NCBI GenBank assembly: GCA_017519185.1
Contig: JAFWSX010000013.1
Span: 1-64,000, forward strand
Direction of reading: 5' to 3'
DNA from: Bacteroidales bacterium
GTDB taxonomy: Bacteria; Bacteroidota; Bacteroidia; Bacteroidales; UBA932
DNA length: 64,000 bases
Positions 1 through 64,000 of the stretch are shown piece after piece. The notes beneath the pieces were generated by a model, which saw nothing but the letters and a program-made list of their open reading frames with translations, was not told the DNA's origin and did not search any database. The translations under genes and the position numbers were made by a program. Every line of letters begins with the position of its first letter. Position 1 is the stretch's first letter.

Positions 1-86
1 AATCTTTCCTGCCGGCCTTGAACGGTATTATTGATTGGGCTTTGACAAACAGAGATGCTCTGGCTCCGCATGGCCGCCGTGAATAA
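1..86 (+). CDS. C-terminal end of an unidentified protein (partial)
   Basis: An open frame enters the window at base 3 and ends at TAA 84-86, giving 27 residues rich in hydrophobic and charged positions and ending in GRRE. It is too short to assign to a family. It could be a chance frame, since nothing upstream is visible. Confidence 0.25.
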   Translation, partial: SFLPALNGIIDWALTNRDALAPHGRRE

Positions 87-89
87 TAT

Positions 90-111
90 CAAATAAATTC
101 CAATTTATTTG
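90..111. repeat. AT-rich 22-bp palindrome
   Basis: Two perfect 10-base arms (CAAATAAATT and its complement) flank a CC centre, 3 bases after the stop of the partial frame. It may be a weak terminator for that frame. There is no GC-rich stem, so this role is uncertain. Confidence 0.5.
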
Positions 112-220
112 TCTCACTCCGCATCATCTTGATAGATAACAAGTAGCCCCAGAGTATCGGTGCAGAGGGAAAGGCTGAGAAGTGACCAAAAAGTGACCAA
201 ATCTGGGGGATACAAAAAAG

Positions 221-264
221 AAGACTTTGTATAGTGCTTGAAAATCAGCAACTTACAAAGTCTT
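221..264. repeat. 11-bp inverted repeat beside tRNA-Leu (possible attachment-site scar)
   Basis: AAGACTTTGTA at 221-231 is repeated as its exact complement at 254-264, with a 22-base spacer, immediately beyond the 3' end of the tRNA-Leu gene. Just outside it (about 180-200) is a direct repeat of AAGTGACCAA. tRNA 3' ends are common targets of tyrosine integrases, so an att site or excision scar is plausible. No integrase gene is in the window. A tRNA transcript terminator is the alternative. The rest of 112-269 shows nothing else I can name. Confidence 0.4.
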
Positions 265-269
265 TCCTG

Positions 270-354
270 TACCCGGAGCCGGGGTCGAACCGGCACAGCC
301 ATTACAGCCACTGGTGTTTGAGACCAGCGCGTCTACCGATTCCGCCATCCGGGC
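270..354 (-). tRNA. tRNA-Leu (anticodon CAA)
   Basis: Read on the minus strand this folds as a class II tRNA with a long variable arm. The acceptor arms are GCCCGGA and TCCGGGT (G1-U72 wobble), the T-arm has GGTTCGACCCC, and the anticodon stem CTGGT/ACCAG encloses a 7-base loop with CAA in the middle. It therefore reads UUG codons. The discriminator is A, as expected for leucine, and the 3' CCA is not encoded. Confidence 0.95.
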
Positions 355-423
355 GTCAGGCGACAGTATTTGCGCTGTCAACAGACTGCAAAAGTAGCAA
401 TATCTTTGATAAATCAAAAGTGT

Positions 424-431
424 TATATTTG
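424..431 (+). promoter_or_regulatory. Bacteroidota -7 element for the GH27 gene
   Basis: TATATTTG fits the TAnnTTTG consensus of the primary sigma factor and lies 18 bases before the start codon. A second match, TATCTTTG, lies at 401-408. No clear -33 TTTG at 19-base spacing was found. Confidence 0.5.
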
Positions 432-449
432 TAATAATAACTCCCTGAC

Positions 450-1814
450 ATGAAAAAGATTTCAGTTCTTATTGCAGCAATGGCACTGGCAGTGCTGGCT
501 GCCTGCACCCCCAAGACAGTAGAGATTCAACAATTCGGCGATTTCCGCGACTGGAGTCCGACACCCCCGATGGGATGGAACAGCTGGGACTGCTACGGCC
601 CGACCGTCGTGGAAAGCGAAGTCAAGGCCAATGCCGACTATATGGCAGAAAACCTGGCTGAATATGGCTGGGAGTATGTAGTGGTGGACATCCGCTGGTT
701 CGTGGAGAACGACAAGGCCGGCGGCTACAACCAGACAGACCCCCGCTATGTGATTGACGAATGGGGCCGCTATCAGCCCGCAGTCAACCGTTTCCCTTCA
801 GCCGCGGACGGCAAAGGCTTCAAGGAGCTTGCTGACTATATCCACGGCAAGGGCCTGAAGTTCGGTATCCACATTATGCGCGGCATTCCCCGCATAGCAG
901 TAGACGCCAAGATGCCGGTCAAAGGCACGAATGGCATCACCGCCGACCAGATATACAACACAGAACATCTCTGCGCGTGGCTTCGCGACAACTACACCGT
1001 TGACGCCACCAAGCCCGGTGCGCAGGAATACTACAACTCAATCTTCGACCTTTATGCCAGCTGGGGCGTAGACTACATCAAGATTGACGACCTGTCAGCC
1101 CCCTTCTACCACGAGGACGAAATAGATATGATCCGCAAGGCCATCGACCAGTGCGGCCGCCCCATCGTGCTCAGTACGTCTCCTGGAGCGACTCCGGTCG
1201 CAGCAGCCCAGCACGTCAGCACCCACGCCAACCTCTGGCGTATGGTCAATGACGTATGGGACATCTGGAGGGACGTAACCCATCTGATGAGAGTAGCCAA
1301 GGACTGGTATCCCTACATTGGCGACGGCACCTGGCCCGACTGCGATATGATTCCGCTCGGACACATCTCCATCCGCGGAGAGAGGGGAGCGGAGCGCGAC
1401 ACCCGTCTCACAAAGGATGAGCAGTACAGCCTGATGACCTTCTTCACCATCTTCCGCAGCCCCCTGATGTTCGGTGGAGATCTGCCGAGCAACGATGAGT
1501 TCACGCTCTCGCTGCTGACAAACGAGGAGGTTCTGAAGATGCATCGCGAAGGCTCCGGCGTGCACGAGGTGTCTGACGAGAACGGCATCCTGGCCGTCAG
1601 CTCGACAAACAGCCGTACCGGCGAGGTCTATCTTGCCGTGTTCAACAAGAACAACGATGAGTCTCCCTTCAGCTTCAGCCTCGAAGATGCTCTCGCCCTC
1701 AAGGGTGCGCACAAGGTTGTGACGATGTGGGACGGACAGAAGGTAGGCAAGGTGCGCGAACTTTCCGGCACCTTGCGTCCCCACGCCTGCACCCTTTACA
1801 AGATCAGCAAGTAG
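450..1814 (+). CDS. GH27-family alpha-galactosidase-like lipoprotein
   Basis: This 454-residue protein has a lipoprotein signal with lipobox LAAC (Cys19), so it should be anchored in the envelope. The mature part opens with PPMGWNSWDCYG, the signature start of the GH27/GH36 TIM barrel. VDYIKIDDL near residue 213 carries the expected nucleophilic Asp. Charged and aromatic motifs such as DVWDIWRD follow, and a C-terminal beta-sandwich-like region ends the protein. GH27 enzymes remove terminal alpha-galactosyl or alpha-N-acetylgalactosaminyl residues, but the exact substrate cannot be read here. It converges with the GH29 gene, only 3 bases separating the two stops, and no SusC/SusD pair is nearby. 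Family assignment is firm, specificity is not. Confidence 0.9.
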   Translation: MKKISVLIAAMALAVLAACTPKTVEIQQFGDFRDWSPTPPMGWNSWDCYGPTVVESEVKANADYMAENLAEYGWEYVVVDIRWFVENDKAGGYNQTDPRYVIDEWGRYQPAVNRFPSAADGKGFKELADYIHGKGLKFGIHIMRGIPRIAVDAKMPVKGTNGITADQIYNTEHLCAWLRDNYTVDATKPGAQEYYNSIFDLYASWGVDYIKIDDLSAPFYHEDEIDMIRKAIDQCGRPIVLSTSPGATPVAAAQHVSTHANLWRMVNDVWDIWRDVTHLMRVAKDWYPYIGDGTWPDCDMIPLGHISIRGERGAERDTRLTKDEQYSLMTFFTIFRSPLMFGGDLPSNDEFTLSLLTNEEVLKMHREGSGVHEVSDENGILAVSSTNSRTGEVYLAVFNKNNDESPFSFSLEDALALKGAHKVVTMWDGQKVGKVRELSGTLRPHACTLYKISK

Positions 1815-1817
1815 CGC

Positions 1818-3467
1818 TTATTTTAAAACCACTTTGTAAACTACGGCTTCCTCAGAGGGAATGTCGGTGGGACAGGCAATCGCGAGATTGTCCTTGTTCT
1901 GGATCCATTTGACCTCCTTGTCACTGCCGAGAAGGGTTATGCTCTTGATTTTGCGGCTGTTCTGGGCCGTCTTCGAGCCTAGAGCCTTGACCGTGATGTC
2001 CTCTTCCGGAACGCCAAGCAAGGTTACGTAGAGCACCTTGTCTCCCTTCTTGTTGAATCGGATGTCCTTGGCAGTGTATTTCAGGCGGCCTTCGTTGAAT
2101 CCCTGGGCATTGATGGGGTTTGCTGTGTCGGTGGCCGGTCCTTCTCCGTAGATGACCCACGGACGGGTGTCATAGATGCTTTCAGAATTGATCTTCATCC
2201 AGTGGCCGATCTGTGTCACGATGCGTATCTCGGTGGGGTCCGGGGTGCCGTCTCCGCGCAGAGGAACGCTCAGCAGAAGGTTGCCGTTCTTTGAAACGAC
2301 ATCCACCAGCATAGAAATGACCTGGGCTGAGGTCTTGTAGCGGTCTTCATAATAGACGTGCTTGTTGTAGTGCCACTCGCCAATGCAGGTGCAGGTCTGC
2401 CAGGGCAGGTCCTGGATGGCATCGGGAGCTCCGCGTTCCACATCCCAGAGCAGGGTCTTTTTCTGCCAGTCGGTCAGCACCTTGCCGGTGAAGACTATCT
2501 GGCTCTCGCCCCCATTTCGCTCAGCGCTCTTGTTGTAGCCGTGCGCAAGAATCTTAAGGCCTGCGTCGCTGACGGGCCAGAGCGGAAGGTAGGTGTCGTC
2601 GAAGTATACGATATCAGGGTTATAATCGTTAATGAGTTGGACGGTGCGATTGTAGATCTTGTCGCAGAATGCTTGGTCGGGAGTGGTGACTAGGTCCTCC
2701 TCCCAGTCCCAGGAGCGGTTGTTCTTGCTCAGGGGATGGCGTTGCTCGTAGAGTTCCTGCGGGTCGAGGCCTTCCCACCAGGTGCCCACGCCGTCTTCCT
2801 TGTTTAGCACGCCGTCATAAGGCACACCGGCGAGCGGGCCCTTGGTGTCGGCTCCGCGAGAAGTCTCATACCATACCCAGGCGTGCGCTGCGTGCACGCT
2901 CACTCCAAGTCTCAGACCGTATTTGCGGCAAGCCTCTGCCCAACCGCCTACGATGTCCTTTTCCGGTCCCAGAGCCACCGAGTTCCAACTTTGGTATTTG
3001 CTGTCATAGAGGTCGAAGTTGTCGTGGTGATTGGCAAGGGTGAAGAAATAGCGGGCTCCGACTTCCTTGTAGAACTTGATCAGGGCATCCGGGTCCCAGT
3101 TCTCGGCTTTCCACTCGTGGATCCAGTCCTTGAAGCCCCAGCGGCTGGGGTGGTCGCGGGCATCGATGTTGTATTGATACTGGCCATTGCCCTCTATATA
3201 CATATTTCTCGCATACCAGTCGCCGTCCTCAGGTTCGCATTGAGGGCCCCAGTGGGCCCAGATTCCGAACTTTGCATCGCGGAACCATTCGGGGCATTCC
3301 CAGGCGGAGAGGCTCTCGACAGTGGGCTGCCACTTACCAGGGGCGATGGCCTCCTTGGAAGTCTCGACTATCACTCTGAATTCAGGGTTCGGGTCGGAGT
3401 TGCGGTTCTGGGCAAAGGATGTCAAACAGCACAGAATAAGAATAAGTGACAGTGTTAGTTTTTTCAT
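1818..3467 (-). CDS. GH29-family alpha-L-fucosidase, secreted
   Basis: I start at the ATG at 3467 because it opens a clear signal peptide (MKKLTLSL...SFAQ); an ORF 30 codons longer would not. The protein of about 549 residues has the GH29 opening WFRDAKFGIWAHWG, then HHDNFDLYDSKY and the strand DIVYFDDTYLP, which holds the likely nucleophilic Asp. The C-terminal part, with many beta-type segments, fits the usual beta-sandwich. GH29 enzymes release alpha-L-fucose from glycans by a retaining mechanism. It follows the phosphoesterase and carboxylesterase genes on the same strand, separated from them by a hairpin-rich 123-base gap. Confidence 0.92.
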   Translation of the reverse strand: MKKLTLSLILILCCLTSFAQNRNSDPNPEFRVIVETSKEAIAPGKWQPTVESLSAWECPEWFRDAKFGIWAHWGPQCEPEDGDWYARNMYIEGNGQYQYNIDARDHPSRWGFKDWIHEWKAENWDPDALIKFYKEVGARYFFTLANHHDNFDLYDSKYQSWNSVALGPEKDIVGGWAEACRKYGLRLGVSVHAAHAWVWYETSRGADTKGPLAGVPYDGVLNKEDGVGTWWEGLDPQELYEQRHPLSKNNRSWDWEEDLVTTPDQAFCDKIYNRTVQLINDYNPDIVYFDDTYLPLWPVSDAGLKILAHGYNKSAERNGGESQIVFTGKVLTDWQKKTLLWDVERGAPDAIQDLPWQTCTCIGEWHYNKHVYYEDRYKTSAQVISMLVDVVSKNGNLLLSVPLRGDGTPDPTEIRIVTQIGHWMKINSESIYDTRPWVIYGEGPATDTANPINAQGFNEGRLKYTAKDIRFNKKGDKVLYVTLLGVPEEDITVKALGSKTAQNSRKIKSITLLGSDKEVKWIQNKDNLAIACPTDIPSEEAVVYKVVLK

Positions 3468-3495
3468 AGATGAAATAATGTGCAATATGGTGATT

Positions 3496-3573
3496 GTAGT
3501 GGTCCAAAAATTTGCAGGGTACCCGCAAAAAAGGCCTTTTTTGAAGGTAGTGTCCACTTATTTGGACCACTAC
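3496..3573. repeat. Nested palindromes between two glycan-enzyme genes
   Basis: A 13-base perfect inverted repeat (GTAGTGGTCCAAA at 3496-3508 and its complement at 3561-3573) encloses TTTGC-A-GGGTACCC-GCAAA and a 16-base palindrome AAAAAAGGCCTTTTTT at 3527-3542. It fills most of the gap upstream of the fucosidase gene. It could be a terminator between two transcription units, an mRNA processing structure, or a very small repeat element. Confidence 0.7.
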
Positions 3574-3590
3574 CAGCACTTGCTGCTATT

Positions 3591-4919
3591 TTATCTCGGA
3601 GCGAAAGTATGAGCCTCTTTTACGCTGCCGTCGGCCAGGTTGTGCACGGTGACGGTGAGCTTGCCGTCGGCAACCTTTCCCTCGATGACGGTGGCGTGGC
3701 CGCTGCCTCGCAGGCTCGGGCCTCCGCCTACCATATGCGCCCAGGTCCTGTCGCCGTCAGGCTCGTCGAAGCGGTAGCGGTGCTGGTGGGCCGTGACAAC
3801 TAGTTGGCAACGGGCCTTGGCGAGCAGCGGTCCCCACATATTGGCGCAGGTGCGCTGCCAGCTTGCGAAATTGCCGCGATAATCGGGAGAAACGTCGGCG
3901 GGAGCGAGGTCTCCCGGATTTGCCTTGGGATCGGGGTCGAACAGCGGAATGTGGCAGAAAGCGACCAGATAAGGTGCGGAAGCAATCTCTTTCTGGCTCA
4001 GAGCGTCCTTGAGCCATTCTGTCTGGGCTTCGCGGTAGGAGGCGCTGTTGAACAGGCCTGCAAAGATCGGATTGGTGTCCTGCTTGTCCTCGGCGGTGTC
4101 AAGGCCTATCATAGCGATGTCTCCCATCCTTACTGCGAAGTTACGGCCCAGGTCCCAGTCGCGGGAGGCGCGCTCCTCGGGCTGCCGGAACATCCACACG
4201 CGCTCCAGATGGCGGTTGGCGAGGCCTCTCGAGTCGTGATTGCCGCTGCAGAACATATAGGGAATCTCAGCCGCATAGTCCTTGCGCTCTATGTCGGGAT
4301 TGAGGAAGATGTTGACCAGGCTGTCGATCTCCTCTTCGCAGTTGGTGGCGTCACCGTTCCAGACCACGCAGGAAGGAGCCAACGCAGCCACTTTATCCAT
4401 AGCCGCTGTGATGACGTCCCAGTGGGCGTGGGTGTCGTTGATGACGCAGAAATGCGATGCGGCGCCCTTGCCGGCGGTGGTGAAACTGTAGATGCGAGGG
4501 TCCTCCTCGTTGCCGGTGACGGTCATATCATAGCCGCCCTTGTAGGATATACGGTCAGCCCCGATGGTGTACCAGTATTTCGTTGCGGGCTTCAGGCCGG
4601 TCAGGCGTATCAGCATCACGTGCTCGTTCATATCGGTGACGCGGAAACCGCCGCATTTGACAGTGACGGCATCGCTCATATCAGGCCGGGCGCTGTATCG
4701 GACATAGCCGTTGGCCATATCCGACACAGCGAAAGCAACTCCCATCGAAGTTTCGGCATAGTTCTGAAGCATCGGTGCCGAAACAATCAGTTTTCCGCTT
4801 CCGGCCTCGTCGGCAGCTGCGCCGATAGCTTCCAATTTCTCACTGGCTCTTGCCACATCCGGCAGAGCTGCCGCAGCCGCCAGAGCAGCGGTGCGTTTCA
4901 AGAAATCCCTGCGATTCAT
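3591..4919 (-). CDS. Calcineurin-like metallophosphoesterase with Tat-type signal
   Basis: The 442-residue protein begins MNRRDFLKR followed by an Ala-rich stretch, a twin-arginine type export signal. An N-terminal Fn3-like region (LKPATKYWYTIG, about 95-115) resembles the front domain of purple acid phosphatases. The catalytic part has the metal-binding blocks DTHAHWD, VVWNGDATN, GNHDSRG, FCHIPLF and TAHQHRYRF. The last block departs slightly from the usual GHxH. It probably hydrolyses a phosphomonoester or phosphodiester in the periplasm with a two-metal centre; the substrate is unknown. The gene sits 18 bases after the carboxylesterase and likely shares its transcript. Confidence 0.85.
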   Translation of the reverse strand: MNRRDFLKRTAALAAAAALPDVARASEKLEAIGAAADEAGSGKLIVSAPMLQNYAETSMGVAFAVSDMANGYVRYSARPDMSDAVTVKCGGFRVTDMNEHVMLIRLTGLKPATKYWYTIGADRISYKGGYDMTVTGNEEDPRIYSFTTAGKGAASHFCVINDTHAHWDVITAAMDKVAALAPSCVVWNGDATNCEEEIDSLVNIFLNPDIERKDYAAEIPYMFCSGNHDSRGLANRHLERVWMFRQPEERASRDWDLGRNFAVRMGDIAMIGLDTAEDKQDTNPIFAGLFNSASYREAQTEWLKDALSQKEIASAPYLVAFCHIPLFDPDPKANPGDLAPADVSPDYRGNFASWQRTCANMWGPLLAKARCQLVVTAHQHRYRFDEPDGDRTWAHMVGGGPSLRGSGHATVIEGKVADGKLTVTVHNLADGSVKEAHTFAPR

Positions 4920-4937
4920 AGGCAGACAGTAGTGTTT

Positions 4938-6563
4938 TTACTGAGCCATCAGAGTCTCGAGGACGGTGCGGCATTCGCGGTCAGGATCGTTCTTGACCTC
5001 GCAGACATCGTTGAGCACCATCACTTCTCCGTTTTCTGCAGTGTATTTCGGCCAGGCCGGGAGAGACTTGCAGTTCGGGTCGCCCGTGCGCATAAATGCG
5101 AGCAGAGCGTCGGCCATCTTGTCTGACAGTGCCATAGGCCTCGGGCCGCCGCCGGTATGGGTGATCATCGTGTCGGTGTTGTGCAGCCAGAAGCAGATGT
5201 CCAGGCAGTGGAAGGCACGCATACGGCCGTCGAACAGAGGCGGCTGCCAGCCGAACCAGGCCATATATACCGGAGATTTCTGCTGAAGCTTGGTGTTGGC
5301 AGCGCGGATGACGTTGCTGCGGACTCCGGTCAGCAGCGCCCAGATTTCGATGGGACGGCAGTCGGGGAAGGTCTTGGCGTAGGCTTCGACTATCTGGCGG
5401 GTGTTGGCGCCGTAACGCGAGCTCAGCTGCTGCACTACGCCGTCCATCGTGATGTTTTCAAGCGAAGCGTCGGTGCGGTTGGGGTTGCTCTCCTGGAACA
5501 CCGTGCAGTAGAGCATCGGGATGTCGGGAACGTTAGGGTCGTTGGGGTCGAAGAAGTTGAAAGGAAGGTCGATGCCGTCGGAAACCGGACTGAAGCCGGC
5601 ACGCATTCCTGTCTCAGCTGCCATACGGCGGGAAGCGCGGTTCGCAAGGGCGTAATAGTCTTCCCAGGGCATCTCCTGCAGCTTGTCGATCTGCGAGGCC
5701 TTGAGTCCTGCTTCCTTGAGGATGTATTCACCGAGTTTTTCGGCAGAAGCCTTGTCAGCGCCGCGGACGGAGTTGCCAGAGAGGGCTACACCTTTGTGCA
5801 CAAGACCCTTGGCTGCTGGCATTGCAGCGATTATGCTGACTTTGGAACCGCCGCCTGACTGGCCGATGACAGTCACGTTGCCCGGGTCGCCGCCGAAGTT
5901 GGCGATATTGTCGTGTATCCACTGCAGAGCGGCCACGATGTCCAACATTCCGACATTGCCGGAGTGTTTGTATTTCTCACCGCCGACGGCAGCGAAATCA
6001 GAGAAGCCGAAGGCGTTCAGACGGTGGTTGACAGAGCAGAAGACAATGTCGCCATAGCGCGAAAGGTTCTCTCCGCCGTAGCCGTCCTGCTCGATGGCGT
6101 TGCCGCTGGAGAATCCGCCTCCGTGCAGCCAGACGATCACAGGTCTCTTGCCGGCATCTAGATTGGGAGTCCATACGTTCAGGCGGAGGCAGTCTTCGCC
6201 GATGAGGTCATAGTTCCAGTTGTCTACGAGATATGCGGCAGATTCGGGCTCACGGGGATAGCCGACCACCTGGGGAGCAGATTCGGCGTAGTTGTAGGCG
6301 TTGCGTATGCCGTCCCAGGGCTCTGGTTTCTGGGGAGGCATGAAGCGGTTCTTGCCGCTGGTCGGAGCACCGTAGGGAATGCCTTTGAACTGATAGATGC
6401 CGTCGAGGATATATCCCCGGACTTTGCCGTATTGGGTCTGTGCGACAGCTATGTCGTCGCCGATGAACAGTCTCTGGCCGTCATTCGCAGCCCCCTTCTG
6501 TGAGGGAGAGCCGCAGGCTGCAGCAGCAAGCACGACGGCTGCAAGAAGCAGAATCTTTTTCAT
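4938..6563 (-). CDS. Type-B carboxylesterase, lipoprotein
   Basis: The 541-residue protein has a lipobox AAAC at Cys17. It shows the carboxylesterase/lipase family order: WLHGGGFSSGN (oxyanion hole), GQSGGGS with the catalytic Ser near residue 236, and a late His in AFHCLDICF. Family members hydrolyse carboxylic esters. In gut Bacteroidota such enzymes often remove acyl decorations from glycans or act on xenobiotics, but no substrate can be inferred here. It is the first gene of a likely three-gene minus-strand group with the phosphoesterase and fucosidase. Confidence 0.88.
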   Translation of the reverse strand: MKKILLLAAVVLAAAACGSPSQKGAANDGQRLFIGDDIAVAQTQYGKVRGYILDGIYQFKGIPYGAPTSGKNRFMPPQKPEPWDGIRNAYNYAESAPQVVGYPREPESAAYLVDNWNYDLIGEDCLRLNVWTPNLDAGKRPVIVWLHGGGFSSGNAIEQDGYGGENLSRYGDIVFCSVNHRLNAFGFSDFAAVGGEKYKHSGNVGMLDIVAALQWIHDNIANFGGDPGNVTVIGQSGGGSKVSIIAAMPAAKGLVHKGVALSGNSVRGADKASAEKLGEYILKEAGLKASQIDKLQEMPWEDYYALANRASRRMAAETGMRAGFSPVSDGIDLPFNFFDPNDPNVPDIPMLYCTVFQESNPNRTDASLENITMDGVVQQLSSRYGANTRQIVEAYAKTFPDCRPIEIWALLTGVRSNVIRAANTKLQQKSPVYMAWFGWQPPLFDGRMRAFHCLDICFWLHNTDTMITHTGGGPRPMALSDKMADALLAFMRTGDPNCKSLPAWPKYTAENGEVMVLNDVCEVKNDPDRECRTVLETLMAQ

Positions 6564-6694
6564 AGTGCAGAGTTTTAGTTTATGATAGAATAACCGTTCC
6601 TAAAGAAGTATCAGTAAATTTAATGAAAAGTGATATTCTTTCTACATTCGTTATGATGTAATTTTGAATAAAAACAAGTTAATTAGCAGCGGGT

Positions 6695-6802
6695 ATGAAA
6701 AGAATACTGACACTTTTCCTCATTAGTATTTCTGCGGCGATGGCGACATCCTGCAGTTATGAATATGTAATGGACGGGTATCTCCGCTGCGAACTTAATT
6801 GA
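6695..6802 (+). CDS. 35-residue putative lipoprotein
   Basis: In the 410-base gap 6564-6973 an ATG at 6695 opens a 35-codon frame with a complete signal-peptide look: MKR, a hydrophobic core, then ATSC as a loose lipobox at about Cys20. The mature part would be only 16 residues with two Cys and three Tyr. TAATTTTG at 6659-6666 is a good -7 element 28 bases upstream. It may be a genuine mini-lipoprotein or the 5' remnant of a longer lipoprotein gene. I recognise nothing else in 6803-6973. Confidence 0.4.
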   Translation: MKRILTLFLISISAAMATSCSYEYVMDGYLRCELN

Positions 6803-6973
6803 ATTGGCTGCTGCTATCTTCGCAAGTCTGTGGAACGTCTTCTTCATGTGCGCGTGTGCGTGCAAACCGAAAAAATACGAAATTTCTTGTAGCGAGGAAA
6901 ACAATCGAAGGCGATACGGGCAATTGCATAATAAAGATATTCTTCTTATATTGAAGAAAATTACGCACATACA

Positions 6974-8350
6974 ATGACTTTTATCATGATTATTGAGCTG
7001 CTGATTGTTCTGGCAGCACTATACGTAGGATCCCGCTACGGATCCCTGGCACTCGGCGCCATCTCCGGCATCGGCTTGGCAATCCTGGTTTTCGGCTTCG
7101 GTCTCAAGCCCGGCACTCCGCCCACCGACGTTATCTACATAATCATCGCAGCCGTTACCTGCGCTGGCACCCTGCAGGCTTCAGGCGGCATGGACTGGAT
7201 GATTCAGATAGCAGAAAAGATGCTGCGCAAGCATCCTGACCACATCACGTTCCTCGGCCCGCTGGTGACATTCTTCCTCACCGTGCTGGTGGGAACCGGC
7301 CACGTGGTATATACCGTGATGCCGATTATCTGCGATATCTCCCTCAAGAAAAATATCCGTCCCGAACGGCCTTGCGGCGTGTCCTCCATCGCATCGCAGG
7401 TGGGTATCACATGCTCGCCCATCGCAGCGGCGGTCGTGGCGTTCGTGACCATCTCCAATGCCAATGGATATATGGTCACCATACCGCAGGTGCTGATGGT
7501 CACCATCCCGGCTTGCCTCTGCGGCCTGATGTGCGCTGCCGCCGCTTCCTTCAAGCGGGGCAAAGATCTTGACAAGGATCACGAATTCCTCAGCCGTAAA
7601 GCCGATGCCGAACAGTACCAATACATGTACGGCAATACAGCCACAACCCTTAATAAGGTTATCACCAAAGAGGCGAAGGCTTCTGTGTTCGTGTTCCTGG
7701 GTTCGCTGCTGGTCATCGTCGGCTTTGCCTTCTGCCAGATGTTCCACACTGCTGGCGGACAGACAGTGGCCGAGGCGATTTCGCTGCCCAAGATGAACAT
7801 CTGCATCCAGATCATCATGTTGATGGCTGCCGCATGCAACATTATGTTCTGCAAGGCCTCTCCCAAGAAAGCAGTGTCCGGCGCTGTTTGGCAGAGCGGA
7901 ATGGTGGCTGTTGTCGCCATCTATGGCATCGCGTGGCTGGCCGATACGTATTTCGGCAATTACATGGATCAGATGAAGGAGATGCTCTCCGGCCTGGTCT
8001 CCAATTATCCCTGGGCCATAGCCTTCGTGTTTTTTGTAGTGTCGGTGCTTATCAATTCACAGGGCGCGGTTGTGGTGGCTATGCTGCCGCTGGCCTATGA
8101 ACTTGGCATCGCCGGACCGGTACTGCTGGGCGTTCTTCCCAGCGTATACGGGTATTTCTTCATTCCCAACTACCCTTCAGACATCGCCACGGTCAACTTT
8201 GACCGCAGCGGCACGACTGTCATCGGAAAATACCTGCTCAACCACAGTTTCATGATGCCGGGCCTGATTTGCGTCGGTGTATCCACCATCATTGGTTACC
8301 TGCTGACCAATGTAGTGTTTGCCGGCTATTTCGCAAGTTTCATTCGCTGA
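6974..8350 (+). CDS. dcuB: Anaerobic C4-dicarboxylate antiporter, DcuA/DcuB family
   Basis: The 458-residue, strongly hydrophobic protein shows the family signatures GTGHVVYTVMPI, NIRPERPCGVSSIASQ and a late FIPNYPSDIATVNFD. About ten or more membrane segments can be seen. DcuA/DcuB proteins exchange fumarate, malate or aspartate for succinate across the inner membrane, which fits an anaerobe making succinate. An alternative start is the Met five codons in (6986). It converges with the porin gene, 6 bases separating them. The choice between DcuA and DcuB from sequence alone is uncertain. Confidence 0.88.
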   Translation: MTFIMIIELLIVLAALYVGSRYGSLALGAISGIGLAILVFGFGLKPGTPPTDVIYIIIAAVTCAGTLQASGGMDWMIQIAEKMLRKHPDHITFLGPLVTFFLTVLVGTGHVVYTVMPIICDISLKKNIRPERPCGVSSIASQVGITCSPIAAAVVAFVTISNANGYMVTIPQVLMVTIPACLCGLMCAAAASFKRGKDLDKDHEFLSRKADAEQYQYMYGNTATTLNKVITKEAKASVFVFLGSLLVIVGFAFCQMFHTAGGQTVAEAISLPKMNICIQIIMLMAAACNIMFCKASPKKAVSGAVWQSGMVAVVAIYGIAWLADTYFGNYMDQMKEMLSGLVSNYPWAIAFVFFVVSVLINSQGAVVVAMLPLAYELGIAGPVLLGVLPSVYGYFFIPNYPSDIATVNFDRSGTTVIGKYLLNHSFMMPGLICVGVSTIIGYLLTNVVFAGYFASFIR

Positions 8351-8356
8351 GTTATA

Positions 8357-9442
8357 TCAGAAACGCACGTAATACTCGAACCAGATTTCGTTGAACTTCT
8401 GGCCGGTGGGCTTGTTGTCGTTGTAGCGGTATTCAAGCTGGAACATCAGGTTCTTGTGGAGGCGGAACTGGGGAGCGATGGAATAGATGACGGATTGACT
8501 GTCCGTAGTGGCGTTGTCACGATACGCGTCATATTTGAGGAATACCTTAAACCAGTCGACCACGGGCACACCGACAGTTGCATAGTATGCATCTGCGATA
8601 CCGGAATCGGTTGCAGTTGGATATAACTTGCCGGTCGACGGGTCGATTGAAGAAGCCTTATATCCCTTTGAGTGGACATATTCGGCCCTGGCAGACCAGT
8701 TGTTGTGTTCGTACTTTGCGCCGAAGGCATAACGCTTGCGGTCGACCGTTACCTTGCCGTCCGACCAGTCACCATCCCATGCAAAAGCGCCTATATAGAG
8801 ATCTTTTATCGGTTGAATCTGGATTGTTCCGATAATGTCTTTCCTGGCATTATTGTCGGCCCTGTTGATACCGTTACCGTTATATAAGCCCAGCTGGTAG
8901 TGGATAAGCCTATGCTGGTCCTCTCCTACAGGGAACAGGTCTCCTTGTATTTGAATGCCCAAGTCACGCCCTCCCATGGAAGCCTCTCCGCAGCGGTCCC
9001 CCATTCCGGCCAACTTCTTGATGGCCTGGGAGTAATCACCGACGCCCACGTCCCAGGGATTCATGGGGTTCTCAAAGGTGAAGGCACGCTTGAATTCACC
9101 CATCTTGATGCTGAATTCCTTGTATCTGGCCCATTCCAGATAAAAATCCTTGACGTGCGGGGTACCGTTGATTTCAAACTGAATACGATAGTTGAAATCG
9201 CGCAGGACGGTTCCGTCGACATAAGTACGGATAAGCCGTACGCCCAGGCCCGGGCCGTTGTTTGCGCCTTCTTGGCTTGAATACTTGTATGACCCGATGA
9301 TAAAGGCACCGAATTTAGGCTTGCTCGCAAAATCCGTCAACTTATAGCCATATTGGGGAGAAAAATCCTCTTCCTCTTGGGCGAATGCGGTGAATGACAG
9401 CAACAAAGAGCCAATCAATAATAAAAATCTCTTCATCTTCAT
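8357..9442 (-). CDS. Outer-membrane porin (phosphate-selective porin O/P-like)
   Basis: This 361-residue protein has a cleavable signal peptide ending SFTAFAQ. Its body is made of alternating amphipathic strands with many aromatic residues and ends with Phe (YYVRF), the usual beta-barrel terminal signal. The pattern GYKLTDFASKPKFGAFIIGSY and later DWFKVFLKYDAY match the OprP/OprO-like porin family common in Bacteroidota. It probably allows diffusion of small anions across the outer membrane. A Met at codon 3 is an equally good start. Confidence 0.78.
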   Translation of the reverse strand: MKMKRFLLLIGSLLLSFTAFAQEEEDFSPQYGYKLTDFASKPKFGAFIIGSYKYSSQEGANNGPGLGVRLIRTYVDGTVLRDFNYRIQFEINGTPHVKDFYLEWARYKEFSIKMGEFKRAFTFENPMNPWDVGVGDYSQAIKKLAGMGDRCGEASMGGRDLGIQIQGDLFPVGEDQHRLIHYQLGLYNGNGINRADNNARKDIIGTIQIQPIKDLYIGAFAWDGDWSDGKVTVDRKRYAFGAKYEHNNWSARAEYVHSKGYKASSIDPSTGKLYPTATDSGIADAYYATVGVPVVDWFKVFLKYDAYRDNATTDSQSVIYSIAPQFRLHKNLMFQLEYRYNDNKPTGQKFNEIWFEYYVRF

Positions 9443-9481
9443 TGGAAATAGTATAAGTGGCAGACAATCAATATACCATCA

Positions 9482-9489
9482 CAAATATA
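9482..9489 (-). promoter_or_regulatory. -7 element for the porin gene
   Basis: Minus-strand TATATTTG, 39 bases before the porin start, matches the TAnnTTTG consensus. Confidence 0.5.
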
Positions 9490-9569
9490 CGATATTCAGA
9501 TTATTTCACCATAGGTCAGGGAAATGGTCTCACTATTTGCCGGAACACCCCACTCTGAACAAAAATTCC

Positions 9570-9577
9570 TAAATTTG
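9570..9577 (+). promoter_or_regulatory. -7 element abutting the truncated uvrC start
   Basis: TAAATTTG ends only 5 bases before the ATG at 9583, so the transcript would have almost no leader. Confidence 0.55.
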
Positions 9578-9582
9578 TGACA

Positions 9583-9828
9583 ATGGAAGTCCGCGAAAAA
9601 GTCGAATATCTGCCTCATTCCCCGGGGGTTTACCGTTTCCTCAACGAGGAAGGGACGGTGATTTATGTGGGAAAGGCGAAGGACCTCAAGCGCCGCGTGT
9701 CGCAGTATTTCCGGCCGCCTGAGTCGCTGGACCGCAAGACCCGCGCCATGGTGAGCAAGATTGCCGACCTGATGCACACCGTCGTGGCTTTCGAGGAGGA
9801 TGCATTCCTGCTTGATAAAACCTCATAA
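9583..9828 (+). pseudogene. uvrC: UvrC cut off after its GIY-YIG domain
   Basis: The 81 codons match the UvrC N-terminus very well: LPHSPGVYRFLNEEG, VIYVGKAKDLKRRVSQYF, TRAMVSKIADL, then EEDAFLLDKTS and a stop. Full UvrC is about 600 residues, so the UVR, RNase H-like and helix-hairpin-helix parts are missing, and none of them is elsewhere in the window. The break falls right after the region corresponding to LLExNLIK, so the nuclease core itself is nearly complete. It is either a decayed gene at a rearrangement junction or a free-standing GIY-YIG protein. The ECF sigma promoter starts 32 bases after the stop. Confidence 0.85.
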
Positions 9829-9860
9829 TCGAGGCTGCGTAAAATTTTCTTAATTTTTAT

Positions 9861-9890
9861 GCAGTATTTCCGACATCTTGTCGTTATATA
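9861..9890 (+). promoter_or_regulatory. ECF-type promoter, copy 1 (before the first sigma gene)
   Basis: GCAGTATT at 9861-9868, a 13-base spacer and CGTTATATA at 9882-9890 match two other promoters in this window exactly in both boxes and in spacing. The CGTT core is typical of ECF -10 elements. The ATG of the sigma gene comes 4 bases after the box, which predicts a leaderless or nearly leaderless mRNA. Confidence 0.8.
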
Positions 9891-9894
9891 ATAA

Positions 9895-10482
9895 ATGACC
9901 GAGCAGGAACTGGCCAGCAGATGTGCGCGAGGAGATGATGCAGCACGCAAGGAACTGTATATGACATACAGTCCCAGACTGCTTTCGCTTTGCAGGCGCT
10001 ATGCAGACAACGATGCCGAGGCCGAAGATATGATGCAGGACGCCTTCATTAAAATCTTCAGCGTCATAGGAAGGTTTGTCTGGACCCGCCCTGGTTCTCT
10101 CTATTCCTGGATGGCGAGGGTGGCACTCAACCAGGCCTTTGACTCCGCAAGGAAACGGCGCAGGCTGGCCCGTGAGATGATGGATATAGAAGTTCTGCCC
10201 GATGTCCAGTCAGATGAACCGGATTATGACGAGACAGCCGCCGTTCCTTTCGATGAATTGCAGAAGATGATCGCCGCTTTGCCTGAAGGATGCCAGACCA
10301 TCTTCAAACTCTATTGTATTGATGGCTTGTCTCACAAGGAGATAGCATCCTTGCTCGATATTAAAGAGAAAAGCTCTTCCTCTGGCCTGGCAAGGGCACG
10401 AGCCTCACTTGCCAGAGCCATTCGAAAATATCTTAATGAAAATAAGCAGTTTTTTAATAAAAATGACGTTATTAATATGTAA
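9895..10482 (+). CDS. ECF-family RNA polymerase sigma factor
   Basis: The 195-residue protein has region 2 (YMTYSPRLLSLCRRY, then EAEDMMQDAFIKIF) and region 4 (LPEGCQTIFKLYCIDGLSHKEIASLLDI), the two-domain layout of ECF sigma factors. It directs RNA polymerase to promoters of one type. Its own gene carries the shared GCAGTATT/CGTTATATA promoter, so positive autoregulation is likely. The next gene, 12 bases downstream, looks like its anti-sigma factor. The first three codons could be upstream of the true start if transcription begins later, but no other Met precedes region 2. Confidence 0.92.
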   Translation: MTEQELASRCARGDDAARKELYMTYSPRLLSLCRRYADNDAEAEDMMQDAFIKIFSVIGRFVWTRPGSLYSWMARVALNQAFDSARKRRRLAREMMDIEVLPDVQSDEPDYDETAAVPFDELQKMIAALPEGCQTIFKLYCIDGLSHKEIASLLDIKEKSSSSGLARARASLARAIRKYLNENKQFFNKNDVINM

Positions 10483-10494
10483 TAAGTAGTTGCA

Positions 10495-11733
10495 ATGGAA
10501 CTAAAACCTAAAAAAGACTGGACCGATGCCATCCGGGAGAAATATCTCTCGGAACTCCCCGAAAGCACTTCTGCCGTCGGGTGGGAGGCAATAGGACGTC
10601 GACTGCACCGCAGAACTGTGCTTCGCCGCAGCGCAGTAGCCGCAGCCATCCTGTTGCCTTTCACTGCACTGCTCATCTGGAGTCCCTGGCACAACGCAGT
10701 CCCTGCCCTGGAAAGCCCTGTCGCAATTGTGGAAGAGGCTCCCGCAGTTCCGGATGTTGATGAGGAAGCAGCTATTGCTCCTGATTCAACGGCAATCCGT
10801 AATGCAGTCCAGCAAGCAGAAAAGCCTGTGTTCATCGCTCAGCCAGAGCAGTCCCAAGTTGCTGATGACCTGTCCCGTGAGCAGCAATTGCCCACTACCC
10901 CTTCTGCGGATACTGAAACCGCCGGCCCTGATTCTTCTGCCACAAACACTCAGGGTCCCTCAGAACAACCCTCACCACGCCAGATCCGGGAACTCGTGCC
11001 TGACGACCTGATGGCCTTCGCCGAGCCAGAACCCAGGCAGCGCCTGAAAGTTTCTGTCGGCTTGAGTGCCGGAACCGTGGCTGGGCAGCGTGATATGAGG
11101 CTCAACACAATGTCTGCACCGTATTTTGCAAAACTTGCCTATATGAACTATGGACCATCCATTCAAACGGCAGGCAAGATCAGTCTCTCAAATATAGACA
11201 GACAGTATTACAGTTATTTGCAGACTAAGTCGGCGAGCAATGTCTTCATGCCGAACCCTTCAACACCATCCGATGTGCAGTACAGGCACGACCTCCCCCT
11301 CACATTCGGCTTGTTGGCAAAAGTCGGTCTGCTTCCCTGGCTGGGTGTCGAGAGCGGTGTGGAATATACATACCTGCACTCGGTCGCCGATTCGTATACC
11401 GGCATCTTGGACCAGCGGCTCCATTTTATCGGCGTTCCTGTCAGGCTCGATGCTCGAATCTGGTCAAACTCTTCTTTTGAACTCTATGCTGCGCTTGGAG
11501 GCAAAGCTGAAAAGTGCGTCTCGGCAATCCTGGGGCAGATACAATGTGATGAGCGCAGAATCCAACTGGCTGCTGAGGTGGCAGGGGGTATACAATACCG
11601 GCTGTGGAAGAGCACATATCTTTATCTCCAACCCGAGCTGTCTTGGTATTTGACAAAAACAGACCTTATTACTTACCGGTCTGAGAACCCTCTGGCTTTC
11701 TCGTTTGACGCCGGTCTCCGATTTGAGCTGTAA
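10495..11733 (+). CDS. Putative dual-membrane-spanning anti-sigma factor with beta-barrel domain
   Basis: This 412-residue protein has a charged cytoplasmic head (1-45) and one membrane helix at about 46-62. A Pro/Glu/Ser-rich linker follows (about 65-190), then a region of alternating strands (about 195-412) ending FDAGLRFEL like an outer-membrane beta-barrel. A family with this plan (Dma) is known in Bacteroides to bind an ECF sigma factor inside the cell and sense the outer membrane. The gene lies 12 bases after the sigma gene, which fits. I assign the role from layout and context; no anti-sigma motif is strong enough on its own. Confidence 0.72.
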   Translation: MELKPKKDWTDAIREKYLSELPESTSAVGWEAIGRRLHRRTVLRRSAVAAAILLPFTALLIWSPWHNAVPALESPVAIVEEAPAVPDVDEEAAIAPDSTAIRNAVQQAEKPVFIAQPEQSQVADDLSREQQLPTTPSADTETAGPDSSATNTQGPSEQPSPRQIRELVPDDLMAFAEPEPRQRLKVSVGLSAGTVAGQRDMRLNTMSAPYFAKLAYMNYGPSIQTAGKISLSNIDRQYYSYLQTKSASNVFMPNPSTPSDVQYRHDLPLTFGLLAKVGLLPWLGVESGVEYTYLHSVADSYTGILDQRLHFIGVPVRLDARIWSNSSFELYAALGGKAEKCVSAILGQIQCDERRIQLAAEVAGGIQYRLWKSTYLYLQPELSWYLTKTDLITYRSENPLAFSFDAGLRFEL

Positions 11734-11757
11734 TCAATATATAGAATTCATTATACT

Positions 11758-12444
11758 ATGAAACAGATAAGATATATTATAGGGTGTGTCACAATAGCCT
11801 TGTTTCTGTCTGGATGCATTGAAAAGATAGGGTCGGCTGAGGAATGGCCACATACAGCAGGGGGTGTGACAAAAGCTGAACAGATTATTCCTATGGATTC
11901 ATATCGTTTGCACATCAGCTTCAAGGATCCTGCAGGTCACGATTTGCTGGAGCAGACGGCCTACTACAAGTCTGACCCTACCAGCCCGAAATACCTCGGA
12001 GAGGTCAATCCGGATTTTTATACTCTCAGAATAGCATCCTCATATGTCTATGCTCTTGATACTTATTATTTTACTTTGGCGAAATTCGACGAGCATCATA
12101 GTTGGCTGCCGACAGACATCAACGGAGTATATCATGACAAGGGGACATGGTATTTATCAAACGATTTCATAATACAGTCAAAGCCTGATGGCTCACCGTA
12201 TAGCCCATTACGATATAATATCTGTTGTCCGACAATATTTGGAAGTACATGGTTTCACACCCTCATCACTTGGTGGGAAGAGGGGCCAAGGGACGAGAAG
12301 AGCGGACAACATTTTCCTATATGCGTAAGAGCAAATATCGACGGCAGAGAAATAACACCGGTAATTGGCATCACTTATAATGAGAAAAACGAGCCCTACT
12401 ATTTTGGATACTTCCTGGACATAGTTGTCGACAGGTTAAATTAA
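11758..12444 (+). CDS. Lipoprotein of a four-member window family (member A)
   Basis: A 228-residue lipoprotein with lipobox LSGC (Cys20). I do not recognise a named domain. It shares an ordered set of blocks with genes at 13564, 45869 and 51593: an early ISFKDPAGHDLLE block, VNPDFYTLRI, WYLSN, the core CPTIFG followed by a spaced His and ITWWEE, a second Cys in PICVRA, DGREITP, and a closing YFLDIVVD. The two shared Cys suggest a disulfide or metal site. It lies 24 bases after the anti-sigma gene, so it is probably in the sigma operon. AT content is higher than in neighbouring housekeeping genes. Confidence 0.75.
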   Translation: MKQIRYIIGCVTIALFLSGCIEKIGSAEEWPHTAGGVTKAEQIIPMDSYRLHISFKDPAGHDLLEQTAYYKSDPTSPKYLGEVNPDFYTLRIASSYVYALDTYYFTLAKFDEHHSWLPTDINGVYHDKGTWYLSNDFIIQSKPDGSPYSPLRYNICCPTIFGSTWFHTLITWWEEGPRDEKSGQHFPICVRANIDGREITPVIGITYNEKNEPYYFGYFLDIVVDRLN

Positions 12445-12478
12445 TTTACCTTTACGGAAAATCTATTGACAGACTACT

Positions 12479-13492
12479 ATGATTCAGCGTTCTTTCTGTC
12501 TGGTGCTGGTTTTACTGCTTGTCTGCGGCTGTTCTGAAAAGTGGAATGGTGTCGATCCCAACGCCGTCGAAGATTTTGAAATCAAAGGCTTGACTCTTGA
12601 CAATTTCCCTTTTATGGACTGTTCGACGAGTACCAGCCCTCTTCGGGATATGGTTATGTACAATCTGCTCGACATTCCGTATGGTTGGGGAATGAATGTC
12701 GTGACAGGGTCGCAGTACGAGATCTTTTTCCACCTTCCTGAAGGAATGGAGACGGGGAGCGACGAACATAAGGCGTTTGCGGCAAAGATACGTGAGTTGA
12801 AACAGGCCAGCGGCTCTCACGAAGCCTACGTCAATCTGATCGACGGAGTGACCGGCGTCATCATAGATTCCCGCGACATTTCCCGCAATGAGAAAAATTA
12901 TGCCGACGAAAAGCACGTGACGATTGAGACGAAACCATTGGCGTGGGACGCCCTGGTCTTTGTCGTACATCCTGGCAATAAAGTCAAGTCGCTTACGCAG
13001 GATCAGATACGCAAGATATACACAGGTGAGATAACCAACTGGAAAATGGTGGGAGGGGACGACTTGGAGATACACGCCTACACACGCAATGTAGACTCCG
13101 GCAGCCAGGAGAAGATGGAGACGCTTGTGATGGACGGGCTCAAGATGATTGACAATCCTGTATATATGGGCGGTGCGATGCTCTCTCCTTACCTGTCCAT
13201 CGAGATGGATCCTTGCGGCATCGGTTATACCCCATACTATTTCTGTGAAAGTATGGTCCGCGACCTTCACGACGTCAGGGTCATCGCCGTGGACGGAGCG
13301 TATCCCACATCAGAGACGATAATGAAAGCCGTAAAAGGCGAGAAAGGGGCATATCCATACTTCTCAAACATCTACGCTGCAATCCGCTCCGACGAATCCG
13401 ACAACTCCCTTTCAAGGCAGATCTACAAGTGGCTCTCTACCCCCAGGGCAAAGGATATCATCGACGAGAGCGGATATATATCCATAAGGTAA
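12479..13492 (+). CDS. PstS-like periplasmic binding lipoprotein
   Basis: The 337-residue protein has a lipobox VCGC (Cys18) and a type II periplasmic-binding fold. The block LTQDQIRKIYTGEITNWKMVGG is the hallmark of PstS-like phosphate-binding proteins, and the end (YKWLSTPRAKDIIDESGY) fits too. No ABC permease or ATPase gene is nearby, so it may act as a sensor or scavenging protein rather than a transporter part. It is the last gene of the sigma-anti-sigma-lipoprotein run, 34 bases after the previous stop. Confidence 0.75.
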   Translation: MIQRSFCLVLVLLLVCGCSEKWNGVDPNAVEDFEIKGLTLDNFPFMDCSTSTSPLRDMVMYNLLDIPYGWGMNVVTGSQYEIFFHLPEGMETGSDEHKAFAAKIRELKQASGSHEAYVNLIDGVTGVIIDSRDISRNEKNYADEKHVTIETKPLAWDALVFVVHPGNKVKSLTQDQIRKIYTGEITNWKMVGGDDLEIHAYTRNVDSGSQEKMETLVMDGLKMIDNPVYMGGAMLSPYLSIEMDPCGIGYTPYYFCESMVRDLHDVRVIAVDGAYPTSETIMKAVKGEKGAYPYFSNIYAAIRSDESDNSLSRQIYKWLSTPRAKDIIDESGYISIR

Positions 13493-13508
13493 TATTATGA
13501 TTTTTGAT

Positions 13509-13538
13509 GCAGTATTTCGCAAATCGATGCGTTATATA
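13509..13538 (+). promoter_or_regulatory. ECF-type promoter, copy 2 (before lipoprotein B)
   Basis: GCAGTATT, 13 bases, CGTTATATA, identical in boxes and spacing to copies at 9861 and 52319. The start codon is at 13564, giving a short normal leader. Confidence 0.8.
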
Positions 13539-13563
13539 GGTAGAATCATTATTAAACATCGTT

Positions 13564-14400
13564 ATGAAAACACTTATTAAATTTATCCTTGTGGCTGCGC
13601 TCGTCTTTACTGCTTCGTGCTCGAAGGATAACTTAGATTTATCTCAACAATCTGACTACCTGTCAGCCATTGATGCCCTTGCCAAAGCATCTGATGAGTC
13701 TACAGAGTATGATCCTTCAGCTCCTTTTACTGTAGATGATGTGTTGGATCATATTTTTAATTCATCGAATCAGGTAAGGACATATAGAATTGCTTTTAAT
13801 TTTAAAGATGCCGACGGTAACGAGCTGGCCGAACCTTTCGTAGAAGAGCAGTGGATAAGAAAAGGCGACAGCCGCTGGTGGGGAGAAATCAATCCTGATA
13901 AATACAAGTTGGACTTTATATTGCCCAATCCTCCTGCTTGGTGGGACAATACGATTTACAATCACAGAGCCGCCCCTGGTTTTATCCCTGCCGTCAATCG
14001 TCCAAGACTGTCGATGTGTAGATTTGATGATAAAGGTGTAATGAGTGACAATACCCTCGTCGCCGAGGAAAATGATAATTGCAGTTGGTATTTATGCAAC
14101 GAATTTGGCTACATGATAGATGATTTCGCGCTGCAGGAGACCGTAAAATACCAGATAACTTGCCCGACAATTTTCGGTGACAACGCAGTGCACGAGTTTA
14201 TTACTTACTGGAAGGAAGATGAGGACTTGAATCCTGATGCTGCCCAACGATTTGCCACTTGCACAAAAGTAGAATATGACGGCAAGGAAATTACCCCCAT
14301 AAAAGGAGTAACTATCATACATTACGATTTATCCGATCCTTACGAAGACGTGGATGTCAGATATGTCCATTATCTGGTCGACATCGTCCTCGACAAGTAA
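13564..14400 (+). CDS. Lipoprotein of the four-member window family (member B)
   Basis: A 278-residue lipoprotein (lipobox TASC, Cys19) with an extra stretch of about 50 residues before the shared region. It has FNFKDADGNELAEPF, INPDKYKLDF, WYLCNEFG, the core CPTIFGDNAVHEFITYWKED, a second Cys in ATCTKV, DGKEITP and the end HYLVDIVLDK. It is the family member with the clearest ECF promoter of its own, so it is probably a direct sigma target. A strong bidirectional terminator follows. The function is unknown; the signal predicts an envelope location. Confidence 0.78.
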   Translation: MKTLIKFILVAALVFTASCSKDNLDLSQQSDYLSAIDALAKASDESTEYDPSAPFTVDDVLDHIFNSSNQVRTYRIAFNFKDADGNELAEPFVEEQWIRKGDSRWWGEINPDKYKLDFILPNPPAWWDNTIYNHRAAPGFIPAVNRPRLSMCRFDDKGVMSDNTLVAEENDNCSWYLCNEFGYMIDDFALQETVKYQITCPTIFGDNAVHEFITYWKEDEDLNPDAAQRFATCTKVEYDGKEITPIKGVTIIHYDLSDPYEDVDVRYVHYLVDIVLDK

Positions 14401-14420
14401 TTCTTAACTGACACAAAAAA

Positions 14421-14449
14421 GGGAAGCATCAGACGATGCTTCCCTTTTT
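14421..14449. terminator. Bidirectional terminator between lipoprotein B and rpsC
   Basis: A perfect 10-base stem (GGGAAGCATC with its complement, loop AGAC) is flanked by A-runs on the left and T-runs on the right, so it works for both converging genes. Confidence 0.85.
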
Positions 14450-14466
14450 CATTTATGCGAAACAGG

Positions 14467-15231
14467 TTATTCTGCCCTGCGTGAATCACGACGCTGGCCA
14501 CCCCTGCGCTCGCCGCCGCGACGGTCACCGCCACGACGCTCACGACGCTCGCCGCCACGGTCGGCAGAAACTGCAGATGCAGAAACGCCTGCGTTGGGGC
14601 TGAGGTCACGCTTACCGTAGACTTCGCCGTTGCAGATCCAAACTTTCACGCCGAGAACGCCGACTTTGGTGTGAGCCTCTGCCAGTGCGTAGTCGATGTC
14701 AGCGCGGAAAGTGTGAAGAGGAGTACGACCCTCTTTGTAGAGTTCGCTGCGAGCCATTTCGGCGCCGCCCAGACGACCGCTGATGAGAACCTTGATGCCT
14801 TCTGCACCTACCCTCATGGTAGAAGCGATGGCCATCTTGATGGCGCGACGGTATGAAACGCGGCCTTCAACCTGACCGGCAATGTTGTTGGCAACGATGT
14901 TGGCATCAACCTCGGGGCGCTTAACCTCGAAGATGTTGATCTGGACATCCTTACCGCAAACCTTGCGGAGTTCTTCTTTCAGCTTGTCAACTTCCTGACC
15001 ACCCTTGCCGATGATGAAACCGGGGCGGGCGGTATGGATAGTAACAGTGATGACCTTCAAAGTGCGCTCGATGACGATCTTGCTAAGGCTGGCCTTTGCG
15101 AGACGTGCGTTGAGGTATTCGCGGATCTTTGCGTCATCCTGGATTCTTTCAGGGTAATTACCACACCAGTTGGAGTCCCAACCACGGATAATACCAATAC
15201 GGTTGCTGATAGGATTAGTTTTCTGTCCCAT
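14467..15231 (-). CDS. rpsC: 30S ribosomal protein uS3
   Basis: The 254-residue protein starts [20 protein letters not shown] and has the KH-type block [20 protein letters not shown], all typical of S3. The last 35 or so residues are an Arg/Gly-rich tail with repeated RRGG units, longer than the usual end. S3 lines the mRNA entry tunnel. It is the last gene of this transcription unit, ended by the hairpin at 14421. The genes that normally follow (rplP, rpmC, rpsQ and on) are absent. Confidence 0.97.
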
Positions 15232-15236
15232 AATTA

Positions 15237-15659
15237 TTATTCTTCCTCCTTAACTGGTTGTTTCTTGGTGTCGAGAACGATGGTGACGTGGTTGCTGCGC
15301 TTGCGGATGCGTGCTGCACGACCCTGGGGGGCGGTGCGGATGCGCTTCAGAGTGCGGCCCTCATTGACCATGATGGTCTTGATGTATACGTTGCCGTTCT
15401 CAAGTTCTTTACGGCTTTCTTCGTTCTTGGCCTCCCAGTTGGCGATAGCGCTGCGCAGGAGTTTGCCCATACGGTTAGAAGCCTCTTTCTTAGAGTACTT
15501 GAGCACATCGAGAGCGTGGTTGACTTCCATTCCACGGACCATGTCTGCTACAAGGCGTGACTTGCGCGGAGAGGTCGGAACGTTGTTCAGCTTCGCGATG
15601 GCTGTCTGTTTCTTTATTGCTTTCTGCCTTTCGGCCATTTCTCTTTTTCTTGCTCCCAT
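15237..15659 (-). CDS. rplV: 50S ribosomal protein uL22
   Basis: About 140 residues, starting at the ATG at 15659 ([14 protein letters not shown]), which matches Bacteroidota L22. An upstream in-frame TTG is less likely. The blocks [18 protein letters not shown] and [14 protein letters not shown] are diagnostic. L22 lines the exit tunnel. Confidence 0.96.
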
Positions 15660-15671
15660 GGTAGTCAATTA

Positions 15672-15938
15672 TTAACGGTTACCACTATGACCTCTGAAAG
15701 TACGTGTAGGAGCAAACTCGCCGAGTTTGTGACCGACCATGTTTTCAGTTACATATACCGGAATAAATCTGTTACCGTTATGAACTGCGATAGTATGGCC
15801 GACAAAGTCAGGTGAAATCATGCTTGCACGTGACCAGGTCTTGATTACTTCTTTTTTCATTGTACCCTCATTCATGGCAAGTACTCGTTTTTCGAGAGCT
15901 TCCTGGATGTAGGGACCTTTTCTAAGTGAACGACTCAT
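15672..15938 (-). CDS. rpsS: 30S ribosomal protein uS19
   Basis: 88 residues starting [11 protein letters not shown], with [20 protein letters not shown] and a closing [10 protein letters not shown]. Length and motifs match S19 of the small-subunit head. It lies between rplB and rplV in the usual order. Confidence 0.97.
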
Positions 15939-15961
15939 AATTTCTCAAAAAATTTATTCCG

Positions 15962-16786
15962 TTATTTCTTTCTTCTTTCGATGATGAACTTGTTGCTGGT
16001 CTTCTTAGGATTACGAGTCTTGTAGCCCTTAGCAGGGAGGCCCTTGCGGCTGCGAGGATGTCCACCAGATGCGCGGCCTTCACCACCACCCATAGGGTGA
16101 TCAACAGGGTTCATAACAACACCACGGTTGTGAGGACGACGGCCGAGCCAGCGGCGGCGACCTGCCTTACCGTGAGATTCGAGGTTGTGTTCAGTGTTGG
16201 ATACGATGCCGACTGTAGCACGGCAAGAAACCAGCACCATGCGGGTCTCGCCTGAAGGGAGACGGAGGATAGCGTGGTTGCCTTCACGTGCAGTGAGCTG
16301 TGCGTAAGCACCGGCTGAACGTGCCATTGCAGCACCTGTGCCGGGACGGAGCTCGATGCAGTGTACGAGGGTACCCAGAGGAATTTCACCGAGAGGAAGA
16401 GAGTTTCCGATTTCGGGAGCGACACCGCTTCCTGAAGAAATCTTCTGACCTACTTTCAGTCCGTTCGGAGCAATGATATAACGTTTCTCGCCATCTTCAT
16501 ACTGTACCAGAGCGATACGAGCTGTACGGTTCGGGTCGTACTCGATGGTTTTCACTGTTGCAGAATATTTGTCTTTGTCGCGAAGGAAATCGACTACGCG
16601 GTACATCTGCTTGTGGCCACCGCCGATATAGCGGACGGTCATCTTACCCTGGTTGTTGCGGCCACCGCTCTTGCGGAGGGGCTTCAGAAGGGATTTTTCG
16701 GGAGTCGTGCAAGTGATGTCATCATATGCACTGATAACTTTATTTCTCTGACCGGGAGTTACCGGTTTGAATTTACGAACTGCCAT
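15962..16786 (-). CDS. rplB: 50S ribosomal protein uL2
   Basis: 274 residues, starting [34 protein letters not shown] and the C-terminal block [24 protein letters not shown], which holds the conserved His region near the peptidyl-transferase centre, are intact. Confidence 0.97.
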
Positions 16787-16790
16787 GACC

Positions 16791-17081
16791 TTAAATGTTA
16801 CTGTAGAAATCTATTTTATCATCTGCGGCCAAAGTCACGAAAGCTTTCTTGTAGTTATTAGTGCGGCCTGTCAACATACCTGCTTTTGTATAGCGGCTTT
16901 TTACTTTACCATGGTATCTTACGGTATTGACTGACAATACAGAGACACCATACATCTGCTCGACCGCTTTCTTGATCTCCACCTTGTTGGCGTTGCGGTC
17001 AACTATAAAACCGTAACGGTTCATCTTATCGCCTAGAACCGTCATCTTTTCAGTTACAACTGGCTTAATTAAAATTCCCAT
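16791..17081 (-). CDS. rplW: 50S ribosomal protein uL23
   Basis: 96 residues, starting [14 protein letters not shown], with [25 protein letters not shown]23 sits at the tunnel exit and docks signal recognition particle and trigger factor. It lies 4 bases before rplB. Confidence 0.96.
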
Positions 17082-17089
17082 CGCTCAAA

Positions 17090-17716
17090 TTATTTGCGTC
17101 TTTCAACAAGGATATCCTGAACGCCGTCAACCATAACCAGATGATTTGCATTCATAATGGTGTAGGTGTTGATCTCGTCAACAGTGATGACCTTGACCTC
17201 AGGAAGATTGCGAGACGATAAGTAAATGTTGTTTGAATTTTCAGGGAGCACCACGAGGGTCTTGCGGCCGTTGGCCTTGATTGCATCGAGAATCTTGATG
17301 AAATCCTTGGTCTTCGGGGCTTCCATTGCGAAAGGTTCAACCATTGTGATGGCATTTTCCTGAGCTTTGTAGGTGAGGGCTGAGAAACGTGCCAGCTGTT
17401 TAACCTTCTTGTTGAGCTTGAAGCTGTAATCACGGGGTTTGGGACCGAACACGCGGCCACCGCCTACGTAGATGTTAGCCTTGATGCTGCCGTGACGAGC
17501 ACCGCCGCCGCCTTTCTGGCGACCCATTTTCTTGGTGCTGTACGATACTTCCCAGCGCTCTTTTGACTTGTGAGTGCCCTGACGCTGGTCAGCGAGGTAT
17601 TGTTTCACGTCCAGATAGATGGCGTGATCGTTGGGTTCAATCGCGAAGATTGAATCATCAAGGATGGCTTCCTTTCCAGAAGCTGATCCGTCGATTTTGT
17701 ATACTGCCAATTTCAT
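17090..17716 (-). CDS. rplD: 50S ribosomal protein uL4
   Basis: 208 residues. Bacteroidota-type L4 with [18 protein letters not shown] and [21 protein letters not shown], the basic loop that reaches into the exit tunnel. It is 5 bases downstream of rplC. Confidence 0.96.
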
Positions 17717-17721
17717 AGACG

Positions 17722-18354
17722 TTAATCCTCCACAATTACATATGAACCTTTAGCACCGGGAACAGAACCCTTCAAAATGAGAAGGTTGCTTTCAGGAACG
17801 ACTTTCATTACCTGAAGATTCTGCACCTTGACGCGGTCGCCACCCATGTGGCCACCCATCCTCATACCAGGGAATACCCTTGACGGCCAAGAAGATGCAC
17901 CCAGAGAACCCGGCTTGCGGAGTCTGTTGTGCTGACCGTGGGTAACACCGCCGACACCCTGGAAACCGTGACGCTTCACAACGCCCTGGAATCCCTTGCC
18001 TTTGGAGATACCTGTTACGTCAACCCAGTCGATTTCCCCGTCGTTAAGATCGAGGTCACCAACGGTGATAGTGTCACCCAAATTCACCTTAGTCATGTCA
18101 AAACCCTTGAACTCGACAAGTTTGCGTTTGGGAGTGGTTCCTGCCTTTTTGAAATGGCCCTGGAGGGCCTTGCTGGCGTGTTTCTCTGAAATTTCGTCAT
18201 AGGCAAGTTGTACAGCGGCATAACCATCTTTTTCTACTGTACGAATCTGCGTAACAACACACGGTCCAGCCTCAATAACGGTGCAGGGGATGTTTTTTCC
18301 GTCTGCATCGAAGAACGAAGTCATTCCGACTTTCTTTCCAATTAATCCAGGCAT
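17722..18354 (-). CDS. rplC: 50S ribosomal protein uL3
   Basis: 210 residues, starting [20 protein letters not shown], with the methylated-Gln region [15 protein letters not shown] and [16 protein letters not shown]. It is the first gene of this unit, with its own promoter and leader directly upstream. The rpsJ gene that normally precedes it is missing here. Confidence 0.97.
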
Positions 18355-18379
18355 AGATAAATTGTTATATATTAATTAA

Positions 18380-18409
18380 TTAAGTAGCCCGCGCATTTTT
18401 GCGGGGCTG
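18380..18409 (-). promoter_or_regulatory. Candidate structured leader of the rplC mRNA
   Basis: Just after the predicted transcription start the minus strand carries AGCCCCGC, a short A-rich loop, then GCGCGGGCT, a stem with one bulge. A hairpin at this spot could be a ribosomal-protein autoregulatory leader. This is inference from position and pairing only. Confidence 0.4.
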
Positions 18410-18440
18410 CAAATGTACAATAATATTAACAAATAGCAAA
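18410..18440 (-). promoter_or_regulatory. Primary promoter of the rplC-rpsC operon
   Basis: Minus-strand TTTG (18437-18440), a 19-base spacer and TACATTTG (18410-18417) match the Bacteroidota -33/-7 consensus in both boxes and spacing. Confidence 0.75.
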
Positions 18441-18452
18441 AATAATTGTTGA

Positions 18453-19088
18453 TTATCCTACCACCCAGACCATAACGTGGTTCTCGAAGACCATATATTC
18501 GAGCTCGAATTCGTCTTCTGTGCCGTCCTTGTGGTAGAATGTGGCCTCAAGCCAGCCTTCGTCGTGAACCCTGAACTTGTCCACTTCGATCTGCTCAGCG
18601 AAGTCCACTTCCATAAGTGACATCCTCTTGAACAGGGCTTCCTTGGTGCACCAGTATATGGCCAGCTGGATGTTGCGCTTGTTGTCGGCCAGGTCGTCGA
18701 TCTCATCCTCAGAAAGGGCCTTCGCCTCAACTGCAGAGAAATCCCTGTCCAGGCATTCTATGTCGATTCCCAGGTCTTCGCTTGGATGGGTGATGATGGC
18801 CACGAAACGGCGGCTGTGGGTGATGCTGATCTCCCTGAGTGAATTCTGGAGGAAGGGCTTGCCGTTGTCGTGATGGCCGAGATAGACCTTGTCTTCGAAA
18901 ATGGTGTTGAGCAATGCCCGTTCAGCCAGTTTCTCCTTGCGTCTTGATTCGCTGCGTATCAGACTGAGCTCTTCCAGCTCTTCGCTCGGGATGGAACCCA
19001 TTGCAAGAAGTTCCTCCTCGGTCTCAGTGATGTCCCACACGTAAATCGATGCGCCGTTGTCAAGGTCTTTTGTAAGGAATAGAGCCAT
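18453..19088 (-). CDS. 4'-phosphopantetheinyl transferase superfamily protein
   Basis: The 211-residue protein has the two diagnostic blocks: LGIDIECLDRD (about 107-117), with the Mg-binding acidic pair, and YWCTKEALFKR (about 145-155). Sfp-type enzymes transfer phosphopantetheine from CoA to carrier proteins. This may serve a fatty-acid or other carrier protein; no polyketide or NRPS genes are nearby. It lies between tRNA-Gln and the S10-operon promoter. Confidence 0.87.
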   Translation of the reverse strand: MALFLTKDLDNGASIYVWDITETEEELLAMGSIPSEELEELSLIRSESRRKEKLAERALLNTIFEDKVYLGHHDNGKPFLQNSLREISITHSRRFVAIITHPSEDLGIDIECLDRDFSAVEAKALSEDEIDDLADNKRNIQLAIYWCTKEALFKRMSLMEVDFAEQIEVDKFRVHDEGWLEATFYHKDGTEDEFELEYMVFENHVMVWVVG

Positions 19089-19101
19089 ATAGTTAAATGT
19101 G

Positions 19102-19172
19102 TTGAGATACGAGGATTCGAACCTCGACAGACAGAACCAAAATCTGTAGTGCTACCATTACACCATATCTCA
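19102..19172 (-). tRNA. tRNA-Gln (anticodon UUG)
   Basis: The minus strand gives acceptor arms TGAGATA and TATCTCA. The anticodon stem ACAGA/TCTGT has loop TTTTGGT, placing TTG at 34-36. The T-arm is GAGGTTCGAATCCTC. The discriminator is A and CCA is not encoded. It sits 13 bases upstream of the phosphopantetheinyl transferase start. Confidence 0.95.
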
Positions 19173-19221
19173 GTGCCGCGGCAAATATACAAAGAATTTG
19201 ATATTTGCTAAGAATCTGAAA

Positions 19222-19656
19222 TTATCTTTTCTCTTTGAAGAAATTGGTAACTAGGGTGCTGCACTCTTCCTGAAGGACGCCTTTGTGCGTCTGTGTCTTG
19301 GGATGCAGCAGCGACGGAGTGAAGAGGCTGAACCCCCTTTTAGGGTCGTCGGCTCCCCACACGAGCCTTCCGAGCTGGGCCCAGGCGAGGGCGGCTGCGC
19401 ACATCGGGCAGGGTTCCACCGTCACATAGAGAGTGCAGTCGGTGAGATAGCGGCCTCCGAGGTAGTCGCAAGCCATTGTGATGGCCTGCATCTCGGCGTG
19501 GGCCGTAGGGTCGTGGAGGGGCAGGGTCAGGTTGTGTGCCCGGGCTATCACTCTTCCGTCGCAGACCACCACGCAGCCGATGGGCACTTCGTTGCACTCG
19601 CGAGCGGCGCGAGCCTGGTCGAGCGCGAGTTTCATATATTTAATGTCGTCGTCCAT
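19222..19656 (-). CDS. tadA: tRNA-specific adenosine deaminase
   Basis: I take the Met at 19656 (MDDDIKYMKLAL) rather than one three codons earlier. The protein of about 144 residues has the zinc deaminase pair HAEMQAI and PCPMCAAAL, plus EVPIGCVVV and NLTLPLHDPTAHAE, typical of TadA. It deaminates A34 of tRNA-Arg to inosine. A guanine deaminase is possible from the same superfamily but fits the motifs less well. Confidence 0.9.
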   Translation of the reverse strand: MDDDIKYMKLALDQARAARECNEVPIGCVVVCDGRVIARAHNLTLPLHDPTAHAEMQAITMACDYLGGRYLTDCTLYVTVEPCPMCAAALAWAQLGRLVWGADDPKRGFSLFTPSLLHPKTQTHKGVLQEECSTLVTNFFKEKR

Positions 19657-19662
19657 AACAAA

Positions 19663-19700
19663 CAAAAAAAAGGGCCGATCCTCTGCCAGAATCGAGCCCC
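19663..19700 (-). terminator. Terminator downstream of the ThiL-like gene
   Basis: On the minus strand GGGC-T-CGAT pairs with ATCG-GCCC across an 11-base loop and is followed by eight T. It lies just before tadA and probably ends the ThiL-like transcript. Confidence 0.6.
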
Positions 19701-19784
19701 TTCTCGTGTACTAAAACCTAAACCTGTAATAATGATGCGAAACTCGACCGAAACGTTGCAGCGGCAACCGAAAAAAATTGAATT

Positions 19785-20786
19785 TTACAGAGATTTTATT
19801 TCAATCTCCGCTCCTTCCGGAGTTACCAGCTGGCAACCTACGTCCGGCTGGCACAGATGTCCGATCACATCATAGGTCTGGATTTCACGGCTCAGGACCT
19901 CGTGCTTGTCGATGGGAACGGTGAAAAGCAGACGGTAGTCGTCGCCTCCGTTCAGCACTGCGGTGAAGACGTCCATATTGATCTCTTCTGCCATATCGAA
20001 GGTGTGAGACGAGATGGGAATCTTGTCAACATATATCTTGGCTCCCAGTCCTGTGGCGGCGCTGAGCCTCTTGACTGCCTCGGCCAGACCCTTGGTGACG
20101 AAAGCTCCCGCCGACGGAACGATGTCCTGCTCGAGGAAACGGTCGATGGTGTTGGCCTGGACCTCGGGGCAGAGGTACTGCGCAAGTATATATTTGTATT
20201 TGCTCAGGTCGGGCTGCTTGGCATTGGGAGAGTCGACGAACGACGATTTCTCCCTCTCAAGCACGTGCTGGCCCATATAGGCGGCACCGACGTTGCCGGA
20301 AAGGCAGATGAGATCCATCGACTTGGGCTGAGGACGCGCGTCCAGCACTTTCTTCTTCTGGCCGCCGAAGGCTCCGAGGCTTATGTTCAGGCCGTTTACT
20401 GAAGGGTTGAGCTCAAGCGACAGGTTTTTCAGGGAGTGCTCCTTTGCTGCTGCGACCATTCCGGCCCAGAGCTCGGCGATGTCCTCCAGGCAGAAGCGGG
20501 CAGAGATTCCGAGCACCACGGAAAGGGCCGTAGGCCTGTAGAATGCCGCATACACCTCTCCGAGGACGTTCAGCACGGCCTTGTAGCCGAGATGGCGCAG
20601 GGGATTGTAGACCAGGTCGAAATCGACGCCTTCGCTCATCACCTTGTGGGCGAAGAATTCCCCGCTCTTGAGGTCGGCGGGCTTGTTGTCGAAGCCGCTG
20701 TCCTTGAAAAGGGCCTCGATTGCAGCCGCTCTGCCTATTTCCGAAAATTCAGTGCGCTTTTTGTCCTTGCCAGCCATAGAAGTCAT
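19785..20786 (-). CDS. ThiL-fold protein that has lost its catalytic acidic residues
   Basis: The 333-residue protein aligns by eye along its length with thiamine-monophosphate kinase: EGVDFDLVYNPLRHLGYKA, GAAYMGQHVLEREK, and the NGGDDYRLLFTVPI block near the end. The Asp-rich sites that bind Mg and ATP in ThiL are replaced. GDDAAVL is absent, TTDLL reads AHKVM, GGDTT reads ELNPS, TGDLG reads SGNVG, and ISDGL reads VTKGL. The fold is probably kept without kinase activity. An alternative start is 20777. It diverges from sufB. Comparison is with the family as I know it, not a computed alignment. Confidence 0.75.
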   Translation of the reverse strand: MTSMAGKDKKRTEFSEIGRAAAIEALFKDSGFDNKPADLKSGEFFAHKVMSEGVDFDLVYNPLRHLGYKAVLNVLGEVYAAFYRPTALSVVLGISARFCLEDIAELWAGMVAAAKEHSLKNLSLELNPSVNGLNISLGAFGGQKKKVLDARPQPKSMDLICLSGNVGAAYMGQHVLEREKSSFVDSPNAKQPDLSKYKYILAQYLCPEVQANTIDRFLEQDIVPSAGAFVTKGLAEAVKRLSAATGLGAKIYVDKIPISSHTFDMAEEINMDVFTAVLNGGDDYRLLFTVPIDKHEVLSREIQTYDVIGHLCQPDVGCQLVTPEGAEIEIKSL

Positions 20787-20792
20787 TTTTTA

Positions 20793-20800
20793 CAAAAATA
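20793..20800 (-). promoter_or_regulatory. -7 element for the ThiL-like gene
   Basis: Minus-strand TATTTTTG, 6 bases before the Met at 20786 and 15 before that at 20777. It lies back to back with the sufB promoter. Confidence 0.5.
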
Positions 20801-20811
20801 ATGGAAACGAT

Positions 20812-20819
20812 TAACTTTG
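20812..20819 (+). promoter_or_regulatory. -7 element for the suf operon
   Basis: TAACTTTG ends 7 bases before the sufB ATG, which leaves little or no leader. Confidence 0.55.
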
Positions 20820-20826
20820 CCCCTCT

Positions 20827-22263
20827 ATGGGTAAAAATCAGCAGATAATAAACGACTTCACCCGGAAGGATTATGCCGAGGGTTTCGAGACCGACATAGA
20901 GCAGCATTTGCTCGAAAAAGGCCTCAACGAGGACATAATCCGTCAGCTCTCCGCCCTCAAGGAAGAGCCGCAGTGGCTGCTGGACTTCCGTCTGGAAGCC
21001 TTCCATAAGTGGCAGAAGATGAAGATGCCGCACTGGGCCCATCTGCAGATTCCGCCCATCGACTTCCAGGACATTATATACTTCGCAGCCCCCCGCAAGC
21101 CCAAGAGCCGCGACGAGATCGATCCCGAGCTCTACAAGACCTTCGACAAACTGGGCATTCCCCTCCACGAAAGGGACGTGCTGAGCGGCGTGGCCGTCGA
21201 CGCGGTGTTCGACTCCGTGTCGGTGAAGACCACCTTCAAGAAGACCCTTGCCGAGAAAGGCATCATCTTCTGCTCGTTCAGCGAGGCTGTGCGTGACTGC
21301 CCCGAGCTTGTGCGCAAGTATCTGGCGAGCGTGGTGCCTTTGGGCGACAACTTCTACGCCGCCCTGAACTCAGCCGTTTTCAGCGACGGTTCGTTCTGCT
21401 ACATTCCCAAGGGTGTCCGCTGCCCGATGGAACTTTCGAGCTATTTCCGCATCAACGCCCGCGGCACCGGCCAGTTCGAGCGCACGCTGATAGTGGCAGA
21501 CGAGGGCTCGTACGTCAGCTATCTCGAAGGTTGCACTGCCCCGATGCGCGACGAGAACCAGCTGCACGCCGCAGTGGTGGAGATAGTGGTGGAGAAGGAT
21601 GCGGAAGTCAAGTATTCGACCGTGCAGAACTGGTATCCGGGCGACACCCAGGGACGCGGAGGCATCTTCAACTTCGTGACCAAGCGAGGCATCTGCAAGG
21701 GCGACGGCAGCCGACTGTCGTGGACCCAGGTGGAGACCGGAAGCGCCATCACCTGGAAATACCCGAGCACCATCCTCAAGGGTGACAACTCGTCTTCGGA
21801 GTTCTATTCCGTGGCCCTGACGAACAATTACCAGCAGGCCGATACGGGCACGAAGATGATACACATAGGAAAGAACACCGTCAGCAACATCGTGAGCAAG
21901 GGCATCTCAGCAGGCCACAGCCAGAACAGCTACCGCGGCCTGGTGAAGGTGGCTCCGAACGCAAGCGGGGTGCGCAACCACTCTCAGTGCGACTCGCTGC
22001 TGATCGGCGACAAGTGCGGGGCCCACACTTTCCCCGTGATTGAATGTGCAAACGACGACGCGGTGCTCGAACACGAGGCCACGACGTCCAAGATAAGTGA
22101 AGACCAGCTCTTCTACTGCCGCCAGAGAGGCATAACGGAAGAAGACGCCGTAGGTCTGATTGTTAACGGATATGCCCGCGAGGTGCTGGCCAAACTGCCG
22201 ATGGAGTTCGCAGTGGAGGCCCAGAAACTGCTGGCACTCTCACTTGAAGGAAGCGTAGGATGA
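20827..22263 (+). CDS. sufB: Fe-S cluster assembly scaffold subunit SufB
   Basis: 478 residues with the SufB blocks [59 protein letters not shown] and [18 protein letters not shown]. SufB is the scaffold of the SufBC2D complex on which Fe-S clusters form. Its stop overlaps the pnuC start by four bases (ATGA), so translation is probably coupled. Confidence 0.96.
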
Positions 22264-22895
22264 CAGACTGGATCAATTATTCTCTTTTTACTCTCGGGAA
22301 CGACTATCCGGTGTTGCTGATCGACCTGATAGCCTCGGTCCTCGGCCTGACCTGCGTGTTCCTGGCCGGCCGCAACTCAAAGTACAACTTTTGGGTAGGA
22401 TATCTGTATACAGTGGCTCTCTTCCTGATGTTCTGGAACAAGAACCTCTACGCAAGCCTGCTGCTTCAGCCCGTTTCGCTGGCCATCAATATCCTCGGAC
22501 ACTGGAGGTGGACGCATCCCAGGCAGAATGAAGAAAGTTCTGAAGACAGCACTGCCCTCAAGGTGAGTATGCTAAGCTGGCCCGAGCGCATATTGTGCCT
22601 GCTGTCGGTCTTCATCATAGCCGGTCTCTGGGGCTGGACACTGAACGCGCTCTTCCCCGATGATCCGCACCCTTACCTGGATTCCTGCGTTACGGTGCTG
22701 ATCCTGGTGGCCCAGCTGCTCTCCGCCCTCAAAAAGTGGGATTGCTGGATAGCCTGGCTGCTGGTCAACATAACCCAGATATTCCTGCACCTGTCGGTAG
22801 GACACGTCTTTATGCCGATAGTCTGCGCGCTGTATCTCGTCAACGGACTGTGGTCTCTTTCAACCTGGTCGAAACTGTATAAGAAAAAAGCCTGA
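22260..22895 (+). CDS. pnuC: PnuC-family vitamin/nucleoside transporter
   Basis: The 211-residue membrane protein has the PnuC pattern: [27 protein letters not shown], then GHWRW, and a second half with [14 protein letters not shown]. Six to seven helices can be seen. PnuC proteins move nicotinamide riboside or related vitamins by facilitated diffusion. It sits inside the suf operon, overlapping sufB by 4 bases and sufC by 1 base. This tight fit means it is co-translated with Fe-S assembly genes, an unusual setting. Confidence 0.87.
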
Positions 22896-23650
22896 TGAAC
22901 ACAATGCTCAAAATAGAGAATCTGCACGCCGCGGTCGGTGAGAAGGAAATCCTCCGGGGCATCGACCTTGAAATCAAGGCCGGCGAGGTGCACGCCATTA
23001 TGGGTCCGAACGGAGCCGGCAAAAGCACCCTGGCCGCAACCCTTGCCGGAATGGACAACATCACGGTGACGGAGGGAACCATCCGCTTCGAAGGTGAGGA
23101 CCTGGTGCCGATGAGCCCTGAAGAACGCTCTTGGAAAGGAATCTTCCTGGGCTTCCAGTATCCCGTGGAGATTCCCGGCCTGACCAACGCCAACTTTATG
23201 AAGGCTGCCGTCAACGAACACCGCAAGCAGCGTGGCCTCGGCCCCGTCTCAGCCGTAGAATTCCTCCGTATGATGAAGGAGAAGATGGCGCTGGTGGAGA
23301 TGGATTCCAGCTTCTCTTCACGCGCCGTGAACGCAGGTTTCTCTGGCGGCGAGAAGAAGCGCAACGAAGTGTTCCAGATGGCGATGCTCGACCCCAAGCT
23401 GGCCATCCTCGACGAGTCCGACTCAGGCCTTGACGTAGACGCCCTCCGCATCGTGGGCACGGGAGTCGACAAACTCCGCCGTCCGGACAACGCGACGATC
23501 CTCATCACGCACTACCAGCGTCTGCTCGACTACATAGTTCCCGACTTTATTCACGTACTCTATAAAGGCCGTATCGTTATGACGGGCGACAAGTCTCTTG
23601 CCCGCGAAATAGAAGACCGCGGCTATGACTGGATCATCAATGCCCTGTAG
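22895..23650 (+). CDS. sufC: Fe-S assembly ATPase SufC
   Basis: 251 residues with Walker A GPNGAGKST, the ABC signature FSGGEKKRNEV, Walker B LAILDESDSGLD and H-loop LITHYQRLL. SufC drives the SufBC2D scaffold. A Met at codon 4 is an alternative start. It begins one base inside the pnuC stop. Confidence 0.96.
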   Translation: MNTMLKIENLHAAVGEKEILRGIDLEIKAGEVHAIMGPNGAGKSTLAATLAGMDNITVTEGTIRFEGEDLVPMSPEERSWKGIFLGFQYPVEIPGLTNANFMKAAVNEHRKQRGLGPVSAVEFLRMMKEKMALVEMDSSFSSRAVNAGFSGGEKKRNEVFQMAMLDPKLAILDESDSGLDVDALRIVGTGVDKLRRPDNATILITHYQRLLDYIVPDFIHVLYKGRIVMTGDKSLAREIEDRGYDWIINAL

Positions 23651-23651
23651 G

Positions 23652-24326
23652 ATGGAAACTCTCGAACTCAAGGAAGGTGGTGCAAGACTGAGCGTCGAAA
23701 GAGGCTCTAGCCGCAGCTGGCTGGTGATGCAGAGCAGCGGCGGGGACTTCCCGGTGGAGATCACCGTGGAGGAAGACGCTTCGCTGGAGCTTGCCTTCAT
23801 AGTTCTTGGGGACGTCCGTGTGCGCAACAGCCTCACCGTAAACCTTGTGGGAAGTGGAGCCAGCTGCCGTCTGAGGGGCCTATGGCTTCTGGGAGGCAAT
23901 GCCGATGTTAAGTTTGAAGTGCGGATGAACCACGAAGTGCCGCAGTGCAACTCCGAGCAGGTGTTCAAGGGCATATGCGGCGGCAGCGCCCGCAGCGATT
24001 TCTTCGGCCTGATAAAGGTGGATCCTGACGCCCAGAAGACCGACGCCCGCCAGCAGTGCCACAACCTGCTGCTGACAGAGGCTGCAAGGGCGAACGCGAA
24101 GCCCCAGCTTGAGATATATGCCGACGACGTGATCTGCACCCACGGTGCTACGGTAGGCCGCCTGCGCGACGAGGAACTGTTCTATATGCGCTCCCGCGGA
24201 ATCTCCCTGGAGGAGGCAAAGAAAATCCAACTGACGGTGTTTGCCGCCGAGGCGCTGGATATCGTGCCTGAAGATGTTTCAGCCGGACTGCAGGGCTGGA
24301 TCGACGCTATAACCCTTTCAGAATAG
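23652..24326 (+). CDS. sufD: Fe-S assembly protein SufD (short form)
   Basis: I start at METLELKEGG (23652), one base after the sufC stop. The protein of about 224 residues is short for SufD (often 400 or more). It keeps the beta-helix part and the C-terminal block TDARQQCHNLLLTEAARANAKPQ... and HGATVGRLRDEELFYMRSRG, which holds the conserved His used with SufB. The N-terminal helical part is largely missing. No sufS or sufE follows. The 3' end overlaps the HerA-like gene by 20 bases. Confidence 0.88.
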   Translation: METLELKEGGARLSVERGSSRSWLVMQSSGGDFPVEITVEEDASLELAFIVLGDVRVRNSLTVNLVGSGASCRLRGLWLLGGNADVKFEVRMNHEVPQCNSEQVFKGICGGSARSDFFGLIKVDPDAQKTDARQQCHNLLLTEAARANAKPQLEIYADDVICTHGATVGRLRDEELFYMRSRGISLEEAKKIQLTVFAAEALDIVPEDVSAGLQGWIDAITLSE

Positions 24327-25953
24327 ACTTGAGCACCTCGTTGGTGATGGTGCGGGTGACCTTGTTGGCCGCCGACTTGGTGGCTTTCTGCACTGCCGTG
24401 CCTGCCTTGCTGGATGATGTCTTCTTGCTTGAAGAAGTTGACTTCGAAGAAGATGTCTTCTTGCCGGTAGTTATGCTCTTTGCGGCTGAATTGGCAAGGC
24501 TGCGGGCGAAAGTGGTGGCTGCAGCGGTGGCAAGGGTGCCGAGGATCGTGCGGCTCACCTTCTTGCTGCCGCTCTTCTTGGAGGCTGCCTTTTCCTTTTC
24601 TTTGGCTGCCTTGGCTTCTTCCTTCTCCTTTTCCTGGAGGGCTTTCTCCGCAGCCTCTGCCTCTGCCTCGTACTGTGCCGTCAGGATTTCATATGCGCTC
24701 TCGCGGTCGATGACGGAGTTGTACTCCTTGATCTTTGCCGGTGCAGCATTTTGTATGTCCATCCTCTGCCCGGCGGTGATGGCGCCGATCTGGCTCAGAG
24801 GGAAGAGTATGCGGGCACGCTCCACCACTGAAGGAGCACCCTTCTCGTCGAGGAACGACACGAGAGCCTCACCTGTGGCGAGTTCTGTGATCACGTCGGC
24901 CGTCTTGAACTCCGGGTTGGCACGGAATGTGTCCGCAACGGTCCTGACGACTTTCTGGTCCTTGGGAGTGTATGCCCTAAGGGCGTGCTGTATCCTGTTA
25001 CCAAGCTGTCCCAGGACGTTGTCCGGGAGGTCGGTGGGAGCCTGCGTCACGAAATATATGCCGACGCCCTTGGAGCGGATGAGTCGGATGACCTGCTCGA
25101 TCTTGTCGGTGAGGGCCTTGGATGTGCCTTCGAAGAGGGTGTGGGCCTCGTCGAAGAAGAACACCAGCTTGGGAAGGGCCATATCGCCCACTTCAGGCAT
25201 CTTGGAGTACAGTTCGGTGATGAGCCACAGCAGGAAGGTGGAATAGAGCTTGGGCTGGAGCATCAGCTTGTCGGCTACGAGCACGTTCATCACGCCGCGG
25301 CCGTTCTCGGTGTCGAGGAGGTCTTCCACGTCGAAGGCCGGCTCGCCGAAGAACTGCTGTCCGCCCTGGTTTTCGAGGGTGAGGATGGCGCGCTGGATGG
25401 CTCCTACGCTGGCCGGGGAGATGTTGCCGTACTGGGTTGTGAAGCTGGCTGCGTTCTTGCCCACGAAATCGAGCATCATACGCAGGTCCTTGAGGTCCAG
25501 GAGCAGCAGGTTGGCTTCGTCTGCTATCCTGAAGAGGATGTTCAGCACTCCTTCCTGGGTGTCGTTGAGCTCAAGTATCCTTGACAGCAGCTGGGGACCC
25601 ATAGCAGACACGGTGGTGCGCATAGGGAAACCCTGCTCTCCGAATACGTCATAGAAACGGGTGGGGTTGCCGGCGAACTTGGGGTCTTCGATGCCGAACT
25701 CGGCGCAGCGCTTCTCGATGAAGCCGGACATCTTGCCGGTCTGGCTGATGCCGGACAGGTCGCCTTTCATATCGGCCATGAAGCAGGGAACTCCTGCCTG
25801 CGAGAAGGTTTCAGCGACTACCTGCAGGGAGACGGTCTTACCTGTACCGGTCGCTCCGGCAATGAGGCCGTGCCTGTTGGCCATTTCACCATTGATGTAT
25901 ATGGGGCCGTTCGCGCTGTGGGCCACGTAGAGTTTGTTGTCAGGAGATAACAT
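24307..25953 (-). CDS. HerA/YjgR-type ATPase (DUF853)
   Basis: I place the start at MLSPDNKLYVAHS (25953), 33 bases after a good -7 element; a longer ORF upstream lacks similarity. The protein of about 548 residues has Walker A GATGTGKTVSLQV, the motif ADMKGDLSG, and Walker B KLVFFFDEAH followed by IRSKGVGIYFVTQAP. These fit the FtsK/HerA superfamily group represented by E. coli YjgR. A Lys/Glu-rich coiled coil and a Ser/Lys-rich tail (about 450-530) follow. The function of this group is not well established; DNA or protein translocation is assumed. Confidence 0.82.
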   Translation of the reverse strand: MLSPDNKLYVAHSANGPIYINGEMANRHGLIAGATGTGKTVSLQVVAETFSQAGVPCFMADMKGDLSGISQTGKMSGFIEKRCAEFGIEDPKFAGNPTRFYDVFGEQGFPMRTTVSAMGPQLLSRILELNDTQEGVLNILFRIADEANLLLLDLKDLRMMLDFVGKNAASFTTQYGNISPASVGAIQRAILTLENQGGQQFFGEPAFDVEDLLDTENGRGVMNVLVADKLMLQPKLYSTFLLWLITELYSKMPEVGDMALPKLVFFFDEAHTLFEGTSKALTDKIEQVIRLIRSKGVGIYFVTQAPTDLPDNVLGQLGNRIQHALRAYTPKDQKVVRTVADTFRANPEFKTADVITELATGEALVSFLDEKGAPSVVERARILFPLSQIGAITAGQRMDIQNAAPAKIKEYNSVIDRESAYEILTAQYEAEAEAAEKALQEKEKEEAKAAKEKEKAASKKSGSKKVSRTILGTLATAAATTFARSLANSAAKSITTGKKTSSSKSTSSSKKTSSSKAGTAVQKATKSAANKVTRTITNEVLKSILKGL

Positions 25954-25986
25954 AAGCTGTATTGTTTCGCATTGTTGAGATGAAGA

Positions 25987-25994
25987 CAAATTTA
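25987..25994 (-). promoter_or_regulatory. -7 element for the HerA-like gene
   Basis: Minus-strand TAAATTTG, 33 bases before the start codon chosen. Confidence 0.5.
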
Positions 25995-26004
25995 ACAAAT
26001 TCCA

Positions 26005-26012
26005 TATATTTG
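26005..26012 (+). promoter_or_regulatory. -7 element for the secreted esterase
   Basis: TATATTTG, 19 bases before ATG 26032. It is placed back to back with the HerA-like promoter. Confidence 0.5.
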
Positions 26013-26031
26013 TAAGACACAATTCTGCATT

Positions 26032-26853
26032 ATGAAGAAAATCCTCTTATCATTCGTGGCCGTGATGGTGGCTTTTTCAGCCTTCGCACAGCGGCAGCAG
26101 CAGCGCAGCACGGTAGAATATCTTACCGACGAAAACATTTTCTATTCGCGCAACACCGATGCGTATTCCCTTGAGAGATGCGTGCTTGACGTGTATTTTC
26201 CCAAAGGCGTTCAGGACTGCCCGGTGATAGTGTGGTTCCACGGCGGCGGACTGACATCCGGCAACAAGTTCATCCCGGAACAGCTCAAGAACCGCGGATA
26301 TGTGGTGGTAGCAGCCAACTACCGTCTTATGCCCAAGGTTGAGGTGACGGAATGCATAGACGATGCCGCGGCGGCCGTGGCCTGGGTATTCGACAACGCC
26401 AGGAAATACGGCGGTGACCCCGACAACATCTATGTCAGCGGCCACTCCGCAGGAGGATATCTCACCAGTATGATAGGTCTCGACAAGAAATGGCTTGAGA
26501 AATACGGCAAGGATGCCGACCGCCTGGCTGCCCTGATCCCTTTCAGCGGCCAGGTGATGACACACTATGAGTACCGCAAGCGCCACGGCGGCCAGGAACT
26601 CCTGCCGACCATCGACGACACGGCTCCCATCGCGCACATCCGTGCCGACGGTCCGCCCTACGTCATCGTCTCAGGCGACCGCGAGCAGGAACTCTACGGC
26701 CGCTATGAGGAGAATGCCTATATGTGGCGTATGATGAAGCTCATAGGCCACGAGCAGACTTTCATCTACGAACTTGACGGATACAGCCACGGAGCTATGG
26801 CTGAGCCTGCCTTCCACATCCTGAGGCAGTATGTGAAGAGAAGAGTAGACTAG
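26032..26853 (+). CDS. Secreted alpha/beta-hydrolase esterase
   Basis: 273 residues with a signal peptide ending FSAFAQ. It has HGGG (oxyanion hole, about residue 70) and the nucleophile motif GHSAGGY (about 142). Asp in SGDREQEL and His in GYSHGAM complete the triad. It resembles the BD-FAE/acetyl-esterase group that removes acyl groups from sugars. Substrate is not determinable. Its end overlaps the murB end by 4 bases. Confidence 0.85.
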   Translation: MKKILLSFVAVMVAFSAFAQRQQQRSTVEYLTDENIFYSRNTDAYSLERCVLDVYFPKGVQDCPVIVWFHGGGLTSGNKFIPEQLKNRGYVVVAANYRLMPKVEVTECIDDAAAAVAWVFDNARKYGGDPDNIYVSGHSAGGYLTSMIGLDKKWLEKYGKDADRLAALIPFSGQVMTHYEYRKRHGGQELLPTIDDTAPIAHIRADGPPYVIVSGDREQELYGRYEENAYMWRMMKLIGHEQTFIYELDGYSHGAMAEPAFHILRQYVKRRVD

Positions 26854-27827
26854 ACAGTCTCGACCTCGGGCTTGAGGGTTACTCCGAAGGTTTCTTCCAC
26901 CTTTTTGATGATATTGTCGGCGAGCCGGATGATGTCTGCTGCGCAGGCGTGTCCGCGGTTCACCAGGATCAGCGCGTGCTTTTCGTATACCGCTGCATCA
27001 CCTGCTGACATATCCTTGCATCCGCTTCGGTCGATGAGCCAGCCTGCGGACAGTTTCACGCCTCGTCCGGTGGCAGTAGGATAGTGGGGCATATCGGGAT
27101 ATTTCTTTTGAAGTGCGGTGAATACCTTCTTGCTGACAACGGGGTTCATAAAGAAACTGCCTGCGCTTCCGATGACTTCCGGGTCAGGCAGCTTCGACTG
27201 CCTGGTAGCGATGACGGCCTCCCTCACTTTCTGGAGGGTCGGCTCGCCTTCGATCCTGGCGGCCAGGTTGCCGTATTCCAGCGAGAAAGACGGGACGAGC
27301 GAAAGCTTGAACACCACCTTAAGCACGAAATACCGCTTGCCGCTCTTCTTGAAAACGCTGGAGCGGTAGCCATATTCACATTCGTCGGGAAAGAACACCC
27401 TGGGATGCCCTGCAACCGTGTCATAGACCTCCACCGAACTCACCAGGCTGCCGGCCTCGGCGCCGTAGGCTCCGATATTCTGCACGGCAGCGGCACCCAC
27501 GTCACCGGGAATCAGGGATAGATTCTCGGCCCCATACCAACCATTCTCCACACAGAGCGCCACAAAGTCATCCCAGCGCATACCTGCGCCGACCCGCACG
27601 CGTACATATCCGTTGCCTCGGGAAACTTCCCAGCTTGTGTCGGTGCAGCGGAACACGCTGCCTTCAAATACGGGCTTCGAGAAAAGCAGGTTGCTGCCTG
27701 CACCCACGGGAAGCCAGGGCTTGGGAGCCTTGGCCAGGCAGGCCTCGAGCTGCTCCGAATCCGTATATTCGAACCAGTTGTCGGTGCAGGCCTCGAGGCC
27801 CAGCGTGTTCGGAATCCTGACTGCCAT
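26850..27827 (-). CDS. murB: UDP-N-acetylenolpyruvoylglucosamine reductase
   Basis: 325 residues, matching type I MurB: VGAGSNLLFS, IPGDVGAAAVQNIGAYG (FAD binding), YGYRSSVFK, GSAGSFFMNP with the catalytic Ser, and a late HALILVNRGHACAADI block. MurB completes UDP-MurNAc synthesis in the cytoplasm. It lies 7 bases after the C1 peptidase gene on the same strand. Confidence 0.95.
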   Translation of the reverse strand: MAVRIPNTLGLEACTDNWFEYTDSEQLEACLAKAPKPWLPVGAGSNLLFSKPVFEGSVFRCTDTSWEVSRGNGYVRVRVGAGMRWDDFVALCVENGWYGAENLSLIPGDVGAAAVQNIGAYGAEAGSLVSSVEVYDTVAGHPRVFFPDECEYGYRSSVFKKSGKRYFVLKVVFKLSLVPSFSLEYGNLAARIEGEPTLQKVREAVIATRQSKLPDPEVIGSAGSFFMNPVVSKKVFTALQKKYPDMPHYPTATGRGVKLSAGWLIDRSGCKDMSAGDAAVYEKHALILVNRGHACAADIIRLADNIIKKVEETFGVTLKPEVETV

Positions 27828-27834
27828 AGCCAGT

Positions 27835-29211
27835 TTAGAACATATAGTCCCAGCAGGGGAGCATCACGTGCTCGCCGCTGAGGGCATTGATGGATTTGCT
27901 GTCAAGATACTTGCGGTTGATGACGATGCGGAAGAGATATTCGTCGAACCAGCGGTCGGTGAATGTGAGGTAGCCGTGGTCGCCCGATGCGGCGCCCCAG
28001 CTGTTCTCGAACTGCCATTTGACGGGCACGTCATTGTCGTCGGTGTCGCAGGCCACTATCAGCATTGCGTGAGACGAACCGCTCTGGCGGGTGAGGATGC
28101 GGGCTTTCTTGTCCATAGCCAGCTTCACTCCCATAAGGCTCTCGTAATCGTAGGTACCGGGGTCGAGGATGCCGGCGCCTGCGGCGGTGTTGCTCTGCTT
28201 GCCCACGTCGCACGATGCGTACATCGGCTCGTCAGCCTTGATGGACTTCAGTGCTGCGACCTTGATCACGTCATTGGGCAGGTTGAGGTAATACCAGTTG
28301 ATGCCTTCCACGCTGTTGCGGTAGTTCTCTATCTCGTAGACCTTGTAGTAGGGCCTGGTGGGGTCGTTCATTATCATCACGTAGGTGTCCGGATTGTAGT
28401 TGGCCGGAATCACGCTCTTGTAGAACTCGGCGGGGGTGGTCTTCACGGTCTGCACCTTGCCGTCCTTGTCCTTGTAGCGCCAGGTGAACTCTGCCGGGGG
28501 CTCGCCGAGGCAGAGGGCCAGCACGCGGTAAACATCCTTGAGGATCTCGACCTTCTGGTCGCGCACAGCAGCGATAGACTTGCCGGCAGCGCACATCTCG
28601 CGGAGCTCATATCCGCCTGCGCGCAGCCTTTCGTTGAGGATGCTCAGCATCTGGCTGGTGTTGTTGGAATGCTCGGTCTCGGGCATAATCTCGGCAGGTA
28701 CCACGCCGTATTTCTCGCCGATGTTCCAGAACAGGTTCCATACGCCTCCGTCGCTCACCGGGCTCTTGAAATAAGTCACTACCTCGCGGTCGTCGAACGA
28801 GCGGTCGGCAGTGGCTATGATGTCCTCCAGGAAGAGGTTGGCCTTCTCGAACATATCCCAGAAATAGCTGAAGTTGTGCGAGAAGTCGAAGCTGCTGACA
28901 TTGTAGCGCTTCATCGCGATGGGACGAAGCTGGTTCATCGAAGTGAACATCCAGCAGCGGCCGGAGCTCTGCTGGTCGGTGATGCCCTTGACGGAGGTGG
29001 TATACTTGAAGAAGTGGTCCACGGGCTCGGCCGAATGGTTCAGGGCAAGGGCCTTGATGCTCTTGTTGTTGACGAGTATGTTCTGGATGGCGGCAGTGGA
29101 GCCGTCCTTGACGAAGCTCGACTGAATCTTGCTCAGCTCTGAAGGAGAGATGGTCTGGGCGCAGACCGTTGCGCAGATAAGCAGCGCAGGCAATGACAAT
29201 ATCTTTTTCAT
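27835..29211 (-). CDS. pepC: Secreted C1B peptidase (bleomycin hydrolase/PepC family)
   Basis: 458 residues with a signal peptide (MKKILSLPALLICATVCAQ), so it acts outside the cytoplasm, unlike classic PepC. The catalytic Cys is in QSSGRCWMFTS (about residue 80), the His in GSSHAML and the Asn in FENSWGAASGDHGYL. Family members are aminopeptidases of hexameric form. Together with the two peptidase genes on the other side of the divergent promoter it suggests peptide use. Confidence 0.88.
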   Translation of the reverse strand: MKKILSLPALLICATVCAQTISPSELSKIQSSFVKDGSTAAIQNILVNNKSIKALALNHSAEPVDHFFKYTTSVKGITDQQSSGRCWMFTSMNQLRPIAMKRYNVSSFDFSHNFSYFWDMFEKANLFLEDIIATADRSFDDREVVTYFKSPVSDGGVWNLFWNIGEKYGVVPAEIMPETEHSNNTSQMLSILNERLRAGGYELREMCAAGKSIAAVRDQKVEILKDVYRVLALCLGEPPAEFTWRYKDKDGKVQTVKTTPAEFYKSVIPANYNPDTYVMIMNDPTRPYYKVYEIENYRNSVEGINWYYLNLPNDVIKVAALKSIKADEPMYASCDVGKQSNTAAGAGILDPGTYDYESLMGVKLAMDKKARILTRQSGSSHAMLIVACDTDDNDVPVKWQFENSWGAASGDHGYLTFTDRWFDEYLFRIVINRKYLDSKSINALSGEHVMLPCWDYMF

Positions 29212-29218
29212 AATGGTA

Positions 29219-29226
29219 CAAAGTTA
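29219..29226 (-). promoter_or_regulatory. -7 element for pepC
   Basis: Minus-strand TAACTTTG ends 7 bases before the pepC start. Confidence 0.5.
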
Positions 29227-29260
29227 ATTAACTTTACACGTTACATAAAAACTTAAATCT

Positions 29261-30655
29261 ATGTTCAGCAGAAATATTTACGTCTCACGCAGACAGAAAC
29301 TCATAAAGAGCGTCAAGGAAGGCCTGCTCCTTTTCCTTGGCAACGGCGAAGCTCCCCTAAACTACAGCGACAACCAGTACACCTTCCGTCAGGACAGCAC
29401 CTGGCTGTACTATTTCGGCATAGACAAGCCCGATATGGCAGCCATCATCGATGTCGAGAGCGGTGAGGAGAAAATCTTCGGTGACGACGTCGACATCGAC
29501 GACATCATCTGGATGGGTCCCCAGCCCTCTGTCGCAAGCCAGGCGGAAGAAGTGGGAGTGTCCAGGACAGCGCCTCTGGCAGACCTTGACAGGGTGGTGA
29601 AGGCAGCATTGGCCAAGGGCCGCAAGGTTCATTTCCTGCCTCCCTACCGTTTCCGCAATATGATATGGCTGAACTCCCTGCTGGGCGTGGGCTTCGACAG
29701 GATGAAGGAAGAGGCCAGCGTGGAGTTCATCAAGGCAGTCGTCGAGATGCGCCTTGTCAAGGAGCCCTGCGAGATACAGCAGATAGACCTGGCCTGCAAC
29801 CTGGGATACGCGATGCATATGGCCGCAACCAAGCTGATGAAGCCCGGGATGCTTGAGCAGGACCTCGTGGGTGTGATGGAAGGCGTGGTGATCAGCGGTG
29901 GCTATATTCCTTCGTTCCCCACTATCCTGTCGCAGAACGGTGAGACGCTGCACAACCATTCGCATCACCAGGTGCTGACCGAAGGCCGCCTGACCGTGAT
30001 CGACGCCGGAGCGGAGATAGCCAGCCACTACTGCTCCGACTTTACCCGCACGCTGCCCTGCAGCGGTCGTTTCACTGAACAACAGAAGGACATCTACACC
30101 ATAGTTTCGGAAGGCAACAACCTGGCGCTGGGTCTTGCCCGTCCCGGCATCAGCTACCGCGAGGTACATCTGTCAGTGTGCCGCCTTATGCTTCAGGGCC
30201 TGAAGAACCTCGGTCTGGTGAAGGGTGACGTGGACGAAGCCCTCGCCGCAGGCGCCGCCGGACTGTTCATGCCTCACGGCCTCGGTCACAATATGGGCCT
30301 CGACGTGCACGATATGGAGAACCTCGGAGAGAACTATGTGGGTTACGACGAGACAGTCACCCGCTCTACCCAGCTCGGCCTCGGCTCGCTGCGTATGGCC
30401 AGGGTGCTGAAGCCCGGTAACGTGGTGACCGACGAGCCCGGCATATATTTCATCCCCGCCCTCATCGACAAATGGAAAGCAGAAGGCACCTGCCGTGACT
30501 TCATTGCGTTCGACAAGCTGGACGCATACCGCAGTTTCGGCGGCATCCGCATCGAGGACGACCTGCTCATCACCGAGAGCGGCGCACGCCTGCTCGGCTC
30601 GAAACGCCTCCCGAGGACGGTAGAAGAAGTTGAAAACGCAATGGCACAGGAATAA
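29261..30655 (+). CDS. pepP: Xaa-Pro aminopeptidase (M24B)
   Basis: 464 residues without a signal peptide. The metal-binding residues are visible in order: DAGAEIASHYCSDFTRT (two Asp), HGLGHNMGLDVHD (His), VTDEPGIYF (Glu) and GGIRIEDD (Glu). These fit the aminopeptidase P branch that removes the N-terminal residue before proline. The next gene, a prolyl-oligopeptidase-type enzyme, starts 2 bases later, so the pair probably handles proline-containing peptides. Confidence 0.92.
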   Translation: MFSRNIYVSRRQKLIKSVKEGLLLFLGNGEAPLNYSDNQYTFRQDSTWLYYFGIDKPDMAAIIDVESGEEKIFGDDVDIDDIIWMGPQPSVASQAEEVGVSRTAPLADLDRVVKAALAKGRKVHFLPPYRFRNMIWLNSLLGVGFDRMKEEASVEFIKAVVEMRLVKEPCEIQQIDLACNLGYAMHMAATKLMKPGMLEQDLVGVMEGVVISGGYIPSFPTILSQNGETLHNHSHHQVLTEGRLTVIDAGAEIASHYCSDFTRTLPCSGRFTEQQKDIYTIVSEGNNLALGLARPGISYREVHLSVCRLMLQGLKNLGLVKGDVDEALAAGAAGLFMPHGLGHNMGLDVHDMENLGENYVGYDETVTRSTQLGLGSLRMARVLKPGNVVTDEPGIYFIPALIDKWKAEGTCRDFIAFDKLDAYRSFGGIRIEDDLLITESGARLLGSKRLPRTVEEVENAMAQE

Positions 30656-30657
30656 TT

Positions 30658-32751
30658 ATGAAAAAAGCACTCATCATAGCCTTGATTATGGCAATCTTAT
30701 CTATGACGGCCTGCAAGACGCAGCAGGCAGACAGCGGCGAGATCGCAAAACCCGAAAACCTTGCAGCAGGAGGCCATTTCACAGCCGAAATAATGCACCA
30801 ACTCGGCAAGGTGTCCGACCCTCAGGTGAGCCCTGACGGCAGCCGCATCCTCTTTGGAGTGACTTATACCAGCATAGAGCAGAACAAAGGCGTCCGCCAG
30901 CTGTTCGTGATGGACATAGACGGAAGCGGCCGCACCCAGATCACACATTCTGGCAAAAGCTGCTCGAATGCACGCTGGCTTGACGACAAGACAATCGTAT
31001 ACCTTTGCGGAGGACAGATGTACAAGATTCCCGCAGCCGGAGGCGCTGCAGTGCAGGTAAGCAATGTTGAAGGAGGTATGTCCGAGTTCAAGCTGTCCGA
31101 CGACTTCAGCAAGGTGATGTATGCCGGTACGGTGAAGAACTACACCGCCCCGACCGACGTATATCCCGACCTGGACAAGGCTACGGTCCGCACAATCGAC
31201 GGCCTTATGTACCGTCACTGGGACCATTTCGTGGAGGATATACCCCATACTTTCGTTGCCTCTTTCGACGGCAGCAAGGTCGGCGAGGGTAAGGACATCC
31301 TCGAAGGCCAGCCTTTCGAACTCCCCACCGAGCCTTTCGGAGGCCTGGAGCAGCTCAGCTGGAGCCCTGACGGCAGCAAGATTGCCTACTCCTGCCGCAA
31401 GCTGACAGGAATCGACTATGCTTTCTCCACAAATACCGACATCTATCTCTATGACGTAGCTACCGGAGCCTGCGAGAACCTCACCGAAGGCATGCCGGGC
31501 TACGACACCGAGCCCGTGTTCAGCCCCAAAGGCGATATGATAGCCTGGTGCAGTATGGAAAGGGCCCGCTACGAGGCCGACAAGGTGCGCATCTTCGTGA
31601 TGGACCTTGCTACCCGCAGCAAGAGAGAGCTGACTGCCGATTTCAAATACAACGGCTCGATACCGGTGTGGAGCGCAGACCAGCGCTACATCTATTTCGC
31701 ATCGCTCGTGGAAGGCGTCCAGGAAATCTGGCGCTGCGACCTTGCCTCTTCTAAGATGGAGCGTGTCACCCCCCAGCACGAATGGTATGACTTCGACACT
31801 CCGGCAGTGCTTGCCGACAGGATGATAACCACCAACCAGTCGATGATGCGTCCTTCGGAGATCGTTTCCGTGTCGCTTGCCGACGGCAGCTGGAAGCAGC
31901 TCACCCACGAGAACGACGACATCCTGGCTAAGCTGGAACAGCCCAAAGTTGAGGAGCGCTGGATCACCACCACCGACGGCAAGAAGATGCTCACCTGGGT
32001 GCTCTATCCCGACGGCTTCGACGCTTCGAAGACCTATCCTGCCATTCTGGTATGCCTCGGAGGCCCCCAGGGCACGCTGAGCCAGAGCTGGTCGACCCGC
32101 TGGAACTACCGTCTGATGTGCTCGCAGGGCTATATAATGGTGCTTCCCAACCGTCGCGGAACTACAGCCTTCGGACAGGAATGGACAGAGCAGATATCCG
32201 GTGACTACATCGGCCAGAACATGCAGGACTACCTGCGTGCCGCAGACGTTATGCTTGCGGAGCCGTATGTGGGCAAGATGGCCGCAGTGGGAGCAAGCTA
32301 TGGCGGATATTCGGTATACTATCTGGCCGGCATCCACAGAGGCCGCTTCAGCGCTTTTATAGCGCACGCAGGCATCTTCAATGAAGAGCATATGTATGAG
32401 ATGACCGAAGAAATGTGGTTCCCCGACTGGGACAACGGCGGAATAGCCCGTCCCGACGAGGTTATGGCCGGAGCTCCCTGGAGCGACAATCCGGTTGCCC
32501 GCCGCCACTACGCCAACTCTCCGCACACTCTCATCAAGAACTGGGACACTCCCATAATGGTCATCCACGGAGAGCTTGACTACCGCGTGCCCGTGGACCA
32601 GGGCATGGCGGCATTCAACGCAGCCCAGATGATGGGCGTGCCTTCGAAGATGCTGCTCTTCCCCGACGAGAACCACTGGGTGCTCAAGCCCCAGAACTCG
32701 GTGTACTGGCACCGCCAGTTCTTCGAGTGGCTTGACCGCTGGTGCAAGTAG
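30658..32751 (+). CDS. S9-family peptidase (prolyl oligopeptidase/DPP type), lipoprotein
   Basis: 697 residues with lipobox MTAC (Cys20). The first part is a beta-propeller with TolB-like repeats (LSWSPDGSKIAY, PVFSPKGDMIAW). The C-terminal hydrolase has GASYGGYS with the nucleophile Ser (about 544), Asp in HGELDYRVP and His in ENHWVLKP. It should release dipeptides or oligopeptides from peptides in the envelope. It is translated right behind pepP and followed by a terminator hairpin. Confidence 0.92.
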   Translation: MKKALIIALIMAILSMTACKTQQADSGEIAKPENLAAGGHFTAEIMHQLGKVSDPQVSPDGSRILFGVTYTSIEQNKGVRQLFVMDIDGSGRTQITHSGKSCSNARWLDDKTIVYLCGGQMYKIPAAGGAAVQVSNVEGGMSEFKLSDDFSKVMYAGTVKNYTAPTDVYPDLDKATVRTIDGLMYRHWDHFVEDIPHTFVASFDGSKVGEGKDILEGQPFELPTEPFGGLEQLSWSPDGSKIAYSCRKLTGIDYAFSTNTDIYLYDVATGACENLTEGMPGYDTEPVFSPKGDMIAWCSMERARYEADKVRIFVMDLATRSKRELTADFKYNGSIPVWSADQRYIYFASLVEGVQEIWRCDLASSKMERVTPQHEWYDFDTPAVLADRMITTNQSMMRPSEIVSVSLADGSWKQLTHENDDILAKLEQPKVEERWITTTDGKKMLTWVLYPDGFDASKTYPAILVCLGGPQGTLSQSWSTRWNYRLMCSQGYIMVLPNRRGTTAFGQEWTEQISGDYIGQNMQDYLRAADVMLAEPYVGKMAAVGASYGGYSVYYLAGIHRGRFSAFIAHAGIFNEEHMYEMTEEMWFPDWDNGGIARPDEVMAGAPWSDNPVARRHYANSPHTLIKNWDTPIMVIHGELDYRVPVDQGMAAFNAAQMMGVPSKMLLFPDENHWVLKPQNSVYWHRQFFEWLDRWCK

Positions 32752-32764
32752 GACTTCCTGAGTG

Positions 32765-32794
32765 ATGCCACCCCAATCCGGGTGGCATGCTTTT
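32765..32794 (+). terminator. Terminator after the S9 peptidase gene
   Basis: A 9-base stem (ATGCCACCC and its complement, loop CAATCC) is followed by GCTTTT. It is 13 bases after the stop. Confidence 0.7.
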
Positions 32795-32829
32795 AGCTAA
32801 TATGACTGTCAAATCAATATTGACTAGTT

Positions 32830-35800
32830 ATGGTAACTCTTTATTTACTCCTCGGACTAGTGTACAATACCCAAAACCCCCAATGGAACACGGCGCAGTA
32901 TGCGCAATTGTGGAATCAGGTAGAGAAGGCTCTCAATGACGGAAAGCCGCAGACTGCCGCAAAATATCTCGGAGAACTCGAAGAGATGACCCGCAACGCC
33001 GGGGACGAACTCGAGCGCCTCGAGGTGATGCGCCAGAGGTACGACTGTATGTCGCGCTACAACTGGAAGGAAGCGCGGGATTACTATGACAATTATACCT
33101 CGTTCAGGGACTCTGTATTCAGTGACCTCGATTCCAACATAGAAAAATATAACAGGCACCCACGGGTCATAATGCTCATCACAGAGAAGATCTCGCGTCT
33201 CTACAATGCCGAGAATTCCAAGGATGAGAAGAACCAGAGCGAGGATGTATTCAAGAACATCCGCAAGATGTGCCAGGAAGCCATCAAGGCCTTCCCGAAG
33301 TCAGACCATACGGACCGGCTTCGCAGCATCATAGCCAATATGGATTCAGCCTGGCTGAACTTCAGCGGGCCCGACAGGGGCTATCCCGGTTCAGAGTTCA
33401 CATATGAGGTGAACACAAAGAACATCGCTTCCGCCGACTTCAAGGTCTACAGGCTCACCGGCCGCTACAGCATCGGCGACGGGGAGAAGTTTGCGAAATA
33501 TGACAGCGGTTCTTCACGCTGCGTGCTGGTCGGCTCCAGGAAGCTCGACTCTTTCAAGAACAAGTACAATATCAGCGAAGAGCTGAAGACCAGCTGGAAA
33601 TTCGAGCAGGAAGGTCTATATGTCGTCAAGATTGTCTCAGGAGACAAGTATTCATACGAAGAAGTCTACATCAGCCGTGTGGCAGTCGCCCAACGCGATG
33701 CTGACGGCAAGCACGAAGTCTATGCGGTAGACGCGATGAGCGGCAAGCCCTACGACAAGATGTCCGTCACCACTTACCGTGAAGGCCGCGGCAGCGGCAT
33801 TTTCCTTTCGCCGGTGATTTTCTCGACGAAAGAATATGCCCAAGACGGCTTCGTCACGCTGAACCAGAAGCTCTATGAGTCTCCCCAGAATTACGCAATG
33901 CTCGCAGTGGAGGCCGAAGGTGACTCTTTCTCAGGCCCGCTGGGCATCAGCAAGCCCTACATTAGGAACTACCGCGAAGAAAGGATTGATGAAGGCGTCT
34001 ATGTATACACCGACCGCAGGCTCTACAAGCCTACCGACGAGATCCATTTCAAGCTTATCGCCTACCGCTCCGACGGCAAGAAGGGCAAGGTGATAGAAGG
34101 CAAGAACCTGGAGGTCGCGCTCTATGCTCCTGCCGAGAGCAAGCCCGTGGCCAGGGTGAATGTCGTGACCAATGCCTACGGCTCGGCCAGCGGCTCGTTT
34201 AAGATTCCCGAGGGAAGCCGCAACGGCAGTTACTCTATCCGTACGGACTGGGGCGGTACGAGCGTGCACGTCGAGGAATATGTCACTCCCGATTTCTATC
34301 TGGAGATGCCGGCTCTCGAAGGCCTCTACACCTTTGATGACATCATCACCCAGACGGGTGTGGTGAAAGGCTATGCAGGAGTCGCAATGGCAGGCGCGAA
34401 GGTGGAATATACGGTGCACCGCCAGCCCCGCTGGAGAATCTGGCGCCCCGGCCAGAGCTATGAGTGGAAGCTGATCGACGAAGGCAGCGTCACCGCCGAT
34501 GCCGAAGGCCGCTTCTCCATTTCGTTCAAGGCCGAAAGGCCCGAAACCGCAGAGGAAGACGACGATTTCAGCGCATCTTTCATCGTTGAGGTGAAGGTCA
34601 CCGACCGTCAGGGAGAGACTCACGAAGCGTCTCAGAGCGTGATGGTGGCTGACATCCCGCTGGAACTCAGTACTGCTTTCGCCAGCGAAGTGACGGTCAA
34701 CGACACTGTCATCGCTGTCAACCGTGATGCAGAGAAATATATCCTCATCAAGGGCAACAACCGCAACGGCATACCCCAGACCATCGACGGGACCTTCAGG
34801 CTGCTGCGCGACGGCAAGCTCGTGACAGAGGGTGATTTCACAACAGGCAAAACCCGCGACCTCGATTTCAGCACTCTGCCTTCAGGCAGCTACAAGCTGG
34901 AATACCAAGTCATCTGGCGCGGCCGCACCATTTCCGGCAGCAGGGAAGTGGCCCTGTTCTCGCCTTCCGACACCAAGGTGCCCGTGGAAAGCAAGCTGTT
35001 CTTCTATCCGCTTGAAACCGAAGGCGGCATAGAGTTCTTCGTCGGAACCACTGAGGATGACCTCTACGTCGAGGTCGAGCTTTTCGACCGCGAGAAGAAA
35101 CTTTACAGAATGCCTCTGCACCTGACAAACAACGCCCGCAAGATAAGCCTGCCCTATCTCGACAAGTATAACGACTGCGTCGAGTTGTCGCTGTTCACTA
35201 TAAGAGGATGCAAGAGCTATAGCGAAACCCATACTTTCAACCGTCCCGTCAGCCCTACCAGGTTCGACCTGACCATAGAGTCGTTCCGTGATCGCACCGC
35301 TCCTGAAACAGAAGAGAGTTTCATCGTGAAGGGCCCTGCCAGCGAACTGACCGTGTCGATCTTCGACGTCACCACCGACCGCTACGGCGCCAACAATTTC
35401 TGGTTCTCTCCTTTCCGTGCCTATTATACCTACAGCCCTTCGATTTCAACCAACCTTCCCGACGGAAGGGGCAGGCTGTACCACGAGGTTATGGGTTATG
35501 GTGCCACCGGAGGAAGGATGCTGAGCCGCAGCGTTTCGATGAACACTATGGCCAAGAACGGAATGGAAGAAGAAATGGTGATGATGGACGATATGATGGT
35601 GGTCGAGGAAGCAGCGATGGCGCCCGCTTCAGCCGATATGCAGAGTATGGATGAAGGTGAGCAGCAGGCGGATGTCCGCAGCGACTTCGGCGAGACGATA
35701 GCCTTCTATCCTCATCTTACAATAGGCGAAGACGGCAGGGCCGAAGTGAAATATACCACCCGCCAGGCCTTCGGCACCTTCAGGGTGCTGATCCTTGCAC

Positions 35801-37584
35801 ACGACAAGAACCTGCACAACGGCAGTGCGGAGCAGAAGTTCATTGTGCAGAAAGAACTTATGGTGATGCCTTCGCTCCCTCTGTTCGCCACCGAAGGTGA
35901 CAAGATCACCCTCAAGACTGTGGTCGCCAACGTTGGTGGCCGCGAGCTGAAAGGCACCGCGCATATCGCCTTCGAGGATGCCGTAACAGGCAAAAAGATA
36001 GACCTCGGCACCAAGGACAAGAAAGTGACGCTTGCCGCCGGAGCCCAGAGCGAGCTCGAGTGGACGGTAACCGTACCTGCAGTTCAAAGGATGAACGTGA
36101 CCATCGATGTCACTGCCGACGGCATTTCCGACGGCGAGAAGAACGTCATCGAGATAGTACCCGGCATCAGGGAGATTACCGAGACCGCATCGTTCGTGCT
36201 TGGAGGTCCTCACGGCCGCAGCTATTACGAGCGCCAGCTTCAGGACCGCATAGGCGCGAAGGATGCAAAGATCAGATATGAGGAATACAGCACACTCGAC
36301 GCAGTGCGTGCCGCCCTCGTCGCCCCGAAACGTCCGACCAACGACAATATGATCAGCTGGCTCAACGTGCTTTATGTGTCAAAGGTAAGGCAGAAGATAG
36401 GCGAGGTGGTCGACAAGGACCTCACCGATGCCGCAGTAGCCAAGCTGCTCTCGTTGCAACGCACGGACGGCAGCTTCAGCTGGTTCCCCTGCATGTACGG
36501 CTCTGACGTGCTCACGCTGCTCTTCCTCGAGAAGATGAGCCAGCTCGACCGGATGGGAGTCCGTCCCGCAGGCATCGATGCAAGCGTGCGGAAGGCTCTT
36601 CGTTACATAGACGGCCGCATCGTTTCGATAGCTTCCGTGAAGAACTGGAGCTACACCTCTCTGATCGATTACTTCGAAGTCAGGAGCCATTATCTTGACA
36701 TCTCTATGTCAGACAAGGTGAAAGATATTTTCAATCAGTTCCTGACAGCATCCGAGAAAGACTGGCAGACTCTGTCGATACAGGCCAAGGCCCAGCTCAG
36801 CAACACGCTGCTGCGCACCAAGGGCACCGGCTTCTGGCGCAGCGCTTTCTCCGGCAGAGTGGACAAGCTCATCGCATCGCTCGTCGACCACGCTGTGAAG
36901 AACAGGACGGTCGGCTGCTATTTCCCCAATGCCGTGATACCTTTCCGCGGCCTGATGAGCAATGAAATCTATGCACACGCAGAACTTCAGGAGCTGTTCT
37001 GGCTCGTCGGTGAGAAAGAGACCGTAAAGGGCCTGCAGCAGTGGCTGCTTCTGCAGAAGCACAACCAGGCCTGGGAGAGCGATATGGCCACGGCCGACGC
37101 CGTGTTCGCACTGCTCACCCACGAAGCCGAGGACCTGCGTCTTGGCGCTGTCTACTATACCTACAAGGCTCCGATGAAGGAAGTCAAGGAGTTCGGCAAC
37201 GATATGACGGTCAAGCGTACGTTCTGGCGCGACGGCAAGGAGCTTGCCGATGGAGAAGTGCTGCACGTGGGCGACCGCATAGAAGTGCGCTATGACCTGT
37301 GGAACGGCGAGAACCGCTCGTTCGTGCAGATCCACGCTATGCGTCCTGCCTGCTTCTATCCCGTGGACGAACGCTCGTACGGATCTTCATATTTCTACAA
37401 GGAGCAGACAGCTTCCGGCACGGAGTACTACTACCAGTTGCTGCCGGAGGAAGACACACACCTCGTGGAGTCATTCTACGTGACTCAGGAGGGAGTGTTC
37501 GACAAGGGTCTTGTGGAAATGGAGTCGCTCTACGCCCCCGAATACAGGGCTCATACCGCAGGTGGAATGGTAATCAGTGAGTAG
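32830..37584 (+). CDS. Alpha-2-macroglobulin family protein without thioester motif
   Basis: The 1,584-residue protein has the MG2 block YVYTDRRLYKPTDEIHFK (about 390), the A2M block FYPHLTIGEDGRAEVKYTTRQAFGTFRVLILA (about 957-990) and an alpha/alpha-toroid-like region after it. Bacterial A2M proteins trap proteases. In the expected thioester region (about 1155-1180) there is no CxEQ; the text reads APKRPTNDNM instead, so covalent trapping is unlikely. The N-terminus has a short hydrophobic stretch but no clear signal peptide or lipobox, so the true start is in doubt. The end overlaps murA by 11 bases. Confidence 0.88.
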   Translation: MVTLYLLLGLVYNTQNPQWNTAQYAQLWNQVEKALNDGKPQTAAKYLGELEEMTRNAGDELERLEVMRQRYDCMSRYNWKEARDYYDNYTSFRDSVFSDLDSNIEKYNRHPRVIMLITEKISRLYNAENSKDEKNQSEDVFKNIRKMCQEAIKAFPKSDHTDRLRSIIANMDSAWLNFSGPDRGYPGSEFTYEVNTKNIASADFKVYRLTGRYSIGDGEKFAKYDSGSSRCVLVGSRKLDSFKNKYNISEELKTSWKFEQEGLYVVKIVSGDKYSYEEVYISRVAVAQRDADGKHEVYAVDAMSGKPYDKMSVTTYREGRGSGIFLSPVIFSTKEYAQDGFVTLNQKLYESPQNYAMLAVEAEGDSFSGPLGISKPYIRNYREERIDEGVYVYTDRRLYKPTDEIHFKLIAYRSDGKKGKVIEGKNLEVALYAPAESKPVARVNVVTNAYGSASGSFKIPEGSRNGSYSIRTDWGGTSVHVEEYVTPDFYLEMPALEGLYTFDDIITQTGVVKGYAGVAMAGAKVEYTVHRQPRWRIWRPGQSYEWKLIDEGSVTADAEGRFSISFKAERPETAEEDDDFSASFIVEVKVTDRQGETHEASQSVMVADIPLELSTAFASEVTVNDTVIAVNRDAEKYILIKGNNRNGIPQTIDGTFRLLRDGKLVTEGDFTTGKTRDLDFSTLPSGSYKLEYQVIWRGRTISGSREVALFSPSDTKVPVESKLFFYPLETEGGIEFFVGTTEDDLYVEVELFDREKKLYRMPLHLTNNARKISLPYLDKYNDCVELSLFTIRGCKSYSETHTFNRPVSPTRFDLTIESFRDRTAPETEESFIVKGPASELTVSIFDVTTDRYGANNFWFSPFRAYYTYSPSISTNLPDGRGRLYHEVMGYGATGGRMLSRSVSMNTMAKNGMEEEMVMMDDMMVVEEAAMAPASADMQSMDEGEQQADVRSDFGETIAFYPHLTIGEDGRAEVKYTTRQAFGTFRVLILAHDKNLHNGSAEQKFIVQKELMVMPSLPLFATEGDKITLKTVVANVGGRELKGTAHIAFEDAVTGKKIDLGTKDKKVTLAAGAQSELEWTVTVPAVQRMNVTIDVTADGISDGEKNVIEIVPGIREITETASFVLGGPHGRSYYERQLQDRIGAKDAKIRYEEYSTLDAVRAALVAPKRPTNDNMISWLNVLYVSKVRQKIGEVVDKDLTDAAVAKLLSLQRTDGSFSWFPCMYGSDVLTLLFLEKMSQLDRMGVRPAGIDASVRKALRYIDGRIVSIASVKNWSYTSLIDYFEVRSHYLDISMSDKVKDIFNQFLTASEKDWQTLSIQAKAQLSNTLLRTKGTGFWRSAFSGRVDKLIASLVDHAVKNRTVGCYFPNAVIPFRGLMSNEIYAHAELQELFWLVGEKETVKGLQQWLLLQKHNQAWESDMATADAVFALLTHEAEDLRLGAVYYTYKAPMKEVKEFGNDMTVKRTFWRDGKELADGEVLHVGDRIEVRYDLWNGENRSFVQIHAMRPACFYPVDERSYGSSYFYKEQTASGTEYYYQLLPEEDTHLVESFYVTQEGVFDKGLVEMESLYAPEYRAHTAGGMVISE

Positions 37585-38896
37585 GTGCGTCGTTGATGCG
37601 GCGTATCTTCGCACCGAGGGCCGATAGCCTTTCCTCGATGTTTTCATAACCGCGGTCGATCTGTTCGACGTTGTGGATGACGCTCCTGCCTTCTGCGCCC
37701 AGCGCTGCGATCAGCAGTGCGATGCCGGCGCGGATGTCGGGAGACGTCATCTCGCGGCCTTTCAGCTGGCGGGTGTGGTTGTGTCCGATGACTACGGCCC
37801 TGTGAGGGTCGCAGAGGATTATCTGGGCTCCCATATCGATCAGCTTGTCGACGAAGAACAGGCGGCTCTCAAACATTTTCTGGTGGATCAGCACGCTGCC
37901 CTTCGACTGGGTGGCGACCACCAGCATAACGCTCAGCAGGTCGGGAGTAAGTCCGGGCCAGGGAGCGTCGGCAATCTTGAGTATCGAGCCGTCGATGTAG
38001 GTTTCCACCGCGTTCTGCTTTTGTGCGGGGATGTATATGTCGTCGTCCTTCTGGATGATCTTGATGCCGAGACGGCGGAAACTGTCGGGGATGATGCCGA
38101 GATTTTTGTATGATACGTTCTTGATGGTGAGCTCGCTGCAGGTCATCGCAGCCATTCCGATGAAGCTGCCGACCTCGATCATATCGGGCAGTATGGTGTG
38201 CTGCGCTCCGTGGAGCGACTCTACGCCGTCTATGGTGAGCAGGTTGGAGCCGATGCCTTCTATGCGGGCACCCATACCGACCAACAGGCGGCACAGCTGC
38301 TGAACATAGGGCTCGCAGGCTGCATTGTAGATCACGGTGCGGCCTTTGGCCATCACGGCGGCCATTATGACATTGGCCGTGCCTGTGACGGAAGCTTCCG
38401 AAAGCAGGATGTCAGCGCCTTTAAGTTTCTTCGCAGTGATAATGTAGGAAGCCTTGTCCGTGTCGTAGACGGCCTTGGCCCCCAGCTTGGCAAATCCGTC
38501 GAAATGGGTGTCGAGATGCCGGCGGCCTATCTTGTCTCCTCCCGGTTTTGATGCGATGGCATAGCCGATGCGCGAGAGAAGCGGACCGATCAGCATCACG
38601 GAACCACGGAGGGCGGCGTTGTCGTGGCGGAATTTCTCGCTGCGCAGGAAATCCAGGTCGATCTCTTCTGCACGGAAAGACCATTTCTTGTCGCCGACCT
38701 TCTCCACCTTGCTGCCCATCTCCTGCAGAAGGCCGATGAGATTGCGCACGTCGGAAATGTCCGGAACGTTGTCGATGGTGACTTCTTCTCTGGTGAGCAG
38801 GGTGGCGCAGAGCACCTGCAGAGCCTCGTTTTTCGCACCCTGGGGAGTGATTTCACCGTGCAGCTGGTGTCCGCCTTCTATTTCAAAAGATGCCAT
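37574..38896 (-). CDS. murA: UDP-N-acetylglucosamine 1-carboxyvinyltransferase (Asp-type)
   Basis: 440 residues, starting MASFEIEGGHQLHGEI. It has PQGAKNEALQVLCATLL, RGSVMLIGPLLSR, and SPDIRAGIALLIAALGAEG. The catalytic loop reads SKPGGDKIGRRHLDTH, with Asp where most bacteria have the Cys that fosfomycin alkylates. This Asp form occurs in related Bacteroides and in mycobacteria and chlamydiae, and gives fosfomycin insensitivity. The enzyme makes the first committed step of peptidoglycan synthesis. Confidence 0.95.
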   Translation of the reverse strand: MASFEIEGGHQLHGEITPQGAKNEALQVLCATLLTREEVTIDNVPDISDVRNLIGLLQEMGSKVEKVGDKKWSFRAEEIDLDFLRSEKFRHDNAALRGSVMLIGPLLSRIGYAIASKPGGDKIGRRHLDTHFDGFAKLGAKAVYDTDKASYIITAKKLKGADILLSEASVTGTANVIMAAVMAKGRTVIYNAACEPYVQQLCRLLVGMGARIEGIGSNLLTIDGVESLHGAQHTILPDMIEVGSFIGMAAMTCSELTIKNVSYKNLGIIPDSFRRLGIKIIQKDDDIYIPAQKQNAVETYIDGSILKIADAPWPGLTPDLLSVMLVVATQSKGSVLIHQKMFESRLFFVDKLIDMGAQIILCDPHRAVVIGHNHTRQLKGREMTSPDIRAGIALLIAALGAEGRSVIHNVEQIDRGYENIEERLSALGAKIRRINDAPTH

Positions 38897-38922
38897 TGTT
38901 AATACTGTTGATAAAGATTATC

Positions 38923-38930
38923 CAAAGATA
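38923..38930 (-). promoter_or_regulatory. -7 element for murA
   Basis: Minus-strand TATCTTTG, 26 bases before the murA start. It is directly beside the dus promoter of the opposite strand. Confidence 0.5.
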
Positions 38931-38932
38931 AT

Positions 38933-38940
38933 TATTTTTG
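38933..38940 (+). promoter_or_regulatory. -7 element for the dus gene
   Basis: TATTTTTG ends 5 bases before ATG 38946, again leaving almost no leader. Confidence 0.5.
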
Positions 38941-38945
38941 CTCTT

Positions 38946-39920
38946 ATGAAAATCGGAGATGTCGATTTAGGGGAGAAACCACTTCTTCTTGCACCTATGG
39001 AGGACGTGACGGATGTGTCGTTCAGATATGTCTGCAAGAAGTTCGGCGCCAATATGATGTACACCGAGTTCATCTCGTCAGACGGTCTTATCCGCGATGC
39101 GGCGGGCTGCCTCGACAAGATGGTGGTCTACGATTACGAGCGCCCTATAGGGATGCAGGTCTATGGCAACATCCCCGATGCGATGGTGGAGTCGGCGAAG
39201 AAGATGGATGCGGCAGGGGCGGATGTAATAGACATCAATTTCGGCTGCCCGGTGAGCAAGATAGCCCGCCGTGGGGCCGGGAGCGGAATGATGAAAGAAC
39301 CGGACAAGATGGTCGACATCACCCGCAGGATAGTGGAGGCAGTGTCGAGGCCGGTGACCGTCAAGACACGCCTGGGATGGGACGAGAATTCGAAGATAAT
39401 CGTGGAGCTGGCGGAGCGCTTGCAGGACACAGGCATAGCCGCCCTCACCATCCACGGGCGCACACGCTGCCAGATGTACAAGGGCGAGGCGGACTGGACA
39501 CTCATCGGGGAGGTGAAGAACAACCCGAGGATGCACATCCCCATCATCGGCAACGGAGACATAAAGACGCCGCAGGACGCAGCCAATGCCTTTGACCGCT
39601 ATGGCGTGGATGGTGTGATGATAGGCCGCGCGAGCTTCGGACATCCCTGGATTTTCAAGGAGATCAGGCACTACCTCGATACAGGCGAAGAGCTGCCTCC
39701 GATGTCGGTGGCCGACCGCGTGGCCCTGGCAAAGGACCATCTTGCGAAGTCCATCGAGGTGAAGGGCCCGCGCACCGGCATACTCGAGATGCGGCGACAC
39801 CTGAGCTGCTATTTCAAGTCGCTGGACAATTTCAAGGAGACGAGACTTAAACTGGTGACGTCGATGGACGTCGATGAGATAAACAACATATTGGACTACA
39901 TACAAGAACGCTGGGGGTAA
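38946..39920 (+). CDS. dusB: tRNA-dihydrouridine synthase
   Basis: I start at MKIGDVDLGEKPL (38946); an in-frame extension upstream runs antisense to murA and is not family-like. The protein of about 324 residues has the FMN-barrel blocks LAPMEDVTDVSFR, DINFGCPVSKIARRGAGS (the catalytic Cys), VKTRLGWD, HGRTRCQMYKG and GNGDIKT. It reduces specific uridines in tRNA. DusB-type is my best reading. lpxK follows after 8 bases. Confidence 0.92.
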   Translation: MKIGDVDLGEKPLLLAPMEDVTDVSFRYVCKKFGANMMYTEFISSDGLIRDAAGCLDKMVVYDYERPIGMQVYGNIPDAMVESAKKMDAAGADVIDINFGCPVSKIARRGAGSGMMKEPDKMVDITRRIVEAVSRPVTVKTRLGWDENSKIIVELAERLQDTGIAALTIHGRTRCQMYKGEADWTLIGEVKNNPRMHIPIIGNGDIKTPQDAANAFDRYGVDGVMIGRASFGHPWIFKEIRHYLDTGEELPPMSVADRVALAKDHLAKSIEVKGPRTGILEMRRHLSCYFKSLDNFKETRLKLVTSMDVDEINNILDYIQERWG

Positions 39921-39928
39921 AATTTTCC

Positions 39929-40969
39929 ATGTCAAATTTTGTAAACAAAGTTCTTCTTTTCCCGTACTACGTGGCTCTGGCTGCCCGCAACCGGGCATAC
40001 GACAAAGGCCGCCGCAAGGTGATGGACTACCGCAGTTTCGGAGACCGCGTCATTTCGATCGGCAACATTGCGATGGGAGGCACTGGCAAGACTCCCCACG
40101 TGGAGATGTTCATCAGGCATTTCCTCAATGAAGGGAAGACCGTGGCAGTGGTGTCGAGAGGCTACAAGAGGAAGACGAAAGAGTGCATCGAGGTGAGCGT
40201 GGATTCCTCAGCCCTGGAAGTGGGAGACGAACCGCTGCAGATCAAGCGCAAGTTCCCCCAGGTCCGCGTGTTCGTCGACAGGCACAGGGAAGTTCCCACG
40301 GAGCAGGTGATCAATCCGCCCCTCGGAATTCCTGTCGACGTGGTCCTTCTCGACGATGCCCACCAGTACCGCAAGCTCGTGCCCGGCCGTTCGATTGTCC
40401 TCATCGATTATAACCATCCGGTTTTCAAGGACAACCTTTTCCCGTTCGGCAAGCTGCGTGACCTGCCGACTCAGATCAAGCGTGCCGACACCATCATCAT
40501 CACCCGAAGCCCTGCCTGGCTCGACGAGTGGCAGAAGGAGAAGATAATTGCGGCCAACCGCATCAACCAGAACCAGAAGGTGTTTTTCACCACGGTCGAT
40601 TATCTGAAGCCCGTGAAGGTGTTCGACGATGCCGACGGCAGGTTTATCTACAGCCAGGAGTGCATCCTCTTCACAGGCATAGCCGACCCGATAGAGCTGC
40701 ATAACTACCTCACCACACGCTACGCCGAAATCTACGAGGTGAAATACCCCGACCATCATCTATATACGAAGAAAGATATCAAGGATCTGGCCCGTCTGGC
40801 CAAAAAATACCCGGCCGCCGTGCTCCTCACTACTGAGAAGGATGCACAGCGGCTGAGACTTGTTGAAGATGCCTGCAAGGCTGTCAGCACACGTCTCTTC
40901 TATGTTCCGATAGAGACGAGGCTGATAGAGGGTGAAAGTGACTTACTTCTCTACAAAAGTCACAATTGA
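39929..40969 (+). CDS. lpxK: Tetraacyldisaccharide 4'-kinase
   Basis: 346 residues with the LpxK N-terminal membrane-associated helix ([14 protein letters not shown]), Walker [12 protein letters not shown] and AVVSRGYKR, then [14 protein letters not shown]. It phosphorylates the lipid A precursor at the inner membrane, so the organism makes lipid A. The 3' end overlaps the GH51 gene by 27 bases. Confidence 0.95.
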
Positions 40970-42508
40970 GTGGGCCGGAATCTTGAAGGTCAGTGATGCG
41001 CCGTCGACGCTGAATGCGCTGAAGGCCTTTGTCCCTACCTTGTCAGGTGCGTCGAAGGAGTTGTAGTCCTTGATGTCGGGGCTTGTCAGGATTTCTGCCG
41101 TGAAAGCCTTGCCGCTTGCTCCGAGGTTTACTGTCACGTCCACATCGTTGTCAAGGTTGACGTTGGTGACGGAGATGCTGAGCTTGCCGGCATCGGAGAT
41201 GGATGTGGTGGAGCTGATGGCGTGAACGTCCGCCAGCTTGCCGTCGGCGCTCTGCAGCAGGTCTGACTTGACTTCAGCCGGGACATATCTGTTCCTGCGG
41301 TGGGTGTTGTACATCTTATATACAAAGAAGGTAGGGGTCTTCACCATCTTGTCGTCCCGGGTGAGGAGCATTGCCTGCAGCACGTTCACCATCTGCGCGA
41401 TGTTGGTCATATTGATGCGCTCGGTATATTTGTGGAAGATGTCGAAGGTGGTTGCGGCAACTACGGCGTCGCGCATCGTGTTCTGCTGGAAGAGGTGGCC
41501 GGGGTTGGTGCCGGGCTCCACGTCCCACCAGGTGCCCCACTCGTCGATGAGCAGCTTGACGTGGTTCTCGGGGTCATATTTGTCCATAATGGCGATGTGC
41601 TTCTGGATGACGGGTTCGATGCCCATTGACTTGGCGACGGTCCAGTAGTAGAAGTCGGAGTCGAAATCTGTGGCCGAGCCGTGGCTGGGCTTGCTGAAGT
41701 CGGTGGAATAATAGTGTACGCCGACGCCGTCCATCTGCTGGCCGATGCCTGACATCAAGACCTCGGTCCAGTTGTAGTCATAGTCCGAAGCGCCGCTGGC
41801 GATCTTGAACAGGTGGTTTCCGCCGTAGTCGCGGCAATACTCCGCATAGCGGCGGTATTCGCCGGCATAGTATTCGGGAGTCATCTGTCCGCCGCAGCCC
41901 CAGCTTTCGTTGCCTACTCCCAGATATTTCACTTTCCAGGGCTCCTTGCGGCCGTTCTTTGCCCTGAGGTCAGCCCATTTGCCGCCGTCGGCAGTCATAT
42001 AGAGCACCCAGTTGGCAAGTTCCTGGACGCTGCCGCTGCCCACGTTGCCGCTGATGTAAGGTTCGCATCCAAGCATCTCGCAGAGGTTGAGGAATTCGTG
42101 GGTTCCGAAGCTGTTGTTCTCCACGGTGCCTCCCCAGGACGAATTGACCATCGTGGGGCGGTTGTCGCCGATGCCGTCTTCCCAGTGGTAGTAGTCGGCG
42201 AAGCATCCTCCGGGCCAGCGGATCACCGGGACTTTCAGTTCGCGCAGGGCTTCCAGCACATCATTGCGGTAACCGTCCGTGTTGGGAATGGGTGAATTCT
42301 TTCCTACCCAGATGCCACCGTAGATGCCGGAGCCAAGGTGCTCGGCGAACTGGCCGTAGAGTTCGTCGGGGATGACGTTGGCGGCCTGGTCGGGGTGGAT
42401 AGTGATGGTGGCCTTGTTGGTTCCGGTGGTTTCGGAAGTGTCGTTGCCGCAAGAACCTGCCAGAACCACGGACAGGGCGGCGAGAGATGCCAGAATGAGT
42501 TTTTTCAT
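40943..42508 (-). CDS. GH51-family alpha-L-arabinofuranosidase, lipoprotein
   Basis: 521 residues with lipobox AGSC (Cys20). [21 protein letters not shown] and [21 protein letters not shown] are GH51 signatures. The acid/base Glu is in [11 protein letters not shown] (about 208) and the nucleophile Glu in [10 protein letters not shown] (about 320). The C-terminal beta domain ends HSIVTFVEK. It removes arabinofuranosyl side groups from plant glycans. It stands alone, without SusC/SusD neighbours. Confidence 0.93.
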
Positions 42509-42578
42509 AGTCAGTTGCGATTATCAGAATGTAAAAATATGAAAAAACCTGCAGAACGTTATAAACAAGGTTTAATAA

Positions 42579-42609
42579 TTTGCTTGTTACTAAAAAATGG
42601 CTATCTTTG
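42579..42609 (+). promoter_or_regulatory. Primary promoter of rplM-rpsI
   Basis: TTTG (42579-42582), a 19-base spacer and TATCTTTG (42602-42609) fit the consensus perfectly. The predicted mRNA begins near GCAGCCCCC, much like the rplC leader. Confidence 0.8.
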
Positions 42610-42669
42610 CAGCCCCCAAAAAGTGGGAAATCGCAACATTTAAGTATTAACTAATTAACAATCAAGACT

Positions 42670-43122
42670 GTGGACACACTTAGCTACAAAACACTGTCGG
42701 TCAACAAAGAGAACTCCTCTAAAGAGTGGGTTGTCATCGATGCTACCGATCTGGTCCTCGGCCGTCTTGCTAGCAGGGTTGCAATTTTGCTCCGTGGCAA
42801 AAACAAACCCAACTTCACTCCGAACGCTGACTGTGGTGACAACGTCATCATCCTCAACGCAGACAAAGTACGTCTGACCGGAAAGAAGCTTACCCAGAAG
42901 CAGTACGTCCGCCACACCGGTTATCCGGGAGGTCAGCGTTTCTCAACGCCCAAGGATCTGTTCGAGCGCAAGCCGCTGGCCGTCCTCGAGCACGCCGTCA
43001 AAGGCATGCTTCCCAAAACACGTCTGGGTGAGAAACAGTTCCACAACCTGTACCTTTACACAGGCAACGAACATCCTCACGCAGCTCAAAACCCTAGAAC
43101 TATTACATTAAACGAAATCTAA
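42670..43122 (+). CDS. rplM: 50S ribosomal protein uL13
   Basis: 150 residues beginning at a GTG codon (protein MDTLSYKT...), the only start that gives the conserved N-terminus. [15 protein letters not shown] and [19 protein letters not shown], plus [14 protein letters not shown], identify L13. It leads the rplM-rpsI pair. Confidence 0.97.
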
Positions 43123-43129
43123 ACAGAGC

Positions 43130-43519
43130 ATGGAAGTAATCAACGCCCTTGGAAGACGTAAATCAGCTGTTGCTCGCGTTTATGTAAACACTGGAAAAGG
43201 CAACATCACGATCAACGGTCGTCCCCTCGAAGAGTACTTCAGGGAGGACACTCTCCGCTATATCGTGCAGCAGCCTCTGGAACTCACAGGTACCCTTTCT
43301 TCATTCGACATCAAGGTCACCCTTGACGGCGGTGGAATCAAAGGTCAGGCAGAAGCTCTCCGCCTTGCAATCGCCCGCGCGCTTTGCGAGATCGACAAGG
43401 AAGCTTACCGCCCCATTCTCAAGTCTAACGGCTTCCTCACACGCGACAGCCGCGAAGTCGAGAGAAAGAAACCTGGTCAGCCCGGTGCACGCAGACGCTT
43501 CCAATTCAGCAAACGTTAA
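43130..43519 (+). CDS. rpsI: 30S ribosomal protein uS9
   Basis: 129 residues, starting [19 protein letters not shown], ending [11 protein letters not shown]. The basic C-terminal tail that reaches the P site is intact. It is 7 bases after rplM. Confidence 0.97.
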
Positions 43520-43710
43520 CATTTATTTACGCTTTACCACAATTGCACAGATGGTTTACGGTAAAATGACCGGACCTGCCTATCAATAGCTACCAGTCGT
43601 TTGGCCATCTGCGGAAAATCTGCGGGACCGCAGCGAGCGCTACCTGCAGGATTGACAAAAAGAGAACCCTCCCCGGAGAGGGTCAGAAACACAAACAAAA
43701 ACAAACCAAA
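43520..43710 (+). promoter_or_regulatory. 191-base leader between rpsI and rpsB
   Basis: This gap codes no convincing protein. It contains a hairpin ACCCTC/GAGGGT at 43666-43683 just before the rpsB start and several GC-rich segments (about 43610-43650) able to pair. A ribosomal-protein leader for rpsB-tsf is plausible, but I did not recognise a known class. Confidence 0.35.
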
Positions 43711-44565
43711 ATGTCTAGAACAAATTTCCAAGACTTACTCGATGCAGGTGTTCACTTCGGTCACCAGAAGAGAAAATGGAATCCTAAGATGGCTCCCTAT
43801 ATCTATATGGAGAAGAACGGGATTCACATCATTGACCTGCATAAGACTGTTGTCAAAATAGATGAAGCTGCAGCAGTTATGAAACAGCTTGCCCTCGCAG
43901 GCCGCAAGATACTGTTCGTAGCCACCAAGAAACAAGCCAAAGAGATCGTCGCCGCACAGGCACAGTCAGTGAACATGCCGTTCGTGACCGAGCGCTGGGC
44001 CGGTGGAATGCTCACCAACTTCCCGACCATCCGCAAGGCTGTCAAGAAGATGAACACCATCGACAAGATGATCAGCGACGGTACATTCGAGACTCTTGCC
44101 AAGAGAGAACGTCTCCAGATCACCCGTCAGAGGGCCAAACTCGAGAAGAACCTCGGTTCTATCGCCGACCTCAACCGCCTCCCTTCAGCACTCTTCGTAG
44201 TTGACGTACAGAAAGAGATCAACGCCGTGAAGGAAGCCAACCGCCTCAACATTCCCGTAATCGCAATGGTTGATACTTGTTGCGACCCTACCAACATTGA
44301 TTATGTGATTCCGGCAAATGATGATGCTGCAAAATCTATCGCCCTCGTTACAGAAGTGCTTTGCAAAGCTATAGCAGAAGGTCTGGAAGAGCGCAAGCTT
44401 GAGAAGGACAAAGCTCAGGACGATAACGATGAGGCCGCCGAGGCAGCTCCCGCTCCTGCAAGAAGGGTTCGCGCCCGCAGGGCTCCGAAAGCTGAGGCTA
44501 AGCCCGAAGAAGTTAAACAGGAAGAGAGCGCTCCCGCCGCTGAAGCTGCTCCTGCCAATGAATAA
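43711..44565 (+). CDS. rpsB: 30S ribosomal protein uS2
   Basis: 284 residues with LLDAGVHFGHQKRKWNPKM, FVTERWAGGMLTNF and VDTCCDPTNIDYVIPANDDA. A C-terminal tail of about 55 residues rich in Ala, Glu and Pro follows the core, as in other Bacteroidota. It precedes tsf by 18 bases in the classic rpsB-tsf pair. Confidence 0.97.
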   Translation: MSRTNFQDLLDAGVHFGHQKRKWNPKMAPYIYMEKNGIHIIDLHKTVVKIDEAAAVMKQLALAGRKILFVATKKQAKEIVAAQAQSVNMPFVTERWAGGMLTNFPTIRKAVKKMNTIDKMISDGTFETLAKRERLQITRQRAKLEKNLGSIADLNRLPSALFVVDVQKEINAVKEANRLNIPVIAMVDTCCDPTNIDYVIPANDDAAKSIALVTEVLCKAIAEGLEERKLEKDKAQDDNDEAAEAAPAPARRVRARRAPKAEAKPEEVKQEESAPAAEAAPANE

Positions 44566-44583
44566 CATTTAAAACTTATTGAC

Positions 44584-45573
44584 ATGGAAATCAAAGCAGC
44601 AGATGTCGCTAAATTGCGCAAAATGACAGGTGCGGGAATGATGGACTGCAAGAACGCACTTGTAGAGGCTGAAGGAGACTTCAACCGTGCCCAGGAAATC
44701 ATCCGTGAGAAAGGCAAGCTCGTAGCCGCCAAACGCGCTGACCGCGAGACTACCGAGGGTGCAGTCGTTGCCCGTATCAACGGCAGCAAAGCTATCCTTG
44801 TAAGCCTTGGTTGCGAGACTGACTTCGTTGCCGCCAACGCTGAGTTCAAGGCTCTGGCAGAGGCTATCGCAGACGCTGCCATCGCAGCTTTCCCTGCTGA
44901 CAAGGAAGGTCTGATGGCCGCCAAGATGGCTGATGGCCGTACTGTTGAGTCGGCTATCACCGAGCAGACCGGTAAGAGCGGCGAGAAGCACGTGATTGCT
45001 TACTACGCTACTCTCGAAGCTCCCTGCATCGGTTCATATATCCACTTCACTCACAAGGACGGTGCTATCGTCGGCTTCAACAAGGAAGTTCCCGCAGAGC
45101 TCGGCAAGCACATCGCAATGCAGGTTACCTCTATGAAACCCGTTGCTGTCAATGCTGAAAGCGTTCCCGCTGAAATCGTTAAGCAGGAACTCGAGGTTGC
45201 TACCGAGAAGACCAAAGAGGAGCAGATCCAGAAGGCCGTCGATGCAGCTCTCAAAAAAGCTGGCATCAACCCGGCTCACTGCGACAGCGAGGACCACATC
45301 GAGTCCAACACTGCTAAAGGCTGGCTCACTCCCGAGCAGGCAGCACAGGCTCGCGAGATCATCAAGACCGTCTCAGCAGAGAAGGCCGCCAATCTTCCCG
45401 CAGCTATGATCGAGAACATTGCGAAAGGCCGTCTGGCCAAGTTCTTCAAGGAGCAGACTCTTGAGGAGCAGGAGTTCGTGATGGAAGGCAAGATCGCCGT
45501 GAAGGATTATATCGCAGGCATCGACAAGGACGCCAAGGTTGTGGCTTTCCGCCGCTTCTCACTCAGCGACTAA
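44584..45573 (+). CDS. tsf: Translation elongation factor Ts
   Basis: 329 residues. It starts with VAKLRKMTGAGMMDCKNALVE and has the TDF block GCETDFVA. A second core subdomain with ALKKAGINPAH follows, then a closing KFFKEQTLEEQEFV. EF-Ts is the nucleotide exchange factor for EF-Tu. A terminator follows at once. Confidence 0.97.
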   Translation: MEIKAADVAKLRKMTGAGMMDCKNALVEAEGDFNRAQEIIREKGKLVAAKRADRETTEGAVVARINGSKAILVSLGCETDFVAANAEFKALAEAIADAAIAAFPADKEGLMAAKMADGRTVESAITEQTGKSGEKHVIAYYATLEAPCIGSYIHFTHKDGAIVGFNKEVPAELGKHIAMQVTSMKPVAVNAESVPAEIVKQELEVATEKTKEEQIQKAVDAALKKAGINPAHCDSEDHIESNTAKGWLTPEQAAQAREIIKTVSAEKAANLPAAMIENIAKGRLAKFFKEQTLEEQEFVMEGKIAVKDYIAGIDKDAKVVAFRRFSLSD

Positions 45574-45596
45574 GTCGTCAAGCATAAAATAGAAAG

Positions 45597-45624
45597 AAGG
45601 TGTCCCCAAAGGGCACCTTTTTTT
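45597..45624 (+). terminator. Terminator after tsf
   Basis: AAGGTG-T-CCC pairs with GGG-CACCTT around CAAA, followed by T-rich sequence. The stem has one bulged T. Confidence 0.75.
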
Positions 45625-45636
45625 GTGCTCCCTTGC

Positions 45637-45786
45637 ACAGACTTGTTTTGCGGCGACCTCCGTTCGCTAGCGCTCACTCCGACCCTCCCATTGTCTACTT
45701 CGTCATCGCTGCGCGATAACTCGTATCCAACGGGCCCCTCCCTCTTTACTACCGAGGGCGGTAGTGTCGCCTTCAAAACAGTCTGT
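45637..45786. mobile_element. MITE-like element with 21-base imperfect terminal inverted repeats
   Basis: The left end at 45637-45657 (ACAGACTTGTTTTG then CGGCGAC) and the right end at 45766-45786 are imperfect inverted copies, differing by one gap on each side plus a mismatch. They bound a 150-base element without a coding frame. It lies between the tsf terminator and lipoprotein C. A non-autonomous transposable element or a dispersed intergenic repeat fits; a copy elsewhere in the genome would confirm it. Confidence 0.5.
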
Positions 45787-45868
45787 TACGGAGGCAACGA
45801 TAGTTTTATAAATCGCATCTATATAGAGACGTATTTACAATGTTTGTGTGTTTCTATTATAGCACATT

Positions 45869-47733
<1,865 letters not shown>

Positions 47734-47758
47734 CGGCTGCAGACTGAAAACAAAGCAG

Positions 47759-47797
47759 AGAGGATGGATCGAAATGCTTGATTCATCCTCTTTTTTT
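47759..47797 (+). terminator. Terminator after the CE1 esterase
   Basis: A 12-base stem (AGAGGATGGATC with its partner, one G-T pair, 9-base loop) ends in seven T. It lies directly in front of the next gene's -7 element. Confidence 0.8.
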
Positions 47798-47800
47798 AGC

Positions 47801-47808
47801 TAAATTTG
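47801..47808 (+). promoter_or_regulatory. -7 element abutting the TPR/HTH regulator
   Basis: TAAATTTG ends 3 bases before the ATG at 47812, whose signal peptide shows it is the real start. A leaderless mRNA is expected. Confidence 0.55.
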
Positions 47809-47811
47809 TTT

Positions 47812-49482
47812 ATGAAGCAACGGCTTATACTCCTTCTCCTTCTTTGCCTGACTGCGTGCGGTACTACAGGGATCCAGAGCCGGCTGGATGAAATCGACGG
47901 CTATGTGGACAGTGACCCGCAGGCAGCGCTTGCCGCCCTCACGGGTCTGGATATGGGTGATGTCAGATCGCGTTCGGACAAAGCACACTATTCCCTGCTC
48001 TACAGCAAAGCTCTTGATAAATGCTACATCGACACAACCGATGTCTCTGTCGTGGCAGACGCCGTAGACTGGTATTCACGACACGGCAGCCCGGATGAGA
48101 AAATGCAGACCTATTATTATCTCGGGCGCATCTATGGCAATGCCGGCAGATATACCGAGTCCATCATCGCCCTTACGCAGGCACTTGAAGAGGGGGAGCA
48201 GTCTTCTGACGTCAAGTACAAAGGCAGGGTCTACATAGCGATGGCAGATGCCTACAACAATAATTACAATGTGATTGAAGAGGGGCGTTGCGTGGACAAG
48301 GCGTTGGAGTATTTCAAGGAATCTGGTGATTCCACACAGATAAGAGCCGCACTTTTCCGCAAAGCAATCAGTTGTATGAATCTTGATGATTACGATGAGT
48401 CTGACTCCCTATTTTGTTATTTATTGTCCATTCCAGACTTAAAACCACATCTGAGAGCCAATTGCCTTTATCATTATGCCTATCTGCTTGCCTTACGTGA
48501 TGGTGATCCGCAAAGGGCGAAAGCATTGTTCGAAGAAGCAGCCGGAGCCGGAGCGGGTTTTACCCAAGAGGCTGTGGCTGCATATTCATATATTCTGTGG
48601 TGCACAGGAGACAAAAAAGGGTCCGATGAGATGTTTGGCGCTTTGGAGCAAAGTGATTCTACCGCCGTCGGTCTCATAGCATTTTGGAAAAGCAGGATAA
48701 AGGCGGAAGAAGGTTCCTATCATGAAGCGTATAATTATCTTGATAATGCTCTGACTTATTCTGCCAAGGCGGAGTCCGAGGCTCTCCGACAGTCTCTTTC
48801 AATAGCCCAACGGGATTATTATTCGGCTGTAGCTGAGCAGCAGAGAGTCAATGCGGACAACCACAAGACGGTTTCTGTACTTATTGGAGTAGCGTCAATA
48901 GCTGTTGTCTTTCTGCTTTTTGGGATTGGAATAAATGTCATCAGGAGGATTAAGGAGCGCAGTGACCAAGCCATATCGAATCTTGAGTATATAAGAGAAA
49001 GGATGATGGCTGCGCAGAAGTCGGCAGACGATAAGGAAATAAAGATACAATCCCTCCAGGCAAAGTTCAGGGAGGTATTCCGGGAACATTTACAGATCGT
49101 AGCCAATCTCTATGAAAGCTACGATTTAAACCTTCGTCGAGGTGCTAATGGCGTCTCTACCTATAAGCAAGTCCAGGATGTTTTCAAGGCAATCAGGGGG
49201 GAAGAAGAATCCGGCCACTTGTTCGAACAAATCATAGACCGTGATATGGATGGGCTTATCTCTGCTTTCCGGAGAGACTTCCCAAAGCTCAAGGAACTCG
49301 ACTATCAGTTGTTCTGCTATTATGTGGCCGGTTACGATACAAAAACCATTTCAATAATCCTTTCGGAGAGGAGTGCTGATTCCTTGTATATGAGGAAGAG
49401 CAGGCTGAAAAAAAAGATTGAAGACTCGTCAGCAAAAGATAAAGAAAAGTATCTCGAATACTTCAGATGCAAAGATTCCTGA
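47812..49482 (+). CDS. Membrane-bound TPR regulator with C-terminal HTH-like domain
   Basis: The 556-residue protein begins with a signal and lipobox-like LTAC (Cys16). Several TPR-type helical pairs follow (about 60-330; for instance TYYYLGRIYGNAGRYTESIIAL). One membrane helix lies at about 354-375, then a cytoplasmic coiled coil (about 380-430) and a C-terminal segment with YDTKTISIILSERSADSLYMRKSRLKKKI resembling a sigma region 4/LuxR-type helix-turn-helix. This layout occurs in Bacteroidota one-component membrane regulators. It precedes the DUF3244 and C10 genes and may control them. The presence of both a signal and a later membrane helix leaves topology uncertain. Confidence 0.72.
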   Translation: MKQRLILLLLLCLTACGTTGIQSRLDEIDGYVDSDPQAALAALTGLDMGDVRSRSDKAHYSLLYSKALDKCYIDTTDVSVVADAVDWYSRHGSPDEKMQTYYYLGRIYGNAGRYTESIIALTQALEEGEQSSDVKYKGRVYIAMADAYNNNYNVIEEGRCVDKALEYFKESGDSTQIRAALFRKAISCMNLDDYDESDSLFCYLLSIPDLKPHLRANCLYHYAYLLALRDGDPQRAKALFEEAAGAGAGFTQEAVAAYSYILWCTGDKKGSDEMFGALEQSDSTAVGLIAFWKSRIKAEEGSYHEAYNYLDNALTYSAKAESEALRQSLSIAQRDYYSAVAEQQRVNADNHKTVSVLIGVASIAVVFLLFGIGINVIRRIKERSDQAISNLEYIRERMMAAQKSADDKEIKIQSLQAKFREVFREHLQIVANLYESYDLNLRRGANGVSTYKQVQDVFKAIRGEEESGHLFEQIIDRDMDGLISAFRRDFPKLKELDYQLFCYYVAGYDTKTISIILSERSADSLYMRKSRLKKKIEDSSAKDKEKYLEYFRCKDS

Positions 49483-49604
49483 TGTTGCGTGTTAGACTTT
49501 TATTTGCGGCCCTTGTTGTAAATATTAGAAAATAAGATACTTGCGCATATCTCTATTGTTGGTTTTGTTAGACTGCAGTTAGACTTCCACCATGCTTTTC
49601 AGGC

Positions 49605-49612
49605 TAACTTTG
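49605..49612 (+). promoter_or_regulatory. -7 element for the DUF3244-like gene
   Basis: TAACTTTG, 23 bases before ATG 49636. The -33 region is not clear. Confidence 0.5.
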
Positions 49613-49635
49613 TGTATGCCTAATAACCAACGCTT

Positions 49636-50007
49636 ATGAAAACAACACTTTCACTTTTACTGACAGCATCTTTTGCTGTGCTTATGTCTCTTGGACTCTC
49701 TGCTAAAACAGACGGGGATTTGCCAATACCTATAAAGATATCCCGTCCTGGTGCAAATGAAAACCGTTCTCCTGAACAAGTCCCTTTCTATGCCCAGATT
49801 GAGGATTATTACGTAACCCTTGGCTGTGCCTCCTCAATAGGAAGTGCGTACATAACACTCATTTCTACTGCAGGAGATGATTATCAAACTGTGTTTGACA
49901 CATCTGCAGGTGAAATAAACATTCCCATCAGTGGCGCTTCTGGACAATACAGACTTGATATTGTTCTCTTCTCTGGCGAATCCTATTACGGAGAGTTCAT
50001 CCTTTGA
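49636..50007 (+). CDS. Small secreted DUF3244-like protein
   Basis: 123 residues with a signal peptide ending LGLSAK, then a single beta-sandwich-like domain with SAYITLISTAGDDYQTVFDT and YRLDIVLFSGESYYGEF. The pattern fits DUF3244, short secreted proteins found in many Bacteroidota, often beside peptidases. It is 84 bases before the C10 peptidase gene. A role as inhibitor or partner of that peptidase is possible but not shown by the sequence. Confidence 0.65.
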   Translation: MKTTLSLLLTASFAVLMSLGLSAKTDGDLPIPIKISRPGANENRSPEQVPFYAQIEDYYVTLGCASSIGSAYITLISTAGDDYQTVFDTSAGEINIPISGASGQYRLDIVLFSGESYYGEFIL

Positions 50008-50091
50008 GTATGCAACGTTTGAGGGGAATAAAGCATCTTTTAAGAGAATTATCTCTAAAGAAAAGTCAACACACCTAAACACAATGCTTTT

Positions 50092-51582
50092 ATGAAGAGA
50101 TTATCATTATCAGCAGCATTGCTGAGCGCAGCTATGCTGTTTGTTGCCTGCAACGGGATTGAAAAGGCTGCTTCTGATGTGGCGCCTGCCTCTGCCGTGC
50201 GTACTGCGGATGCGGCACGAAGCGTCAATGTCAGCCAGGGCGAAGCTGCCGGAATCGCAGATATGTTCCTGCAGACCGAAGCCGGCAGCAATAGGATACC
50301 TACAAAGAGTTCGGACTCACAGTCAAAACGTGTCAGCACGACAGCTACCGTCCGTGATGACGGGCAGGACCTGATGTACGTATTCAACTATGAAGGAGGT
50401 GGCTTTGTCATCGTGGGATCTACGAGAAACTACTATCCTATTCTTGCCTATTCAGACAAAGGCTCGTTTGAGCTGCAGGATGACATGGGCCCGGTGGACG
50501 TATGGCTTGACGAGACAAAAGTGTGCATCAAGAACAGTTCATCGCAGAGTGCTGAAACTAAGGCACAGATGCAGCAACTGTGGGCACGATACGACGGAAC
50601 TTATGTGGACCCGACGCAGGAAATTCTTGCTGCCCGCCGGCCACAGACCCGTAGTGTGGGAGAAGATTCATGCTGGGCGCGCATCGAATATTTGCAATCT
50701 CTGTATGGCAGTGAAGGCTGGACGTTCAACTCCCTCTCCAACGCTGAGTACTATTTCGATGAATGGGGATTCGGAGACTTATACGACCAACTTTGCAACT
50801 CCGCTATACAGAATCATTCTGATCCCAGTGAGACAGTGATTGGTTATAAATATGGTCATGAAATAACAACACAGGTGGGCCCTTTGGTCGGTACTGAATG
50901 GTATCAAGAAGCTCCATTTGGTAATTTATGTCCTAATGGTACTGCTGGCTGCGGGCCAGTGGCTGCTGCCCAAGTTATGTTCTTTCACCAATATCCAGAT
51001 ACTCTTTCTTGGGATGGCATTCCCTTTACATGGCAAGATGTTCCAGCACATTATGTTAGTCTCTTCCAGACTTTAAGGCACCCTGAATTGATGAGAATGC
51101 TTGGAGAGAAATTCAATGTAATCTATTATACTGATAGTACAACATCTTCAACAGTATATAAAGTAGTTCACGGGCTACAATCATTAGGGTATACTGCTTA
51201 TAGTCAAAACTATAATGTTACCTCAACGCACAATGAATTATTTAACAACCACAGACCAATCATAATGCGAGGAGTTAATACAGCTACAAATAAGGGACAT
51301 TTATGGGTATGCGAAGGCGATAAACAAACTCTCGTTAACCAATTGGTTTTTTATACGGAGAATCAGCCATATGGCTCAGGAACATTCTATCCAGGTATGT
51401 ATTCTTACAATAATCCAGGCGTTGAAGGAGGAGTAATGTATTTATATTTCTATATGAACTGGGGCTGGGGTAGTACAAACAATTATCACCCTAACGGATG
51501 GTTTTTATCAAACAACGTCAGCGTTAATGGTAATAATTATCAAAACTACAGAAAGAACATTTATGTATCAGTGCAAAATTAA
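50092..51582 (+). CDS. C10-family (streptopain-type) cysteine peptidase, lipoprotein
   Basis: 496 residues with lipobox VAC (Cys20). The N-terminal propeptide-like region (about 45-190) has GGGFVIVGSTRNYYPILAYSD, as in Spi-type pro-domains. The mature domain carries the catalytic Cys287 in TAGCGPVAAAQVMFFHQY, His403 in NKGHLWVCEG and MNWGWG near the end. It should be an envelope protease kept inactive until the pro-part is removed. From about 50.84 kb, within the gene, base composition becomes clearly more AT-rich. Lipoprotein D follows 10 bases later. Confidence 0.92.
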   Translation: MKRLSLSAALLSAAMLFVACNGIEKAASDVAPASAVRTADAARSVNVSQGEAAGIADMFLQTEAGSNRIPTKSSDSQSKRVSTTATVRDDGQDLMYVFNYEGGGFVIVGSTRNYYPILAYSDKGSFELQDDMGPVDVWLDETKVCIKNSSSQSAETKAQMQQLWARYDGTYVDPTQEILAARRPQTRSVGEDSCWARIEYLQSLYGSEGWTFNSLSNAEYYFDEWGFGDLYDQLCNSAIQNHSDPSETVIGYKYGHEITTQVGPLVGTEWYQEAPFGNLCPNGTAGCGPVAAAQVMFFHQYPDTLSWDGIPFTWQDVPAHYVSLFQTLRHPELMRMLGEKFNVIYYTDSTTSSTVYKVVHGLQSLGYTAYSQNYNVTSTHNELFNNHRPIIMRGVNTATNKGHLWVCEGDKQTLVNQLVFYTENQPYGSGTFYPGMYSYNNPGVEGGVMYLYFYMNWGWGSTNNYHPNGWFLSNNVSVNGNNYQNYRKNIYVSVQN

Positions 51583-51592
51583 ACCTAAGAAG

Positions 51593-52240
51593 ATGAAATC
51601 ATTTCAATCAATCGTTTTATTGGGATTGCTGGCTTCATTGCTTGCAGGGTGTGACAAGCTAGACACTCCGCCTGTACATTCATGTTTTCATTTTGTTGGA
51701 ATCAGCATCGAAGATACTTCAGGCAAAGATTTAGTCGCTTCTTTGGGAGACGAACAATGGATACCTCCAACAGAACACACTACAGAATGGTATGGAACCA
51801 TAAATCCCGAGCGGTATGCGTTGAGAATCATAAAGGCAGATAATACTGTCTGGGCAGCGCGGACAATGGAAGAGAGGAAAGCGCTGGAAGGACCATATTT
51901 TGTGCTTGGAAATGAACAATCATTAAAGGCAGATAATGGGACGACATATTCAGGATATTGGTTGTGTAATGTGTATAGAAAGGCCGATCCGAAAGGAGAA
52001 GTGGAGCCGGAAAAACAATTGACATACCGGTTGACTTGTCCTGAGATATTCGGTGACAATGAGGAACACGACATCGAAACGTATTGGGAAGAGAAAAGCA
52101 GAACAGGATTTGAAACCTATCCCGAATGTTCAAAAGCAGTGTTCGAAGGTAAAGAACTTGCTATATACAAACTACAACTCAGTACCGCGGGCTACAAAGA
52201 TCATTATGTGTATTGCATAAGGATCGTCCTGGATCAGTAA
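51593..52240 (+). CDS. Lipoprotein of the four-member window family (member D)
   Basis: I start at MKSFQSIVLL (51593) because it opens a signal with lipobox LAGC (Cys20); the longer frame overlaps the C10 gene. About 215 residues. Shared blocks: ISIEDTSGKDLVASL, INPERYALRI, the core CPEIFGDNEEHDIETYWEEK, a second Cys in YPECSKA and the end YCIRIVLDQ. It is in an operon with the C10 peptidase and is AT-rich. Partner or inhibitor roles are guesses; the linkage is fact. Confidence 0.78.
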   Translation: MKSFQSIVLLGLLASLLAGCDKLDTPPVHSCFHFVGISIEDTSGKDLVASLGDEQWIPPTEHTTEWYGTINPERYALRIIKADNTVWAARTMEERKALEGPYFVLGNEQSLKADNGTTYSGYWLCNVYRKADPKGEVEPEKQLTYRLTCPEIFGDNEEHDIETYWEEKSRTGFETYPECSKAVFEGKELAIYKLQLSTAGYKDHYVYCIRIVLDQ

Positions 52241-52318
52241 TCTGAAGAGGCATTTCGTCTCCTTGCTATGAGAGTTATAGGTCTTATTCCCATACCGCGG
52301 AAGGCCATTTAATGGACT

Positions 52319-52348
52319 GCAGTATTCATCCAATTGCCGCGTTATATA
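52319..52348 (+). promoter_or_regulatory. ECF-type promoter, copy 3 (before the second sigma gene)
   Basis: GCAGTATT at 52319-52326, 13 bases, CGTTATATA at 52340-52348, identical to copies at 9861 and 13509. The sigma start follows at 52377 or 52389. Confidence 0.8.
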
Positions 52349-52388
52349 TAGTGAACGATAGAATAACAACACTTCGTTGCATGTCTGC

Positions 52389-52934
52389 ATGTCCAAGAAG
52401 AACAGTCTGGATTCTCTCATAGAAGGGTGCAGGCATTCTGATCCGAAAGCCCAGCGGGAGGTCTATGAAATGCTGGCCCCGCGTATGTTTGCAGTATGCA
52501 GGCAATATATGAAAGACAAGGATCAGGCAGAAGATGTGTTGCAGGACGGCTTTGTGACATTGTTCGAAAAAATTTCGACCTTCAAGGGAGACGGCTCCTT
52601 CGAAGGCTGGGCGCGGAAGATATTCGTGAATACAGCCCTGATGCAGCTCCGCCGCAACGATGCCCTGAAGTTTTCAGACAGCATCGAGGATTCCCAGGCA
52701 GTGCAGATGATGCCGAGTGAAACTTTGGAACAGATAGGTGCTGAAGAGATAACAGATCTTATCAAAACGATGCCCGACGGATTCCGCGCAGTCTTTAACC
52801 TGTACGTAATAGAAGGTTATACGCATGAAGAGATAGCAGATATGCTGTCAATAACTGAAGGTGGTTCCCGTTCACAGCTCAGCCGGGCCAGGGCATGGCT
52901 CAGGAATAAGCTCACTCCACACAGGCAAGGGTAG
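52389..52934 (+). CDS. Second ECF-family sigma factor
   Basis: About 181 residues from MSKKNSLDSLIE (52389); a start at 52377 adds four residues. Region 2 has KDKDQAEDVLQDGFVTLFEKI and FEGWARKIFVNTALMQLRR, region 4 IEGYTHEEIADMLSITEGGSRSQLSRARAWLRNKL. It carries the same ECF promoter as the first sigma gene. No anti-sigma gene follows; the next gene, comF, converges and overlaps its end by 23 bases. It may therefore be controlled by expression alone or by the distant anti-sigma protein. Confidence 0.93.
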   Translation: MSKKNSLDSLIEGCRHSDPKAQREVYEMLAPRMFAVCRQYMKDKDQAEDVLQDGFVTLFEKISTFKGDGSFEGWARKIFVNTALMQLRRNDALKFSDSIEDSQAVQMMPSETLEQIGAEEITDLIKTMPDGFRAVFNLYVIEGYTHEEIADMLSITEGGSRSQLSRARAWLRNKLTPHRQG

Positions 52935-53658
52935 CAGCTGCAAGGCGGAAGTCCGGCGGAAGGACAGACGCGGCTGCGGCGATGGTGCTGCCGGTGGTGA
53001 GCACGTCGTCCACCAGAAGGATATGTCTGGCCCCTGCGCTTCGCAAACGGCGCAGGGCTTTTTCGTTCAGGACAAAGGCTCCTGCCATATTGCTGCGGCG
53101 GTCCGCTGCACGGGTCTGCGTGCGGGTGAAGCGGCGCCGGCGGATGAGTTTCGGCTCGAAAGAGGCTCCCAGCGCCGAGGCCAGCTCCCGTGCGATGACA
53201 TCGCTCTGGTTGAAGCCGCGGCGGAACTTCTTCAGGGGATGCAGGGGAATTGGAACCACGACGTCTACGTCGGCGAACCTCGCTTTTGTGCCCGGCTTGC
53301 GTTCTGCCGCCCGGCAGGCCTCCGCCATCTTTCCAGCCAGCATCCCTGCCAGCCGTCGGCCGAGCCGGATGTCGCCTTCATATTTGAACCGGTGGATGAG
53401 TTTGCCGTAGCCGCCGTCACGGCGGTAGAAGAACAGGCTGCAGGCCTGCTCCACGTGAGCCTCGGCCAGCCGCTGCTCCGCAGGGTTGCCGTCCCAGCTC
53501 CAGAAGTAAGTCAGCGGAATGTCGTCGGCGCAGCTGGGGCACAGGTGCCGCACGCCTATATCCAGCTTCGCCCCGCAGACGAGGCAGAAACGTGGGAAAA
53601 AAAGGTCGCCCAGGGAGGCGACGCACAGTCTGAAGATATGTCCTGCCCCGCTGCCCAT
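52912..53658 (-). CDS. comF: ComF-family phosphoribosyltransferase
   Basis: I start at MGSGAGHIFRLC (53658), 14 bases after a good -7 element. About 248 residues. A zinc-ribbon-like CxxC pair (FCLVCGAKLD, LCPSCADD) precedes the phosphoribosyltransferase part with VVPIPLHPLKKFRRGFNQSD and the PRPP loop ILLVDDVLTTGST. ComF proteins take part in DNA uptake in competent bacteria, but are widespread in others with less clear roles. Confidence 0.9.
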   Translation of the reverse strand: MGSGAGHIFRLCVASLGDLFFPRFCLVCGAKLDIGVRHLCPSCADDIPLTYFWSWDGNPAEQRLAEAHVEQACSLFFYRRDGGYGKLIHRFKYEGDIRLGRRLAGMLAGKMAEACRAAERKPGTKARFADVDVVVPIPLHPLKKFRRGFNQSDVIARELASALGASFEPKLIRRRRFTRTQTRAADRRSNMAGAFVLNEKALRRLRSAGARHILLVDDVLTTGSTIAAAASVLPPDFRLAAATLACVE

Positions 53659-53672
53659 CACTTTCGTTTTGT

Positions 53673-53680
53673 CAAAGATA
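53673..53680 (-). promoter_or_regulatory. -7 element for comF
   Basis: Minus-strand TATCTTTG, placed directly behind the terminator of the preceding minus-strand gene. Confidence 0.6.
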
Positions 53681-53682
53681 AT

Positions 53683-53716
53683 AAAAAACATGGAGTCACA
53701 AGACTCCATGTTTTTT
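53683..53716 (-). terminator. Terminator of the coiled-coil lipoprotein gene
   Basis: A perfect 15-base stem (AAAAAACATGGAGTC and its complement) with a 4-base loop. On the minus strand it ends in six T, right after the stop codon, which overlaps its first base. Confidence 0.85.
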
Positions 53717-55619
53717 AACCCTGGGTAATGGTTAATATCAGCTCGACTTGGAACTGTAATTGGACAGGTCTGAAACTCGGATCAGTTACGCTTGGTTGGA
53801 CGGAGACACTAAACGTTCCTAACACACCGAAATTATCACCCGGAGCGTAATCATCAATGAACCTCACCTCAATCGAACTACTCTCCGGCCTGAACAAAGC
53901 AGCTACAAATTTATATGATCGAATTTTCGTATACGCTTCATTGATTTGGTATCGGCAATCCTGCAAATTCGCATAATCGAATCCTAGGGCATATGATAAT
54001 TCATGCAGTACCACAGTCACAGTTTCATCATCATCAATCGTTTGGATTGGTATAGACCTTCTAATAGTTAAACTATGGGTATTGAACCAGCTCATCTGGA
54101 AATATTGTTTTCCAGACTGGTCCGTCATGTTGAAAAGCGTGTCTTTGGCTCCCCAACGGTCTTTCACGATCAGCAGGCCTTTCACATCCTCTCGCTTGAC
54201 AGTGGTAGAATCCTTGAAATTTCTCCATACAAGGCTTCCGGTCGTATCGGGAATGAAACTGATGTAATGCCTGTCCTTTTCAAAATTGACCTTGACCGGT
54301 GCGATATCGTCAGCCAGGGGCTGAAACTCCACAGTCTCGATGTCTTCGGCAGTGTAGGAGCCGTCCTGAGACGGGTCGAGGGCATAATAGATTTCGCCGA
54401 GTTCCACAATTTTTGAAAGATCAATGTCAAAAGAAGCATTGGGATAACACCAGGTCGTAAGATCCTTCGGGGTGCCGTGTGAAGGCTCAGTCTCAATCAA
54501 TGCAATGATTTCCCTGATGGCATTGAGGATGTTGTCGTAGGAGGTCAGGCCTTTGATGGCATTGAAGATGTCCGTCAGGGCAGATGTGATATCGGCACCT
54601 GGAAGAGCAGACTCGATATTAGAGATGGCCGTGATAATGTCGTTGATCTTGCCTCCGAGGTCTGTGCCGAGGTTCGTAATCGTCGACGGAATCGATGCTA
54701 CGGCATCCTTGATGAGATCCAGGGCTTTCTTTTCGTCCGTCAAGCCTTGCTTCAACGCCGACTCGATGGCAGCCAACTTGGTTGCCAGACCGCTGGTAGA
54801 ACTGCTGACAGCCGATGCGATGGCCGACAGTTTAGCCGTCGCGGAACCGGAGAGCGACGTGATGGCCTTCTGGATAAGCTCAAGGCTTGCCTCGCTGTCT
54901 GCCTGGCTTTCCTTGACAGCCGCTTCGATCAATGCGAGTTTCGTTTCAAGGCTGGTTGTCTGGGATTTTACAGCATCTTCGATAGCCGCCAGTTTATCTT
55001 CCATCGTACCCCCCAGCGATTCAATGGCGTCTTTGATCAGGCCCTGCGCTTCCTGACCGTCAGTGAGACCTGCTTTCACGGTTTCCTCAATCAGACCGAG
55101 TTTCGTTTCCAGGCTCGTCGTCTGGGCCTTTACTGCAGCTTCGACAGCCGCCAGTTTCTCGGCCACGGTGCCACCGAGCGACTCAATGGCTTGCTTCAGC
55201 AGAGCCTGCTGTGTCTTGCTGTCGGCGAAGCCGGCTTTAACGGCGGCTTCAATCAGTGCAAGTTTCGTTTCGAAGCCAGTGGTCTGGTCCTTGATGGCTG
55301 CTTCGATGGCCGCGAGCTTTTCAGCCACCGTACCGTCAAGCGAAGCTACTGCTTTCTGGACCAATGACATTGCATCCTGGCTGTCGTCAAAACCGCTGTT
55401 GAGTGCCGATTCGATCAGCGCCAGCTTGGCTGTCAGGGTTTCGTTTGCATCGTTGAGCGCCTGGACGAGCTTGCTGTAGTCCGATTTCATTGTGATATTG
55501 ATTTCGGATTGCTGACTCTCACAGGCTATGAACGTCAGCGGTGCAGCCATTCCCAACAAGAGGAACAAGCCAAGCAGACCACCTGCCAGGGGTCTTCTGT
55601 TGTTCTTATTCTGTTTCAT
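53715..55619 (-). CDS. Lipoprotein with 54-residue coiled-coil repeats
   Basis: I start at MKQNKNNRRP (55619), giving a long signal with lipobox FIAC (Cys33); the ORF extends 17 codons further without similarity. About 634 residues. From about 58 to 330 the chain repeats a 54-residue unit, TKLALIExAVKxG...LIxxAIxSLGGT..EKLAAIEAAVKxQTT, about five times, a regular alpha-helical coiled coil. Then comes a region of amphipathic helices, and from about 400 a beta-rich C-terminal domain (CYPNASFDIDLSKI...). It probably projects from the outer membrane as a stalk. I do not recognise a named family. Confidence 0.7.
   Translation of the reverse strand: MKQNKNNRRPLAGGLLGLFLLLGMAAPLTFIACESQQSEINITMKSDYSKLVQALNDANETLTAKLALIESALNSGFDDSQDAMSLVQKAVASLDGTVAEKLAAIEAAIKDQTTGFETKLALIEAAVKAGFADSKTQQALLKQAIESLGGTVAEKLAAVEAAVKAQTTSLETKLGLIEETVKAGLTDGQEAQGLIKDAIESLGGTMEDKLAAIEDAVKSQTTSLETKLALIEAAVKESQADSEASLELIQKAITSLSGSATAKLSAIASAVSSSTSGLATKLAAIESALKQGLTDEKKALDLIKDAVASIPSTITNLGTDLGGKINDIITAISNIESALPGADITSALTDIFNAIKGLTSYDNILNAIREIIALIETEPSHGTPKDLTTWCYPNASFDIDLSKIVELGEIYYALDPSQDGSYTAEDIETVEFQPLADDIAPVKVNFEKDRHYISFIPDTTGSLVWRNFKDSTTVKREDVKGLLIVKDRWGAKDTLFNMTDQSGKQYFQMSWFNTHSLTIRRSIPIQTIDDDETVTVVLHELSYALGFDYANLQDCRYQINEAYTKIRSYKFVAALFRPESSSIEVRFIDDYAPGDNFGVLGTFSVSVQPSVTDPSFRPVQLQFQVELILTITQG
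54632..55448 (-). repeat. Tandem repeats of about 162 bp within the coiled-coil gene
   Basis: Five diverged units encode TKLALIE..., four of them with an interleaved EKLAAIE... half. The 54-codon period is regular. Such arrays can change copy number by recombination, so length may vary between strains. Confidence 0.75.
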
Positions 55620-55639
55620 ATAAAAAAGTGTATCCCATT

Positions 55640-55647
55640 CAAATATA
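55640..55647 (-). promoter_or_regulatory. -7 element for the coiled-coil lipoprotein
   Basis: Minus-strand TATATTTG, 20 bases before the start codon; TTTTG lies about 20 bases further up as a possible -33 box. Confidence 0.55.
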
Positions 55648-55728
55648 ATAATTTGCCGGAAGAAATACAAAACGAAAAAATAGAATTGCGGGTGGGTCGG
55701 TCACTTTCTTTTTGTCAAAGATAATAGT

Positions 55729-55736
55729 TACCTTTG
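55729..55736 (+). promoter_or_regulatory. -7 element for cdaA-mutS2
   Basis: TACCTTTG, 20 bases before ATG 55757. Confidence 0.5.
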
Positions 55737-55756
55737 AAGATTATCAATGTCAGCAT

Positions 55757-56542
55757 ATGATAGATTTTGTCAACATAACATTCATCGACGTCCTCGACAT
55801 CCTGCTCGTGGCTCTGCTCATATATGAGTTCTACAGACTCATCAGGGGCACTTCGGCGATGTCCATTTTCATCGGCATCCTGCTGCTCTATGTGCTGTGG
55901 ATCGTGGTGAGGGCTTTGGATATGAAGCTGCTGTCTACGATACTCGGGCAGGTGCTGGGAGTGGGAGTGATAGCGATGATTGTGATATTCCAGCAGGAGA
56001 TTCGCCAGTTCCTGCTGCATTTCGGCAACCGCTACATCCTCGGCCGCAAGAAGCTGACCAAGCGCCGCCGTGCCTGGTTCAAGAATGAGATAGCCATAAG
56101 CCAGGAGGTCCTTGAGGAAATCACCGCAGCCTGCCAGTATATGTCCGAGACCCACACAGGGGCGCTCATCGTTTTCAAGCACGAGTCTTCCCTGGACAGT
56201 TTCATCGACACTGGCGACCGCATTGACGCAGCCGTCCACCGCCGCCTCATCGAGAACCTCTTCTTCAAGAATTCCCCGCTGCACGACGGTGCCATCATTA
56301 TGACGCAGAACAGGATAGTGGCAGCACGTTGCATCCTGCCCCTCACAGACCGTGCGGACATCAACCCTCAGTATGGAATGCGCCACCGCGCAGCCATCGG
56401 CATTTCGGAGATAACCGATGCGGAGGTTGTCGTCGTGTCTGAAGAGACTGGCAACATATCTTACGTGGCCGACGGCCAGATAACTACAATGCAGAGCATA
56501 GCCGAGCTCAGACTGAGGCTCGAGAATTCATACAGCAAATGA
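55757..56542 (+). CDS. cdaA: Diadenylate cyclase (CdaA type)
   Basis: I start at MIDFVNITFIDVLD (55757), which lies after the -7 element; a longer frame would begin upstream of the promoter. About 261 residues. Three membrane helices (to about residue 85) are followed by the DAC domain with NSPLHDGAIIM and RHRAAIGISE, the DGA and RHR active-site motifs. It makes cyclic di-AMP from two ATP at the inner membrane. Its stop overlaps the mutS2 start (ATGA). Confidence 0.93.
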   Translation: MIDFVNITFIDVLDILLVALLIYEFYRLIRGTSAMSIFIGILLLYVLWIVVRALDMKLLSTILGQVLGVGVIAMIVIFQQEIRQFLLHFGNRYILGRKKLTKRRRAWFKNEIAISQEVLEEITAACQYMSETHTGALIVFKHESSLDSFIDTGDRIDAAVHRRLIENLFFKNSPLHDGAIIMTQNRIVAARCILPLTDRADINPQYGMRHRAAIGISEITDAEVVVVSEETGNISYVADGQITTMQSIAELRLRLENSYSK

Positions 56543-59067
56543 TAGAACAGAAGATAGGCTTCGACAAGGTCCGCTCCCAGGTCCGCTCCAAGTGTATGTC
56601 AAAATACGCTGTGGCCAGGGTTGACGGCGAGCAGTATTGCACCGACAGGCAGCAGATACTGCACCGTCTTCAGCTCACCGACGAGATGAGGCTTATCTGT
56701 ATGTTCGAGGACACTTTTCCCTCAGAAGGCTTCACCGATTCGCGCGAACTGCTGCTGCCGCTGACCTCGGAGAGCACGTCCATTTCGCTGCCTGCCCTCG
56801 TGACGCTGCGCACCACCCTCGACACAGTGCGCAAGGTGGTGACTTTCTTTGACCGCAGCAAGGACGGAGTCTATCCCAACCTCAAGGAAATGTCCCGGCC
56901 GGTGGCTTATTTCCCGGAAGTCAGCCGCCGCATCGACTCCATCATCGACCGTTACGGCAATGTCCGTGACAACGCATCCGACGCCCTGGCCGGCATAAGA
57001 AAGCTGATAAGGGAAAAGGAGAAGTCTGTTTCCAAAGTCATTGCCGCCATTCTGAAGAAGGCGCAGGGCGAAGGTTATGTGGATGAGGACGCCGGGGTTG
57101 CGATGAGGGACGGAAAGACCCTCATACCGGTGGCCGCAGCCAACAAGCACCGCATCGCCGGCATCGTATATGACCAGAGTGCCAGCGGCAAGACTGTCTT
57201 CATCGAGCCGATAGAGATCGTGGAGATGAACAACCGTCTCTACGAACTCCACCAGGACGAGCAGGCTGAGATAGCCCGTATCCTGGCTCAGTTCACCGAG
57301 TTCCTGCGTCCCTACCTTCCGGAACTCCTGCAGGCCGCGGAGTTCCTCGGAGAGATAGATTTCATACGTGCCAAGGCCCTTGTGGCTCTCGATATGATTG
57401 CCGGAATGCCAGTCATTTCCGAAGACGGGGAACTGTGGCTGCGCAAGGCACGTCACCCCATACTTGAGAAGGCTCTTTCCCGCGAAGGCAAGAAAATCGT
57501 GCCGCTGAACCTGCACTTGGACAGAAACAAGCGCATCCTAGTCATCTCAGGCCCGAATGCAGGCGGAAAGTCAGTCTGCCTCAAGACTGTGGGCCTGTTG
57601 CAGTATATGTTCCAGTGGGGTATGCTCATTCCAACCTCTGAGGTGTCGGAATTCGTGATATTCGACGACATTTTCATAGATATCGGCGACGACCAGTCGC
57701 TGGAGAACGACCTCTCCACATACAGTTCGCATCTGCAGAACCTCAAGGAGATAGTGATACGCTCAGGCAAGAAGTCGCTGGTGCTCATCGACGAGTTCGG
57801 CAGCGGCACCGAGCCTGCAGCCGGAGGAGCCATCGCCGAGGCTGTGCTTGCCCAGATAGAGGAGAACGGAGCCTACGGAGTGATAACCACCCACTATACG
57901 AACCTCAAGCTATATGCAGAAAACAGCAAGGGCTGCGCCAACGGAGCAATGATGTTCGACGTGGAGAACATACAGCCGCTCTTCCAGCTCGAGCAGGGCC
58001 TGCCGGGCAACTCCTTCGCATTTGAACTGGCACGCAAGATCGGTTTCCCCGAGTTCATAGTGAAGAGCGCCCAGGAAAAGGCTGGAAACGACTTCGTGGA
58101 TATGGAGCGCCAGCTGCGCAAGATAGCCCGCAACCGCAAGGCCCTTGACGAAAAGCTTACCAAAGTGCGTTCTGCCGACAAGACTCTCGAAGGCCTGACA
58201 GACCGCTACCAGAAAGAGTTGGCCGAGATAAAGGCACTCAAGAAGAGCATACTCGATGAAGCCCGAGCCGAGGCCAAGGCCATTGTCAAGGAGGCCAACA
58301 AGCAGGTAGAGCGCACTGTGAGGGAGATCCGCGAGAGCCAGGCCGAGAAAGAAAAGACCAAGGCAGCACGCGCGGAACTGTCGGAATATGCAGCCAAGCT
58401 TGAGGAAGAGAACGTTTCGAAGAGCGACCGGGACATCGAGAAGAAGATGGAGCAGATAGCCGCACGCAAGGAACGTGAACGCCAGCGTAAGGAAGCCCGC
58501 GCCCGCAAGCAGGGCATCCAGGCCGCAACTGAGGCCGAGAAACAGGCCAAGGCTTCCGAGGAGGAGGCAAAGCGCCCGCTGCAGGTCGGCGACAAAGTGA
58601 AAGTCATCGGCAGCGACCTCATCGGCGAAGTGTCCAAGCTCACCGCCCGCAAGGTGTCGGTTTCCATCGGTTCCATTACCTCTACGATGGCCCGCGAGCG
58701 TGTTCAGAGAATCTCGGCGACAGAATACAAGAACGCCATGAAGACCAATGCAGCGGCTTCCGGACACGTGACTTATTCGTCAGATGTCTACAGCAACGAC
58801 TCTGTGAATGAGCGCAGGCTGCGCTTCACGCCTTCCATCGACGTGCGCGGTGAGCGCGTGAACGATGCCATCGACAAAGTTCTGCATTTTATGGACGATG
58901 CCCTGATGGTAGGCGTGGGACAGGTGACTATCCTCCACGGCAAGGGCAACGGCGTGCTGCGGGAGGAGATCCGCAAGTATCTCAGGACCATCGGCGGCGT
59001 GGAGTCCTTCAGCGACGCACCACTGGACCAGGGCGGTGCCGGCATCACGGTCGTGAAACTCCAATAA
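56539..59067 (+). CDS. mutS2: Endonuclease MutS2
   Basis: 842 residues. The MutS-type ATPase has Walker A SGPNAGGKSVCLKT (about 337), the signature VLIDEFGSGTEPAAGGAIAEA and ITTHYTNLK. A long coiled coil follows (about 520-670), and a C-terminal Smr nuclease domain with SIDVRGERVNDA and TILHGKGNGVLREEI. MutS2 resolves recombination intermediates or collided ribosomes in different bacteria, rather than doing mismatch repair. It is coupled to cdaA by a 4-base overlap. Confidence 0.95.
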   Translation: MIEQKIGFDKVRSQVRSKCMSKYAVARVDGEQYCTDRQQILHRLQLTDEMRLICMFEDTFPSEGFTDSRELLLPLTSESTSISLPALVTLRTTLDTVRKVVTFFDRSKDGVYPNLKEMSRPVAYFPEVSRRIDSIIDRYGNVRDNASDALAGIRKLIREKEKSVSKVIAAILKKAQGEGYVDEDAGVAMRDGKTLIPVAAANKHRIAGIVYDQSASGKTVFIEPIEIVEMNNRLYELHQDEQAEIARILAQFTEFLRPYLPELLQAAEFLGEIDFIRAKALVALDMIAGMPVISEDGELWLRKARHPILEKALSREGKKIVPLNLHLDRNKRILVISGPNAGGKSVCLKTVGLLQYMFQWGMLIPTSEVSEFVIFDDIFIDIGDDQSLENDLSTYSSHLQNLKEIVIRSGKKSLVLIDEFGSGTEPAAGGAIAEAVLAQIEENGAYGVITTHYTNLKLYAENSKGCANGAMMFDVENIQPLFQLEQGLPGNSFAFELARKIGFPEFIVKSAQEKAGNDFVDMERQLRKIARNRKALDEKLTKVRSADKTLEGLTDRYQKELAEIKALKKSILDEARAEAKAIVKEANKQVERTVREIRESQAEKEKTKAARAELSEYAAKLEEENVSKSDRDIEKKMEQIAARKERERQRKEARARKQGIQAATEAEKQAKASEEEAKRPLQVGDKVKVIGSDLIGEVSKLTARKVSVSIGSITSTMARERVQRISATEYKNAMKTNAAASGHVTYSSDVYSNDSVNERRLRFTPSIDVRGERVNDAIDKVLHFMDDALMVGVGQVTILHGKGNGVLREEIRKYLRTIGGVESFSDAPLDQGGAGITVVKLQ

Positions 59068-59086
59068 CAAGTATCAAAAATATTTC

Positions 59087-59094
59087 TATCTTTG
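59087..59094 (+). promoter_or_regulatory. -7 element for metK
   Basis: TATCTTTG, 64 bases before the metK start. The transcript would begin just before the riboswitch. Confidence 0.6.
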
Positions 59095-59109
59095 CGCCAC
59101 TAACATCCG

Positions 59110-59161
59110 AGGAGGACAGATTTGACTGCTTGCAACCTCCACCTAAAAAAATGCTAAAATG
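59110..59161 (+). promoter_or_regulatory. SAM-II riboswitch in front of metK
   Basis: P1 is formed by GGAGG (59111-59115) and CCTCC (59136-59140). The loop holds GATTTGACTGCTTGCAA, close to the SAM-II consensus GATTTAACC...TTGCAA. The 3' segment AAAAAAATGCTAAAA carries the conserved AAATGCTAAAA that makes the pseudoknot with the loop. The metK ATG begins right at the end of this segment, so SAM binding should block translation start. SAM-II occurs upstream of SAM and methionine genes, which matches. Confidence 0.82.
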
Positions 59162-60415
59162 AAAAAGAACTATCTTTTTACATCCGAGTCCGTTTCAGAA
59201 GGACATCCCGACAAAGTCGCCGACCAGATTTCAGACGCCATCCTTGACGATTTCCTGCGTCAGGACCCAGCAAGCCACGTAGCCTGCGAAACATTCGTCA
59301 GCACCGGCCTGGTGGTCCTGGGCGGTGAAGTGTCCTCAGCCGACGCATATGTAGACATCCAGCAGGTGGCCCGCGACGTCATCCGCCGCATCGGCTACAC
59401 CAAGAGCGAGTACAAGTTCGATTCAGAGAGTTGCGCCGTGATTTCGGCCATCCACGAGCAGAGTTCCGACATAGCGCAGGGCGTGAACAAAGCCGATGCC
59501 CTCGAGCAGGGTGCCGGAGACCAGGGCATAATGTTCGGCTATGCCTGCAATGAGACTGACGACTATATGCCGCTGCCGATAACCCTCGCCCACAAGGCAC
59601 TGATGATACTGGCAGACATACGCCGCGAGGAACCGAGCCCGATGCCCTACCTGAGGCCTGATGCGAAGAGCCAGTTCACCATCGAGTACGACCCTGACGG
59701 CAACGCTGTGCGCGTGCATACATTCGTTCTTTCCACCCAGCACGATGAGTTCGACGAGGAAAAGGCGATGCAGCACCGCATTACCGAAGACGTTCGCAAC
59801 ATCCTCATCCCGCGCATCAAGAACTGTATGGGCGAGAAGATCGCCGCCCTCTTCGACGACGACCTGATACTCCACGTCAATCCCACGGGTAAATTTGTGA
59901 TCGGCGGTCCTCACGGCGACACAGGACTGACAGGCCGCAAGATCGTGGTGGACACATATGGCGGACGCAGTGCGCACGGCGGCGGAGCCTTCAGCGGCAA
60001 AGATGCCAGCAAGGTAGACCGAAGCGCCGCCTATGCAGCAAGGTACATCGCAAAGAATATGGTAGCCGCCGGCGTCAGCGACGAGATAATGGTGCAGATA
60101 TCATACGCCATCGGCATCGCGGAGCCCGTGAGCATCTTCGTCAACACCTTCGGCAAGAGCCATTCCAGTCTTGACGACAGCGAGCTTGCGGAGCGTATCG
60201 GCGAAATGTTCGACCTGAGGCCCGCGGCAATCATCGAGAAATTCGGCATGCGCAATCCTATCTTCCTCCCGACTGCGGCATACGGCCATTTTGGACGAAC
60301 TCCCTTCAAGGCACAGGTGGAGATGGTCCGCGACGGCAAAAAAATAACCGAAGAAGTTCAGTTCTTCGGCTGGGAACTGCTCGACAGCGTCGATCTCTGC
60401 AAGACCCTTCTCTAA
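59159..60415 (+). CDS. metK: S-adenosylmethionine synthetase
   Basis: 418 residues. [61 protein letters not shown] and [19 protein letters not shown] are the MetK substrate and metal sites, all intact. It makes SAM from methionine and ATP. The gene is controlled by the riboswitch directly in front, a feedback loop by the product. Confidence 0.98.
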
Positions 60416-60418
60416 GAT

Positions 60419-60778
60419 TTACCTTGCCGGGTGCTGGGTGATGGTAAAGTACCTGATGGACCCGTCGCTGCCATATTTTGCATAGAGTTTCACCTTCCAG
60501 GTCTTCTCTACGTCGAGTGTTGAAGGCGGCACTGTGACTGTGACTGTCCAGGTGCCTGCGATGCCCGATTCTGGAGTGAACGTGATACCCTCTTGTTCAC
60601 TGGAGGCAGTCCATTTGGCATTCGAAACGAAAGTGGTCGTAACCTGCCCTCCTTCAGGACCTATTTCGACAAGGGAAGGGTAGATGTTCGTGCTTGTGTC
60701 ATAGTCCGCGCAGGAGGTGAGCAACAAAGCTGCAGCTGCGAAGACGAGGACGAAAAGACGTTTGAATGTCACGGTCAT
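60419..60778 (-). CDS. Single-domain BACON-type lipoprotein
   Basis: 119 residues with a signal and lipobox LTSC (Cys23). One beta-sandwich-like domain follows, with FVSNAKWTASSE, FTPESGIAGTWTVTVTVP and the end RYFTITQHP, which fits the BACON fold. BACON domains usually sit in longer secreted enzymes and are thought to bind carbohydrate or mucin. A protein of just one is small. It ends 3 bases from metK and diverges from the next gene. Confidence 0.72.
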   Translation of the reverse strand: MTVTFKRLFVLVFAAAALLLTSCADYDTSTNIYPSLVEIGPEGGQVTTTFVSNAKWTASSEQEGITFTPESGIAGTWTVTVTVPPSTLDVEKTWKVKLYAKYGSDGSIRYFTITQHPAR

Positions 60779-60797
60779 AATGTTTGATACAACAAGG

Positions 60798-60805
60798 CAA
60801 AGTTA
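60798..60805 (-). promoter_or_regulatory. -7 element for the minus-strand BACON gene
   Basis: Minus-strand TAACTTTG, 19 bases before the start. Confidence 0.5.
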
Positions 60806-60818
60806 AGATATTAAATGA

Positions 60819-60826
60819 TATCTTTG
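60819..60826 (+). promoter_or_regulatory. -7 element for the plus-strand BACON gene
   Basis: TATCTTTG, 17 bases before ATG 60844. Only 13 bases separate it from the opposite promoter. Confidence 0.5.
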
Positions 60827-60843
60827 CAAAAATTCTGCCGCGT

Positions 60844-61224
60844 ATGGGAAGTACGAAAAAAGTATTGGTTGCATTTCTGGCTGCAGTGGCTGTCATAGCC
60901 GCGGCATCCTGCGTCACATCGTGCGAAAAATACTTCCTTCCTTCCCTCGAACTGAGCCAGGAAACAATCCTTGTGAACAAAGCCTCACAGGAACTGTCAC
61001 TGGTGGTTAACAGCAACGTCATCTGGTCTTTCGACATCGACAAGCAGATCCAGTGGGTGACTGTCACTCCTGCCAAAGGCGAGTCGACGGCCACCGTCAA
61101 AATCCATATAGAGGCTAACGACAGCGGGGCGGCACGGAGTGTGACCTTGCCGCTGAAATCTGAAACTCTCCAGAGGGATCTGCGTATCGTCCAATCTGCG
61201 GACGACGGACTTACTGAGAACTAA
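60844..61224 (+). CDS. Second single-domain BACON-type lipoprotein
   Basis: I start at MGSTKKVLVAFL (60844), after the -7 element. 126 residues; the signal has Cys residues at ASC and TSC either of which may be the lipid site. One BACON-like domain: LSLVVNSNVIWSFDIDKQIQWVTVTPAKGES and DLRIVQSA. It is a divergent partner of the gene at 60419, so the two could be co-regulated. It overlaps the MBL gene by 4 bases. Confidence 0.7.
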   Translation: MGSTKKVLVAFLAAVAVIAAASCVTSCEKYFLPSLELSQETILVNKASQELSLVVNSNVIWSFDIDKQIQWVTVTPAKGESTATVKIHIEANDSGAARSVTLPLKSETLQRDLRIVQSADDGLTEN

Positions 61225-61919
61225 GGCATCTCTCTCAGGCGTACTTCAATGCCTGAACCTTCGAGATCTGCGCACAACTGCTGCAGGTCGGTCACTTCTT
61301 CGACCTGTCCGTAATGGTACGGATAGAAAATCTTCGGTTTTATGATCTTGGCGGCATTGACGGCCTGCCTTACTGTCATCGTGAACGGCTGGTTCACGGG
61401 CAGGAACGCTATGTCTATGTTCTTCTCGGGAAGATTGTGGATGGCCGGAACGTCCTCCAGGTCGCCGGCGACATAGACTTTCAGCCCGTCGAAACTCAGG
61501 ATGTAGCCGTTGTCGCGTCCGGCAGGATGGAAATGCTCCCTTGAAACATAGTTGTAGGCCGGAACGGCTTCCACTGAGAATCCCTTTCGGAAATTGAGCG
61601 AATCCCCGTTCTTCATCACCTCGATGTCCCTGTCGTCCCTGTCCGGGATTTCCTCAGCCACGGCCTTGGTGCAGACGATGGTGGTGTCTTCTGTGGCAAG
61701 GTCTTCCAGCGCCTTCAGGTCGAAGTGGTCACTGTGGTGGTGGGTGAAGAAGATGAAGTCGGCTTTCTCGCTGTCGCTGTAGTCGGCAAGGCTTGAAGCC
61801 GGGTCGACATAGATGACTCTGTCTCCAAACCGGAATTTCAGGCTGGCGTGGACTATGAAGGTGATTTCAAGCTTCTTGCCGGAAGCCGTTTCGAAGGTAT
61901 CTGTGACGAGGTTTTTCAT
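61221..61919 (-). CDS. MBL-fold metal-dependent hydrolase
   Basis: I start at MKNLVTDTFETASG (61919); the frame extends 24 codons further but the added part looks like noncoding. About 232 residues with THHHSDHFDLKAL (the HxHxDH metal site), AGDLEDVP and FYPYHYGQ near the end. It resembles the UPF0173/UlaG-like branch. There is no signal peptide, so it is cytoplasmic. The substrate is unknown. Confidence 0.82.
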   Translation of the reverse strand: MKNLVTDTFETASGKKLEITFIVHASLKFRFGDRVIYVDPASSLADYSDSEKADFIFFTHHHSDHFDLKALEDLATEDTTIVCTKAVAEEIPDRDDRDIEVMKNGDSLNFRKGFSVEAVPAYNYVSREHFHPAGRDNGYILSFDGLKVYVAGDLEDVPAIHNLPEKNIDIAFLPVNQPFTMTVRQAVNAAKIIKPKIFYPYHYGQVEEVTDLQQLCADLEGSGIEVRLREMP

Positions 61920-62011
61920 ATTTTCGGGGTTTTCTTCCACAATATTACTAAATAATGGAGGAATGTTGATAATAAGTTTCTTGATGTTCAACCAAAGATG
62001 AAAAATATTTA

Positions 62012-62019
62012 TATTTTTG
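62012..62019 (+). promoter_or_regulatory. -7 element for the TonB-dependent receptor
   Basis: TATTTTTG, 38 bases before ATG 62058. Confidence 0.45.
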
Positions 62020-62057
62020 GGCCGGAAAAATTTTAAATTTCAACTAAATAACTATCT

Positions 62058-64000
62058 ATGAAAAAAGCTATTAAATGCTTGCTTGCATCATTGGCAGCCA
62101 TCTTCGTGACGGCATCCGCCTTTGCGCAGGTAACCAATTCGTCTCTCGGCGGTTCCATCGTTGACGAGAACGGCGAGCCGGTCATCGGTGCAGCCGTCAT
62201 CGCGACCCACGAACCTTCGGGAACTGTCTATGGGGCAGCTACCAACGCCCAGGGTCGTTTTACGATCAACGGTATGCGTCCGGGCGGCCCTTACAACGTT
62301 GAGGTTTCCAGCCTCGGCTACCAGACCGCTACATACACAGGCATCACCCTTCAGCTCGCTGAGACTTATGCCCTCAACGCAACCCTGAAAGAAGAGTCTC
62401 TCACACTCGGAGAGTCTGTCGTGATTGCGACTGCTTCTTCAAAATTCGCAACTGAAAAGACAGGTGCAGCCACCAACGTCAACAACGATCAGCTCGTTGC
62501 CCTGCCTAACGTTACCCGCAGCATCACTGCAGTCACCAAGGTTTCTCCTTACGGCGGCAGCGGAATGCAGATAGCAGGTAGCGACGGCCGTACATCAAGC
62601 TTTACCGTCGACGGTGCCAGCTTCAACAACAACTTCGGTCTTTCAGACGCTCTCCCGGGCGGCGGCAACCCTATCTCAATCGATGCTATCGAAGAGATGC
62701 AGATCGTCGTTTCTCCCTTTGACGTACGTCAGACCAACTTCGTAGGAGGTGCCGTAAATGCCATCACCAAGTCAGGTACCAACACTTTCAAGGGAACAGC
62801 CTACATTTATCACCGCAACGAGAATATGCGCGGTAACGTTGCTGCAGGCCAGGAGATCGCTACTGCCCGCGACACAGACCGCAACACCACTTACGGTTTC
62901 ACCCTCGGCGGCCCGATCGTGAAGAACAAACTTTTCTTCTTTGTCAACTTCGAGAAGGCTACCGTTCCGACCCAGGTTACCAGCTGGCGTCCTTCAACCA
63001 ACGGCGTAGCTGATCCGGATGCGCAGATTTCACGCACCACCATCGCCGACATGCAGAAAGTCCAGAAATATGTGATGGACAAATATGGATATGACACAGG
63101 TGCATATGACGATTTCGGAGCCACCAGGGGCGATACCAAGGCTCTTGCCCGTCTCGACTGGAACATCAATTCGAAACATCACCTTGCAGTCCGCTACAAC
63201 TACACTCTGAACCAGGCCTGGACTCCTACCAATGCATCTTCTTCAAATGCAGGCCAGCGTGCAGTACAGAGCCGTATCGGACAGTACTCGATGTCTTTCT
63301 TCAACTCAGTGTATTCATCTGACAACGTAGCCAACACCTTCTCGTTCGACTTGAACAGCCGTTTCAACAACAACCTGTCAAACCAGTTCCTGGCTACCTA
63401 TTCAATCCTCGACACAAGGCGCGGCTCTCCTTCACAGCCGTTCCCGTTCGTGGACATCCTCGACGGCTCAGGCACTGTCACTCCCTATATGGCACTTGGT
63501 TACGAGCTCTTCACCTGGCACAACGGTTACCACAACCGCAGCATCACCGCCAAGGATGATATCACCTACTATTTCGGATATCACAAACTGATGGCAGGTA
63601 TCAGCTACGACTACCAGATGGTGGACAACGTGTATATGCGTAACGGTACCGGTTACTACCGCTACAACTCTCTCGACGACTTCCTGAATATGGCAGCTCC
63701 CGAGACTGTGGCTTTGACCTATGGTTATGACGGCACTGAAGCTCCTGGCGCCCGCGTACGTTATCACAGGGCAGCCATCTATGCACAGGATGAATGGAAC
63801 CCCACCGCAAAACTCAAACTCACCGCAGGTCTCCGTCTTGAAACCATAATCTATGACAATCAGGACGTCATCCGCAACAATGCCATCTACAACATCGACT
63901 ATAACGGTTATCACGTAGATACAGGCACCTGGCCCACTACCAAACTCCAGGCTTCTCCCCGTATCGGTTTCACATACGACGTGCTCGGCAACGGTGACCT
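62058..64000 (+). CDS. Oar-like TonB-dependent receptor (partial, continues past the window)
   Basis: The frame stays open from ATG 62058 to the window end (647 codons). A signal peptide ends TASAFAQ. Then comes a carboxypeptidase-like regulatory domain (GGSIVDENGEPVIGAAV, about 30-110), a plug domain (about 135-235, with ITAVTKVSPYGGSGMQIAG and IDAIEEMQIVVSPFDVRQ), FVGGAVNAITKSGTNTF, and the start of the barrel with GGPIVKNKLFFFVNFEK. This is the OmpA-related/Oar type of TonB-dependent transporter rather than a classic SusC. The ligand is unknown. Confidence 0.93.
   Translation, partial: MKKAIKCLLASLAAIFVTASAFAQVTNSSLGGSIVDENGEPVIGAAVIATHEPSGTVYGAATNAQGRFTINGMRPGGPYNVEVSSLGYQTATYTGITLQLAETYALNATLKEESLTLGESVVIATASSKFATEKTGAATNVNNDQLVALPNVTRSITAVTKVSPYGGSGMQIAGSDGRTSSFTVDGASFNNNFGLSDALPGGGNPISIDAIEEMQIVVSPFDVRQTNFVGGAVNAITKSGTNTFKGTAYIYHRNENMRGNVAAGQEIATARDTDRNTTYGFTLGGPIVKNKLFFFVNFEKATVPTQVTSWRPSTNGVADPDAQISRTTIADMQKVQKYVMDKYGYDTGAYDDFGATRGDTKALARLDWNINSKHHLAVRYNYTLNQAWTPTNASSSNAGQRAVQSRIGQYSMSFFNSVYSSDNVANTFSFDLNSRFNNNLSNQFLATYSILDTRRGSPSQPFPFVDILDGSGTVTPYMALGYELFTWHNGYHNRSITAKDDITYYFGYHKLMAGISYDYQMVDNVYMRNGTGYYRYNSLDDFLNMAAPETVALTYGYDGTEAPGARVRYHRAAIYAQDEWNPTAKLKLTAGLRLETIIYDNQDVIRNNAIYNIDYNGYHVDTGTWPTTKLQASPRIGFTYDVLGNGD

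Follow-up and report, generated by a model that had tools for sequence, protein, structure and literature searches.

The DNA analyzed here, a window of 64,000 nucleotides from the genome of an uncultured Bacteroidales gut bacterium, harbours an operon that is a relative of an already known type of switch, in which an ECF sigma factor is paired with an anti-sigma factor predicted to span both membranes. The operon probably, though far from certainly, represents an outer-membrane-stress switch of the Das/Dma or EcfO/Reo type which governs both itself and a surface-proteolysis regulon. Its gene order and architecture, the motif that its genes have in common with others, the linkage of its lipoprotein family and the decay of the PstS-like gene in relatives were established by computation. 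The recent literature leaves open which signals the Dma and Reo anti-sigma factors perceive, which promoters their sigma factors use and what role the lipoprotein outputs play. In the present system a closely conserved promoter allows the regulon to be read from sequence, and this regulon suggests an output of secreted proteases and protease inhibitors, together with a lipoprotein family that is specific to the lineage and takes the place of NigD, whereby promoter and output both become open to direct and cheap testing.

Four open reading frames follow one another on the forward strand (Table 1), encoding the ECF sigma factor, the anti-sigma factor, the lipoprotein LP1 and a PstS-like lipoprotein; the intergenic gaps between them, 12, 24 and 34 bp long, agree fully with those given in the initial annotation of this DNA. 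The promoter motif described below, its degenerate copy ahead of the anti-sigma gene and the fifth gene, encoding LP2, did not form part of that annotation. Sigma70-type promoters and terminators around the operon were no more frequent than in shuffled sequence. The sigma factor matches the Pfam profiles Sigma70_r2 (PF04542; 8.9e-15) and Sigma70_r4_2 (PF08281; 2.1e-13) as well as TIGR02937 sigma70-ECF (2.8e-27, above the cut-off of the model), and, as expected of an ECF protein, it comprises regions 2 and 4 only, without regions 1 and 3. The one feature that supports its placement in ECF21/Das is the adjacency of its gene to a Dma-like gene.

The sequence of the anti-sigma factor returned no significant match to any family. 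In its AlphaFold2 model, the cytoplasmic head is composed of two helices (residues 7–19 and 28–37) of low confidence, residues 19–181 have a pLDDT below 50, and the barrel reaches values of mostly 80–95 starting at residue 261; the arginines ahead of the membrane helix indicate an N-in orientation. A Foldseek search with the barrel returned the transmembrane domain of OmpA (1bxw; E 2.1e-7, TMt 0.71). The predicted succession of head (modelled at low confidence), transmembrane helix, long disordered tether and C-terminal barrel is that of a Dma protein, and the gene is adjacent to its own ECF sigma gene in the window, and in the other loci examined its homologs likewise come immediately after an ECF sigma gene. 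A genome scan with the protein as query matched only three ruminant omasum Bacteroidales MAGs. Assignment of the pair to the Das/Dma (EcfO/Reo) type, by predicted architecture and conserved gene pairing, is well supported, and the proposal of a sigma factor with a dual-membrane anti-sigma factor made in the initial annotation is thereby upheld.

Table 1. Features of the window discussed in the text
Feature	Position	Strand	Evidence
Promoter motif before sigma gene, TGCAGTATTTC-N11-CGTTATA	9860..9888	+	zero-mismatch repeat in window
ECF sigma factor, 195 aa	9895..10482	+	PF04542, PF08281, TIGR02937 matches
Degenerate motif copy, overlapping sigma 3' end and preceding anti-sigma gene	10445..10473	+	5/5 homologous loci
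Dma-like dual-membrane anti-sigma, 412 aa	10495..11733	+	homologs behind ECF sigma genes; AlphaFold2 model; Foldseek
Cytoplasmic head, residues 1–39, two helices, conserved W..I..K pattern	10495..10611	+	alignment and model
Inner-membrane helix, residues 40–61	10612..10677	+	AlphaFold2 model helix; sequence
Disordered periplasmic linker, residues 62–185 (~124 aa)	10678..11049	+	low pLDDT
8-stranded OmpA-type outer-membrane beta-barrel, residues 186–412	11050..11730	+	pLDDT; Foldseek
Recombined tract, last ~65 barrel residues and LP1	11536..12460	+	sliding DNA identity; per-segment protein identity
LP1, lineage-specific lipoprotein, 228 aa, beta-rich	11758..12444	+	lipobox LSGC; 24-member family
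PstS-like lipoprotein, 337 aa, orphan of Pst transporter	12479..13492	+	PF12849; 4n13 match
Second perfect motif copy, before LP2	13508..13536	+	motif search
LP2, LP1 paralog, fifth gene	13564..14400	+	family comparison
LP4, LP family member	45869..46504	+	family comparison
C10 cysteine protease with I69 propeptide, LP3 directly after	50092..51582	+	PF01640 4.4e-18, PF13734 8e-17
LP3, LP family member, 10 bp behind C10 protease	51593..52240	+	family comparison
Motif with 2 mismatches, before second ECF sigma gene	52318..52346	+	motif search
Second ECF sigma, no anti-sigma gene behind	52377..52934	+	PF04542 1.2e-15; neighbour genes

The Das/Dma systems of Bacteroides thetaiotaomicron consist of an ECF21 sigma factor and a dual membrane-spanning anti-sigma factor, and Das2/Dma2 drives its own operon (PMC13088901). 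The present operon resembles them in the sigma-then-anti-sigma order, in the head, transmembrane helix, long disordered tether and C-terminal barrel, and in the presence of extra operon genes; the inclusion of the own operon among the main targets and the induction of an orphan ECF sigma factor are likewise counted as shared (PMC13088901). The cargo, however, differs, being the LP family and a PstS-like protein here and NigD, DUF4943 or DUF4858 proteins there, and the regulon as read from the motif includes genes for a C10 protease, serpins and DUF4249 proteins. The EcfO-Reo system of Bacteroides fragilis and Phocaeicola vulgatus, which drives three NigD surface lipoprotein paralogs, also has an envelope-spanning anti-sigma factor and a sigma regulon with several scattered paralogous surface lipoproteins (PMC13114119), whereas the 24 members of the LP family are without a match to NigD domains in Pfam (0/24 at E <= 0.1).

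The promoter motif has the consensus WRMMGTATTTY-N11-YGTTATA, and its zero-mismatch repeat in the window arose in none of 100 shuffles. The copy before the sigma gene is found at the same place, with the same +6 spacing to the start, in genomes G135 and G067, and since the start codon lies 6 bp after the motif, the sigma mRNA is likely to be leaderless. The degenerate copy before the anti-sigma gene, present with 0–2 mismatches in all five homologous loci (shuffle frequencies 0.013 to <0.0003), may act as a feedback promoter for that gene; the same comparison of loci revealed no motif copy before LP1 or the PstS-like gene. Across four related genomes, 15 perfect copies were identified, and for the 14 whose start codon was traced, this codon is located 6–40 bp downstream in the correct orientation, the genes concerned being those for the sigma factor, LP2, a C10 cysteine protease, a serpin, DUF4249 and TonB-plug proteins and a small lipoprotein. 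The motif with its spacing off by one base returned only one match in each of four genomes, which serves as a control except for a copy with a spacing of 17 ahead of the anti-sigma gene in G135. Judged from sequence, this common gene set suggests an output made up of secreted proteases together with protease inhibitors and lipoproteins of the outer membrane, and the sigma factor itself may recognise the motif promoters directly. Not every LP or C10 gene has the motif, e.g., none was found within three mismatches at the C10 gene at 50092.

The LP family is multi-copy, with 24 members of about 200–290 aa found only in the narrow lineage of the source organism. None of these members matches a Pfam profile, and assignment to NigD, DUF4943, DUF4858 or another Pfam family was therefore dropped. 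A known inhibitor fold was likewise rejected, as comparison with the PDB returned no relative by sequence profile and no fold at E <= 0.001, staphostatins and solved inhibitors included. It has previously been reported that Bacteroides C10 proteases are co-transcribed with small inhibitor-like partners, mostly lipoproteins (PMC2873492, PMC3462683). Both C10 genes of the source genome have an LP gene directly behind them, and it is LP3, LP6 and LP2 homologs, not LP1 itself, that occupy this position, as does the small lipoprotein gene directly adjoining the protease gene in the staphostatin-like Bfi/Bti pairs (PMC2873492, PMC3462683). Furthermore, a C10 protease gene immediately precedes LP2 in a relative from yak and in genome G125, and in the yak relative motif, C10 and LP2 form one unit. 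Unlike Bfi and Bti, i.e., lipocalin-like barrels of 116–138 aa, the LP proteins are larger, show no staphostatin fold match and are also encoded by genes without a neighbouring protease.

In the favoured explanation, the head of the anti-sigma factor would keep the sigma factor in the cytoplasm, while the OmpA-like barrel, carried on its flexible linker, would anchor the anti-sigma factor at the outer membrane. A disturbance of the outer membrane, most plausibly damage to components of the surface or periplasm or their proteolysis, would constitute the signal and set the sigma factor free. The free sigma factor would then transcribe its own operon from the promoter immediately ahead of its start codon and use a further one in front of the anti-sigma gene, which would provide negative feedback. 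Through the same promoter it would also activate genes dispersed over the genome, namely LP paralogs, C10 with LP, serpins, DUF4249/TonB-plug operons and another ECF sigma factor. The LP lipoproteins would represent the core output, taking the part played by NigD proteins in EcfO-Reo, and several of them may be partners, perhaps inhibitors, of C10 proteases.

A highly improbable alternative, in line with the phosphate signal suggested in the initial annotation, is that phosphate or another small anion is bound by the PstS-like lipoprotein, which would inform the anti-sigma barrel. The protein does match PF12849 (3.5e-17), the phosphate-binding structure 4n13 (2.1e-18) and TIGR02136, it retains binding-loop motifs (SRD..., RN..SGS) that are characteristic of phosphate binding, and its gene lies within the operon. 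However, its TIGR02136 score (8e-32, 110.6 bits) falls under the curated cut-off of 206.6, and, as correctly remarked in the initial annotation, it is without transporter genes, none being located nearby and a profile search for PstC in the source genome returning nothing over the curated cut-off (best 24.7 bits). In addition, of the three lineages having the gene, two have it disrupted by different deletions, namely an 800-bp deletion in a relative from goat and the loss of 369 bp, ligand loops included, in the yak relative; two further relatives possess the operon without it and keep sigma, anti-sigma and LP1, and PstS-like homologs in other genera are not beside any sigma or anti-sigma gene. 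Phosphate sensing as core function was therefore dropped, and the PstS-like protein is probably a dispensable passenger or accessory cargo rather than a sensor. Of the initial interpretation, the sigma/anti-sigma part thus stands and the phosphate signal does not, the motif regulon leading instead to proteases, inhibitors and outer-membrane lipoproteins. A more serious competitor, albeit still an unlikely one, holds that the pair governs its own operon only and that the scattered motif belongs to a promoter class for general stress or stationary phase that several ECF sigma factors use. Because the source genome encodes at least four ECF sigma factors of the same type, several of which have similar motifs upstream, the motif may be used by a different one of them or by several, and there is a precedent in B. 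thetaiotaomicron, where several ECF sigma factors are thought to share a non-canonical promoter with TGTT at -10 (PMC12596196). Against such a class, the motif is rare and limited to narrow, functionally coherent genes, and at 0–1 mismatch it is absent from two same-genus genomes that are without the LP family but still have Dma-type genes.

A further and rather improbable explanation assigns LP1 the role of ligand or co-sensor for the anti-sigma barrel, such that the state of LP1 at the outer membrane would be the signal and C10 proteases would titrate LP. RcsF with OmpA provides an analogy for sensing the state of a lipoprotein through a barrel. In those five copies of the operon type whose downstream gene is an LP, LP1 follows the anti-sigma gene, and LP genes sit directly behind C10 genes. 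Moreover, a single exchanged tract in the source genome covers LP1 together with the final ~65 residues of the barrel (55–57% aa identity to G135, with the flanking barrel and PstS-like DNA 97–100% identical), although such a tract could span neighbours by chance, and other Dma operons, as well as the second pair in G125, are without LP1. It is decidedly doubtful, though conceivable, that the anti-sigma factor senses surface proteolysis with LP1 docked on its barrel. Proteases, of the C10 type or foreign, would then remove LP or cleave the linker, and the sigma factor thus liberated would raise LP, serpins and protease, so that a new inhibitor family would take part in a protease/inhibitor homeostasis circuit.

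Related motif sites are also present at two more sigma genes of the source genome, i.e., the one at 52377 in the window and the one designated C27.

The four adjoining genes described in the initial annotation were located exactly where it had placed them, on the forward strand and separated by gaps of 12, 24 and 34 bp. Family profile searches identified ECF regions 2 and 4 in the sigma protein, and returned no significant match for either the anti-sigma protein or the lipoprotein LP1. The proposal that the second gene encodes a dual-membrane anti-sigma factor is supported by a predicted head, membrane helix, disordered linker and OmpA-like barrel, and by an ECF sigma gene that lies immediately 5' of it, both here and at the homologous loci that were inspected. 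Helices are predicted at residues 7-19, 28-37 and 40-61, followed by disorder up to residue 181 and then by the barrel, which matches the OmpA transmembrane domain (1bxw; Foldseek E 2.1e-7, TM-score by target 0.71). In an alignment of 14 homologs, the W..I..K pattern of the short head is conserved, as is the C-terminal domain; between them lie a hydrophobic stretch preceded by arginines and a highly variable linker. This architecture has been published for the Dma proteins, whose genes adjoin ECF21 sigmas (PMC13088901), and likewise for Reo, the anti-sigma partner of EcfO (PMC13114119); going by these descriptions, the window protein resembles both in architecture, and Dma also in its sigma adjacency. 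The operon very likely represents a system of the Das/Dma and EcfO/Reo kind with paralogous surface lipoproteins as output, and what is new here, as read from sequence, is a lineage-specific output family (LP, i.e., LP1 and its paralogs) and a candidate promoter linking it to secreted proteases and inhibitors.

Features of the window, and distance (bp) from perfect motif copies to start codons
Feature	Position (strand)	Start codon from motif	Occurrence
UvrC N-terminal fragment, 83 aa	9577-9828 (+)		
ECF sigma	9895-10482 (+)	+6	three genomes
Anti-sigma	10495-11733 (+)		
LP1	11758-12444 (+)		
PstS-like protein	12479-13492 (+)		
LP2	13564-14400 (+)	+27	
LP4	45869-46504 (+)		
TPR/DUF6377-like lipoprotein regulator, DUF3244-like protein, C10 protease (consecutive)	47806-51582 (+)		
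LP3	51593-52240 (+)		
Second ECF sigma	52377-52934 (+)		
Predicted lipoprotein, 651 aa	53715-55670 (-)		
DUF4249 lipoproteins		+13 to +40	
Serpins		+30	
C10 protease		+27	
TonB-plug protein		+28	
163-aa lipoprotein		+29	

The window's own genome (G000; 2.2 Mb in 37 contigs) was compared, for operon and LP family, with three genomes of the same genus (G135 from goat, G067 from water buffalo, and G125) and with the yak locus L189; the named close relatives in a scan with the anti-sigma are Bacteroidales MAGs from the omasum of goat, yak and water buffalo. The PstS-like protein (PF12849, 3.5e-17; TIGR02136, 8e-32, at 110.6 bits below the cut-off of 206.6) matches solved phosphate-binding proteins (4n13, 2.1e-18), SRD and SGS loops included. 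It is most likely accessory to the operon, since a search of G000 for the transporter subunit PstC gave no match above cut-off; the G135 gene is reduced to a 76-aa remnant by an 800-bp deletion between short repeats; the yak gene has lost its ligand loops through an in-frame 369-bp deletion; the operons of G067 and G125 lack the gene; and full-length homologs in other genera (~40% identity) do not stand beside sigma or anti-sigma genes. An N-terminal UvrC fragment (TIGR00194, 1.6e-22) ends just before the sigma promoter, and is also present in G135.

LP1 has five paralogs in G000, three of these inside the window. The LP family is present in only four of 150 genomes of the taxonomic family, with 4-8 matches in each, and in an order-wide sample of 393 genomes it was found in G000 alone. 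Its predicted structure consists chiefly of beta strands; a Pfam search of 24 members returned nothing beyond weak or generic matches, and no PDB relatives were found by sequence profile or by fold. LP genes occur in three main kinds of neighbourhood, i.e., with sigma/anti-sigma genes, with C10 proteases carrying an I69 propeptide, and in DUF4249/TonB-plug operons, and both C10 genes of G000 have an LP gene directly 3'. Because Bacteroides transcribes its C10 genes together with those of small inhibitor-like proteins (PMC2873492, PMC3462683), a fair lead is that LP may act as an inhibitor or partner of the C10 protease, although LP proteins are larger than those inhibitor-like proteins and have no matching fold. 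Three of four serpin genes were compared (the fourth is on contig C31), and they recur in this context: the one on C16 has the motif, and the two on C27 lie downstream of a different sigma/anti-sigma pair. At related loci, TPR lipoproteins like that of the window are encoded near C10 or DUF4249 genes. The 651-aa lipoprotein, with ~10 long repeats of coiled-coil character, gave only weak matches.

The predicted promoter, TGCAGTATTTC-N11-CGTTATAT, occurs in the window without mismatch at 9860 and 13508 and with two mismatches at 52318 (0 in 100 shuffles), and its best genome-wide matches in G000 stand upstream of envelope genes. A search for the degenerate form WRMMGTATTTY-N11-YGTTATA in six same-genus genomes (the four above, G114 and G034) returned 15 perfect copies, six in G000, four in G135, two in G067 and three in G125; G114 and G034, both without the LP family, had no copy at 0-1 mismatch. 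All 14 traceable copies are correctly oriented with a start codon 6-40 bp downstream, and the fifteenth lies at a contig edge ~440 bp upstream of an LP gene. Furthermore, the yak relative has a perfect copy 5' of C10-LP2. The sigma mRNA is probably leaderless, as its start lies very near the -10 element, which resembles the TGTT of a non-canonical promoter associated with ECF sigmas in B. thetaiotaomicron (PMC12596196). All five loci have a degenerate copy in front of the anti-sigma gene (shuffle frequencies 0.013, 0.0003, 0.0003, <0.0003 and 0.003), and no motif-like site was found before LP1 or the PstS-like gene in the same search, which suggests negative feedback.

Around the operon, G000 and G135 share 97-100% identity. 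Within it, identity is 86-100% across the sigma gene and the larger part of the anti-sigma gene but drops to about 51-78% between 11.5 and 12.5 kb, i.e., over the final 65 barrel residues and LP1. LP1 shows 94% identity between G135 and yak, and thus G000 holds the foreign allele. The recombined tract hints that barrel end and LP1 may belong together, having been exchanged jointly; alternatively, its limits may be due to chance.

The second ECF sigma gene of the window has no adjoining anti-sigma gene and is preceded by the motif copy at 52318; its homolog in G125 (locus L149; 74% identical) also has the motif. It may form the second tier of a cascade, as is possible for the orphan ECF sigma bt_2569 of B. 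thetaiotaomicron (PMC13088901). At locus L102 (G125:C38:1-8200), the sigma/anti-sigma pair occurs twice in tandem, with a motif at each and the same ribosomal protein genes alongside. At L026/L033 (C4:66.8-74.3 kb) and L035 (C24), the motif heads operons of tandem DUF4249 lipoproteins and a TonB-plug protein, which also encode small outer-membrane-like proteins.
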